DNA from: Rhodanobacter sp. DHB23
GTDB lineage: Bacteria > Pseudomonadota > Gammaproteobacteria > Xanthomonadales > Rhodanobacteraceae
DNA: 45,301 nucleotides
Reading direction: 5' to 3'
Assembly: GCF_014842975.1 (NCBI RefSeq)
Contig: NZ_JACYXK010000011.1
Location: 1-45,301 of the forward strand
A program made the translations under genes and the position numbers. Positions 1 through 45,301 of the stretch are shown here, piece after piece. The number at the start of each line of letters is the position of its first letter. Within the stretch, counting starts at the first letter, position 1. The notes beneath the pieces are model-generated. The model saw only the letters and a list, made by a program, of their open reading frames with translations. It was not told where the DNA came from and did not search any database.

Positions 1-330
1 TGTTTGCTTTTGCGGCCTACCCTTGGACCGAACCCGCCACCCCGCCGCCGCCCTTCGCCTATCATCACTATTCCATCGGCCGCCACCGGCCCGCTCGGAG
101 CGCGCGCTTGTTCGTACACGTCGATAACCGTTCTCCGCGTGCATGGCAGCAAGCCTGCGCCACTCTTCTCATTTGACTTCGCCCCTCAAGCACGCACAAC
201 CTGTCCCTCAAGGAGACGGGATGATGGCGTGGGCTTGCTTGGGGGGCTGATTCAGCGCACGGACGATCCATCCGCTGCGACTGCAACGAATGGGGCACGG
301 GATGGGCGGGAGTCTGCGCAGAAGCCGCTG
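1..330. other. non-coding left edge
   Basis: I see no convincing gene in these 330 bases. Open frames exist on both strands but have no recognisable protein, and the forward one runs on as antisense of the HDOD gene. The stretch lies beyond the 3' end of the minus-strand flgM-flgN-HDOD group, so it probably holds the transcript end and the upstream region of a gene outside the window. I could not identify a terminator with a clear T-run. Confidence 0.5.
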
Positions 331-1602
331 TTACGCGCTCTTTTCGTTAGCGCTGGCGTAGACCTGATCGGCCCACTGGGTGGCATTGAGGTAAACCGTG
401 GCCAGTCGCTGGATCCGTTGCGGAGGCACCTGCGCGCTGGTCAACTCGTTGGCTTCCCAAGCAAGGATCTGTTGCAGGATCGTGGCGAAGGGGCCGCCGC
501 GGCCGGTCAGTGCATCGCTGATCTCCGGCACCAGGCGCAGATGGGTCAGCAGGAATTCCATCGGTGCACACATCAGGGTGTCCAGCAAGGAAAACAGGCC
601 GACGGTGAATGCCATCTCGGTACTGCCGTGTGGCATGCCCTGGGCCAGTTCCTCGCACATGTGGGCGCGGATGAGCGCGGCGCGCAACAACTCCGGAGGG
701 CGATCGTCCATGCTGCACATGGCCATGGTGTCGATCCAGTTGCGCATGCGGGCGACGCCGAAGAAGATCGCGGCCTGCTGCACCGATTTCAGCTGCCGCG
801 GCAGCGCGAAGTAGGCTGAATTGACGCAGCTGAGCAGCTTGTAGCTGAGCACGGCGTCATCGCGAATGATGTTGCCGAGTTCGACCGGGCCGGGGTTGCT
901 TTCGTGCAGAGCGCCCATCAGGCGCAGCATGCTGAGGCGGTTGGCGGTCAGCACGGGCACGGCCATCGGCTGCGGCACCAGCAGGTACCGGCCCTGGATC
1001 GCTTCCAGCGGCAGTTCGAGGCAGCGTTCGTAGGTCGCGTGGTCGTTCACATGGCCTGCGACGACGTGCAAGCCACGGGCATGCAGGCTCTTCACGCGCT
1101 GGGCGAACAATTCCGGCGACAACAGGGCGGCGTCGAGGCGCACCAGTTGCACCATCTGCAGCAGTGCCTCGGACGACGGATCGCGGCCGGGTTCCATGTC
1201 GCCGATGTCCAGCATGAACTGGCAGCCACGCTGCGCCATCAGCTGCAGGCGCGCCATCAGCGCGTCGTCGTTGGCCGCATGGGGCTGCAGCACCACGCCG
1301 ATGCGTGGCTGGTGCAGCAACACGTCGGCATCTTCCGGCAGCAATTCGGCCGGCAGGTTGAGGAACGCGCGATTGCCGCGGACCAGCCGGGTCAAGGCAC
1401 CGTCGGTGATCATCGCCAGTATGCTGCGCAGCAATTCCTGTTCGTCGCCGTTTTCGCGGTGGAACAGGATTTCGTAGGCGTACAGGTCGCGCTCGCGGTT
1501 GAGCAGCGGAACGCGCAACACCGGCAACTGCGGGGATGCGCCGTCGTAGCCCCGGGAGGTGGCGGCTGCGGCAGGAGCGGTTGTCGTGGGGGAGGAGCTC
1601 AT
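331..1602 (-). CDS. HDOD protein with degenerate EAL domain (YuxH-like)
   Basis: A predicted 423-residue cytoplasmic signalling protein. The N-terminal half resembles an EAL c-di-GMP phosphodiesterase fold in which the signature is degraded (the region reads YEILFHRE instead of a catalytic ExL motif), so enzymatic activity is unlikely. The C-terminal half, from about residue 225, is an HDOD domain: it contains DDAVLSYKLLSCVNSAYF followed by a helical bundle. EAL-HDOD proteins are known as regulatory adaptors in motility and c-di-GMP circuits. I chose the ATG at 1602, where the conserved part starts after a short Ser/Ala-rich leader; the frame is open back to 1776 but that part overlaps flgN. 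It is the last gene of the flgM-flgN group, 97 bases downstream of flgN, and is probably co-transcribed with it. Its specific role here is inference. Confidence 0.85.
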   Translation of the reverse strand: MSSSPTTTAPAAAATSRGYDGASPQLPVLRVPLLNRERDLYAYEILFHRENGDEQELLRSILAMITDGALTRLVRGNRAFLNLPAELLPEDADVLLHQPRIGVVLQPHAANDDALMARLQLMAQRGCQFMLDIGDMEPGRDPSSEALLQMVQLVRLDAALLSPELFAQRVKSLHARGLHVVAGHVNDHATYERCLELPLEAIQGRYLLVPQPMAVPVLTANRLSMLRLMGALHESNPGPVELGNIIRDDAVLSYKLLSCVNSAYFALPRQLKSVQQAAIFFGVARMRNWIDTMAMCSMDDRPPELLRAALIRAHMCEELAQGMPHGSTEMAFTVGLFSLLDTLMCAPMEFLLTHLRLVPEISDALTGRGGPFATILQQILAWEANELTSAQVPPQRIQRLATVYLNATQWADQVYASANEKSA

Positions 1603-1699
1603 GGTTGATCCGGCGTCGCGTTTGTCGATTGGGCGAGCCGTGGCCGATGGCTCGCTGTTGAACCAGCCGCGTGTCCGGCGGTGGTATGCCAGCCTCGCT

Positions 1700-2140
1700 T
1701 CAGGCGGCTGCCAGCGGACGCGAGCGTCCCGTGGTATGCAGTTCGCCGCTGCGATCGTAGAGCCCCTTGCCGCCATCCGTCCCGGTCAGCACGGCCAACG
1801 CCTGGCGCACCATCTGCAGCCGCTGGTTGACGATGCTGCCGTTGCGTTGGTTCAGCTGATGGCAATGCTGCAGCGATTGCACGATGGAGGGCCAGGCTGG
1901 ATCCGGCCTGGCCTCGATGCTTTCGCCTGCAAGGTGACGCCGCTCGGCATCCAGTTGCTCCAGTTGCTGCATGAGTGCCTGCTTGCGCGTCCCCGCCTGG
2001 CCAAGTGCCACGGTATCGGCGGCAACAAGCGCGGCGCGTTCGTCTTCAAGCGCCTGCGCGAGCAGCTCCAATGCCAGGCGCATGTCACCCAGCACGGCTG
2101 CAATGGCCTGGTCGAGTTCGGGTCGCAGGGGCAAAGTCAT
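1700..2140 (-). CDS. flgN: FlgN, export chaperone for hook-associated proteins
   Basis: A 146-residue, strongly helical protein with the heptad-rich pattern of FlgN. It has long Ala/Leu/Glu/Gln helices in its first 110 residues and a conserved region near NQRNGSIVNQRLQ, which in the family is the substrate-binding helix. FlgN binds the C-termini of FlgK and FlgL and delivers them to the flagellar export gate. Its start overlaps the flgM stop (ATGA at 2137-2140), which implies translational coupling, and the length is typical. Both clients, FlgK and FlgL, are encoded elsewhere in this window. Confidence 0.9.
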   Translation of the reverse strand: MTLPLRPELDQAIAAVLGDMRLALELLAQALEDERAALVAADTVALGQAGTRKQALMQQLEQLDAERRHLAGESIEARPDPAWPSIVQSLQHCHQLNQRNGSIVNQRLQMVRQALAVLTGTDGGKGLYDRSGELHTTGRSRPLAAA

Positions 2141-2457
2141 GCCTTGCTCGCACCACCGAGCTGCCGTTCCATGGAGACCAGGCGATCGGCGATGCGGCCT
2201 GCATCGATCTTGTAGCTGCCATTGGCCAGCGACTGCCGTACCTGCTCGACCCGCTGTGAGTCGACTTCGGTGGCGCTGGTGCGGGAGGCCTGCTGCAAGG
2301 CCTTGGCCGAGTCGGTCAGCTTGAGCTGGTCGTCGGCCTGGGCAACAGGGGCACCGGAACCGGCTGCGGAGGAAGAATCCGCAGCCTGGCTGCTGCTGGC
2401 AGGGCCAGTGGTCTGCTGGAGTTTCGGCAAGCCATTGTTTGAAATGGTCGTATTCAT
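2137..2457 (-). CDS. flgM: FlgM, anti-sigma-28 factor
   Basis: A 106-residue protein. The N-terminal half is Ser/Ala/Gly-rich and probably disordered. The C-terminal half carries the FlgM sigma-binding helices: VDSQRVEQVRQSLANGSYKI followed by a DAGRIADRLV segment. FlgM holds FliA (sigma-28) inactive until the hook is finished and it is then secreted through the flagellum. A FliA promoter lies just upstream (2495-2521), so the inhibitor is made by the factor it inhibits, as in other species. Its stop overlaps the flgN start by four bases. FliA itself is not encoded in this window. Confidence 0.95.
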   Translation of the reverse strand: MNTTISNNGLPKLQQTTGPASSSQAADSSSAAGSGAPVAQADDQLKLTDSAKALQQASRTSATEVDSQRVEQVRQSLANGSYKIDAGRIADRLVSMERQLGGASKA

Positions 2458-2494
2458 GTGTCCGTACTCGTTTCAGAGTGCCCCTGTAGCCGTT

Positions 2495-2521
2495 GCATCG
2501 GCCGGCCGTATGGGAACTTTA
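2495..2521 (-). promoter_or_regulatory. FliA (sigma-28) promoter of flgM
   Basis: On the minus strand the sequence reads TAAAGTTC-N11-GCCGATGC, against the known FliA consensus TAAAGTTT-N11-GCCGATAA. The spacing is exact and both boxes are nearly perfect. The flgM start codon is about 40 bases downstream. It can feed flgM, flgN and the HDOD gene independently of flgA. Confidence 0.85.
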
Positions 2522-2558
2522 GAGGGTGAAGGCGCATAGATGAAGGCATGGTTGGTCC

Positions 2559-3266
2559 TCAGGGCAAGGCCTGCACTTCGCCGGGGCCGCGCACCATGGC
2601 ATCGACCACCTTGCCCGAGCTTTCGTTGCGCACGCGCAGGCGGGCGCCGTTGTCGCCGCTGCCCAGGGCGATGCCGTCCGCACGGACGACGATGTCGCCC
2701 AATTGGGCCAGTACCTGGACATGATCGCCCGCGCGCACCGTCTGTCGTCCGCCCAGTGCGGCCGGCGTGAGTACGCTGCCGCCGGGCAGGGCGCGGGCAA
2801 GGCTGCGCCCGGTCAGCTGGTCGAAGGTGTCGATGTATCCATAGCCCAGCCGGGTCAGGTCACGCTCTTCGACGTGCACGTCCGCCGGGTCCAGTCCGTC
2901 GCCGCGCTGCAACGGCCGGTTGGTCACCAGGACATGGTGGAACAGCTGCACCTGCACCTGCACGCGCACGGCCCAGCCGGCCTGCGGGCATTGCACGGGT
3001 ACGCTGAGGCGCGGTGCGGGACGGACGGCGTCGGGCAGTTCCGCACGCAGCGGCTGGTCGCAGCTCGCCAGTCGCAGGCGGGGATCCAGCGGCAAAGCCT
3101 GGGCCACCACGCGATTGCCGGGCAGGTCGAAACGGGCCTGCACGGCACGTTCGGCGGCGGCCCGGACGGCATCGGGCGACGCGGCGGCGGCGTAACCGAC
3201 GCCCGGCCACGCCACGGCAAGCCATGCCAGCGCAAACAGCCCGATGCTGGCATGGAGTCCGCTCAT
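2559..3266 (-). CDS. flgA: FlgA, P-ring assembly chaperone
   Basis: A 235-residue periplasmic protein. The first 27 or so residues form a Sec signal peptide (hydrophobic core [13 protein letters not shown], with an Ala-rich cleavage region). The middle has a Cys-containing FlgA N-domain. The C-terminal half is a SAF-like region ([12 protein letters not shown], then [18 protein letters not shown]). FlgA assists FlgI polymerisation into the P ring around the rod. I chose the ATG at 3266 because it overlaps the upstream chemoreceptor stop by four bases and begins the signal peptide; the frame extends upstream but inside that neighbour. It is separated from flgM by a 101-base gap holding the flgM promoter. 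Confidence 0.92.
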
Positions 3267-4567
3267 GCGTCCGCCAGCAGGGTATTGAGCTGCCCCAGCA
3301 GCGTATCGCGGGCGGGATCGATCTGCTGCGAGAGTGCGCTGGCCTGCGCGGCTTCGCCGTCGCAGAGCAGGGCGACGAAGCGGGTGCCCTGCTCGCACAA
3401 CTGCGCGCCGGCGCTGGCAAGGCCGGCCGCGGCCGGGTGGTGCGGCTGCAGGGCTCGCAGCCGTTCGACGCTGGAGCGGATCGCGTGGGTGTCGAACCAG
3501 CGGCGATCGACCGCGGCCGGATCGAGCAGGGCCAGTTCGGCGGCCTGGCGCAGGTTGAGGGAAGCTTCGCGCACGATCAGGCTGAGGCTGCCCGGGTCGT
3601 TGCCGCTGCCGGTTTCCAGCCAGTCCAGGCTCAACCGGTGGGAGAGCAGGGCGGCGCGTTGCAGCGAATCGGACTGGCGCCGCGCCTCGCCGGCCCGGCG
3701 TTGCAGGGAGCCGAGCGCGGCCTGCGCGCTGGTGGCGCGGGCGTGCTGGGTGTCATTGCTCTGCTGCAGCTTGCGCACGCGCTCGCTGGCCGCCTGCAGC
3801 GACTGGTTGCCGGAATCCAGCGTGCTGCCCGACTGCGCCGCGCCAGCCTGCGCGCGTTCCAGCTGCTGCAGGCTGTGCTGCACGTCGCCGTTCAACTGCG
3901 TCGAGAAGTCGCCGATCGAGCTGGTGACGTTCTCGATCTCGGCGGTGGTGAGGGAGGTCTTTTCCGCCAGTTGCTTGACCTCGTCGGCGACCACGGCGAA
4001 GCCGCGGCCGGCCTCGCCGGCGCGCGCGGCCTCGATCGCCGCGTTCAGCGCCACGAGGTTGGTCTGGTGGGCGATTTCCTGCACGGAGGTGGTGAGCTTG
4101 CGGATCTGCTCCACTTGCTCGGCCAGCTTGCTCTGGTTGCGGTTCATGGCTGCCAATGCGCTGCGCAGCAGGCGCAGCTGGCCATCCAGCTCGCTGACCG
4201 AGCCGTTGCCGGCGACGCTGGCCTTGCAGGCCTGCTCCAGCTCGGCGCCCACTTGCTGCAGGGCCGTCGAGATGCCGGCGCTGCCTTCCGTCAAGCTGTC
4301 GACGCCGCTGCGGCCATCGTCGGCCGCCTTGCCCAGCGAAGCCTGCTCGCGCGCGAGTTGCTGCACGGCGGCCAGCACCAGGCTCTGCTGCTCCACGGCC
4401 TGCAGCGCCACGGTCGCGGGTGGGCGGCTGGCGACGCGCGCCAGCAAGGGCGCCAGCACCTGCGCCGCACGGGGGTACTGGCGGCGCAGTGCGGCAAGCC
4501 GTGCGTCGTCGCCGGCGGCAGCGGCTTCCACCAGGGGGGCGAGGTGCTGGATCCAGATCAGGCTCAT
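3263..4567 (-). CDS. soluble methyl-accepting chemotaxis protein
   Basis: A 434-residue chemoreceptor without transmembrane segments or signal peptide, so a cytoplasmic MCP. The highly conserved signalling hairpin tip lies at about residues 164-200, with [20 protein letters not shown] followed by [14 protein letters not shown]. The N-terminal 60 residues and the long C-terminal part (about 220-434) are helical and not a sensor domain I recognise. It should couple a cytoplasmic signal to CheA/CheW; CheV, encoded divergently next door, is a natural adaptor. I chose the ATG at 4567; the frame runs 33 codons further up, but that would cross most of the divergent promoter region. A sigma-54 promoter at 4651-4665 drives it with flgA. 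Confidence 0.9.
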
Positions 4568-4650
4568 GGGGTGAATATCACCTTGAATGTCGAGGGGCGG
4601 CAGACCAGTGCCGGGCACTGCATCGGCCAAACCCGCCGAGTCTTGAGAAA

Positions 4651-4665
4651 GCAAGCCGTGTGCCA
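4651..4665 (-). promoter_or_regulatory. sigma-54 promoter of chemoreceptor-flgA
   Basis: The minus strand reads TGGCACACGGCTTGC, a full match to the -24/-12 sigma-54 consensus (TGGCAC-N5-TTGC). The predicted transcript starts roughly 12 bases downstream, giving a leader of about 70 bases before the ATG at 4567. As a sigma-54 promoter in a flagellar locus it is expected to need FleQ (inference). Confidence 0.85.
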
Positions 4666-4675
4666 CGACAACGGC

Positions 4676-4702
4676 TCAAGCCGGGGGTGGGGTGGTCGAT
4701 AC
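4676..4702 (+). promoter_or_regulatory. FliA (sigma-28) promoter of cheV
   Basis: Reads TCAAGCCG-N11-GTCGATAC. The spacing matches the FliA consensus exactly and the -10 box keeps the CGAT core. It lies 52 bases upstream of the cheV start and back-to-back with the sigma-54 promoter of the opposite gene. Somewhat less perfect than the flgM and flgK promoters. Confidence 0.65.
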
Positions 4703-4753
4703 CGTGCGCGTAGGGCGCGCTGCGCGCGGCGATCAAATGGTTGAGGAGACCGC

Positions 4754-5686
4754 ATGGGCGGCACGCTGCTGGAAAAAGTGGAGCAACACACCCGGCTGGC
4801 CGGCCACAACCGTGTGGCCATGTTGCTGTTCCGGCTCGGCGATGCGCAACTGTTCGGCATCAACGTGTTCAAGGTGCGCGAGGTGATGCGCCGCCCGCCG
4901 CTGGAACGCATGATGGGCGTCCACGAGTTGCTGGCGGGCAGTTGCGATTATCGCGGGCAGACCATCCCGGTGATCGATCTGGCCGCAGCGCTGGGCTATC
5001 CGCCGTTGCGCGACGAGGCCTCGGCGCACCTGATGGTCACCGAATTCAGCCGCTCGGTGCAGGGTTTCCTGGTCGCCGACCTGCAGCGCATGGTGCAGTG
5101 CGATGGCGACAAGCTGGCCGCACCGCCTGCTGCGCTGGGCTTCGGCAACCGGGTCAACGCGGTGACCCGGCTGGACGGCGCCTTGCTGGCGGTGGTGGAT
5201 GTGGAGCAGGTATTGGCCAGCATCGATTCGACGCCGGCCGACCTTTCCATACAGATGCAGCGCCTTGCCGATGCCCGCGTGCTGTCGCCGCGACGGGTGC
5301 TGGTGGCGGACGATTCGCTGATCGCCCGCCGCCGCCTGGTGGCGCTGTTCAAGCAGATGAACATCGAGTGCGTGGTGGCGAAGGACGGCCGCGAAGCGCT
5401 GGACAAGCTGCGCAAGCTGGCCGCGGGCGCCCCGGACGAGGGCGTGAAGCTGGTGGTGTCCGACATCGAAATGCCGCGCCTGGACGGCTACGCGCTGACC
5501 CGTGCGATCCGCGAAGACCCCCAGTTGTGCCGGTTGAAGGTGGTGCTGCACAGCTCGCTGTCCGGCGGCTTCAACGAGGCGATGGTGAAAGAGGTGAAGG
5601 CTGACGCCTTCGTCGCCAAGTTCCAGCCCGACCTGCTGGCGCAGGCAGTATTCGAACTGCTGCCGGCGGATGCGGCGCCGGGCTGA
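4754..5686 (+). CDS. cheV: CheV chemotaxis adaptor (CheW-receiver fusion)
   Basis: A 310-residue cytoplasmic protein with an N-terminal CheW domain (about residues 15-160; it includes GINVFKVREVM and DYRGQTIPVIDL) and a C-terminal response-receiver domain (about 180-305). The receiver keeps the acidic pair DD186-187, the phospho-acceptor D237 in VVSDIEMPRLDG, and the conserved lysine near 289. CheV couples chemoreceptors to CheA and may act as a phosphate sink. A GAGGAG ribosome site sits 6 bases before the ATG. It has its own FliA promoter and lies between the divergent MCP and flgB, an arrangement also known next to flgB in xanthomonads. Confidence 0.95.
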   Translation: MGGTLLEKVEQHTRLAGHNRVAMLLFRLGDAQLFGINVFKVREVMRRPPLERMMGVHELLAGSCDYRGQTIPVIDLAAALGYPPLRDEASAHLMVTEFSRSVQGFLVADLQRMVQCDGDKLAAPPAALGFGNRVNAVTRLDGALLAVVDVEQVLASIDSTPADLSIQMQRLADARVLSPRRVLVADDSLIARRRLVALFKQMNIECVVAKDGREALDKLRKLAAGAPDEGVKLVVSDIEMPRLDGYALTRAIREDPQLCRLKVVLHSSLSGGFNEAMVKEVKADAFVAKFQPDLLAQAVFELLPADAAPG

Positions 5687-5698
5687 TGCCTTGAAACC

Positions 5699-5715
5699 GA
5701 CGCCCTGCGGGCGTC
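5699..5715 (+). terminator. possible hairpin terminator after cheV
   Basis: A perfect 7-bp stem, GACGCCC-TGC-GGGCGTC, begins 12 bases after the cheV stop. There is no T-run behind it, so it may only stabilise the 3' end or stop transcription weakly. Confidence 0.35.
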
Positions 5716-5801
5716 AACAATCCGACTTCACTCAGAGCGCCGTTTCGCGGTGGCGTGGCGCAAACCCCGCCAGCCCAGTCGTGGCAAGGGTTCCGGCGTA
5801 G

Positions 5802-5816
5802 TGGCATGCAACTTGC
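5802..5816 (+). promoter_or_regulatory. sigma-54 promoter of the flgB operon
   Basis: Reads TGGCATGCAACTTGC, matching the TGGCAC-N5-TTGC consensus with one change in the -24 box. The flgB ATG is 38 bases downstream of the -12 box. It is the only clear promoter before flgBCDEFGH. Confidence 0.85.
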
Positions 5817-5854
5817 CTCCTGCTCCGTGCGGCAATCGCACGCGGAGCAGACCG

Positions 5855-6259
5855 ATGAGCACCATCCCACAAGACTTGTTTGGCATTCATACCCAGGCGA
5901 TGGATCTGTGGCAGCGCCGTGCCGAAGTGCTGGCCAACAACCTGGCCAACGCCGACACGCCCGGCTACCTCGCGCGCGACATCGATTTTCGCAAGGCGCT
6001 GGCTGCGGCCGGCAACCAGGCCGGCGGCAACCTGCAGCTGGAAACCACCTCGGCCGGGCAGATCGGCAACGCGCCCGCCGGCGGCACGGCGCTGGCGTAT
6101 CGCGTGCCGACGCAACCCAGCATGGACGGCAACACCGTCGACGCCCAGGTCGAGCAGGCCGATTTCGCCGCGAACAGCGTGCATTACCAGGCCAGTCTTT
6201 CCTTCATCACGGCGCAGATCCACATGCTGCGCACCGCCATCACCGGAGGGCAGAGCTGA
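5855..6259 (+). CDS. flgB: FlgB, proximal rod protein
   Basis: A 134-residue rod subunit. It carries the N-terminal rod/hook signature RAEVLANNLANADTPGYLAR at about residues 21-40, and a C-terminal helix for the coiled D0 domain. FlgB joins FlgC, FlgF and FliE in the proximal rod and is exported without a cleaved signal. I chose the ATG at 5855 because a GGAG ribosome site precedes it and the sigma-54 promoter lies between it and the upstream in-frame starts. Its stop overlaps the flgC start (TGATG). Confidence 0.96.
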   Translation: MSTIPQDLFGIHTQAMDLWQRRAEVLANNLANADTPGYLARDIDFRKALAAAGNQAGGNLQLETTSAGQIGNAPAGGTALAYRVPTQPSMDGNTVDAQVEQADFAANSVHYQASLSFITAQIHMLRTAITGGQS

Positions 6260-6708
6260 TGTCACTCGATTCCATCTTCAACGTGGCCGGTTCGGGCATG
6301 GCCGCGCAGTCGCTGCGGCTCAACACCGTGGCCAGCAACCTGGCCAACGCCGAGAGCGTGTCGGGCACTCCCGAGGGCGCCTACCGCTCGCGCGAGCCGT
6401 TGTTCGCCGCCATCCAGAAGCAGCAGCTCGCGCAGTTCGGCGACGGCCAGGGCAACAGCAATGCCGATGCCGGCGCCAGTGCGGGCGTGCAGGTGCTCGG
6501 CATCACCGAAAGCCAGGATGCGATCCCCCAGCGCTATGAACCGGGCAACCCGCTGGCCAATGCCGACGGCTACGTCTACGGCAGCAACGTCAACCCGGTG
6601 GATGAGCTGGTGAACATGATCTCGGCGTCCCGCTCGTACCAGAACAACGTCGAGGTGATGAATACCGCCAAGCAATTGATGGTCAAGACCTTGACCCTGG
6701 GCCAGTGA
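6259..6708 (+). CDS. flgC: FlgC, proximal rod protein
   Basis: A 149-residue rod protein. It has the rod-family N-terminus (GSGMAAQSLRLNTVASNLAN) and the C-terminal motif YGSNVNPVDELVNMISASRS followed by NNVEVMNTAKQL, which is typical of FlgC. Exported by the flagellar type III system and assembled next to FlgB. The start overlaps the flgB stop by one base and has a GGAGGG site in front. A longer in-frame reading upstream lies entirely within flgB and is not real. Confidence 0.96.
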   Translation: MSLDSIFNVAGSGMAAQSLRLNTVASNLANAESVSGTPEGAYRSREPLFAAIQKQQLAQFGDGQGNSNADAGASAGVQVLGITESQDAIPQRYEPGNPLANADGYVYGSNVNPVDELVNMISASRSYQNNVEVMNTAKQLMVKTLTLGQ

Positions 6709-6718
6709 GTCTCCCGCC

Positions 6719-7429
6719 ATGACCACGATCAACACCAACACCACGAACTCCGCCGGCGCGGCTGGTTACGGCTATTCGGGCACCAGCAGCACCAGCAGCG
6801 GCACGAGCTCCCTCAGCGGCGCGCTCGGCAGCTCGATGAGCCAGGCCGACTTCCTGCAGCTGCTTACCGCACAGCTGCAGGCGCAGGACCCCACCAATCC
6901 GATGGACAACACCCAGTTCGTGTCGCAGTTGGCGCAGTTCAGCCAGCTGGCTTCCACGCAGAGCCTCAACACCACGGTCAGCAACCTCTCCAGCCAGGTC
7001 GCCAGCGCCATGCAGACCTCGCAGGTGCTCGGCTCGGTCGGCCTGGTGGGGCGCAACGTGCTGGTGCCGTCCGACAACCTCAGTTACGCCGGCAGTGCGC
7101 TGGGCGGGGCCGTGGGCGTGACCAATGCGTCTTCCGACGTGCAGCTCGTCATCAAGGACGGCAGCGGCAAGGAGGTGCGCACGATCGACCTGGGCGCCCA
7201 GCAGGCCGGCCTGGCCAAATTCAGCTGGGACGGCACGGACGACAGCGGCAACCCGGTGCCGGCGGGAACCTACAGCATCACGGCGGCGGACCAGAGCGGC
7301 AACGCGCTTTCCACCTATGCCAGTGGCTCGGTCAGTGGCGTCGGTTACGGCGGCAGCAGTGTGGGTACGTACGTGCAGGTAAACGGCGTGGGCGGCGTGC
7401 CGCTCAGTTCGATCGCGCAGATCAACTGA
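6719..7429 (+). CDS. flgD: FlgD, hook-capping scaffold
   Basis: A 236-residue hook cap. After a Ser/Thr/Gly-rich N-terminus of about 37 residues comes the conserved FlgD export/assembly region MSQADFLQLLTAQLQAQDPT and PMDNTQFVSQLAQFSQLAS. The C-terminal half has the Ig-like/tudor-like fold, recognisable from FSWDGTDDSGNPVPAGTYSI. FlgD caps the growing hook and is discarded when the hook is complete. It lies 10 bases after flgC. Confidence 0.95.
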   Translation: MTTINTNTTNSAGAAGYGYSGTSSTSSGTSSLSGALGSSMSQADFLQLLTAQLQAQDPTNPMDNTQFVSQLAQFSQLASTQSLNTTVSNLSSQVASAMQTSQVLGSVGLVGRNVLVPSDNLSYAGSALGGAVGVTNASSDVQLVIKDGSGKEVRTIDLGAQQAGLAKFSWDGTDDSGNPVPAGTYSITAADQSGNALSTYASGSVSGVGYGGSSVGTYVQVNGVGGVPLSSIAQIN

Positions 7430-7466
7430 TCGCCGACAACAACCCTTCCAACGAGGTAACGAAGTC

Positions 7467-8687
7467 ATGGCACTCAACCAAGCGCTCAGCGGCCTGAACG
7501 GCGCACAGGCCGATCTCAACGTGATCGCCAACAACATCGCCAACGCCAACACCACCGGTTTCAAGGGGTCGCGCGCGGAGTTCGCGGACATCTACGCGGT
7601 GAGCGGCGTCAACCTCAGCGCCACCGCGGTGGGCAGCGGCACGCGCCTGACCAGCGTGGCGCAGCAGTTCGCCCAGGGCGACATCGAGACCACCGGCAAC
7701 AGCCTGGACATGGCGATCAGCGGCAACGGCTTCTTCGTGGTGAATACCGGCAACGGCTATGCCTACACGCGCGATGGCGCGTTCCAGCAGGATGCGAACG
7801 GCAACGTGGTCACCCAGGACGGTTACAAGGTCCAGGTCTACCCCTACAGCGCCGCCAGCAAAAGCGTCGATACCAGCACGCTGACCAACCTGAACCTGGT
7901 CACCGCACAGAGCGCGGCCACGCCCACCAGCACGGCGACGATCACCTCCAACCTGCCGGCGGATGCCACCGCGCCGACGCTGGCCTTCGACCCCACCAAT
8001 CCCGCCACCTTCAACAATTCGACCACGTTCACCGTGTACGACAGCCTTGGTTCGTCGCACCAGGCCACCGTCTACTACGTGAAGACCGGCACCAACACCT
8101 GGGACGCGAACCTGTACGTGGACGGCCAGTCCGCCGGTACGCAGGCGTTGACCTTCAGTTCGTCCGGCACGCTGACCACGCCGGCCAACGGCATCGTCAA
8201 CTTCAACTCGCTGAACTACGGCAACGGCGCCAACGCGCAGGCGCTGTCGATCAATTTCAGCCAGACCACGCAGTACGGCTCCGCCTACGCCGCCGGCACC
8301 ATCAGCCAGAACGGCTACACCGCCGGCGCGCTGTCCTCGATCAACGTCGACAGCACGGGCGTCGTCACCGCCAATTACTCCAACGGCCAGAGCAGCGAGC
8401 TGGGCCAACTGGCGATGGCCAACTTCCAGAACCTGCAGGGCCTGACCCAGCTCGGCAGCGCCAGCTGGGCGGCCAGCACGGCTTCGGGCACGGCGGTGAT
8501 GGGCACGGCGGGCAGCGGCCAGTACGGCACCATCCAGTCCGGTGCGCTGGAGCAATCCAACACCAGCGACACCACCGCGCAACTGGTGGACATGATCCAG
8601 GCGCAGCGCGACTACCAGGCCAATGCGCAGGTGCTGTCCACCGACGACACGCTGGCCTCCACGCTGTTCAGCGCCGTCTCGCGGTAA
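7467..8687 (+). CDS. flgE: FlgE, hook protein
   Basis: A 406-residue hook subunit. The N-terminus has ALNQALSGLNGAQADLNVIA and NNIANANTTGFKGSRAEFAD; the C-terminus has the partner motif TAQLVDMIQAQRDYQANAQ. The central part (about 90-330) is the variable Thr/Ser/Asn-rich D1/D2 region. It forms the flexible hook. A GAGG ribosome site precedes the ATG. Length is within the family range. Confidence 0.96.
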   Translation: MALNQALSGLNGAQADLNVIANNIANANTTGFKGSRAEFADIYAVSGVNLSATAVGSGTRLTSVAQQFAQGDIETTGNSLDMAISGNGFFVVNTGNGYAYTRDGAFQQDANGNVVTQDGYKVQVYPYSAASKSVDTSTLTNLNLVTAQSAATPTSTATITSNLPADATAPTLAFDPTNPATFNNSTTFTVYDSLGSSHQATVYYVKTGTNTWDANLYVDGQSAGTQALTFSSSGTLTTPANGIVNFNSLNYGNGANAQALSINFSQTTQYGSAYAAGTISQNGYTAGALSSINVDSTGVVTANYSNGQSSELGQLAMANFQNLQGLTQLGSASWAASTASGTAVMGTAGSGQYGTIQSGALEQSNTSDTTAQLVDMIQAQRDYQANAQVLSTDDTLASTLFSAVSR

Positions 8688-8707
8688 ACCCGCCGAGGTA
8701 GGTCACC

Positions 8708-9448
8708 ATGGATCGTTCCGTCTACATCGCCATGACCGGGGCCACGCAGATCATGCGGGCCCAGGACGTGGTGAGCCACAACCTGGCCAATGCCAGCACC
8801 ACCGGCTTCAAGAGCGAGCTCGACGCGTTCCGCAGCCTGCCGGTGCTGGGGCCGGGCAGCCCCTCGCGCATCAACGCCGTGGCGCAGGGCATCGGGCGGG
8901 ACGAACGACAGGGAACCCTGCAGCAGACCGGCCGCCCGCTGGACGTGGCGGTAAGCGGCTCGGGCTGGATCGCGGTGCAGGCGCCGGACGGCAGCGAGGC
9001 CTACACGCGTGCCGGAAGCCTGCAACTGGCCGCCGACGGCACGCTCACCGACGCTGCCGGCAATCCGGTGATCGGCAGCGGCGGCCCGATCACCGTTCCC
9101 GCCAGCACCCAGGTCGTGATCGGCGGCGACGGCACCATTTCCTCCGTGCCGCTGGGGCAGGCGCCGAGTTCGCTCAACCAGATCGACCAGATCAAGCTAG
9201 TCAATCCCGACCCCTCGCAGCTTTCCAAGGGCGCCGACGGCCTGCTGCACATGAACGACGGCAGCAGCGCCGATGCCGACCCCGGCGTGCAGCTGGTGTC
9301 CGGCACGTTGGAAGGCAGCAACGTCAATCCGTCGGAAGAGCTGGTGCGGATGATTTCGCTGTCGCGCCAGTACGACATGCAGGTGCGGTCGATCAAGACC
9401 GCCGAAGACGACGCCGACGACAGCATCAAGCTGCTGCAGTCGGACTGA
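8708..9448 (+). CDS. flgF: FlgF, proximal rod protein
   Basis: A 246-residue rod protein opening with MDRSVYIAMTGATQIMRAQD, then [20 protein letters not shown], both characteristic of FlgF. The C-terminal ESNVNPSEELVRMISLSRQY-type motif is present (here GSNVNPSEELVRMISLSRQY). It joins the proximal rod to the distal FlgG rod. It follows flgE by 20 bases in the same operon. Confidence 0.96.
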   Translation: MDRSVYIAMTGATQIMRAQDVVSHNLANASTTGFKSELDAFRSLPVLGPGSPSRINAVAQGIGRDERQGTLQQTGRPLDVAVSGSGWIAVQAPDGSEAYTRAGSLQLAADGTLTDAAGNPVIGSGGPITVPASTQVVIGGDGTISSVPLGQAPSSLNQIDQIKLVNPDPSQLSKGADGLLHMNDGSSADADPGVQLVSGTLEGSNVNPSEELVRMISLSRQYDMQVRSIKTAEDDADDSIKLLQSD

Positions 9449-9476
9449 TTCAAGCCATTTTTAGCGGAGCCATCCC

Positions 9477-10262
9477 ATGTTCTCCTCCCTCTGGATCGCC
9501 AAGACCGGCCTCGATGCGCAGCAGACGAACCTGGATGCCATCTCCAACAACCTGGCCAACGCCAGCACCACCGGCTTCAAGTCTTCGCGCCCGGAATTCC
9601 AGGACCTGATGTACCAGAACCTGGGCCAGCCCGGCGCGCAGACCACGCAGCAGACGCAGTCGCCCTCGGGCCTGCTGATGGGTACCGGCGTGCGCGTGGT
9701 GGCCAACGAAAAGATGTTCACCCAGGGCGCGATCGCACAGACCGGCAACGCGCTGGACGTGGCCATCCAGGGCCGCGGCTTCCTGCAGGTGACCATGCCC
9801 GACGGCACCACCGACTACACCCGCGACGGCTCCCTGCACACCGACGCCAACGGCCAGATCGTGACCGCCGACGGTTACCCGATCGAGCCGGCCATCACCA
9901 TCCCGCAGGGTGCGCAGAGCATCACCATCGGCACCGACGGCACGGTCAGCGTCACGCTGGCGGGGCAGGCCGCGCCGCAGCAGGTGGGCGTGCTGCAGAT
10001 GGCCGACTTCATCAACCCGGCGGGCCTGCAGTCCGTGGGCCAGAACCTCTACGAGGAAACGGCCTCCAGCGGCACGCCGCAGACCGGGCAGGCCGGCGTG
10101 AACGGCATGGGCACCCTGCTGCAGGGCTCGCTGGAGTCCTCCAACGTCAACGTGGTGGAGGCGATGGTGGACATGATCCAGACCCAGCGCACCTACGAGA
10201 TGAACTCCAAATCCATCAGCGCCGCAGACAGCATGCTGCAGACGCTCACCACCAACATGTGA
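9477..10262 (+). CDS. flgG: FlgG, distal rod protein
   Basis: A 261-residue protein that starts [20 protein letters not shown] and has [20 protein letters not shown] next. The FlgG-specific loop around [20 protein letters not shown] is present. The C-terminal motif is [20 protein letters not shown]. It builds the rod section that passes the P and L rings. An AGCGGAGCC ribosome site is in place. The length equals that of well-studied FlgG proteins (260-262). Confidence 0.97.
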
Positions 10263-10273
10263 GGCTGGCCATC

Positions 10274-10951
10274 GTGCGCACCACGGCCCTTTTCCCGTAT
10301 CCCGTCCTCGCCGCCGCGCTGCTCCTGCTGTCGGGCTGCGCCGTCATGCAGAAGCAGAAGCGCGACGACGCGATGTGGGCCGCCACGCCGCCGGAGCCGG
10401 CGCAATCGGCGCCGCCCGCCGACGGCTCGATCTACCACGACGAGCAGGGCATGGAGCTGTTCTCCGATTCGCGTGCGCACCGCACCGGCGACGTCCTGAC
10501 CATCGTGCTGGTGGAGAACACGCAGGCCGTGAAGAAGGCCAGCACCAGCACCAGCAAGACCGACAAGACCAGCTTCGGCGCGCCCACCATCCTCGGCCGC
10601 ACGATCAACGGCGCCACGGTGGCCACCGACGGCGACCGCAGCTTCGACGGCACCGGCTCCAGCAGCCAGAGCAACCAGCTCACCGGCAACATCACCGTCA
10701 CCGTGGTGAAGCGCCTGGCCAACGGCACCCTGATGGTGCGCGGCGAGAAGTGGCTCACCATCAACCAGGGCCAGGAACTGATCCGCATCGCCGGCATCGT
10801 GCGCCCGCAGGACATCGGGCAGGACAACTCCGTGCCCTCCACCCGCGTCGCCGACGCCCAGATCTCCTACACCGGCCGCGGCACCCTGGCCGATGCGAAC
10901 ACACAGGGCTGGCTGTCGCGCTTCTTCAATTCCAAGTGGATGCCCTTCTAA
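10274..10951 (+). CDS. flgH: FlgH, L-ring lipoprotein
   Basis: An outer-membrane lipoprotein of 225 residues. The lipobox LLLLSGC places the modified cysteine at residue 22. Downstream lie the FlgH motifs GMELFSDSRAHRTGDVLTIV and MVRGEKWLTINQGQELIRIA. It forms the L ring, the bushing in the outer membrane. I prefer the GTG at 10274, which has GAGG nine bases in front; a second GTG at 10259 overlaps the flgG stop and would add five residues. The stop is directly followed by an ATG in the flgI frame. Confidence 0.93.
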   Translation: MRTTALFPYPVLAAALLLLSGCAVMQKQKRDDAMWAATPPEPAQSAPPADGSIYHDEQGMELFSDSRAHRTGDVLTIVLVENTQAVKKASTSTSKTDKTSFGAPTILGRTINGATVATDGDRSFDGTGSSSQSNQLTGNITVTVVKRLANGTLMVRGEKWLTINQGQELIRIAGIVRPQDIGQDNSVPSTRVADAQISYTGRGTLADANTQGWLSRFFNSKWMPF

Positions 10952-11019
10952 ATGAAACGCCATGGGCCCAACACACTGAAGGTCACCGCCTGGAACGAGC
11001 GTGCGAACCCGCGCGCCAC

Positions 11020-11062
11020 GCTTGCTCCCGCTCCACGCCGGGGAGAGGGTTGGGGGGAGGGG
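11020..11062. repeat. GC-rich hairpin repeat at the 5' end of flgI (copy A)
   Basis: A pyrimidine-rich arm (GCTCCCGC) faces a purine-rich arm (GCCGGGGAGAGGGTTGGGG), and the tail ends in GGGGAGGGG. It matches, with differences, the repeat at 40406-40447. A second perfect 7-bp hairpin, CCCCCGC-TCCG-GCGGGGG, lies at 11132-11149. This repeat type is widespread between genes of many proteobacteria (general knowledge). Here it sits inside the open frame that precedes the flgI signal peptide. Confidence 0.7.
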
Positions 11063-12265
11063 ATGCGGTCGCGGGAAGCTGCCCTGGCCTTCATCAAGCG
11101 TTGCCTGTCCAAGCCCCTCCGCCAGCCGCGTCCCCCGCTCCGGCGGGGGGCGGGCGTCAAGGGCGCCGTGCTGGCGCTTGCCGTCGTGTTGCTCGCACTG
11201 CCTGTCGTTCCCGCCCGCGCGGACAAGATCCGCGACCTCGCCTCGGTCGGCGGCGTGCGCACCAACCAGCTGATCGGCTACGGCCTGGTGGTGGGCCTGG
11301 ACGGCTCCGGCGACCAGACCACGCAGACGCCGTTCACCACGCAGAGCGTGGAGAACATGCTGCAGCAGTTCGGCGTCAACATCCCGGCGGGCGTGACGGC
11401 ACCGCAGCTGAAGAATGCGGCGGCGGTGACCATCACCGCCGAGCTGCCGCCGTTCGCCAAGCCCGGCCAGGCCATCGATGTCACCGTGGCCTCGATCGGC
11501 AACGCCAAGAGCATCCGCGGCGGCGAGCTGCTGATGTCGCCGCTGCGCGGCGCCGACGGCAACGTCTATGCGATCGCGCAGGGTAGCGTGGTGGTGGGCG
11601 GCATCACCGCGAAGGGCAAGAGCGGCAGCAGCGTGGAGAAGAACATCTCCGCCAGCGGACGCATCCCCGGCGGCGCCACGGTGGAGCGCAGCGTGCCCTC
11701 CGCGTTCGCGGGCACGGACGACCTGCGGCTGAACCTCAACACGCCGGACTTCACCACCGTCTCGCGCATCGTGAACACGATCAACCGCACCTACGGTTCG
11801 GGCACCGCGCGCGCAGTGGACGGCGGCACGGTGGACGTGCGCGTGCCGCAGGACCCGACCCAGAAGGTGGCATGGCTGGGCACCATCCAGAACCTGGACG
11901 TAACCCCGGGCGACCCGCCCGCACGGGTGGTGGTGAACTCGCGCACCGGCACCGTGGTGATCGGTTCGGACGTGCGCGTCTCCGCGGCGGCGGTGGCGCA
12001 CGGTTCCATCCAGGTCACCATCAGCGAGCAGCCGCAGGTCAGCCAGCCGGGGGCCTTCAGCAAGGGTCAGACCGTGGTGGTTCCCTCCAGCAACGTGCAG
12101 GTCAGCGAGGACGGCGGCCACATGTTCAAGTTCGGCCCGGGCGTGAGCCTGGACACCATCGTGCGCGCGGTGAACCAGGTGGGCGCCTCGCCCAGCGACC
12201 TGATCTCCATCCTGCAGGCGCTGAAGCAGGCTGGCGCGCTGCATGCGGACTTGGTGGTCATCTGA
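11063..12265 (+). CDS. flgI: FlgI, P-ring protein
   Basis: A periplasmic P-ring subunit. The mature part begins at [20 protein letters not shown] and continues with [20 protein letters not shown], as in all FlgI proteins, and runs to the typical C-terminus [18 protein letters not shown]. The start is uncertain. The hydrophobic signal core ([19 protein letters not shown]) begins near 11155, but no ATG sits immediately before it. The ATG at 11063 has a strong GGGGAGGGG site and gives 400 residues with an unusually long Arg-rich n-region. The ATG at 10952, directly after the flgH stop, gives 437. A hairpin repeat occupies the region between these two starts. Confidence 0.93.
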
Positions 12266-12296
12266 GAGCCTGCCCATGGTTTCCAAGCATCCCGTG

Positions 12297-12394
12297 TTGT
12301 CATCGAGTGGCCGCCAGGTGGTAGGGCGTGGCGCCGGCCTGACTGGCGATCAGGCCAAGCCGCGCGCTGCCGCATGGCGGCCATTCGATGACAA
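12297..12394. repeat. inner 98-bp palindromic block
   Basis: Arms of 20 bp (12297-12316, TTGTCATCGAGTGGCCGCCA, and 12375-12394) pair at 19 of 20 positions. Between them is a smaller perfect stem, GGCCTGA-N7-TCAGGCC. As RNA it would fold into a long branched hairpin. Unlike the block that follows, it has no second copy in this window. Confidence 0.75.
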
Positions 12395-12505
12395 CCCTGC
12401 GGGCCGGGTCTGTTTGCCCGCATACCAGCGTCATCGCTCGGTCGTGGACGGACGTCCACTTCCTCCCTTTTCCTTGGTCTGCGCGCAAACAGCTCCCGGC
12501 GCGGG
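12392..12505. repeat. palindromic module, copy 1 (upstream of flgJ)
   Basis: This 114-bp module recurs at 13528-13641 with about 8 differences and no gaps. It has imperfect terminal inverted repeats of about 25 bp (12403-12427 and 12475-12500, sharing GCCGGG, CTGTTTGC and ACCA) and a central perfect stem GTGGACG-GA-CGTCCAC at 12444-12459. The terminal repeats and size are MITE-like. Confidence 0.8.
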
Positions 12506-12535
12506 ACGCTTGGAAGCCATGGGCAGGCTCTGGCC

Positions 12536-13516
12536 ATGAGCGACGCCGCGCTGCCCGCCAACACCTCGCTGAGCACCTGGACCGACCTGTCCGGGTTCAA
12601 CCAGCTGCGCGCGCAGGCGCAGAGCGACAGCAAGGCGGTGTTGCCGGCAGTGGCCAAGCAGTTCGAGGCCCTGTTCACCCAGATGATGCTGAAGTCCATG
12701 CGCGAGGCCAGCGACAGCCTCGGCAGCGCGCTGGGCGACAGTGACGCCGGCAAGGCCTACCGCGACCTGTTCGACCAGCAGCTCTCGGTGAGCCTGTCGC
12801 AGAGCGGCAAGGGGCTGGGCATCGCGCAGATGCTGGTTCACCAACTGGGTGGCCAGGGCGCGTCGGCAACGGGTGCCACGGGCGGCGCAGGCGGTTCGGC
12901 GGACGATCCCGACGGCATCGGCGACCCCACCAAGCTGCCGGCCAATGCCGACCAGTTCCAGCGTCGCCTCGCCAACGTGGTGGAGGCCGGGCGCGAGCTG
13001 GGCCGCAGCGCGATGAAATGGCTGCCGCAGGACGCGCAGGAGTTCGTGCGCGCGCTGGCGCCCTATGCCGAGGCGGCGGCGCAGAAGCTGGGCGTGTCGG
13101 TGCGTACCGTGCTGGCCCAGGCCGCGCTGGAGACCCAATGGGGCAAGCACATGCCGCGCAGCTCCGACGGCTCCACCAGCTTCAACCTGTTCGGCATGAA
13201 GGCGGGCGGCAGCTGGGACGGCCAGAAGGTCAGCGTGCCCACGCTGGAGTACGAGGATGGCGTGGCGGTGCGCCGGCATGCCCAGTTCCGCGCCTACAAC
13301 TCGCCGGCGCAGTCGTTCCAGGACTACGCCACGCTGATCGCCTCCGATCCGCGTTACGCCGCGGCGAAGGGCCACGGCGACGACGTGCGGGGCTTCGCCA
13401 ACGCGTTGGCGCGCGGCGGCTATGCCACCGACCCCGGCTACGCCGAAAAGATCAGCGCCATCGCCCACAGTTCGCAGATGAACGAAGCGCTGGCAGCCTT
13501 GAGGGCCGGGCCATGA
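12536..13516 (+). CDS. flgJ: FlgJ, rod scaffold and peptidoglycan hydrolase
   Basis: A 326-residue two-domain protein. Residues 1-105 are the rod-capping domain (AKQFEALFTQMMLKSMREAS). After a Gly/Ala linker (about 106-125), residues 150-320 are a GH73 glucosaminidase with the catalytic glutamate E199 in LAQAALETQWGK and the family motif SFNLFGMKAG. It cuts a hole in the murein so the rod can cross. The ribosome site is weak. The gene is flanked on both sides by the same inverted-repeat module, and its last codons and stop are part of the left arm of the downstream element. Confidence 0.95.
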   Translation: MSDAALPANTSLSTWTDLSGFNQLRAQAQSDSKAVLPAVAKQFEALFTQMMLKSMREASDSLGSALGDSDAGKAYRDLFDQQLSVSLSQSGKGLGIAQMLVHQLGGQGASATGATGGAGGSADDPDGIGDPTKLPANADQFQRRLANVVEAGRELGRSAMKWLPQDAQEFVRALAPYAEAAAQKLGVSVRTVLAQAALETQWGKHMPRSSDGSTSFNLFGMKAGGSWDGQKVSVPTLEYEDGVAVRRHAQFRAYNSPAQSFQDYATLIASDPRYAAAKGHGDDVRGFANALARGGYATDPGYAEKISAIAHSSQMNEALAALRAGP

Positions 13517-13656
13517 CCACGGCAAGGCAACCCTTCGGGCCGGGTCTGCTTGCCCGCATGCCGGCGTCATCGCTCGGTCGTGGACGGACGTCCACTTCCT
13601 CCTTCTTCCTTGGCCTGCGTGCAAACAGCTCCCGGCGCGGGTCATGGCCCGGCCCT
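13502..13656. repeat. second inverted-repeat element, between flgJ and flgK
   Basis: Perfect 16-bp inverted arms, AGGGCCGGGCCATGAC at 13502-13517 and its complement at 13641-13656, enclose the second copy of the palindromic module. The left arm contains the flgJ stop codon (13514-13516). The right arm ends on the first base of the flgK FliA promoter -35 box. Its outer arms differ in sequence from those of the element upstream of flgJ. Confidence 0.8.
13528..13641. repeat. palindromic module, copy 2 (downstream of flgJ)
   Basis: Direct repeat of 12392-12505 in the same orientation, about 93% identical. It keeps the terminal inverted repeats (13539-13563 and 13611-13636) and the central stem GTGGACG-GA-CGTCCAC at 13580-13595. 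It lacks the 98-bp palindromic block that precedes copy 1. Confidence 0.8.
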
Positions 13657-13682
13657 AAAGATTCCGGCCAGCCTGCCGATCC
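13656..13682 (+). promoter_or_regulatory. FliA (sigma-28) promoter of flgK-flgL
   Basis: Reads TAAAGATT-N11-GCCGATCC, an almost perfect FliA promoter with exact spacing. It is 28 bases upstream of the flgK ATG. It makes flgKL a late transcription unit, separate from the sigma-54 hook operon, and can carry the overlapping aminotransferase gene as well. Confidence 0.88.
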
Positions 13683-13709
13683 AGTAGTCGAATTCCGGAG
13701 GTCTCGGCC

Positions 13710-15602
13710 ATGTCCAGCCTGTTAAACATCGGTGTCACCGGGCTCAATGCGGCCCAGCTCGCCTTGCAGGTCACCGGCAACAACATTGCCAATGCCAGCA
13801 CCACGGGCTACAGCGAGCAGAGCGTCCAGCAGGTGGACATGGTGGGCCAGAACAACGGCCGTTACACCATGGGCACCGGCGTGGACGTGATCGGCGTGCA
13901 GCGCGCCTACAGCCAGTACCTCACACAGGCGCTGTGGAGCAGCAACAGCTCGATGCAGGGCGCCACCACCACCACCAACCTCACCACCGCGCTGAACGGC
14001 CTGTTGCAGAACAGCGGCAACCTGCAGAGCGCGATGGACAGTTTCTACGGCGGCTTCAACGACGTGGCCAATTCGCCGAGCGACCTGTCCCCGCGGCAGG
14101 CCCTGCTGGGCGACGCCTCCACGCTCACCGCCGCCTTCAACACCTTTGGCCAGCAGCTCGACCAGCAGCGCCAGCAGGTCAACACGCAGATTTCCAGCAC
14201 CGTCAGCGACATCAACACGCTGGTGCAGCAGATCGCGACGCTCAATACCAGCATCAGCCAGGCCGGCAGCAGCCAGCCCAACTCGCTGCTCGACCAGCGC
14301 GACCAGCTGGTCAACCAGCTGGCGGGCGATACCGGCATCTCCGTCGCCGCGCAGCCCGACGGCACGCTGAGCATCTACAGCACATCGGGCCAGGTGATGG
14401 TGAGCGGCAGCTATTCCTACGGTTTCCAGGTGGGCAGCAGCCCCTACGACACCAGCACCACCGACGTGCTCAACACCAGCGGCACCGACATCACCAACAG
14501 CCTTTCCGGCGGCACGCTGGGCGCGCTGTTGTCGTACCGCACCAACACGCTCGATGCGGCGCAGAACCAGCTGGGGCGCACCGCGCTGGCGGTGGCGCAG
14601 AGCGTCAACAAGCAGCAGGCGAACGGCCTGACCCTGACCGGCGCCAAGGGCCAGCCGATCTTCGTGGTGCCGTATCCCAGCGTGGCCGCGATGAAGGCCA
14701 ACCTGGGCACGGCTTCGGTCAGCGCCAGCGTGAGCGACATTTCTTCGCTCACCAACGACAACTACATCCTCACCTACACCGGCAGCAACGCCTCGCCCTC
14801 GGTCAACGGCTGGTCGCTCGCCACCACCAGCGGCAGTTCGGTGGCGATGACCGCCAACGCGGACGGCACGCTGTCCGCCAACGGCCTCACCTTCTCGGTG
14901 TCCGGCAATGCGCAGGTCGGCGACAGCTTCCAGATCCTGCCCACCCAGAACGTGGCGTCCGGCATCTCGGTGGCCACCAGCGACCCCAACGCCATCGCGG
15001 CGGCGGCGGCACTGGTCGGCACGCCCGCCAGCGCCAATACCGGCGGCGCCACGGTGAGTTCGGTGAACGTGTCGGACAGCACCAACGCCAACCTGTTCTC
15101 GGGCGCCACGGTGACGTTCGGCGCGGGCAACAGCTACACCGTCACCGACGGCGCGGGCAACACCAGCACGGGGACCTACACCAGCGGCACGCCGATCCAG
15201 TTCGACGGCTGGAGCCTCAACCTCAGCGGCACCCCGGCCAGCGGCGACAGCTTCGCCGTGGCCGAGAACAGCAGCGGCCTGAACGACAACTCCAACGCAC
15301 TGACCATGGCCGGGCTGGGCGACGTCGGCGTGCTCGACGGCGGCAAGACCACCACGGTGGCGGCGTATGCCAACCTGACCAACCAGATCGGCCTGGCGGG
15401 CAGCATGGCGTCCAGCAACCTCACCACCCAGACCGGCCTCTACAACCAGGCGACCAGCGCGCAGCAGAGCCTGGCGGGCGTCAACCTGGACCAGGAGGCG
15501 GCCAACCTCATCAAGTACCAGCAGGCCTACCAGGCTTCCGCGCAGGTGATCTCCACCTCGCAGACCCTGTTTTCCAGCCTCATCACCGCCATCCAGGCCT
15601 AA
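13710..15602 (+). CDS. flgK: FlgK, hook-filament junction protein 1
   Basis: A 630-residue protein. Its N-terminus is LNIGVTGLNAAQLALQVTGN followed by NNIANASTTGYSEQSVQQVD; its C-terminus is LDQEAANLIKYQQAYQASAQ and VISTSQTLFSSLI, both diagnostic for FlgK. The middle third contains two Ser/Thr/Gly-rich beta modules, each ending in a G(D/N)SF motif near 14930 and 15250. It connects the hook to FlgL and the filament and is escorted by FlgN. A CGGAGG ribosome site precedes the ATG. Its own FliA promoter lies directly upstream. Confidence 0.96.
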   Translation: MSSLLNIGVTGLNAAQLALQVTGNNIANASTTGYSEQSVQQVDMVGQNNGRYTMGTGVDVIGVQRAYSQYLTQALWSSNSSMQGATTTTNLTTALNGLLQNSGNLQSAMDSFYGGFNDVANSPSDLSPRQALLGDASTLTAAFNTFGQQLDQQRQQVNTQISSTVSDINTLVQQIATLNTSISQAGSSQPNSLLDQRDQLVNQLAGDTGISVAAQPDGTLSIYSTSGQVMVSGSYSYGFQVGSSPYDTSTTDVLNTSGTDITNSLSGGTLGALLSYRTNTLDAAQNQLGRTALAVAQSVNKQQANGLTLTGAKGQPIFVVPYPSVAAMKANLGTASVSASVSDISSLTNDNYILTYTGSNASPSVNGWSLATTSGSSVAMTANADGTLSANGLTFSVSGNAQVGDSFQILPTQNVASGISVATSDPNAIAAAAALVGTPASANTGGATVSSVNVSDSTNANLFSGATVTFGAGNSYTVTDGAGNTSTGTYTSGTPIQFDGWSLNLSGTPASGDSFAVAENSSGLNDNSNALTMAGLGDVGVLDGGKTTTVAAYANLTNQIGLAGSMASSNLTTQTGLYNQATSAQQSLAGVNLDQEAANLIKYQQAYQASAQVISTSQTLFSSLITAIQA

Positions 15603-15616
15603 GTGGGAGCGTGTCC

Positions 15617-16828
15617 ATGATCCGGGTTTCCACCAGTTGGATGTACCAGCAGGCGCTGGGCTCCATGCTCAGCCAGCAGGCGGCAGTTGCCGACACGCAG
15701 AACCAGGTGAGCAGCGGCCAGCGCATCAACCTGGCCTCCGACGACCCCAACGGCGCCGCGGAAGTGGTGTCGCTCAATCACGTGCTGGCCAACAACACGC
15801 AGTACACCTCCAACATCAACAACGCCAATGCGCGGCTCTCCACCGAGAGCAGTACGCTCGACTCCTTCAACTCGCTGCTCAACCAGGCGCGTTCGATGGC
15901 GATCCAGGGCATCAACGGCACGCTGTCATCGTCCGATCGCCAGGACATGGCCACGCAACTGGTGCAGATCCGCGCGCAGCTGGTGCAACTGGCCAACACC
16001 TCGGACGCCAACGGCAACGCGTTGTTCGCGGGCACCAGCACCACCACCACGCCGTTCGTGCTCAACAACGACGGTTCGGTGACCTACAACGGCAACGGCT
16101 CCAACCAGATGGTGAGCATCGGCAGCGGCCTCACCCTGCCCGACAGCGACAATGGCGCCGCGCTGTTCATGAACATCCCGCAGGGCAACGGCTCGTTCGC
16201 CGCCAGCGCCGCGGCCGGCAACACCGGCACCCTGCTGGTGGGCGCCAACAGCGTTACCAACGCCACGCAATGGGCCGCGGCCACCGCCTCCGGCCCGGTG
16301 AACTACACGATCAGCTTCGACGCCGCCGGCAACTGGACGGCCACCGACGCCGGCGGCAACACCGTGGCCACCGGCGCCTACCAGGACGGCGGCAGCATCA
16401 GCTTCAACGGCATGAGCATCGCCCTGAGCGGCACGCCCAATGCCGGCGACACGGTGAGCGTGCAATCCGGCCAGACGCAGAACGTGTTTTCCACGTTGAC
16501 CAACATGATCAACGCGTTGAACGGCACCGGTACCAGCAATACGCAGCTCAGCAATACCCTGAGCCAGCAGATGGCATCGCTCGACCAGGCGCAGAACCAG
16601 ATCTCCGCCACCCAGACCGACGTGGGCGGCCGCCTGAACCGCCTGACCCAGCAGCAGACCGCCTACAGCGGCCTCACGCTGACCTACCAGACCGTGCTCT
16701 CCGGCGTGCAGGACACCGACATGGCCAGCGCCATCAGCCAGCTGGAGCTGCAGACCACCGCACTGCAGGCCTCGCAGCAGGTGTTCGCGAAGGTGCAGGG
16801 GATGAGTCTGTTCAATTACATCCAATGA
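15617..16828 (+). CDS. flgL: FlgL, hook-filament junction protein 3
   Basis: A 403-residue protein starting MIRVSTSWMYQQALGSMLSQ, with the D0/D1 motif QNQVSSGQRINLASDDPNGA. It ends with the flagellin-like C-terminus LELQTTALQASQQVFAKVQG and MSLFNYI. The central insertion (about residues 215-290) is a beta-rich module related to one in FlgK. It joins FlgK to flagellin and is a FlgN client. I chose the ATG at 15617; a much longer upstream in-frame reading is antisense-like shadow within flgK. Its stop overlaps the next start by four bases (ATGA). Confidence 0.96.
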   Translation: MIRVSTSWMYQQALGSMLSQQAAVADTQNQVSSGQRINLASDDPNGAAEVVSLNHVLANNTQYTSNINNANARLSTESSTLDSFNSLLNQARSMAIQGINGTLSSSDRQDMATQLVQIRAQLVQLANTSDANGNALFAGTSTTTTPFVLNNDGSVTYNGNGSNQMVSIGSGLTLPDSDNGAALFMNIPQGNGSFAASAAAGNTGTLLVGANSVTNATQWAAATASGPVNYTISFDAAGNWTATDAGGNTVATGAYQDGGSISFNGMSIALSGTPNAGDTVSVQSGQTQNVFSTLTNMINALNGTGTSNTQLSNTLSQQMASLDQAQNQISATQTDVGGRLNRLTQQQTAYSGLTLTYQTVLSGVQDTDMASAISQLELQTTALQASQQVFAKVQGMSLFNYIQ

Positions 16829-18000
16829 TGCGTGAGTCCTCCGTCATTGCACGTGCCACTGAAGCTGGGGCGTTGGCGCTTGAAACGAAAGTGCCAGTCA
16901 ATGACCTGACTCGCCATGTGGAACCGTTTCTTGAGCAGTTGGGCGAGGTGGCCAGGCAAGTGATTGCGAGCGGCTACTTCGTACTTGGCCCCCAGACGAA
17001 GGCATTCGAGTCTGCGTTCGCCAATTATTGCGGAGTCAGTGAAGCAATCGGGGTGGCGAATGGCACCGATGCCCTAGAGCTGGCGTTGCGTGCGCTAGGA
17101 GTGACGCGCGGTCACACGGTGGCGATGGTCGCCAATGCAGGCATGTATGGCGCGACTGCTGCTATGGCCTGTGGCGCGATGCCGAGCTATGTGGACGTGG
17201 AAGCATCCTCCGCCACCATCGATCCGGCATGCCTTGAGCGTTTGTTAAAGCAAGCGGATCCCCGTCCTGCCGCGATTATAGTGACGCATTTGTATGGGCG
17301 GCTCGCGGATATGTCGCATCTGCTCAAAGTGGCACAAGTTTACGGCGTCCCCGTGGTCGAGGATTGTGCTCAGGCGCATGGGGCCAAGGGCGAGGATGGT
17401 CGTCGTGCTGGCAGTTACGGTGACGTGGCCTGTTTCAGCTTTTATCCCACCAAAAATCTGGGGGCGCTGGGCGATGGTGGTGCCGTGGTCACGAGCGATC
17501 CGGTGCTGGCTGGACGGGTGCGCCAACTGCGCCAGTATGGTTGGTCGGGGAAGTATCGAAACGAGTTAGCCGGTGGGCGCAACAGCCGATTGGATGAAAT
17601 GCAGGCAGCATTCCTGCAAGTGATGCTGCCACAACTTGACGGCTGGAATGCACGCCGTCGTGAGATCGCTGAGGCTTATTCGCGAGGTATCGTTCACCCC
17701 TGCATTCAAGTGCCGGCAGTCGCTGGTGAGGAATATGCGGGGCACTTGTACGTGGTGCGCAGTGCAGATAGGACAGGACTGCAGGCGCATCTTGCGAGCA
17801 TGAATGTCGCGAGCGAAGTGCATTACCCGACTGCCGATACGCGCCAAGAAATCATGGTTCGCATGGGGCATATGCCTACATTGCCGGTGACAGAAAATTT
17901 ATGCGACAGCGTCCTGAGTCTGCCTTGCTTCCCCGAACTTGATGATGTCGAAGTGAGCAAAGTGATTGATGCCTGCAATGCATGGCAAGATTACGGATGA
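16825..18000 (+). CDS. DegT/DnrJ/EryC1 sugar aminotransferase
   Basis: A 391-residue PLP-dependent aminotransferase acting on a nucleotide-activated keto sugar. Visible landmarks are ANGTDALELALRALGV (about residues 78-93), HLYGRLADM (155-163), the PLP-ring aspartate D180 in VVEDCAQAHGA, and the Schiff-base lysine K210 in FYPTKNLGALGDGG. With the neighbouring WxcM-like protein it suggests dTDP-3-acetamido-3,6-dideoxyhexose synthesis (FdtB-like, Fuc3NAc, or the Qui3NAc equivalent); the exact sugar is inference. It is translationally coupled to flgL by an ATGA overlap; a second ATG follows at 16828. Codon choice is visibly looser and less GC-rich than in flgL, suggesting later acquisition. Confidence 0.9.
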   Translation: MMRESSVIARATEAGALALETKVPVNDLTRHVEPFLEQLGEVARQVIASGYFVLGPQTKAFESAFANYCGVSEAIGVANGTDALELALRALGVTRGHTVAMVANAGMYGATAAMACGAMPSYVDVEASSATIDPACLERLLKQADPRPAAIIVTHLYGRLADMSHLLKVAQVYGVPVVEDCAQAHGAKGEDGRRAGSYGDVACFSFYPTKNLGALGDGGAVVTSDPVLAGRVRQLRQYGWSGKYRNELAGGRNSRLDEMQAAFLQVMLPQLDGWNARRREIAEAYSRGIVHPCIQVPAVAGEEYAGHLYVVRSADRTGLQAHLASMNVASEVHYPTADTRQEIMVRMGHMPTLPVTENLCDSVLSLPCFPELDDVEVSKVIDACNAWQDYG

Positions 18001-18040
18001 GTTGCTATGCACGACCAGTATGCACGACGTGATGATTTCG

Positions 18041-19003
18041 TCATTGTTCGCCAATGGAGTGATCGGATTCACCATCATGCGTGACGAGTTCGAGGAACAC
18101 TCCGTATTCCCGGATGTAGTCGTCGGGGTCGTAGATGTGCGAGGCGAACACGAGAAGCAGCGCATCAGTGGAGTATTTGTACTGGATGCCCCAAGTCATG
18201 GGCGGTAGATAAAGGCCTAGGCTGGGACGATCAAGGACAAATTCCTCGCGGTTCCTGCCGTCGTCGGCAACAACGTGCACGCTACCGCGCGCGGCGATCA
18301 GGAACTGATGGCATTGACGGTGGGCATGTTCGCCTCGAACGTCCATCGAAGGAACGTCGTAAACGAGAAAGTAGCGCTTCACGGCAAAAGGAATTTCGCG
18401 CTCGAACTCTCCGACCGAAAGGCTGCCACGTAAATCGGCGGCCACATTGAACGTATGCGTGCATACGCCGCGTACGCGTGATGGTCGGGCAACCTGTGCC
18501 GGTGTACTCGCCGCAGCCCTCCGTGGTGCCAGGGTTTCAGCGCCGGCATAACCGACGATCCTCGCGGGATTGCCGACGACGATGGCATTGGGGGGCACGG
18601 AGTGGGTCACCACGGCTCCTGCGCCAACCATGGCGTTGCGACCGATATGCAGGCCGGGAAGAATCGTTGCATTGGCACCAATGGACGCCCCGCACTCCAC
18701 TACGGTTCGTGAGAACGTTGCCGGATAAGCCTTGCTGCGCGGGAAGCGGTCATTGGTGAAAGTGGCGTTGGGTCCGACGAATACTTCATCCTTCAAGGTT
18801 ATGCCATCCCACAGTTGGACGCCGCACTTGATGGTCACTTTGTTACCGACGACCACGTCGTTTTCGATGAATACACCATCGCATATGTTGCAGTCGTTGC
18901 CGATCTTCGCGCCAGGAAGAATGTGGGCGAATGCCCAGATGCGGGTGCCTTCGCCCACGTGGAGGGATTCGCAAAGACCGTTGGGATGCAGAAAATAATT
19001 CAT
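18041..19003 (-). CDS. wxcM: WxcM-like sugar N-acetyltransferase / 3,4-ketoisomerase fusion
   Basis: A 320-residue two-domain enzyme. Residues 1-165 are a left-handed beta-helix acetyltransferase (hexapeptide repeats; [20 protein letters not shown], then [20 protein letters not shown]). Residues 180-320 are a FdtA/WxcM-type cupin with the active-site segment [20 protein letters not shown]. In characterised systems these activities isomerise dTDP-4-keto-6-deoxyglucose and later acetylate the 3-amino sugar. Together with the aminotransferase facing it, it supplies three consecutive steps of dTDP-Fuc3NAc or Qui3NAc synthesis. RmlA and RmlB, needed upstream, are not in the window. It converges on the aminotransferase (40-base gap) and lies 60 bases downstream of the glycosyltransferase, probably in one transcript. 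Confidence 0.9.
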
Positions 19004-19063
19004 CGCGTCTGTCTCGGAGATTCTGGCGATATGTGGCTGGATGGCCGATATGTTTTGGCTAGG

Positions 19064-22000
19064 TCAGCTCGGCAGCCACGCATCACGCCAGGCAACCAAA
19101 TTGCCGCCGGTAAGCATCCAGTCACGATGCACCGCTTCGCGCAGCGCTTCGCCCATGCGAGCGGTAGCGTCGAGGTCGTTGATGTGCACGCGGATCGCAT
19201 CCGTCCACTCCTTGTAGCGGTTGCGCACGCGCGTCACGGGCAAGTCGCCGCGGTAGCACACGATGTCACTGCAAACCACCGGGAAGCCGCACGCGCCGTA
19301 TTCGAGCAGGCGCAGATTGCTCTTGCAGGCGTTGAACAGGTTGTCTTCCAGCGGCGCCAGTGCGAGGTCGAGGTCGAGCGAGGCCAGTTTGGCCGGATAT
19401 TGGCTGATCGGCACGCCATCGTGATATTCGTGCACGTGCGGCCGCAATTTTTCCGGGCACATGCCGAAGAACACCCATTCCACTTCGTCGGCCAGGTCGC
19501 GAACCACGTCGGCGATCAGCTCCAGGTCGCCACGGTGGCTACTGCCACCACCCCAGCCGACGCGGGGTTTTGCGCCATTGCGTCGTGCACCGCGCAGATC
19601 ACCCCACCAGTCCACGGGCAAGCGGTTTAGCACCACGCGGATGTCGCTATGCAGATCGGCAAAGGCTTCGGCCAATGGTTCGGTGGATACCACGAAACGG
19701 TCGGTGAGTGACACCGCCTTGCGCAAGGATTTCAAGATGTCCTTGGGCATGTTGCCGCGATGCATGCTCTTGAGCGGCACGTTGGGCAGGTAGTCGTCCA
19801 GTTCATACACCTTGAAGGCACGGATGAACTCGCGGTAGTTGCGCAAGGTGCTGACCTGACCATCGGTGTACTGGCGTTGCAGCACGAGCGACGTCGGGGC
19901 ATAGCGTTCCATCATGACTGGTGGAAGGTGCATGTTGCCGATCATGCCCTCGGCCAACCCGGCGCGTTGCATGGCATGGAAAGGCTGGATGATGCGGTAC
20001 TGCCCACAGCCGGTGTCGTCGGCGGCGATGCAGAACAGGTTGGGCAGGGCGGGTTGCTCGAAGGGCTGCCATGCCCTGACGCGCATTTCGGCGAGGTCGA
20101 AACCGTTACCGGCCAGACCCAGGTTGCGGTTGTAGGCGGGGTCACGCGCCAGCAGTGGCAGCCATTTGCGGTACATCGCCTCTTGTTCGCCCTTGAAGCG
20201 CACGATCTTGGCTTCGCTGGCGGTCTTGTCTACCTTGGTCTGGCTGACGTTACCTTCGTGCATCAAGCGCGTATAAGGCGTCCACACGGTGAGATAGCCC
20301 GCCTTGTGTACCTTCAAGCAGAGATCGACATCGTTGTAGGAGACTTTGAAGTCTTTCTCGTCCAGGCCGCCGACTTGGTCGTATACCGACTTGCGGATCA
20401 TCAGGCAGGCGGCGGTGACGACGGTGTAGTTCTGGTCCACGTGCAGCCGATGCATGTAGCCGGGGGCATCCATTGCTTCGCCGATATAGAGATGGTCAGC
20501 GGGGCCGCGCAGGCCAAGGGCCACGCCGGCATGCTGAATGCGTCCATCCGGGTAATGAAGCTTGGCGCCGACGATGCCCACCTCGGGTCGCTGTGCGTGG
20601 TTGAGCAGCGTTTCTATCCAGTCCGCATGCAATATGGCCGTGTCGTTGTTGAGGAGGATCAGGTATTCGCCACGCGCTTGTGCGGCGGCGAAGTTGTTGA
20701 TGGCGGAATAATTGAACGGATGCGGCCAGCGCAGCACGCGCAACTGCGGGTTATTCAGGCGCTCGATGCCGTCGAGATAGGCACAGGCCGCCGGCTCGCG
20801 GCTGTCGTTGTCCACGATCAGCAGTTCGTAGTTCGTGTAGCTTGTCTTGGCGAGCAAGCTGTCGATCAGGCCGTTGAGCATCGGCAACTGGTCGCGCGTG
20901 GGGATGATGATGGAGACAGGCGGCTGGCGCTGATGCAGATAATTGATGCGATGGGAGCCGGCCAGTACGCCCGGATGGATTTCGTGCGCAATGCCGAGAC
21001 GTTCGAGATGGCCGGCCAACGCCTGCTTGCCCAGCAGGTCGGTGTCCGGTTCGGCTAGCCAGGTGCCGAACGCAACCGCCGAATGCAGGATAGGTTCGGC
21101 AAGATGGCCGATGCTGCCCAGCCCGAATTGCTCGATGCAGCGGAACACGTGGTCGTATGTAGCCATCGCGCCGGCTTGCGCTTGCAGCCCGCCAATCGCA
21201 AGCAGCTGCTCGCGGCGCATGGCCAGCATGTGCCCCGTGTAGGGGTAGCTGCGCAACAGGTCAAGGTTCACGTCCGGTTTGAGGATGGGCGCTGCCGGGC
21301 CTTCGGGCAGAAGGGTGTCCTCGTCGGCGTAGCAGCACGAAAGACCGGAGCATGCCGTGGCCTTGTCGGCCAGCAGCAATAGCGCGTCGTCGGCCAGTAC
21401 GTCGCCAGCTTCCAGCGGGAGCAGCCATTCGGCAGTGCTGGTGGCGGCGACTTCATTGCACGCGTTGACCCAGCCTGTGCCCAGCGAGTGTGTTGTGACG
21501 CTTCCAGGCAGGGTGGCGACAGATTCGCCCAGCACGGTAATGGTCTGTGCTGGCAGCGACTGCCGTTCCAGCGAGTGCAGTGTGCGTTCCAGTTGTCCGG
21601 CGTCGCCTGTGCTGGCGATCACCACATGGAAACTGCACGTGGCATCAATGCGTGTTCGCGCTGCCACGATGCGATGGGCGGACAACTGTTGTGTGCCCAG
21701 CCAGCGGCGGTAATACTCGTTCGGAGAGAGTGGGCTGAACTCGATGGCGGCATTCGCGGTAGTCGATTGCGAAGCCTCGGTCATGTTGTCGGCTAGCTTG
21801 CCGAGCAATATGTCGATCAATTCCACGCGGGAAGAGGTGATGCTCTCGTCCAGCTCTATGCGGGGGAGCTCAGCCGCCCGCTTGTAAAGCACCTCGATCT
21901 GGCTTTGGAACAGCGCATCGCCGTGGCACAGGCGAAGCATGTCGCCCATGAGCTTGCCGCGTTCGGCGCGCAGAGTCGGCGAATCGATCAGGGCGCGCAG

Positions 22001-23197
22001 CTTCTGGCGGTAATCATCGGCATCGCGCGAGACGTAGAGCGGCTGAGGGATGGCGTCCATGTCCACGGTGAAGCCGCAATCGGTCCATGCCTGTGGCGCG
22101 AACTTCAGGACAGGCTTGCCCAGGGCCGCCGCCTCGCAAAGGGCGGTGTTCGATGGGAACGGGACAACATCCAGGTAGATGTCGCAGGCGGCATAGGTGG
22201 CCCGCAACACATCTGGCTCGGTGATATTACCAGCCAGATGTACGCGCCCAGGATAGTCTGTAGCGAGTTGCGTGCCCACAGGGTCGGCAGCTGGCCCGAC
22301 CAGCAGCACATGTACGTCAGGCCGCTCATCCAGCAAAGGGGGCAACAGATGGGCCAGCGCGACGCCGTTGATGGGCATGAATTTGTAGGCTGAGCCACAG
22401 GACATCAGCAGTGGAGCATCTTGCGGAATGCCATTCTGTTCGCGGATGTCGATGCCAGGCGATTGATCGAGCGCGGCGAGATCGAGCGGGATGGGTGCCC
22501 AGCCGATGTGTGATATAGGTACGCCCCTGCGCGTTATGGATATGCGCGTAGCGCTTTCAGTCAACGAGACAACAAGATTGCTTGCGGTTGCACCATTCCA
22601 GAATGCATGGCTTGCGTGATCCTCGAACAGCACCGGTGGCGGCGAATCCATGCCGGCTAGTGCCACTGCAGCCAGTGGGTCGTCAGGGTGTATGTGCAGC
22701 ACCACCAAGTCAGCGTCAGCCAGATGGCGTTGCAAAGCGCGCACGGCTTCTACATGGGAGTTTGTCGGAAGTAGGTCTAGTGCGGCTTGGTGATTGTTGG
22801 TGAGAGCCTCGATCACGGTCGGGATCGGCGTGTCGTGTTGGCGGGTGATCACCAGTGTGTGTCTGGAGTGTTGATCCAGCGCAATCCACCGGCATGCCAG
22901 CCGCGTATGGCCGCCAGTGCCAAATGCACGCGAAACCACCGTGAGCACGTGACGTTGCCGGCCGGTTTCCCGCTTGCGTGGCATTTCGGAGGGAATGGCC
23001 TGTCCGATGCGTATCAAGAGGGCTTCAAGCCGGGGCGACGCGAAAATGCCGCAGCCTTTCAGCCATGCCAGCATGGCGGCTTCGCCTGCGACCTGGATGG
23101 CCTGTTCGAGGTTGTCGACAGCGAGGCACGCTTCGACCTCATCGAGCATACGCTGGAACCGAGCGTGGTTTTGCGCGAGGCGTTCTTCAATCTGCAT
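19064..23197 (-). CDS. large multi-module glycosyltransferase, probably for flagellin
   Basis: A 1377-residue cytoplasmic protein made of several glycosyltransferase modules. Residues 1-75 are helical. About 85-445 looks like a GT-B (GT4-type) module, with DIYLDVVPFPSNTALCEAAA and LGKPVLKF. About 520-745 is a GT2-like fold with weak motifs. About 760-1020 is a well-preserved GT2: PPVSIIIPTRDQLPM, ELLIVDNDS, EYLILLNNDTAIL. About 1050-1377 is a second GT-B-like module ending in LRLLEYGACGFPVVCSD. I chose the ATG at 23197 with AGGA upstream; the longer reading would begin on the sigma-54 promoter. Position beside fliC and that promoter point to flagellin or cap glycosylation, which is inference. 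Confidence 0.88.
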   Translation of the reverse strand: MQIEERLAQNHARFQRMLDEVEACLAVDNLEQAIQVAGEAAMLAWLKGCGIFASPRLEALLIRIGQAIPSEMPRKRETGRQRHVLTVVSRAFGTGGHTRLACRWIALDQHSRHTLVITRQHDTPIPTVIEALTNNHQAALDLLPTNSHVEAVRALQRHLADADLVVLHIHPDDPLAAVALAGMDSPPPVLFEDHASHAFWNGATASNLVVSLTESATRISITRRGVPISHIGWAPIPLDLAALDQSPGIDIREQNGIPQDAPLLMSCGSAYKFMPINGVALAHLLPPLLDERPDVHVLLVGPAADPVGTQLATDYPGRVHLAGNITEPDVLRATYAACDIYLDVVPFPSNTALCEAAALGKPVLKFAPQAWTDCGFTVDMDAIPQPLYVSRDADDYRQKLRALIDSPTLRAERGKLMGDMLRLCHGDALFQSQIEVLYKRAAELPRIELDESITSSRVELIDILLGKLADNMTEASQSTTANAAIEFSPLSPNEYYRRWLGTQQLSAHRIVAARTRIDATCSFHVVIASTGDAGQLERTLHSLERQSLPAQTITVLGESVATLPGSVTTHSLGTGWVNACNEVAATSTAEWLLPLEAGDVLADDALLLLADKATACSGLSCCYADEDTLLPEGPAAPILKPDVNLDLLRSYPYTGHMLAMRREQLLAIGGLQAQAGAMATYDHVFRCIEQFGLGSIGHLAEPILHSAVAFGTWLAEPDTDLLGKQALAGHLERLGIAHEIHPGVLAGSHRINYLHQRQPPVSIIIPTRDQLPMLNGLIDSLLAKTSYTNYELLIVDNDSREPAACAYLDGIERLNNPQLRVLRWPHPFNYSAINNFAAAQARGEYLILLNNDTAILHADWIETLLNHAQRPEVGIVGAKLHYPDGRIQHAGVALGLRGPADHLYIGEAMDAPGYMHRLHVDQNYTVVTAACLMIRKSVYDQVGGLDEKDFKVSYNDVDLCLKVHKAGYLTVWTPYTRLMHEGNVSQTKVDKTASEAKIVRFKGEQEAMYRKWLPLLARDPAYNRNLGLAGNGFDLAEMRVRAWQPFEQPALPNLFCIAADDTGCGQYRIIQPFHAMQRAGLAEGMIGNMHLPPVMMERYAPTSLVLQRQYTDGQVSTLRNYREFIRAFKVYELDDYLPNVPLKSMHRGNMPKDILKSLRKAVSLTDRFVVSTEPLAEAFADLHSDIRVVLNRLPVDWWGDLRGARRNGAKPRVGWGGGSSHRGDLELIADVVRDLADEVEWVFFGMCPEKLRPHVHEYHDGVPISQYPAKLASLDLDLALAPLEDNLFNACKSNLRLLEYGACGFPVVCSDIVCYRGDLPVTRVRNRYKEWTDAIRVHINDLDATARMGEALREAVHRDWMLTGGNLVAWRDAWLPS

Positions 23198-23319
23198 CGA
23201 TGCGGGTTCCTGTGCGCGTCGGGTCGTCGGTAGTTCCAATTTTGCCGCCCTGTAAGGCCGAGTGGTGCGAGCATGCGCCGCCGGCTTTCCGTCGGATGGA
23301 CTATATCCAAGGGTCGGCA

Positions 23320-23334
23320 GCAAACATGGTGCCA
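23320..23334 (-). promoter_or_regulatory. sigma-54 promoter of the glycosyltransferase
   Basis: The minus strand reads TGGCACCATGTTTGC, a full match to TGGCAC-N5-TTGC. It is about 120 bases upstream of the chosen ATG at 23197. It places the glycosyltransferase, and probably wxcM behind it, under the same type of control as the hook and export genes. Confidence 0.85.
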
Positions 23335-23554
23335 ACGGGTATGGCTTACTCCTTCATTTGCGTAGACACGGCCAAGTGAACACCGCTCCCTCAGGGGTGA
23401 ATTCCACAGGCTGGCGCGGGTTCGGATGAGGTATGTGGATGGAAACTTGCGATCAGGATCAACGATACGTTTAGCCTGAACTCGCATCCCAACCCCTTGA
23501 GGGAAAGGGCTTTAAAGCCTTCGGCGCACATTCCGTGCCAACGAAAAATATCCC

Positions 23555-23581
23555 TCAAGAACCCTGTGTCAGCGCCGAAAC
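23555..23581 (+). promoter_or_regulatory. FliA (sigma-28) promoter of fliC
   Basis: Reads TCAAGAAC-N11-GCCGAAAC with exact spacing. The -10 box keeps GCCGA and the -35 box keeps the CAAG-type core. Transcription should start near 23589, leaving a leader of about 85 bases before the flagellin ATG. Confidence 0.8.
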
Positions 23582-23672
23582 TTCCCATGAGGCGGTTGGC
23601 ACTCCGGTCTTAGGAGCACCGCCGGAGAACGTATCCGACAGCTTCAAGACCGACCTTTTCAGGAGACACCCC

Positions 23673-24911
23673 ATGGCACTGGTTATCAACACCAACATCG
23701 CCTCGTTACAGGCGCAGAACAACCTGGTCAGCTCGCAGAACGCGTTGAACCAGGCCACCGAGCGCCTGTCCTCGGGCCTCAAGATCAACAGCGCCGCCGA
23801 CAATGCGGCGGGTTACGCGATCGCCAACCGCTACACCACCCAGATCGGCGGCCTGCAGCAGGCCAGCTCCAACGCCTCGGACGCCATCAACCTGGCGCAG
23901 ACCGCCGGCAGCGCCCTGGACCAGGTCACCTCCAACCTCAACGCCATCCGCGATCTGGCCGTGCAGGCTGCCAACGGCACCTATTCCGCCACCGATCGTG
24001 CGTCGATGAACCAGGAAGTGCAGCAGCGCTTGTCGGAAATCACCCGCATCGCCAACCAGACCACGTTCAACAACGCCAACGTGCTGAACGGCGCGTTGGG
24101 CAACACCACCTTCCAGGTGGGCGCCAATGTGGGCCAGACCATCAGCGTGAACCTGCAGACCAACGTGCAGGCTGCCGCGATGGGCGGTATTGCGGCCTTC
24201 GATTCGGGCAACCTGAGCGGTGCGTTCGTAACCTCTGGTGGCGTCGCCACCGGCTTGTCGCTGAGCGGCGTCACCATCGGCTTCACTGGTACCAACGGCA
24301 CCACCGGCAGCATCACGTTGTCGGGTACGGCCACCAGTGCACAGTCGCTGGCCGATGCCATCAACTCCCAGACCAGCGGTGCCGTGAATGCGGCGGTGGA
24401 CGGCAATGGCGGCATCAACATCTTCTCCAGCGTCACCAACACCAGCATCAGCGTGGCGGGTGGTTCGTTTGACGCGAATGCCGTAGCAAGCGGCAGCAGC
24501 CTGACGACGAATGCCACGTCGGGCGGTGTGGCCGGCATTGCCTCGGGTGCTTACACCTCAGGTACTGCCATTTCCGCTGCCACCAGCGGATCGACCGGCA
24601 TGCTGGCCAATGGCGACGTGCTGACGGTTTCCGATGCCAATGCCCTGATCTCCCAGGTCGATTCGGCCCTGTCCACGGTCAGCGACTTCGCCACCCAGTT
24701 GGGCGCGGTGCAGAACCGCTTCCAGTCCACCATCTCCACGTTGTCGGCGCAGACCACCAACCTGCAGGCTTCGCAGTCCACGATTCAAGATGCGGACTTC
24801 GCGGCCGAAACAGCGGCGTTGAGCCAGGCGAGCGTGCTGCAGCAGGCGGGTATCTCGGTGCTGGCGCAGGCCAACTCCAACCCGCAGATGGCGCTGAAGC
24901 TCCTGCAATAA
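23673..24911 (+). CDS. fliC: FliC, flagellin
   Basis: A 412-residue flagellin. N-terminal D0/D1: ALVINTNIASLQAQNNLVSS, ERLSSGLKINSAADNAAGYA and NLNAIRDLAVQAANGTYS. C-terminal D1/D0: ISTLSAQTTNLQASQSTIQD, then AQANSNPQMALKLLQ. The variable middle (about 175-330) is Ser/Thr/Gly-rich, offering many possible O-glycosylation sites. I chose the ATG at 23673, which has a CAGGAGACA ribosome site; the reading upstream overlaps the promoter. It has a FliA promoter and is followed by two strong hairpins, so it is a single-gene transcript. Only one flagellin is present in the window. Confidence 0.97.
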   Translation: MALVINTNIASLQAQNNLVSSQNALNQATERLSSGLKINSAADNAAGYAIANRYTTQIGGLQQASSNASDAINLAQTAGSALDQVTSNLNAIRDLAVQAANGTYSATDRASMNQEVQQRLSEITRIANQTTFNNANVLNGALGNTTFQVGANVGQTISVNLQTNVQAAAMGGIAAFDSGNLSGAFVTSGGVATGLSLSGVTIGFTGTNGTTGSITLSGTATSAQSLADAINSQTSGAVNAAVDGNGGINIFSSVTNTSISVAGGSFDANAVASGSSLTTNATSGGVAGIASGAYTSGTAISAATSGSTGMLANGDVLTVSDANALISQVDSALSTVSDFATQLGAVQNRFQSTISTLSAQTTNLQASQSTIQDADFAAETAALSQASVLQQAGISVLAQANSNPQMALKLLQ

Positions 24912-24924
24912 CAGCGCACCGGAA

Positions 24925-24985
24925 CCGCCCGCACCGCATCCTGCGGGCGGCTCCACTCCATGGCGACCCGGCGACGGGTCGCCAT
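24925..24985 (+). terminator. tandem hairpins ending the fliC transcript
   Basis: Two perfect stems follow fliC: CCGCCCGCA-N8-TGCGGGCGG (24925-24950) and ATGGCGACCCG-GCGA-CGGGTCGCCAT (24960-24985), the second with 11 bp. Neither has a long T-run, but two stacked GC-rich hairpins between a FliA and a sigma-54 unit are consistent with a transcript end or a protective 3' structure. Confidence 0.6.
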
Positions 24986-25017
24986 TGGTGCAAGGCTCCC
25001 CGGTAAAACCCATGCGT

Positions 25018-25032
25018 TGGCGTGAGTTTTGC
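25018..25032 (+). promoter_or_regulatory. sigma-54 promoter of fliD
   Basis: Reads TGGCGTGAGTTTTGC, matching TGGCAC-N5-TTGC with changes only at the end of the -24 box. The fliD ATG lies about 80 bases downstream. Likely drives fliD-fliS-fliT and possibly the PilZ gene. Confidence 0.75.
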
Positions 25033-25110
25033 CTGAGAACTTTGGATCGTGACCTTGGTACCGTGCCCAGGTACCCCCGCCGGGCGGGATCGGATTAAAG
25101 GAACACCACC

Positions 25111-26622
25111 ATGACTTCCATCTCCAGCGTCGGGTCCACCACGGCGGGTACCTATACCGGCAGCACCGGTGCCAGCAGCGGTACGAGCGGCGGTAGCTAC
25201 GCCAGCTCCGGCAACTACGCCGGCAGTAGCGGCTCCAGCAGCGGCAGTTACAGCAGTGCGGGCAGCACAGCCATCCTCAGCTCGCTGGGCGTGGGTTCAG
25301 GGCTGGACGTGAACTCGATCATCAACGCGCTGGTGAACGCCAAGGCCGCCGGCCCAAAACAACAGATCAGCAACCAGACCACGCAGCTGCAATCGCAGGA
25401 GGCGGGGCTGACCGCGCTCAGCAGCGCGCTCAGCTCCATGCAGGATGCGCTCACCACGCTGGGCAGCGTCACCACCTATACAACCTACGATTCCACACTC
25501 AGCAACACCGCTGTGGGCAACGTCACCACCCAGTCCAGTGCGCAGCCCGGTACCTATAGCGTGGTGGTGAACAGTCTCGCTACCGCGCAGAAGAGCGTCA
25601 GCAGTGCCTATGCCTCGGGCGCCGCGGTGGGCGCCGGAACTTTGACGGTGACCGTCGGCGGCAACGCGATGAACATCGCGGTTGGCGCGGGCGACTCGCT
25701 TGGCACCCTTGCTTCGGCAATCAACGGCTCCAGCAGCAACCCGGGCGTGCAGGCTACCGTGGTCAGCGGCACCAATGGCCAGCAATTGTTGTTGACCTCC
25801 ACCAGTACCGGCGTGGCCAACGCCTTCACCGTGACCGCCAGTTCCGACAGCAGTAGTGGCCTGAGCAGCCTTGCCTCCGCACTGAACACGCCGAGCAGCG
25901 CGGCCAGCGACGCCAGCCTGAGCATCGACGGCATCGCCGTGACCAGCGCCAGCAACACGGTGAGCAGCGCGTTGCCGGGCGTCACGCTCAGCCTTGCGGC
26001 GACCGGCAGCACCACCTTGACGGTGGCGCAGGATCCCACCGCGATCACCACGGCGGTCAACAATTTCGTTTCCGCCTACAACAGCTATGCCTCCACGGTC
26101 AGTTCGCTGAACAGCTATGACCCGACCACGCAGCAGGCTGGCGTGTTGCTGGGCGACTCCACGCTGATGTCGATCCAGCGCCAGGTCAACAGCATCCTGA
26201 GCGGCGGTGTGGCGGGCAACAGCATCGGTTCGCTGGCGGCGCTGGGCGTCACGCGCAATGCCGACGGCACGCTCAGCGTGGACAGCAACCAGTTGAGCAG
26301 CCAGATCCAGAGCAACCCGAGCGCGGTGCAGAACCTGTTCGCCGGCACCAACGGTTACGCCACCACGCTGGGCAATGCGCTGACCAGCTTCAGCGGCAGC
26401 GGCGGCATCATCGCCACGCGTGTCAGCAGCATCCAGTCACAGCTCACCAACCTGAGCCAGGAGCAGACGGCGCTCACCGCGCGCATGACCGCCTACGCGA
26501 CCCAACTGCGCCAGCAATACACCGCGTTGGATACGCTGATGTCCACGCTCAAGAACACCAGCAGCTCCATCACCACGTCGCTGAATGCGCTGCTGAACAA
26601 CAACTCTTCTACGAACGGCTGA
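25111..26622 (+). CDS. fliD: FliD, filament cap
   Basis: A 503-residue cap protein. The core D0 sequence LSSLGVGSGLDVNSIINALV begins only at about residue 56, after a Ser/Gly/Thr/Tyr-rich N-terminal extension. The C-terminal FliD domain includes LSQEQTALTARMTAYATQLR and QYTALDTLMSTLKNTSSSIT. The cap promotes flagellin folding at the filament tip. An AAGGAACA ribosome site supports the ATG at 25111. Inner ATG or GTG starts immediately before residue 56 are not evident, so the extension is probably real. Confidence 0.94.
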   Translation: MTSISSVGSTTAGTYTGSTGASSGTSGGSYASSGNYAGSSGSSSGSYSSAGSTAILSSLGVGSGLDVNSIINALVNAKAAGPKQQISNQTTQLQSQEAGLTALSSALSSMQDALTTLGSVTTYTTYDSTLSNTAVGNVTTQSSAQPGTYSVVVNSLATAQKSVSSAYASGAAVGAGTLTVTVGGNAMNIAVGAGDSLGTLASAINGSSSNPGVQATVVSGTNGQQLLLTSTSTGVANAFTVTASSDSSSGLSSLASALNTPSSAASDASLSIDGIAVTSASNTVSSALPGVTLSLAATGSTTLTVAQDPTAITTAVNNFVSAYNSYASTVSSLNSYDPTTQQAGVLLGDSTLMSIQRQVNSILSGGVAGNSIGSLAALGVTRNADGTLSVDSNQLSSQIQSNPSAVQNLFAGTNGYATTLGNALTSFSGSGGIIATRVSSIQSQLTNLSQEQTALTARMTAYATQLRQQYTALDTLMSTLKNTSSSITTSLNALLNNNSSTNG

Positions 26623-26635
26623 CGGAGGTCGTCCC

Positions 26636-27058
26636 GTGACGAATGCCTACATGCGCCAGGCCAGCGCGCTGTACCAGCAGACCGGCCTTGCCGGCCGGGT
26701 GGAAAGCGCCGACCCGCACCAGTTGATCGCCCTGCTGCTGGATGGCGCGATCGAACGCATCGCGCAGGCGCGCGGGCATCTGCGCCGCGGCGACGTGTCC
26801 GCCAAGGGCGCCGCCGTCACCAAGGCGGTGGCCATCGTGGGCGAGCTGCGCGTCAGCCTGGACCACAAGGCCGGCGGTGAAGTGGCGCAGCGACTGGACT
26901 CGCTCTACGACTACATCACCCGCCGCCTGCTGTTCGCGCAATTGAACAACGACGAGGATGCGCTGGCCGAATGCATGGACCTGCTGGAACCGGTGCGCAG
27001 GGGTTGGAACGGCATTCGCGACAGCTACCTCGCCAGCCGCGCCGGAAACGCCGCATGA
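26636..27058 (+). CDS. fliS: FliS, flagellin export chaperone
   Basis: A 140-residue four-helix protein. Motifs include SADPHQLIALLLDGAIERIA (residues about 22-41) and the C-terminal ISLDH-type region (LRVSLDHKAGGEVAQRLDSL) followed by LYDYITRRLLFAQLNNDEDA. FliS binds the C-terminal D0 of flagellin and prevents premature polymerisation. The start is a GTG with a GGAGG site seven bases before it. It follows fliD by 13 bases and overlaps fliT by four. Confidence 0.94.
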   Translation: MTNAYMRQASALYQQTGLAGRVESADPHQLIALLLDGAIERIAQARGHLRRGDVSAKGAAVTKAVAIVGELRVSLDHKAGGEVAQRLDSLYDYITRRLLFAQLNNDEDALAECMDLLEPVRRGWNGIRDSYLASRAGNAA

Positions 27059-27351
27059 GCGAAGGCCATGCCTCGCTGGAACGAGCGCTTGAGGTCAGCA
27101 ATGCCATGCTGGCCGCCGCGCGCGAGGGCCAGTGGGACAGTTTGCCCAGGATGGAAGTGGAGCGCGCGCCCTTGCTTCGCGCCAGCCATCCGCGCGACGA
27201 CCGCAGCCGCGAATTGCTGCAGCAATTGCTGGCGTGCAACGAGGAAATGCTGGGCCTGGCCGCCCGCGCGCGCGCGCAGATCGCCGACACCTTGAGCCGG
27301 CACGGCTACGCGCATCGGGCCTTGAACACGTACGTTGGCCTGGGCCGCTGA
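27055..27351 (+). CDS. fliT: FliT-like flagellar chaperone
   Basis: A 98-residue, mostly helical protein with the FliT-type pattern of a central MEVERAPLLRASHP segment and a C-terminal LLACNEEMLGLAARARAQIA helix. In its family it chaperones FliD. Sequence similarity in FliT is low in general, so the call rests strongly on size, helicity and position directly after fliS, with an ATGA overlap. The longer in-frame reading from 26971 lies inside fliS and is rejected. Confidence 0.8.
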   Translation: MSEGHASLERALEVSNAMLAAAREGQWDSLPRMEVERAPLLRASHPRDDRSRELLQQLLACNEEMLGLAARARAQIADTLSRHGYAHRALNTYVGLGR

Positions 27352-27447
27352 CCCCGGTACGGACGGGGCGCTTGATTGGCGGGCTTCCGGCGGGCATCTT
27401 GCTGCAGCGACAGAACGGCTTGTCGACCCTACCAAGGCGTAACCATC

Positions 27448-28002
27448 ATGACTGCCAGCAGCTGGGAAGAATTCGAGCAACGCCTGAGCAGCGAAGAGAT
27501 CCTGCACGTCGACTGCGTGCCGTTGGCCTGGCCGCCGTCGCCGGAGCAGTTGCAGCGCCTGGCCGAGCGCAACGCGAATACCCTGGCCACCCTGGATGCG
27601 TTGGAAGAACGTCGCCTGGACCTCGGCGACGACGACAACCCGCTGATGCAGGAAATGTTGCGCATGGATGCCAAGCTCACCGCGCTGGTGGAGATAGTGA
27701 ACCAGATGCTGGCACCCGGTGCTTCGCTGCCTTCGCGGCAGGCGTTGCGCTTCAATGCCATCGGCGCCGTCTTGCCATCCGCATTGTTGCCTTCGGGCGA
27801 AGGCCTGTTGTTGCGCCTGCGCTTTGACGCCTGCCGCAGCCTTCCGCTGGAACTGGCGGGTCGCCCTTCACGCAAAATCGACGAAAGTCGAAGCTACGTG
27901 GAATTCGTGAAGCAGAACGACGCGACGAGTGACGCCATCGAGCGACTCGTATTTCGTCACCACCGACGCAAAGTGGCAGGTGCGCGTCAACAACTCGGCT
28001 GA
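27448..28002 (+). CDS. PilZ-like protein of the flagellar cluster
   Basis: A 184-residue protein. The first 95 or so residues are helical (EQLQRLAERNANTLATLDAL, then LMQEMLRMDAKLTALVEIVN). The C-terminal 90 have the beta-barrel pattern of a PilZ domain (LLPSGEGLLLRLRFDACRSL). The c-di-GMP-binding RxxxR and (D/N)xSxxG motifs are not evident, so this resembles the non-canonical PilZ proteins of xanthomonads and may not bind c-di-GMP. It lies 96 bases after fliT and before fleQ, a position a PilZ gene also occupies in Xanthomonas. I chose the ATG at 27448; an upstream ATG in frame lies outside the conserved part. Confidence 0.75.
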   Translation: MTASSWEEFEQRLSSEEILHVDCVPLAWPPSPEQLQRLAERNANTLATLDALEERRLDLGDDDNPLMQEMLRMDAKLTALVEIVNQMLAPGASLPSRQALRFNAIGAVLPSALLPSGEGLLLRLRFDACRSLPLELAGRPSRKIDESRSYVEFVKQNDATSDAIERLVFRHHRRKVAGARQQLG

Positions 28003-28370
28003 GTGGCGATGACTAACGTCACCAATAGTGTGATTGTCATCACGAAATGACGGATCGCGTGTAGGTTTTTTCGACACGCGTCATACGACTTCGGTTGTCC
28101 GCGTCACGCTTGTGGCGGTTTGTCGAAACCTTTCCACATCATGCGTTTGCGCCGAACGGCTGCGCATGTGGCAAGCGGCCCTACACGATATTTTGACGTC
28201 GCGCGACGGATTGTTGTCGTGTCCTTCCATGTAGTTGGCCTCTTTGATGCTTCCCACTCGGCGTGCCCGCGATGGAACGCCGACACTTGAAGAGATCCGC
28301 GCCACCCCGCAGGAAGACGAGGGAACGCATGGTGGGTTTTTATAGATGTTGGAATTAAGGACCAGGGGTC
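28003..28370. other. fleQ upstream region
   Basis: These 368 bases hold no gene that I can support and are richer in A and T than their surroundings. They contain a CRP-like site at 28029-28044 and a possible stem CGCGTGT-N11-ACACGCG at 28056-28080. A TATAGA lies at 28341-28346, 25 bases before fleQ, but without a convincing -35 box. No sigma-54 or FliA promoter was found, as expected for a master regulator. Confidence 0.55.
28029..28044 (+). promoter_or_regulatory. candidate CRP/Vfr/Clp-family site upstream of fleQ
   Basis: TGTGATTGTCATCACG fits the CRP-family consensus TGTGA-N6-TCACA at 9 of 10 fixed positions. In Pseudomonas aeruginosa the CRP homologue Vfr acts on fleQ; Xanthomonas has the homologue Clp. 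The site is 327 bases before the fleQ ATG and 27 bases after the PilZ gene, so it could also act on something else. Confidence 0.5.
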
Positions 28371-29795
<1,425 letters not shown>

Positions 29796-29822
29796 GCGCT
29801 GCTGCGCCGCCGGCGCGGTACG

Positions 29823-29837
29823 TGGCACGGCTCGTGC
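29823..29837 (+). promoter_or_regulatory. sigma-54 promoter of the fliE operon
   Basis: Reads TGGCACGGCTCGTGC; the -24 box is perfect and the -12 box differs by one base (GTGC for TTGC). It is 66 bases upstream of the fliE ATG and should drive fliEFGHIJK. Confidence 0.8.
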
Positions 29838-29903
29838 ATTTGCCATGTTGGAACCCGTCTCGCGACGGGATTCCGTCTCCCTCCAGCGGCATGGATCCAC
29901 GCC

Positions 29904-30236
29904 ATGAGCACGATCGACGTCAACAACCTGCTTGCCCAGATGCGCCAGATGACGGCGCAGGTGCGCATGCCGGAAACCGCCGTGCAGGCGGTGCAACCCA
30001 GTGGTGGTGGCCCCGGGGATTTCTCCGCGCTGCTCAAGCAGGGCATCGCCGCCGTGGGCAACAGCCAGATGGAGGCGGGGCGCATGGCAGCGAGCTACGA
30101 ACGCGGCGATCCGGGTGCCGACCTCGGCCGCACCATGGTCGCGCTGCAGAAGGCCGACCTCTCGCTGCGCACTGCGGTCTCGGTGCAAAGCAAGCTGGTC
30201 TCGGCCTACCAAGACATCATGAACATGTCGTTCTGA
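29904..30236 (+). CDS. fliE: FliE, MS-ring to rod adapter
   Basis: A 110-residue protein with the FliE C-terminal signature MVALQKADLSLRTAVSVQSK and LVSAYQDIMNMSF. The N-terminus (STIDVNNLLAQMRQM) is also typical. FliE links the FliF ring to the proximal rod and is an early export substrate. It follows the sigma-54 promoter as first gene of the basal-body operon. Confidence 0.96.
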   Translation: MSTIDVNNLLAQMRQMTAQVRMPETAVQAVQPSGGGPGDFSALLKQGIAAVGNSQMEAGRMAASYERGDPGADLGRTMVALQKADLSLRTAVSVQSKLVSAYQDIMNMSF

Positions 30237-30277
30237 CGTTGCCTCGACCACCGACAGCCTGACAGACGAGCAGAAGC

Positions 30278-32017
30278 ATGGCCGACAACGCCATCGCGAC
30301 GACCGACAGCAACAGCTCCGGCGTGCGCCTGGATTCCCTCAAGCAGATCACCCGCAACCCTGCGGCGCGCCAGCTCGTGCTGCTGGTGGCGGTGGCGGCG
30401 GCGGTGGCGCTGGGCGTGGCGGTGGTGCTGTGGTCGCGCGGCCCGAACTACGGCCTGCTGTACGCGGGGCTGGACCAGAAGGACGCCGCCGCGATCACCC
30501 AGGAGCTGCAGGCCGCCAACGTCGCGTACAAGGTGAGTGACGATGGCTCCTCGATCATGGCGCCGGCCTCCGACCTCGGCGCCATGCGCCTGCGGCTGGC
30601 GGCGAAGGGACTGCCACAGGGAAGCGCCGCGATCAACGCGCAGGCGAACAACGACTCGCCGTTCGGCATGAGCGACCTCGCCGAACGCACGCATTACCAG
30701 CAGATGCTGGAGAACGACCTGGGCTCCACCATCGCCTCGCTGCAATCGGTGCGCGCCGCGCGCGTGCACCTGGCGCTGCCCAAGCCTTCGCCCTTTATCC
30801 GCGACAACCACGAGGCCAGTGCCTCGGTGCTGCTCACGCTGTACCAGGGCCGCTCGCTCGACCCCGGGCAGGTGGCGGCGATCGTGCATCTGGTGGCGTC
30901 CAGCGTGCCCGGCCTCGATCCCGGCCAGGTCTCGGTGGTCGACCAGCAGGGCCAGTTGCTCACCAGCAACAGCGTGGACGCCGCGGGTGCGGCGGGCGAC
31001 AGCCGCCTGCGCCTGGCCACGCGCATCGAGAACACCTATGCCCAGCGCATCGAGGAATTGCTGACGCCGCTGGTCGGTCCTGGCCGGGTGCATGCGCAGG
31101 TCAACGCAGACCTCGATTTCAGCCAGAGCGAGAAGGCCACCGAGACCTACAACCCGGACAACCCGGCGCTGCGCAGCGAACAGGTCAGCAGCGAGCAGCA
31201 CACCGGCGGCGATGCCAGCAACGGCATCCCCGGCGCGCTCAGCAACCAGCCGCCGGCGACCGTGGCGCAACCCACTGCCGCGCGTCCCAATGCCGGCACC
31301 GCGGCCACGCCAGGCAGCGCCACGGCCTCGGCGAGTCGCGACAGCTCCAGTTCCAGCAGCGCCACGCGCAATTTCGAACTGGACCGCACCATCAGCCACG
31401 TCAGCGATCCCGCCGGCCGGCTGGCCCGCCTCACCGTGGCGGTGGTGGTGGACAACAAGGTGCTGGGTGGCGGCGCCCCCGCCGCGAACGGCGCCAAGGC
31501 CGCGCCGAAGAGCGTGCCGTTCACGCCGCAGGAACTGCAGCACCTCACCGACCTGGTGAAGAATTCCGTGGGCTTCGACGCCACGCGCGGCGACACCGTC
31601 AGCGTGGTCAACCAGGCCTTCCACGACATCGCCACGCCGGACAACGGGCCGTCGATTCCGTTCTGGGACCGCCCCGGCATGCTGGACCTCATCAAGCAGG
31701 GCGTCGGCGTGCTGATCGCGCTGCTGGTGGCGTTCGGCCTGCTGCGCCCGCTGCTCAAGGGCCTGTTGCGCGGCACGCCGGCGAGGGTGGAGGCTGCCGC
31801 CTTGCCGAGGCCGATGCCGACGGTGTCCGTGCGCGTGGGCGACGACGGCCAGGCGGCGGGGCCGGGCCAGCAACAGCAGCCGGCGCACGCGCGCCTCGAC
31901 GTGACGCCGACGCAGGCCTACGAGCAGCGCGTCGGCCATGCCCGTCGCATGGTGGGCGAAAACTCCAAGCAAGTGGCGCAGGTGGTCAGGAACTGGGTGA
32001 ACGAAGATGGCAACTAA
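30278..32017 (+). CDS. fliF: FliF, MS-ring protein
   Basis: A 579-residue inner-membrane ring protein. The N-terminal membrane segment is LVLLVAVAAAVALGVAVVLW at about residues 31-50, and the second is GVGVLIALLVAFGLLRPLL near residue 475. The ring-building motifs include YAGLDQKDAAAITQELQAAN and ARVHLALPKPSPFIRDN. The cytoplasmic C-terminus (VVRNWVNEDGN) binds FliG. A Ser/Ala/Thr/Pro-rich loop lies at about 310-365. It overlaps fliG by 11 bases. Confidence 0.97.
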   Translation: MADNAIATTDSNSSGVRLDSLKQITRNPAARQLVLLVAVAAAVALGVAVVLWSRGPNYGLLYAGLDQKDAAAITQELQAANVAYKVSDDGSSIMAPASDLGAMRLRLAAKGLPQGSAAINAQANNDSPFGMSDLAERTHYQQMLENDLGSTIASLQSVRAARVHLALPKPSPFIRDNHEASASVLLTLYQGRSLDPGQVAAIVHLVASSVPGLDPGQVSVVDQQGQLLTSNSVDAAGAAGDSRLRLATRIENTYAQRIEELLTPLVGPGRVHAQVNADLDFSQSEKATETYNPDNPALRSEQVSSEQHTGGDASNGIPGALSNQPPATVAQPTAARPNAGTAATPGSATASASRDSSSSSSATRNFELDRTISHVSDPAGRLARLTVAVVVDNKVLGGGAPAANGAKAAPKSVPFTPQELQHLTDLVKNSVGFDATRGDTVSVVNQAFHDIATPDNGPSIPFWDRPGMLDLIKQGVGVLIALLVAFGLLRPLLKGLLRGTPARVEAAALPRPMPTVSVRVGDDGQAAGPGQQQQPAHARLDVTPTQAYEQRVGHARRMVGENSKQVAQVVRNWVNEDGN

Positions 32018-33026
32018 CCGCTCCGATCCCGCCATCACCGGCGCGCAGCGCGCGGCGATCCTGTTGCTCACGCTTGGCGAGCAGGACGCGGCCGAAGTGC
32101 TGAAGCACCTGAGCGCGCGCGACGTGCAGGCCGTGGGCACCGCGATGGCGGGACTGTCCAGCGTGTCGCGCGAGCAGGTCGAACACGTGCTCGACAAGCT
32201 CGACGAGGACATGGGCCGGCAGACCTCGCTAGGCGTGGGCACCGAGGAGTACATCCGCAAGATCCTCACCAACGCGCTGGGCGAGACCAAGGCCGGCGGC
32301 CTGATCGACCGCATCCTGCTCGGCCGCAGCAGCAAGGGCCTGGAATCGCTGAAGTGGATGGAAAGCCGCGCGATCGCCGAGATGATCAACCAGGAGCACC
32401 CGCAGATCATCGCGCTGGTGCTGGCGCACCTGGAGCCGGACCAGGCGGCCGAGGTGATCGGCTACCTGCCGCCGCGCACGCGCAGCGACGCGGTGATGCG
32501 CATCGCCACGCTCGACGGCGTGCAGCCGCATGCGCTGAACGAGCTGGACGAGATCATGGAACGCCAGTTCAACGGCAACACCAAGAAGCTCAAGTCCGCC
32601 AACGTGGGCGGCCTGAAGGCGGCCGCCAACATCCTCAACGCGATGGACAGCAGCCGCGAAGCCGAGCTGATGACGGCCATCCGCGGCCAGGACAGCGCGC
32701 TGGGCGGGAAGATCGAGGACCTGATGTTCGTGTTCGAGGACCTCGCCGACCTGGACGACCGCGGCATGCAGACCCTGCTGCGCGAAGTGCCCTCGGGCAT
32801 CCTGATCACGGCGCTGAAGGGCGCCGAGCCCGGGATACGCGAGAAGATCTTCTCCAACATGTCCAAGCGCGCCGCCGACATGATGCGCGACGACCTCGAG
32901 GTGAAGGGGCCGGTGCGCCTGAGCGAAGTCGATGCCGCCCAGAAGGAAGTGCTGGCCGCGGCCAGGAAGCTGGCCGACGCCGGCCAGATCAACCTGAGCA
33001 GCGGCGGCGGGGATGAGTACGTCTGA
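32007..33026 (+). CDS. fliG: FliG, rotor/switch protein
   Basis: A 339-residue switch protein with the FliF-binding N-domain (AILLLTLGEQDAAEVLKHLS), the middle EHPQ motif (NQEHPQIIALVLAHLEPDQA) and the C-terminal torque domain with its charged helix (FVFEDLADLDDRGMQTLLRE). It transmits torque from the stator to the MS ring and responds to FliM. It shares one base with fliH. Confidence 0.97.
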   Translation: MATNRSDPAITGAQRAAILLLTLGEQDAAEVLKHLSARDVQAVGTAMAGLSSVSREQVEHVLDKLDEDMGRQTSLGVGTEEYIRKILTNALGETKAGGLIDRILLGRSSKGLESLKWMESRAIAEMINQEHPQIIALVLAHLEPDQAAEVIGYLPPRTRSDAVMRIATLDGVQPHALNELDEIMERQFNGNTKKLKSANVGGLKAAANILNAMDSSREAELMTAIRGQDSALGGKIEDLMFVFEDLADLDDRGMQTLLREVPSGILITALKGAEPGIREKIFSNMSKRAADMMRDDLEVKGPVRLSEVDAAQKEVLAAARKLADAGQINLSSGGGDEYV

Positions 33027-33658
33027 TGGTCGCCATGATCCACGATGCCAAGGCGGAATTCCGGCGCTGGGAGATGCCGAGCTTCGATGCCGCACCTGAA
33101 CCCGAGGCGGCCGCCGAGGAGGCGCCGCCGCAGCCCACCGTGCGCGACCTGGAAGCGCTGGAGCAACAGGCGCGCGACGAAGGCCGCCTCGCCGGGCTGG
33201 CCGAAGGCCGTGCTGCGGCACGGCAGGAGCTCTGCCAGCGCGTGGCGCAATTCGATGCCGTGTGCGTGGCGGCGACGCGCCCGCTGCAGGCGCTCGACGA
33301 ACAGGTGGTGCAGGAGCTGACGCGGCTGGCGATGGTGGTGGCCAGCCGGGTGATCGCGCGCGAGCTGCAGCTGTCCCCCGAACTCATCGCGCGCGCCGTG
33401 CGCGAGGCGGCCAATGCGCTGCCGGCGGCGACCCGCGAACTGCGCGTGCACCTGCATCCGCTGGACCTGGCCCTGCTGCAGAGCATGGGCTCGGCCGAGA
33501 GCCACTGGCAGCTGCTGGCCGATCCCGGGCTGGAGCGCGGCGACTGCCGGCTGGAAAGCGAACACTCGCGGCTGGATGCACGGGTGGAAACCCGACTCGC
33601 CGCGATGGTCGATGCCGTGCTCGGCGAAGCCGCGGAGCCGGCAGGCGGCGCCGCATGA
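33026..33658 (+). CDS. fliH: FliH, regulator of the export ATPase
   Basis: A 210-residue protein with an acidic, Glu/Ala/Pro-rich N-terminus, a central Ala-rich helical region with GxxxG-like repeats ([20 protein letters not shown]) and a conserved C-terminal domain ([11 protein letters not shown]-like [32 protein letters not shown]). FliH dimers bind the FliI ATPase and dock it at the export gate. The start shares a base with the fliG stop; an alternative ATG three codons later is possible. Confidence 0.94.
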
Positions 33659-35022
33659 GCGCCGCCGTCGATCCTGCCGCGTGCAACGAGGGCTGGCGAC
33701 GGAAGATCGCGCGGCAGACCGCGCGCGCCGAGGCCGCGCATACCCTGACGGTGGAGGGCAGCCTGCGCCGCGTGGTCGGCCTGACCCTGGAAGCCGAAGG
33801 CTGCGAGGCCGCCCTGGGCGCGCGTTGCCTGGTCGATGCCGCCGATGGCGACAAGCTGGAAACCGAAGTGGTCGGCTTTGCCGACGAACGCCTGCTGCTG
33901 ATGCCGGTGGACGACATGCGCGGCGTGTTGCCGAATGCGCGTGTGCGCCCCTTCGTGCGCAGCGGCGGCCTGCCGGTGGGCCTGCACCTGCTGGGCCGCG
34001 TGGTGGGTGCCGACGGCCTGCCGCTGGACGGCCATGGGCCGCTCGACGTCGACGAACACGCCGCGCTCAAGCGCGAACCCATCAACCCGATGGCGCGCAA
34101 GCCCATCGACGCGCCGCTGGACGTGGGCGTGCGTGCGATCAACGCCCTGCTCACCGTGGGCCGCGGCCAGCGCCTGGGCCTGTTCGCCGGTTCCGGCGTG
34201 GGCAAGTCCACCCTGCTCGGCATGATGACCCGCTACACCAACGCCGACGTGGTGGTGGTGGGCCTGATCGGCGAACGCGGCCGCGAGGTGAAGGAGTTCG
34301 TCGAGCACACCCTGGGCGAGGAAGGTCGCCGCCGCGCGGTGATCGTGGCCGCGCCCGCCGACGCGCCGCCGTTGAAGCGCCTGCGCGGCGCGCAGTACGC
34401 CACCGCCATCGCCGAATGGTTCCGCGACCGCGGCATGCGCGTGCTGCTGCTGATGGATTCACTGACCCGCTACGCGCAGGCCCAGCGCGAGATCGCGCTG
34501 GCGATCGGCGAACCGCCGGCCACCAAGGGTTACCCGCCGTCCGTGTTCGCGATGATGCCGGCGCTGGTCGAGCGCGCGGGCAACGATGCCGAGGGCAAGG
34601 GCTCGATCACCGCGTTCTACACCGTGCTCACCGAGGGCGACGACTACCGCCACGACCCGATCGCCGACGCCGCGCGCGCGATCCTCGACGGCCACATCGT
34701 GCTTTCGCGCGACCTGGCCGAGGCCGGCCATTACCCGGCGATCGACATCGAAGCCTCGATCAGCCGCGTGATGCCGCAGGTGGCGTCGCGCGAGCACCTG
34801 CAGGCGGCGCAGCGTTTCCGCCGGGTCTACTCGGCGTACCGCCAGCAACGCGACCTGATCGCGGTGGGCGCCTACCAGCGGGGTTCCGACCCGCAGGTGG
34901 ACCAGGCCATCGAGATGTGGCCGCAATTGCGCGACTTCCTGCAGCAGGAGGTCCATGAGCCGGTGACGCTGGCCGAAGCCATCGAGCGGCTGGCCATGAT
35001 TGCCGAGCGGGTGGTCGCATGA
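33655..35022 (+). CDS. fliI: FliI, flagellar export ATPase
   Basis: A 455-residue ATPase related to the F1 beta subunit. Walker A is AGSGVGKS at about residues 178-185; Walker B is [20 protein letters not shown]. The [10 protein letters not shown] motif is also present. It separates substrates from chaperones and energises export together with proton motive force. I chose the ATG at 33655 because it overlaps the fliH stop (ATGA); longer in-frame readings lie within fliH. Its stop overlaps fliJ. Confidence 0.97.
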
Positions 35023-35444
35023 CGCCGCGTTCCGAACGCCTGCAACCGGCCGCGGACCAGGCCCGCCAGAAGGCCGAGGATGCGCTGGGGAAATTCGCCG
35101 CGCAGCAGCAGGCGCTGGCCAAGGCCGAGCAGCAGCTCGAGGAGCTCGAGCGCTACCGGCGCGAATACGCCGGCGTGGGCGAAGGCGCGGTCAGCGTCAG
35201 CGCGCTGCTCAACCGCCAGCAGTTCGTCGCGCGCATCGACCAGGCGATTGCCCAGCAGGTCGCCGAGGTGGGCCGCCAGCGGCGTCGGCTGGACCAGATG
35301 CGCGACCACTGGAAGAAGGCGCATGCGCGCGAAAGCGCGCTGGACAGCGTGATCGCGCAGCACCAGGAACACGAACGCCGCGCCGAGGACCGGCGCGAGC
35401 AGGCCGAGATCGACGAACGCATGCAGCACCGGCGGCCGCGCTGA
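35019..35444 (+). CDS. fliJ: FliJ, export ATPase central stalk
   Basis: A 141-residue, almost entirely helical coiled-coil protein rich in Gln, Arg, Glu and Ala (for example [20 protein letters not shown], then [20 protein letters not shown]). FliJ sits in the FliI ring like the gamma subunit of F1. It overlaps fliI by four bases. Identification rests on size, coiled-coil pattern and position between fliI and fliK. Confidence 0.92.
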
Positions 35445-35494
35445 CGCGCCTTGCGCGATCCCGCACCCGCCTCCGGCAGAGGAGACCTTGCATC

Positions 35495-36742
35495 ATGGCA
35501 GCACCAGCCGTACTTCCCCCGATGCCCGCCGCGCCCAGCACGCCCAGCGCACCGGTCCCTATGCCGGGCAGTGATGCGCAGGGCACGGCGTTTGGCCAGC
35601 AACTGCAGGCCATGCGTTATCCCTCATCCGGCGGTGCATCGTCGTCCGGGGCATCGAATACGCCGCCAGCGGCGAGCAAACAAGGCAATCCACCCTCCAC
35701 GGCGGCGAAGCCCGCGCAGGAGTCGCACATGGCAACGGTAGGCCCGGCGTCTGCAACGCCAGCGGCGGGCGCGGCGCCGGCAAGCGCGTCGTCCAAGGCG
35801 AATGCCGCCGCGAACGGACAGGCGGCGGATGCCGCGCTGGCCGATGCCACGTTGGCGGCGATGCCCCAGGGCACGCAGGACGGCGAGGGAACGGGCGACG
35901 TCGCACCGAAGGCGTCCGGGGCGAAAACCGGAACGACCGACGACGAAGGCGCGGCCTCGCTGGCGGGCGCCATGCTGGCCATGCTTGGCCAGGTGAACGG
36001 CAACACGGCGGGTGCGCAATCAGATGCGGACGACGGCGCGGTTTCGGCGGATGGATCGTCGTCGGGGCACGCCAGGGCGGCCATGCTGCAGCAGGCCCTG
36101 GGCGCGAACGGCCAGGCCGCGGCCACCGATGCCGCAACGGGCGCCACGGCGGGCCATGCCGCGGCACTCGCGGACTTTTCCAGCCTGTTCAATGCCGCAG
36201 GCGGCTCGTCGACGGGAACGGGCGACGACACGCAGAAGGGCAGCCCCGGGCTGGATGCGCTGGCCTTCGCCAGCGCTCCCCTGACGATGCAGGCGGCCAA
36301 TGTGCAGGCGCCGCCGCCGCAGTTGCAGATGTCGTCGCCGGCCGGCAGCGCCGGTTTCGCCGGCGAACTCGGCCAGCAGGTGATGTGGCTGGGCCAGCAA
36401 GGCATCCAGCAGGCGAAGATCCGCCTGAATCCGCAGGACCTGGGGTCGTTGGACGTGCATGTCACCGTGAACCAGAGCCGCATCGACGTGGTGTTCAGCG
36501 CGCAGCATCCGGCGGCCGTCACGGCTGTGCAGCAAAGCCTGCCGCAGCTCGACAGCATGCTGAGCCGCCATGGCCTCTCGCTGGGCCATGCCGAAGTGGG
36601 CCAGCAGGGCAACGGTGGGCATCCGCGTGGCGAGGGCGGCGGCGCGTCGGCCACTTCCGGCGACGAGGCCGGCGAAGTGCAGGGCGTGTCCCTGCCCGTC
36701 GCCATGACGAGCCGCATCGGCCTGCTCGACGCCTTCGCCTGA
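35495..36742 (+). CDS. fliK: FliK, hook-length control protein
   Basis: A 415-residue protein with a long disordered Ala/Gly/Ser/Thr-rich N-terminal ruler (about 1-285) and a compact C-terminal Flg_hook domain (VMWLGQQGIQQAKIRLNPQD, LGSLDVHVTVNQSRIDVVFS). FliK measures the hook and switches FlhB to filament-type export. I chose the ATG at 35495, preceded by AGAGGAGACC. It ends the fliE operon: the next gene is more than 500 bases away and has its own promoter. Confidence 0.94.
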   Translation: MAAPAVLPPMPAAPSTPSAPVPMPGSDAQGTAFGQQLQAMRYPSSGGASSSGASNTPPAASKQGNPPSTAAKPAQESHMATVGPASATPAAGAAPASASSKANAAANGQAADAALADATLAAMPQGTQDGEGTGDVAPKASGAKTGTTDDEGAASLAGAMLAMLGQVNGNTAGAQSDADDGAVSADGSSSGHARAAMLQQALGANGQAAATDAATGATAGHAAALADFSSLFNAAGGSSTGTGDDTQKGSPGLDALAFASAPLTMQAANVQAPPPQLQMSSPAGSAGFAGELGQQVMWLGQQGIQQAKIRLNPQDLGSLDVHVTVNQSRIDVVFSAQHPAAVTAVQQSLPQLDSMLSRHGLSLGHAEVGQQGNGGHPRGEGGGASATSGDEAGEVQGVSLPVAMTSRIGLLDAFA

Positions 36743-37220
36743 GAGCCTGCCCTGGGCCTCTTGATGCTGTGCGCAGGGGCATCGGCGGGGGCCGGGCGGG
36801 ACTGGCGGCAAAGTCGCTGGGCGATTGCCGCATCCGCCGCTCGCGGGGCTGAGCTGCGGCGTCCCGCACGTTGCGAGCCCGTCCAGGGTTTCAGCGGGTC
36901 GGGCAATGTCCTTACCTCTTGGCGGTCCCGGCGATCCGGGGCGCTCCCCTTCGCATGCTCCACACGCGGACGGAGAGAGACTGCAGCCTTTGGGCAGTCA
37001 CATCGCAGGGGATAGGGGGCGGTTGAACATCGGCGGGCATGCGCGGTGCAATCCGTGCTTCGCACGGCACCGGCGTCGACCTGGTGCCATCCACGCTGTC
37101 CGATGGCAGGTGTCGCCAACGCGACGCGGCGAAATCACGGCGTGCGTCAAGAAAGCGCCGTCGCTTCCGTTTTCCCTGCAGCGATGGCCACGAACGAGCC
37201 ATGGTGAGGGATAACATGCA
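36743..37220. other. long unexplained spacer between fliK and fliL
   Basis: Nearly 480 bases without a recognisable gene, unusual in an otherwise gapless cluster. It starts with the same 14 bases, CTGAGAGCCTGCCC, that surround the flgI stop codon. A short stem CCGTGC-TTC-GCACGG lies around 37060. Several open frames exist in both directions but none looks like a protein I know. It may be the remnant of an inserted repeat element or carry a transcript end; I see no clear terminator. Confidence 0.5.
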
Positions 37221-37235
37221 TGGCACGCGGATTGC
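37221..37235 (+). promoter_or_regulatory. sigma-54 promoter of the fliL operon
   Basis: Reads TGGCACGCGGATTGC, a perfect sigma-54 promoter. The fliL ATG is 61 bases downstream of the -12 box. It should drive fliLMNOPQR and flhBA. Confidence 0.9.
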
Positions 37236-37295
37236 TTCCACTCCGCAGGCGCGCCGATGCGCGCATCCCCAACAATCGAATGCATCGAGGTTTCC

Positions 37296-37775
37296 ATGGC
37301 CGACGAAGAACAGGCAGCGCCAGCATCGGCGCCACGCAAGTCGAAACTCCTGGTGGTGATCGGCGCGGTGGCCGTGCTGGCGTTGGCTGGCGGTGGCTAT
37401 TTCTGGCACATGGAGAGCGCCGCCCGTGCGCAGGCCTCCGCCGAGGCGGCCTCCAAGATCGATCTGTACCTGCCGCTGGATCCGCCCTTCGTGGTGAACT
37501 TCAAGGACGGCGACTCGCTGCGCTACCTGCAGGTGGCGGTGACGCTGATGTCGCACGACCAGAAGGCGCTCGATGCGGCGAAGGACGCCAGCCCGGTGGT
37601 CCGTGACGCGCTGGTGTCGCTGTTCAGCAACCAGGATTTCTCGGTCATCAGCAGCGCCGACGGGCGCCGCAAGTTGCAGGACCAGGCGCTGGCGACCGTG
37701 CAGAAGATCGTCAAGGAACGCACCGGCAAGCCCGGCATCGATGCCTTGTACTTCACCAGCTTCGTGATGCAGTAA
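37296..37775 (+). CDS. fliL: FliL, stator-associated membrane protein
   Basis: A 159-residue protein with a short cytoplasmic Ala/Pro/Lys-rich N-terminus, one membrane segment (LLVVIGAVAVLALAGGGYFW, about residues 18-37) and a periplasmic domain with YLPLDPPFVVNFKDGDSLRY and the terminal GIDALYFTSFVMQ. FliL forms rings around the stators and supports torque. I chose the ATG at 37296 (GAGG upstream); a start at 37257 would lie only about 10 bases after the predicted transcription start. Confidence 0.95.
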   Translation: MADEEQAAPASAPRKSKLLVVIGAVAVLALAGGGYFWHMESAARAQASAEAASKIDLYLPLDPPFVVNFKDGDSLRYLQVAVTLMSHDQKALDAAKDASPVVRDALVSLFSNQDFSVISSADGRRKLQDQALATVQKIVKERTGKPGIDALYFTSFVMQ

Positions 37776-37786
37776 GGATCGCGCCC

Positions 37787-38803
37787 ATGAGCGACCTGCT
37801 TTCACAGGACGAAATCGACGCGCTGCTCGACGGCGTGACCGATGGCGCGGTGGAAACCGGCAGCGACCAGCCGCTGCCGCGCGATGCGGTGCTGTCCTAC
37901 GACTTCACCCAGCAGGATCGCATCGTGCGCGGTCGCCTGCCCACGCTGGAAATGGTCAACGACCGCTTCGCCCGCTACTTCCGCACCGGCGTGTTCAACG
38001 TGCTGCGCAAGACCGCCGAGGTGTCGGTGCTGGGCGTGAAGATGGTGAAGTTCGCCGAATACGTGCACGGCCTGGTGGTGCCCACCAACCTCAACCTGGT
38101 GAAGATCAAGCCGCTGCGAGGCACCGCGCTGGTGGTGTTCGAGCCGAGGCTGGTGTTCAGCGTGATCGACAACTTCTTCGGTGGCGACGGCCGCTTCCAT
38201 GCGCGCATCGAAGGGCGCGACTTCACCGCCACCGAGAACCGCGTGATCCAGATCCTGCTGGGCGAGCTGTTCACGGCGATGGTCGAGGCCTGGGCGCCGG
38301 TGCTGGGCCTGTCGTTCGAATACCAGAACTCGGAGATCAACCCGCAGTTCGCCAACATCGTCAGCCCGACCGAGACGGTGGTGGTCTCGCGCTTCCACGT
38401 CGAGCTCGACGGCGGCGGCGGCGAGATCCACCTAACCCTGCCGTACGCGATGATCGAGCCGATCCGCACCCTGCTCGACGCCGGCGTGCAGAGCGACCGC
38501 GTCGACCGCGACGACCGCTGGGCGGAGCTGCTGCGCGACGAGGTGCTCGACGCCGAGGTACCGCTGAGCTCGCAACTGCTCGACCTCGAGATCACGGTGG
38601 GCGACTTCCTGCGCCTGCGTCCCGGCGACGTGATCCCGGTCCAGCTGCCCGAGTTGGTCACCGTGTACGCCGAGGACGTGCCGCTGTTCCGCGGCCGCTA
38701 CGGCCAGTCCGGCGGCCGCAATGCCATCCGCTTCCAAACCCAGGTCGGGCGACGCGAAATGCGTAGCGCCGGCGAGCAGACCAGCAGAGAAGAAACCGCA
38801 TGA
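37787..38803 (+). CDS. fliM: FliM, motor switch protein
   Basis: A 338-residue C-ring protein. The N-terminal CheY-P-binding segment LLSQDEIDALLDGV is at residues 4-17. The middle CheC-like domain includes GRLPTLEMVNDRFARYF and LEMVN-type motifs, and the C-terminal SpoA domain includes LEITVGDFLRLRPGDVIPVQ. It receives the chemotaxis signal and reverses rotation. It overlaps fliN by four bases (ATGA). Confidence 0.97.
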   Translation: MSDLLSQDEIDALLDGVTDGAVETGSDQPLPRDAVLSYDFTQQDRIVRGRLPTLEMVNDRFARYFRTGVFNVLRKTAEVSVLGVKMVKFAEYVHGLVVPTNLNLVKIKPLRGTALVVFEPRLVFSVIDNFFGGDGRFHARIEGRDFTATENRVIQILLGELFTAMVEAWAPVLGLSFEYQNSEINPQFANIVSPTETVVVSRFHVELDGGGGEIHLTLPYAMIEPIRTLLDAGVQSDRVDRDDRWAELLRDEVLDAEVPLSSQLLDLEITVGDFLRLRPGDVIPVQLPELVTVYAEDVPLFRGRYGQSGGRNAIRFQTQVGRREMRSAGEQTSREETA

Positions 38804-39147
38804 ACCAGTCCAATGAAACCGTGGCCGACGACGCCGGCGAGCCGGTCCAGTTCGACGCGCTGCGCGGCGGCCCCGCCGGCAATGGCGAAGTCAACCTCGA
38901 CATGATCCTGGACGTGCCGGTGACCCTGGCGATGGAGGTCGGGCGCACCCGCATCAGCATCCGCAACCTGCTGCAGCTCAACCAGGGTTCTGTGGTGGAA
39001 CTGGACCGTGCCGCCGGCGAGCCGCTGGACGTGTTCGTCAACGGCACCCTGGTCGCGCACGGCGAGGTGGTGGTCATCAACGAGAAGTTCGGCATCCGCC
39101 TTACCGACGTGATCAGCCCCGCCGAGCGCGTGCGCAAGTTGCGGTGA
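38800..39147 (+). CDS. fliN: FliN, C-ring protein
   Basis: A 115-residue SpoA-domain protein: [20 protein letters not shown], then [20 protein letters not shown] and [20 protein letters not shown], which is the family core. It builds the lower C ring with FliM and docks FliH during export. Overlaps both fliM and fliO by four bases. Confidence 0.97.
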
Positions 39148-39560
39148 CCGGGATCGTGGCCGGGTTATCGACAATCGGGAACGGCTTCGCCGCGCTGGCG
39201 CCGGCCGCGTTGCCGGCGGCGGACGTCGACGTGGGCGGCGAATTGCTGCGCGTGCTGCTCAGCCTGGTGGCGGTGGTGGCGCTGATCTTCGTGGCGGGCT
39301 GGTTGAGCCGGCGCCTGCAGGCGCGCAGCCGGCCCGGCGGCCGGCGCATCCGCTGCGTGGAGACGATGGCGGTGGGCGCGCGCGACCGCGTGCTGCTGCT
39401 CGACGCCGACGGCAAGCGCCTGCTGGTGGGCGTGGGCCCGGGCGGCATGCGCACCCTGCACGTCTACGAGGGCGCGGCGCCGGTCGAGGCCGACCCGCCG
39501 GCGCTGCCGGCGGTTCCCGACATCGCGCAGTTGCTGTCGCGCTGGAAGGGCAAGTCGTGA
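39144..39560 (+). CDS. fliO: FliO, export-gate assembly factor
   Basis: A 138-residue membrane protein with a single strong hydrophobic segment ([20 protein letters not shown], about residues 34-53) and a basic, FliO-type cytoplasmic part ([20 protein letters not shown]). It helps FliP assemble. The start is a GTG overlapping the fliN stop. FliO sequences vary widely, but position and topology are clear. Confidence 0.9.
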
Positions 39561-40387
39561 GCGCCGGTCGCCTGTCCTGCACGCGCTGGCTGCTCGCGCT
39601 CGTCCTGCTGCTGTTGCCGCTGTGCGCAGCGGCCGCGCCGCAGGCGGTGCATGGCGCCGCATCCGCGCCGGCGTTGACGATGCCGGCCAGCCCGCCGGGC
39701 CTGGGCAACACGGGCCTGCCCGTGCTGAGCGTGCGCGAGGCGCCGGACGGCACCAGGAACTGGACGCTGTCCCTGCAGATGCTGGCACTGCTCACGGTGC
39801 TGACCATGCTGCCGGCGATCGTGCTGATGATGACGTCGTTCACCCGCATCATCATCGTGCTGAGCTTCCTGCGGCAGGCGCTGGGCACGCAGTCCACGCC
39901 GCCCAACCAGGTGCTGCTGGGACTGGCGCTGTTCCTCACCCTGTTCGTGATGTCGCCGGTGTTGAACCGCGCCTACGACGACGGCGTGAAGCCGTACATG
40001 AGCGGCCAGATGAGCGCCGAGCAGGCGCTGCCCGCGGCGACCGCGCCGTTCAAGCGCTTCATGCTCGACCAGACCCGCGAGGCGGACCTTTCGCTGTTCA
40101 CCAAGCTTTCCGGCGCGCAGCCCTACGCCAGCAAGGCCGACGTGCCGTTCACGGTGGCGATGCCGGCCTTCCTCACCTCGGAACTGAAGACCGCGTTCCA
40201 GATGGGCTTCCTGCTGTTCATCCCCTTCCTCATCATCGACCTGGTGGTGGCCAGCGTGCTGATGTCGATGGGCATGATGATGTTGTCGCCGACGATCATC
40301 TCGCTGCCGTTCAAGATCATGCTGTTCGTGCTGGTGGATGGGTGGACGCTGCTGCTGGGCACGCTGGCGGGGAGCTTCTACACATGA
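39557..40387 (+). CDS. fliP: FliP, export-gate protein
   Basis: A 276-residue polytopic protein with an N-terminal signal peptide ([16 protein letters not shown]), the core motif [20 protein letters not shown] and the C-terminal membrane segments ([20 protein letters not shown], then [20 protein letters not shown]). It forms the export channel with FliQ and FliR. The start is a GTG overlapping the fliO stop. Confidence 0.97.
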
Positions 40388-40551
40388 GCGCCGCCACACA
40401 CATCACTCCCCTCTCCCGCTTGCGGGAGAGGGGTTGGGGGAGAGGGGCTTTTGCCGTCGCCGAAGGGTTTCATGGAAAGCAGTCGTGCATCGTGCGCGCC
40501 GGAAGCCGCGGCATGACGGCTTGTCACGTGCGGAAAGGGCTGCGCCGATGA
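40384..40551 (+). CDS. short coupling frame between fliP and fliQ
   Basis: A 55-codon open frame starts on an ATGA overlap with the fliP stop and ends on an ATGA overlap with the fliQ start. It reads through a GC-rich hairpin repeat (coded part [13 protein letters not shown]) and has no recognisable domain. I do not think it encodes a functional protein. It may keep ribosomes moving from fliP to fliQ, or be a chance frame. Confidence 0.3.
40406..40447. repeat. GC-rich hairpin repeat between fliP and fliQ (copy B)
   Basis: A perfect 12-bp stem, CCCCTCTCCCGC (40408-40419) with its complement at 40422-40433, is followed by a purine-rich tail TTGGGGGAGAGGGG. It is related to the repeat at 11020-11062. 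Repeats of this type occur in many proteobacterial genomes (general knowledge). Confidence 0.8.
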
Positions 40552-40817
40552 CGCCCGAGTCCATCATGGGGATCGGCCAGCACGCGCTGTACGTGGCGAT
40601 GCTGGTGGCCGCGCCCTTGCTGCTCACGGCGCTGCTGGTGGGCCTGCTGATCGGCGTGGTGCAGGCGGCCACGCAGATCAACGAGATGACGCTTTCCTTC
40701 ATCCCCAAGCTGATCGCGATGGCGCTGGTGATGCTGATCGCCGGGCCGTGGATGCTGCACCTGCTGGTGCAGTACACCACGCAGGTGATCGAGAGCCTGG
40801 CCGGGGTGGTGCGGTGA
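40548..40817 (+). CDS. fliQ: FliQ, export-gate protein
   Basis: An 89-residue protein with two membrane helices (about residues 16-36 and 52-72) and the motif GVVQAATQINEMTLSFIPKL, as in all FliQ proteins. Four copies form part of the export gate. It is separated from fliP by 160 bases, although most neighbouring junctions overlap. I chose the ATG at 40548; no other start gives the normal family length of about 89. Confidence 0.96.
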   Translation: MTPESIMGIGQHALYVAMLVAAPLLLTALLVGLLIGVVQAATQINEMTLSFIPKLIAMALVMLIAGPWMLHLLVQYTTQVIESLAGVVR

Positions 40818-41581
40818 CGACGCTGGACGTGGCCCTGCTGCTGCCGTGGCTGGGCCGCTTCCTGTGGGCGCTGGCGCGCGTGGGCGGGCTGTTCCTGCTG
40901 GCGCCGGTGTTCAGTTCCTCGGCGATGCTGCCGCGCGTGCGGCTGAGCCTGGCGCTGATGCTTGCCGCGATCCTGGCGCCGCTCGCGCCCGCCACGGTGG
41001 AGGTGGTCGGCATCGCCGGGGTGGTCACGCTGGCGGGACAGGTGGTGATCGGCGCGACGGTGGGGTTCGTGCTGAAGCTGGTGTTCGGCGCGGTGCAGTT
41101 CGGCGGCGACCTGGTGGGGCAGAGCATGAGCCTGAGCTTTGCCCAGGACGTCGATCCGCAGGCCGGCGGCAGCACCGGCGTGCTGGGCCAGTTCTACCTG
41201 ACCCTGGCGAGCCTGATCTTCCTGGCGATGGACGGCCACCTGCAACTGATCGCCTTGCTCGCCGGCAGCTTCCATGGTGCGTCGTCCGCATCGATGATCG
41301 ACGCCGGCGGCCTGCACGCGGTGCTGGCCTTCGGCACGCAGCTGTTCGGCGGCGCGGTGCGCGTGGCGCTGCCGGCGATGACCTCGCTGCTGGTGGTGAA
41401 CATCGGCTTCGCCGCGATCAGCCGCGCCGCGCCGGCGATGAACCTGTTCGCGGTGGGTTTCCCGATCACGGTGACGCTGGGCTTCGTCGCCCTGTGGCTT
41501 TCGCTGCGCAGCCTGCCCGGTGCGTTCGAGGCCCTGCAGGCCGATGCATGGGAGCTGATGCGGCAACTCCTGGGCTCGTGA
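40814..41581 (+). CDS. fliR: FliR, export-gate protein
   Basis: A 255-residue polytopic protein. Motifs include LFLLAPVFSSSAMLPRVRLS, GQSMSLSFAQDVDPQAGG and the C-terminal GFPITVTLGFVALWLSLRSL. FliR completes the FliPQR gate. The start is a GTG overlapping the fliQ stop; an upstream ATG in frame lies inside fliQ. Confidence 0.96.
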   Translation: MTTLDVALLLPWLGRFLWALARVGGLFLLAPVFSSSAMLPRVRLSLALMLAAILAPLAPATVEVVGIAGVVTLAGQVVIGATVGFVLKLVFGAVQFGGDLVGQSMSLSFAQDVDPQAGGSTGVLGQFYLTLASLIFLAMDGHLQLIALLAGSFHGASSASMIDAGGLHAVLAFGTQLFGGAVRVALPAMTSLLVVNIGFAAISRAAPAMNLFAVGFPITVTLGFVALWLSLRSLPGAFEALQADAWELMRQLLGS

Positions 41582-41595
41582 GCGGGAGCTGAGCA

Positions 41596-42729
41596 GTGGC
41601 CGACGACAGCGACCAGGAAAAAACCGAACAGCCGACAGAAAAGCGGCTCAAGGAATCGCGCGAAAAGGGCGACGTACCGCGATCGCGCGACCTTTCCGGC
41701 GCGGCGGTGGTGATGGCCGGCGTGGCGGCGTTGATGGCCGGCGGCGAACGCTCGTTCGAGCATGCGCAGCGCATTTTTTCCCTGGGCCTGGGCTATTCGC
41801 GCGAGGCCCTGTTCTCCGACGCGCTGCCCCAGCGCACGCTGGGCGCGGCGCTGCACGAAGCGCTGTCGCTGTTCGCGCCGGTGGCGCTGGCCACGCTGGT
41901 GGCGGCGCTGCTCGCACCCACCCTGCTGGGCGGGATCAACTTCAGCGGCAAGGCGCTGGAACCGAAGTTCGAGCGGCTGAACCCGATCGAGGGGCTGGGC
42001 CGCATCTTCGCGATGCGCGGGCTGGTGGAACTGGGCAAGGCGCTGCTCAAGGTCATCTTCATCGGCGGTGTGCTCGCGCTGCTGCTGCGCCACTGGCAGG
42101 ACGCGCTGCAGACCACCGGGCGTGGTTCGGTGGCGGCCGGCATCACGCAGGCGATGGGCCTGATGGGGCAGGCGGCGTTGTGGTTCGGCGGCATCCTGGC
42201 GCTGATCGGCGGCATCGACGCGGTGTATCAGAAGTACGACCACGGCAAGCGGCTGCGCATGAGCCGGCAGGAGATCAAGGACGAGATGAAGGAGAGCGAA
42301 GGCAGCCCCGAGATCAGGGGCCGCATCCGTCAGGTGCAGATGGCGCAGGCGCGCCGCCGCATGATGCAGGAACTGCCCAAGGCCGACGTGGTGGTGGTCA
42401 ACCCCAGCCACTTCGCGGTGGCGCTGCGCTACGACGACGGCCGCATGGGCGCGCCGCGGGTGATCGCCAAGGGCGTGGACGTGCTGGCCATGCAGATCCG
42501 CCAGGTGGCGGCCAGCCACCGCATCCCGCTGGTCGAGGCGCCGCCGCTGGCACGAGCCTTGTATGCCACCACCAAACTGGATCAGGAGATCCCCGCCGCG
42601 CTGTACGTGGCGGTGGCCCAGGTACTCGTCTACGTCTACCAGCTCAAGCAGGCTGCGGCGCATGGCGAGGCGCCGCCGGCCGCACCGAACCCCGAGGTCG
42701 ATCCGGATCTCATGGGGCCTTATCGCTAA
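41596..42729 (+). CDS. flhB: FlhB, export-specificity switch protein
   Basis: A 377-residue protein: a charged N-terminus (EKTEQPTEKRLKESREKGDV), four membrane segments (about residues 33-205) and a cytoplasmic domain with the autocleavage site. The site reads NPSH (residues 269-272) where most FlhB proteins have NPTH; cleavage falls between N and P. The C-terminal motif AASHRIPLVEAPPLARALYA is intact. Cleavage, together with FliK, switches export from hook to filament proteins. It starts with GTG, preceded by GGGAG. Confidence 0.95.
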   Translation: MADDSDQEKTEQPTEKRLKESREKGDVPRSRDLSGAAVVMAGVAALMAGGERSFEHAQRIFSLGLGYSREALFSDALPQRTLGAALHEALSLFAPVALATLVAALLAPTLLGGINFSGKALEPKFERLNPIEGLGRIFAMRGLVELGKALLKVIFIGGVLALLLRHWQDALQTTGRGSVAAGITQAMGLMGQAALWFGGILALIGGIDAVYQKYDHGKRLRMSRQEIKDEMKESEGSPEIRGRIRQVQMAQARRRMMQELPKADVVVVNPSHFAVALRYDDGRMGAPRVIAKGVDVLAMQIRQVAASHRIPLVEAPPLARALYATTKLDQEIPAALYVAVAQVLVYVYQLKQAAAHGEAPPAAPNPEVDPDLMGPYR

Positions 42730-42747
42730 CAGGCACGAGTCAAATCC

Positions 42748-44838
42748 ATGACGGGCACGCAGGTACTGGGCAGCTTCAAGCAACTGGCGCGACGGGGGCT
42801 TGGCGCGCCGGCGATGATGCTGGTGATGCTGGCGATGATGATGTTGCCGTTGCCGCCGTTCCTGCTCGACATCCTGTTCAGCTTCAACATCGCGCTGTCG
42901 CTGGTGATCCTGCTGGCGGTGGTCTACGTGATGCGGCCGCTGGAGTTCGCCGCGTTCCCCACCGTGGTGCTGATGGCCACGCTGCTGCGGCTGGCGCTCA
43001 ACATCGCCTCCACCCGCGTGGTGCTGCTGCACGGCCATGACGGCGCCGGCGCCGCGGGCAAGGTGATCGAGGCCTTCGGCGAGTTCGTCATCGGCGGCAA
43101 CTTCGCGGTGGGCCTGGTGGTGTTCGCGATCATCACCATCATCAACTTCGTGGTGGTGACCAAGGGCGCCACCCGCGTGTCGGAAGTGACCGCGCGCTTC
43201 ACCCTGGATTCGATGCCCGGCAAGCAGATGGCGATCGACGCCGACCTCAACGCCGGCCTGATCAACCAGGAGCAGGCGCGCGAGCGCCGCCAGGAAGTGC
43301 GCGAGGAAGCGGACTTCTACGGCTCGATGGACGGTGCCTCCAAGTTCGTGCGCGGCGACGCCACCGCGGGCATCCTGATCCTGCTCATCAACATCGTGGG
43401 CGGCTTCTTCGTGGGCGTGATGCAGCACGGCCTGTCCGCCAGCGAGGCGGCGCAGACCTACACCCTGCTCACCATCGGCGACGGCCTGGTGGCGCAGGTG
43501 CCGGCGCTGATGCTGTCGGTGGCCACCGCGATCATCGTCACCCGCGTCTCCAAGGCGCAGGACATGGGGCGGCAACTGGCCCGCCAGGTGTTCGGCCAGC
43601 CGCGCGCGCTGGCGGTGGCGGCGGCGGTGCTGATCGTGATGGGCCTGATCCCCGGCATGCCGAACCTCGCCTTCCTGCTGCTGGGCGGCGTGTGCGGCGG
43701 CGCGGCGTGGCTGCTGTCCAAGCGCCAGCGCGAGACGCGCCAGCAACTGGCCGCCGACACCGCGGCGGCGCCGGCCCCGACGGCGCCCTCCGAGCGCGTG
43801 GAGCTGGGCTGGGAGGACGTCACCACGGTTGATCCGCTGGGCCTGGAGGTTGGCTACCGGCTGATCCCGCTGGTGGACACGCACCAGGGCGGCGAGCTGA
43901 TGGGGCGCATCAAGTCGGTGCGCCGCAAGCTGTCGCAGGAGCTGGGCTTCCTGGTTCCCGCGGTGCACATCCGCGACAACCTCGACCTCGGCCCCACCAC
44001 CTATCGCATCATGCTGATGGGCGTGCCGATGGGCGAGGCCGAGGTGCATACCGACCGCCTGCTGGCGATCAACCCGGGCCAGGTGCACGGCACCGTGCCG
44101 GGCATCGCCACTCGCGACCCGGCCTTCGGGCTGGAGGCGGTATGGATCGAGCTGGGTCAGCGCGAGCTGGCGCAGGGCTACGGCTATACCGTGGTCGATC
44201 CGGCCACCGTGATCGCCACCCACCTGTCGCACATCCTGCAGGGCCATGCGCACGAACTGCTCAGCCACCAGGACGTGCAGCAACTGCTCGACCGCCTGGC
44301 GCAGAGCGCGCCCAAGCTGGTCGAGGACCTGGTGCCCAAGCGCCTCACGCTGGGCGTGGTGGTGAAGGTGCTGCAGAACCTGCTGGCCGAACGCGTGCCG
44401 ATCCGCAACATGCGCGGCATTGTCGAATCCTTGGCGGAGAACGCCGGCCAGAGTCAGGATCCCGGCGTGCTCACCGCCGCCGTGCGCGTGGCGCTGGGCC
44501 GCCAGATCGTGCAGGAGATCGCCGGGCTGGGCACCGAGATCCCGGTGGTCACGCTGGCGCCGGAACTGGAGCAGATCCTGCTCGGCTCGGTCTCCGGCGG
44601 CGGCATGGCGGGCGCGGCGGTGGAGCCTGGCCTGGCCGACCGCCTGCAGCAGGGCGTGGCCGAGGCCGCGCGCAAGCAGGAAATGAGCGGCGAACCGGCC
44701 GTGCTGCTGGTCGCGCCGCAACTGCGGCCATGGCTCGCACGCTTCACCCGTCACGTGGCACAGAACCTGCACGTACTGGCCTACAACGAGGTGCCCGACA
44801 ACCGTCGGGTGCGCTTGGTGCAGGCCTTGGGGCGGTAA
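42748..44838 (+). CDS. flhA: FlhA, export-gate protein
   Basis: A 696-residue protein with about eight N-terminal membrane segments (residues 20-330), the FHIPEP signature region (RPLEFAAFPTVVLMATLLRL, ALNIASTRVVLLHG) and the large C-terminal cytoplasmic domain that docks chaperone-substrate complexes. The cytoplasmic loop between segments carries VTARFTLDSMPGKQMAIDAD. Ends with the typical AYNEVPDNRRVRLVQALG-like region. It follows flhB by 18 bases. Confidence 0.97.
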   Translation: MTGTQVLGSFKQLARRGLGAPAMMLVMLAMMMLPLPPFLLDILFSFNIALSLVILLAVVYVMRPLEFAAFPTVVLMATLLRLALNIASTRVVLLHGHDGAGAAGKVIEAFGEFVIGGNFAVGLVVFAIITIINFVVVTKGATRVSEVTARFTLDSMPGKQMAIDADLNAGLINQEQARERRQEVREEADFYGSMDGASKFVRGDATAGILILLINIVGGFFVGVMQHGLSASEAAQTYTLLTIGDGLVAQVPALMLSVATAIIVTRVSKAQDMGRQLARQVFGQPRALAVAAAVLIVMGLIPGMPNLAFLLLGGVCGGAAWLLSKRQRETRQQLAADTAAAPAPTAPSERVELGWEDVTTVDPLGLEVGYRLIPLVDTHQGGELMGRIKSVRRKLSQELGFLVPAVHIRDNLDLGPTTYRIMLMGVPMGEAEVHTDRLLAINPGQVHGTVPGIATRDPAFGLEAVWIELGQRELAQGYGYTVVDPATVIATHLSHILQGHAHELLSHQDVQQLLDRLAQSAPKLVEDLVPKRLTLGVVVKVLQNLLAERVPIRNMRGIVESLAENAGQSQDPGVLTAAVRVALGRQIVQEIAGLGTEIPVVTLAPELEQILLGSVSGGGMAGAAVEPGLADRLQQGVAEAARKQEMSGEPAVLLVAPQLRPWLARFTRHVAQNLHVLAYNEVPDNRRVRLVQALGR

Positions 44839-44857
44839 GAACCGGGATTTCGGGAGA

Positions 44858-44943
44858 CGGGATTCGGGATTCGGAAAGCGGTGCGCGGCGGGTTTGTAGC
44901 GATCTGGCTTTTACCGAATCTCGACCCTCGTCCGCCGAATCCC
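44858..44943. repeat. inverted repeat between flhA and flhF
   Basis: The left part contains tandem CGGGATT units (44858-44874) ending in GGGATTCGG. The right part carries two complements, CCGAATCTCG at 44914 and CCGAATCCC at 44935-44943. Similar GGGATTCGG repeats are frequent between genes in xanthomonads (general knowledge). It fills nearly the whole 121-base gap, and no promoter is visible in it. Confidence 0.65.
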
Positions 44944-44959
44944 TCTCGCGGAGCAACAC

Positions 44960-45301
44960 ATGAAGATCAAACGTTTCGTGGCGCCCGACATGCGCCAGGC
45001 GATGCGCGAAGTACGCGAGGAGCAGGGCTCGGATGCGGTGATCCTGTCCACGCGACGCCTGGACAGCGGCATCGAGGTGATCGCCGCGGTCGACTACGAC
45101 GAGGGGCTGGTGCGTGAGGCGGCCAAGCACGGCCTGCCGGAACTGGTGGCGCTCCAGCCGCCGGCGAAGCCGGACGCGAAGGCGTCATCCGCGCCACGCC
45201 CGGCCACGCCGGCGTCGTCCCGTGCCGCCGTGCCGGCCCCTGCGCCCGCGCCGGTGGCGAAGCCGGCCCCTGCGCCGCAGCGTGCGCCCGTCGCCGCGCC
45301 G
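44960..45301 (+). CDS. flhF: FlhF, flagellar placement GTPase (5' part)
   Basis: Only the first 114 codons are inside the window. They contain the FlhF B-domain: MKIKRFVAPDMRQAMREVRE, then EEQGSDAVILSTRRLDSGIE and VIAAVDYDEG. A Pro/Ala-rich linker follows. The SRP-type GTPase domain must lie beyond the right edge. FlhF recruits FliF to the cell pole, which supports a polar flagellum. AGCAACAC precedes the ATG, with a GGAG about eight bases upstream. Confidence 0.93.
   Translation, partial: MKIKRFVAPDMRQAMREVREEQGSDAVILSTRRLDSGIEVIAAVDYDEGLVREAAKHGLPELVALQPPAKPDAKASSAPRPATPASSRAAVPAPAPAPVAKPAPAPQRAPVAAP

Follow-up and report, generated by a model that had tools for sequence, protein, structure and literature searches.

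The flgI-flgJ spacer

The window (the whole stretch of Rhodanobacter sp. DHB23 DNA that was analysed, 45,301 nt) encodes flgI, flgJ, and flgK, names that are backed by NCBIfam. The flgI gene ends at 12265 and the flgJ ATG lies at 12536, and the gap between them holds a nested inverted repeat, as described in the earlier note and confirmed by both an inverted-repeat search and RNA folding. The outer arms (12265–12294 and 12502–12531; 30 nt, with a spacer of 207 nt) are 93% complementary (28/30), so the previous count of 27/29 was essentially right; the left arm starts, as had been claimed, on the flgI stop codon (at the last base of the TGA, 12265), and the right arm ends at 12531, leaving the reported gap of 4 bases before the flgJ ATG. 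The first inner palindrome (12296–12332 and 12359–12395; 37 nt) scored 84% in the inverted-repeat search, and across its outer 20 bp we counted by eye the same 19/20 matches as before. The second inner block of that description (approximately 12403–12417 and 12485–12500) is paired in the RNA fold, although it was absent from the inverted-repeat output. Folding, which the note had put forward as a check, gave −199.5 kcal/mol for 12260–12540, compared with −122.4 ± 5.3 for 200 dinucleotide shuffles of the same segment (z −14.6; 0/200 equally low).

Comparison within the repeat family described below places the borders of the element at 12266–12530, with target copies TGA (12263–12265) on the left and TGG (12531–12533, imperfect) on the right. 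The features of the locus are:

12263–12265, + strand: flgI stop codon TGA, the left TNA target copy (TNA rule from 94 copies)
12266–12530, + strand: the element proper, almost certainly a MITE, GAGCC...GGCTC, 265 bp; the RNA-like strand is +
12265–12295, + strand: P1 left arm (outer stem); terminal 8 bp conserved in the family, followed by a hypervariable yet paired segment
12296–12332, + strand: P2 left arm; hypervariable, covarying sequence on the outside and a conserved inner stretch that includes G-U pairs
12333–12358, + strand: P2 apical hairpin region
12359–12395, + strand: P2 right arm
12403–12417, + strand: P3 left arm; other sequence in Pseudoxanthomonas and Luteimonas copies, with pairing kept
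12418–12484, + strand: P3 large loop, well conserved, including a C/T-rich tract
12444–12459, + strand: small hairpin GTGGAC-GGAC-GTCCAC within the P3 loop
12485–12500, + strand: P3 right arm
12501–12531, + strand: P1 right arm
12531–12533, + strand: right flank TGG, the imperfect right TNA copy
13503–13655, + strand: shortened second copy with its own complementary arms and without most of P2; flanks TGA 13500–13502 and TAA 13656–13658

As called, the flgI open reading frame includes approximately 90 additional N-terminal residues (window 10952–11230), one stretch of which resembles a translated repeat; the true start may be further downstream, because FlgI homology begins only at residue 92–93.

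Copies in the genome, the genus, and the order

The earlier note proposed a search for the spacer sequence in related genomes, and the sequence proved to be dispersed. In the DHB23 genome itself, 24 places were extracted by sequence search, including the shortened copy in the flgJ-flgK gap; full-length matches other than the query are 79–89% identical, partial matches also occur, and further short derivatives beyond these places share the element ends. One of the derivatives (L183, near 1557) is very short, consisting of hardly more than both arms. Matches at E ≤ 1e-10 were obtained in 11/15 same-genus genomes (DHB23 included), with 2 to at least 40 per genome when the best 40 places at most were scored in each. 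Four genomes (G001, G003, G006, and G007) had no match at this threshold, and G003 gave one weak match in a later model search. A 22-mer from the P3 loop was found, without mismatch, in 40 stretches in Rhodanobacter, Fulvimonas, Luteimonas, and Pseudoxanthomonas genomes. A P3 covariance model built on 24 sequences, with the best 13 candidates at most scored per genome, reached E ≤ 1e-4 in 53 of the 299 genomes from the order; these 53 represent 19/85 genera and, going by their labels, three families (f1 and f2, plus f8 with two weak matches). Alignment A1 was drawn from 33 dereplicated P3 sequences, with 10 left out (loop insertions, wrong strand, or shifted) and L193 added.

From relatives, 80 regions were taken, and 95 distinct full-length copies were aligned, including those of DHB23; most were chosen as best matches to the window copy, so the sample favours well-kept structure. 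Ends were located in 94 of the 95, and L020 was left out where ends were needed.

The plasmid and phage collections contained no match to the element, and no larger, gene-carrying parent was found among 288 sequences, where no copy had a gene-sized gap between its halves (one gap was 90 nt). Rfam covariance models detected nothing at E ≤ 1 in window positions 11000–15000. When four other loci (L218, L192, L092, and L132) were scanned, the L192 copy gave two miRNA-type matches far below the gathering score (E 0.01 and 0.07), and the remaining matches fell outside the element. The same Luteimonas contig (L192, 706–782, minus strand) carries an SAH riboswitch (RF01057) above the gathering score. 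Among the literature matches listed, none describes this element family, and the main text of PMC2267715 names neither Xanthomonas nor Xylella. Thus, the previous statement that the repeat matches no nameable family holds for Rfam and for the literature matches listed, but the element has the general character of a bacterial MITE; it apparently represents an undescribed family, related to mini-transposons already known from bacteria and not a novel kind of machinery.

Two further observations concern individual copies. A hairpin module (GAGTCCATCCATGGACTC...CCCCGCGTGC, at most 3 mismatches) has six matches in the DHB23 genome (L017, L019, L021, L022, L023, and L024), all within element copies, where they lie either at the junction of the blocks or in the loop of P3; a variant stem bearing a similar loop is also present in L021. 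L003 (G000) and L115 (G008) share a same-site insertion immediately before a gene starting MAAKKRGLGRGLDALLG, which we take to be ParB-like.

Target sites, empty junctions, and a second copy

With the element read as GAGCC...GGCTC, the 3-bp flanks are identical in 35/94 copies with located ends, compared with a chance expectation of 11.8 when these flanks are re-paired randomly, and all 35 pairs are TNA (TGA 13, TCA 10, TTA 7, and TAA 5). The base before the left TNA is most commonly C (52/94), and the base after the right TNA is G in 44/94 and C in 33. Read on one strand or the other, TNA always spells a stop codon. For the window copy the target duplication is imperfect, because the left TNA is the TGA of flgI but the right flank is TGG.

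FlgJ is present in 11/15 genus genomes, DHB23 included. The flgI-flgJ insert is absent in all 10 same-genus relatives that have both genes in one locus, with the aligned ends at most 29 nt apart and overlapping in one; at four minus-strand loci (L136, L137, L138, and L142) tblastn coordinates give gaps of 4–16 nt. In the nearest relative, G008 (FlgJ 94% identical), the junction consists of the stop codon TAG, 12 nt, and ATG. Empty junctions, which the earlier note had suggested looking for, are therefore the rule, and the spacer is multi-copy rather than a unique sequence conserved in all relatives, the outcome that the note had regarded as evidence against a mobile origin. We infer that the window copy inserted only once the DHB23 lineage had separated from these relatives.

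The second copy (13503–13655) supplies the final codons and stop of flgJ. It is common to DHB23 and G008; the other 9/10 relatives with flgJ and flgK have a gap of 40–74 nt and no copy. The C-terminus of FlgJ has been rewritten by this copy, to ALRAGP in DHB23 and ALRAGI in G008, where several others have an ALKNPA-like end. Between the two genomes the arms of the copy differ at several positions on both sides, with complementarity largely kept.

Element ends and candidate transposases

The transposase domain PF13340 was identified in 2/15 genomes of the genus set, with one match above the cut-off (L132 of G012). At this locus, an 852-bp interval is bounded by a perfect 21-bp inverted repeat (TAAGAGCCTGTTCAAAGTCTC), the inverted repeat of the IS reading GAGCCTGTTCAAAGTCTC, and encloses two reading frames that match IS5-family NF033580 and PF13340/PF01609; this IS may belong to the IS1031-like subgroup. 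Its 11 terminal bases, GAGCCTGTTCA, are those most often found at the ends of family members, and the ends of the window copy (GAGCCTGCCCA) are identical to them at 9/11 positions, with 2 differences. Around the IS (L132, 1361–2600), its own left and right parts are repeated at the borders, as if it had inserted in or beside another copy of itself.

The DHB23 assembly (29 contigs) encodes no PF13340 transposase, and its one PF01609 match lacks a pair of element-family ends; the partner transposase may have been lost from this genome or may be unassembled. Across the order, PF13340 occurs in 37/299 genomes. A convincing inverted repeat (score ≥13) was present at 7/30 transposase loci examined, L132 included, and the repeats vary: the ends of the IS at L265 (GGGGCTGTCATCAATTG) resemble those of Pseudoxanthomonas copies of the element (GGGCCTGTCATCAAC). 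Within DHB23, copy L016 combines the same core with different ends (GGGTGTGTCC). Together, the ends suggest that one core may have been mobilised by several IS5-type transposases.

These findings place the element almost certainly among the bacterial MITEs: it is short, dispersed, multi-copy, and without a transposase gene (24 places), it has terminal inverted repeats, and its sites are empty in relatives at both junctions (10/10 and 9/10). The TNA duplication holds at the family level (35/94), and the flanks of the window copy (TGA/TGG) are not identical. Of the three options offered in the earlier note, a mobile element is thus strongly supported, by the dispersed copies, terminal repeats, TNA flanks, empty sites, and IS5-type ends. 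Movement in trans by an IS5-group transposase is very probable from the sequence comparison, given that the commonest 11-bp ends are shared with the two-frame IS of G012 and that the TNA flanks are alike; the comparison with IS5-family IS covers the ends, the element itself has no transposase gene, and no PF13340 partner occurs in the DHB23 genome.

Fold and covariation

Alignment A2 comprised 9 genus copies more than 14% apart and 5 Pseudoxanthomonas and Luteimonas copies, with the partial L191 left out. The consensus on 14 diverse copies has 98 pairs, 49 of which have changes on both sides with pairing kept. Paired cells amount to 94.7%, compared with 81.0% after shuffling and 36–41% with the partners slid, and double-change cells to 206 compared with 67.8 after shuffling, a count that is flattered by the derivation of the structure from the same alignment. 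With this leaning, compensatory changes exceed the controls, as for a structured ncRNA. The P3 stem has been swapped on both sides in Pseudoxanthomonas and Luteimonas (CTGTTTGC/GCAAACAG vs CTTGCGCG/CGCGCAAG and CTACGCGC/GCGCGTAG), with most of the loop retained. Mean minor-base frequency differs between regions: it is 0.36 at P2 36–43 and 0.25 across the variable segment of P1, but 0.07 over P3 and the remainder of P2 and 0.013 at the eight terminal bp. The loops are conserved at long range. Pairing in copies with an intact target duplication (0.974, n = 35) is not significantly different from that in the others (0.960, n = 59; p 0.18). The known CsrA/RsmA binding motif was compared with the GTGGAC-GGAC-GTCCAC hairpin, and such a site was rejected, as the loop GGA is missing from 4/14 copies of A2.

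Base-pair steps were counted on a tree of the 95 copies using the window-copy fold, averaged over random tie-breaks, with P1 serving as a control for mutational asymmetry. In the inner P2 stem, 63 steps lead from WC to G-U and 13 from WC to A-C, compared with 40 and 49 in the P1 variable segment of the same copies (Fisher p 4e-7, on rounded counts and for a helix pair chosen after seeing the table). The remaining helices (G-U/A-C) are the P1 inner end (19/11), outer P2 (30/22), apical P2 (9/8), the P3 stem (19/10), the upper part of P3 (10/16, the reverse), and the small hairpin (12/10). The strand signal therefore comes mainly from the inner P2 stem, because the other helices are weak, nil, or (one) reverse. 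The sense strand has the more stable fold in 85/95 copies. A role for single-stranded DNA of that strand would be expected to produce the same signal.

For standing copies, five same-site pairs between genomes could be compared: 35 single changes break pairs and 30 keep them, and 8 double changes are compensatory and 2 are not. Similarity within the element is below that of the flanks in 3/5 pairs (e.g., 0.81 vs 0.84–0.89) and above it in 2/5. The single changes look like drift, a judgement made without a computed expectation. Standing copies therefore do not appear strongly constrained.

A strand-specific RNA fold under selection is, on these signs, reasonably likely. A competing explanation is that the repeat is a plain MITE with no need of an RNA function, in which covariation is a by-product of DNA processes, namely template switching or gene conversion between the arms; quasipalindrome correction keeps palindromic arms alike. 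The P1 variable segment, with approximately 94 WC-to-WC double events and no strand bias, speaks for it, and P1 covariation may fit arm-to-arm DNA copying as well as it fits selection. Among 20 copy pairs whose cores share an identity of 0.97 or more, compensated double changes separate 4, and in 2 of these (both involving L058) they form adjacent runs in the P1 arms, a pattern that also favours copying, as do the nearly free decay in situ and the several helices without strand bias. It is countered by the G-U excess of the inner P2 stem relative to P1, by the long-range conservation of the loops, and by the sense bias described below, and we consider it doubtful.

Orientation and gene context

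Gene context was assigned from reading frames that GC3 indicated in flanks of 390 nt, and the 151 copies represent 118 distinct insertion sites. Between co-directional genes, the element lies in the sense orientation at 55 sites and antisense at 19 (p 3e-5); the remaining sites are divergent (14), convergent (11), or undetermined (19). The sense-to-antisense counts are 52 to 12 without Fulvimonas (G012), which itself has 3 sense and 6 antisense, 42 to 13 for first-set sites, and 13 to 6 for sites found in the second set only (p 0.17). Copies with an intact target duplication do not differ in orientation ratio from the rest, either without G012 (9:1 vs 35:6) or with it (12:5 vs 35:8). Of the 47 sense copies, 40 have a called upstream stop codon, which ends at element base 1 in 23; in 22 of the 47, an in-frame start codon is at most 12 nt past the element end. 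Of the nine convergent first-set copies, 7 overlap or adjoin the antisense stop on the right and 2 the stop on the left; because these favour the antisense stop (small numbers), the operon bias is not readily attributed to a preference for inserting at the sense stop.

The sense bias and the close fit to upstream stops and downstream starts would also follow if hosts had recruited the element as a cis-regulatory RNA that tunes the next gene through stability, RNase III/E cleavage, attenuation, or stop-to-start coupling over a closed P1, by analogy with ERIC or NEMIS, for which excerpts of PMC2229807 provide precedent. Set against this are the absence of the flgI-flgJ insert from 10/10 relatives, the decay of copies in situ, and the lack of any sigma-70-like promoter or intrinsic-terminator-like site (GC-rich hairpin plus T run; 0 found) in 12200–12600; we hold recruitment of this kind to be rather unlikely. 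For the transcription attenuator, another of the earlier options, the missing terminator speaks against the intrinsic kind. The third, an RNA that sets flgJ dosage, is partly supported as far as RNA is concerned, by the strand-specific stem, by covariation, and by the preference for sense orientation within operons; dosage finds no support in an insert that the 10 relatives lack, and a regulatory effect on flgJ is possible.

Relation to known repeats

REP, REPIN, and BIME sequences are likewise dispersed extragenic palindromes. REPs are far shorter and are tied to RAYT tyrosine transposases, whereas the ends of the present element are of the DDE/IS5 type. ERIC, NEMIS (Correia), and RUP resemble it as small intergenic elements with highly paired transcripts (predicted for the element). 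According to excerpts of PMC2229807, ERIC, NEMIS, and RUP are approximately 100–200 bp with TA at their termini, and orientation matters for ERIC; the present element is set apart by its 265 bp, its TNA target, and its division into three domains, in which the loops are conserved and the stems are hypervariable and covary. The CIR repeats known from Caulobacter and Brucella also have two long arms and a conserved exposed motif, and are listed in the same excerpts without terminal inverted repeats and with a GANTC motif (PMC2229807); unlike them, the element is closed by P1 and has terminal inverted repeats and TNA. Its closest known kin are ERIC, NEMIS, and CIR repeats. What is unusual within the ordinary MITE class, and is supported by several signs in the compared sequences, is a covarying, partly strand-specific fold that appears to span genera of the order.

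Proposed role of the element

The element is probably a MITE of the IS5 group that is non-autonomous and has a folded RNA as its cargo. IS5-type transposases would mobilise it in trans; a TNA hit on a stop codon would duplicate the stop and leave the protein intact, and for that reason copies could survive at gene ends. A sense copy would be transcribed as part of the operon mRNA, and the fold would be selected at the level of the element: a closed, folded insert would most likely keep the operon expressible by being shielded from Rho, nucleases, and spurious starts, and copies no longer moving would drift. We regard this role in operon compatibility, taken as such, as tentative.

The fold might instead serve mobility itself, as single-stranded DNA or RNA that aids transposition or target choice. 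Its retention across hosts while single copies decay is consistent with this, as is the presence of the same core with different ends (L016 and the Pseudoxanthomonas copies); however, the TNA duplication and IS5-like ends suggest ordinary DDE transposition, which is not known to require such a fold, and a mobility role is improbable. A multi-copy, non-mobile structured RNA gene of the host can be dismissed as highly improbable: structure and loops are conserved across families as it would predict, but target duplications and empty sites contradict it, and matches per genome range from 0 to at least 40 between congeners.

Returning to the MITE with a folded RNA, we tentatively propose a mobile structured RNA of the Xanthomonadales (Lysobacterales), in which a three-domain core under strand-specific selection, present in at least two families, would use any available IS5-type ends and settle in sense in operons at stop codons, where a closed P1 may join the upstream stop to the next start so that the operon is still read. 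At the 118 distinct insertion sites, a single RNA-like fold is available as a natural series of copies that are sense, antisense, or decayed. With this series it can be tested whether the RNA folds in bacterial mini-transposons are there to promote the spread of the element, to spare the operon, or by chance through the repair of palindromes, and flgJ provides an example of a gene end rewritten by such an insertion.
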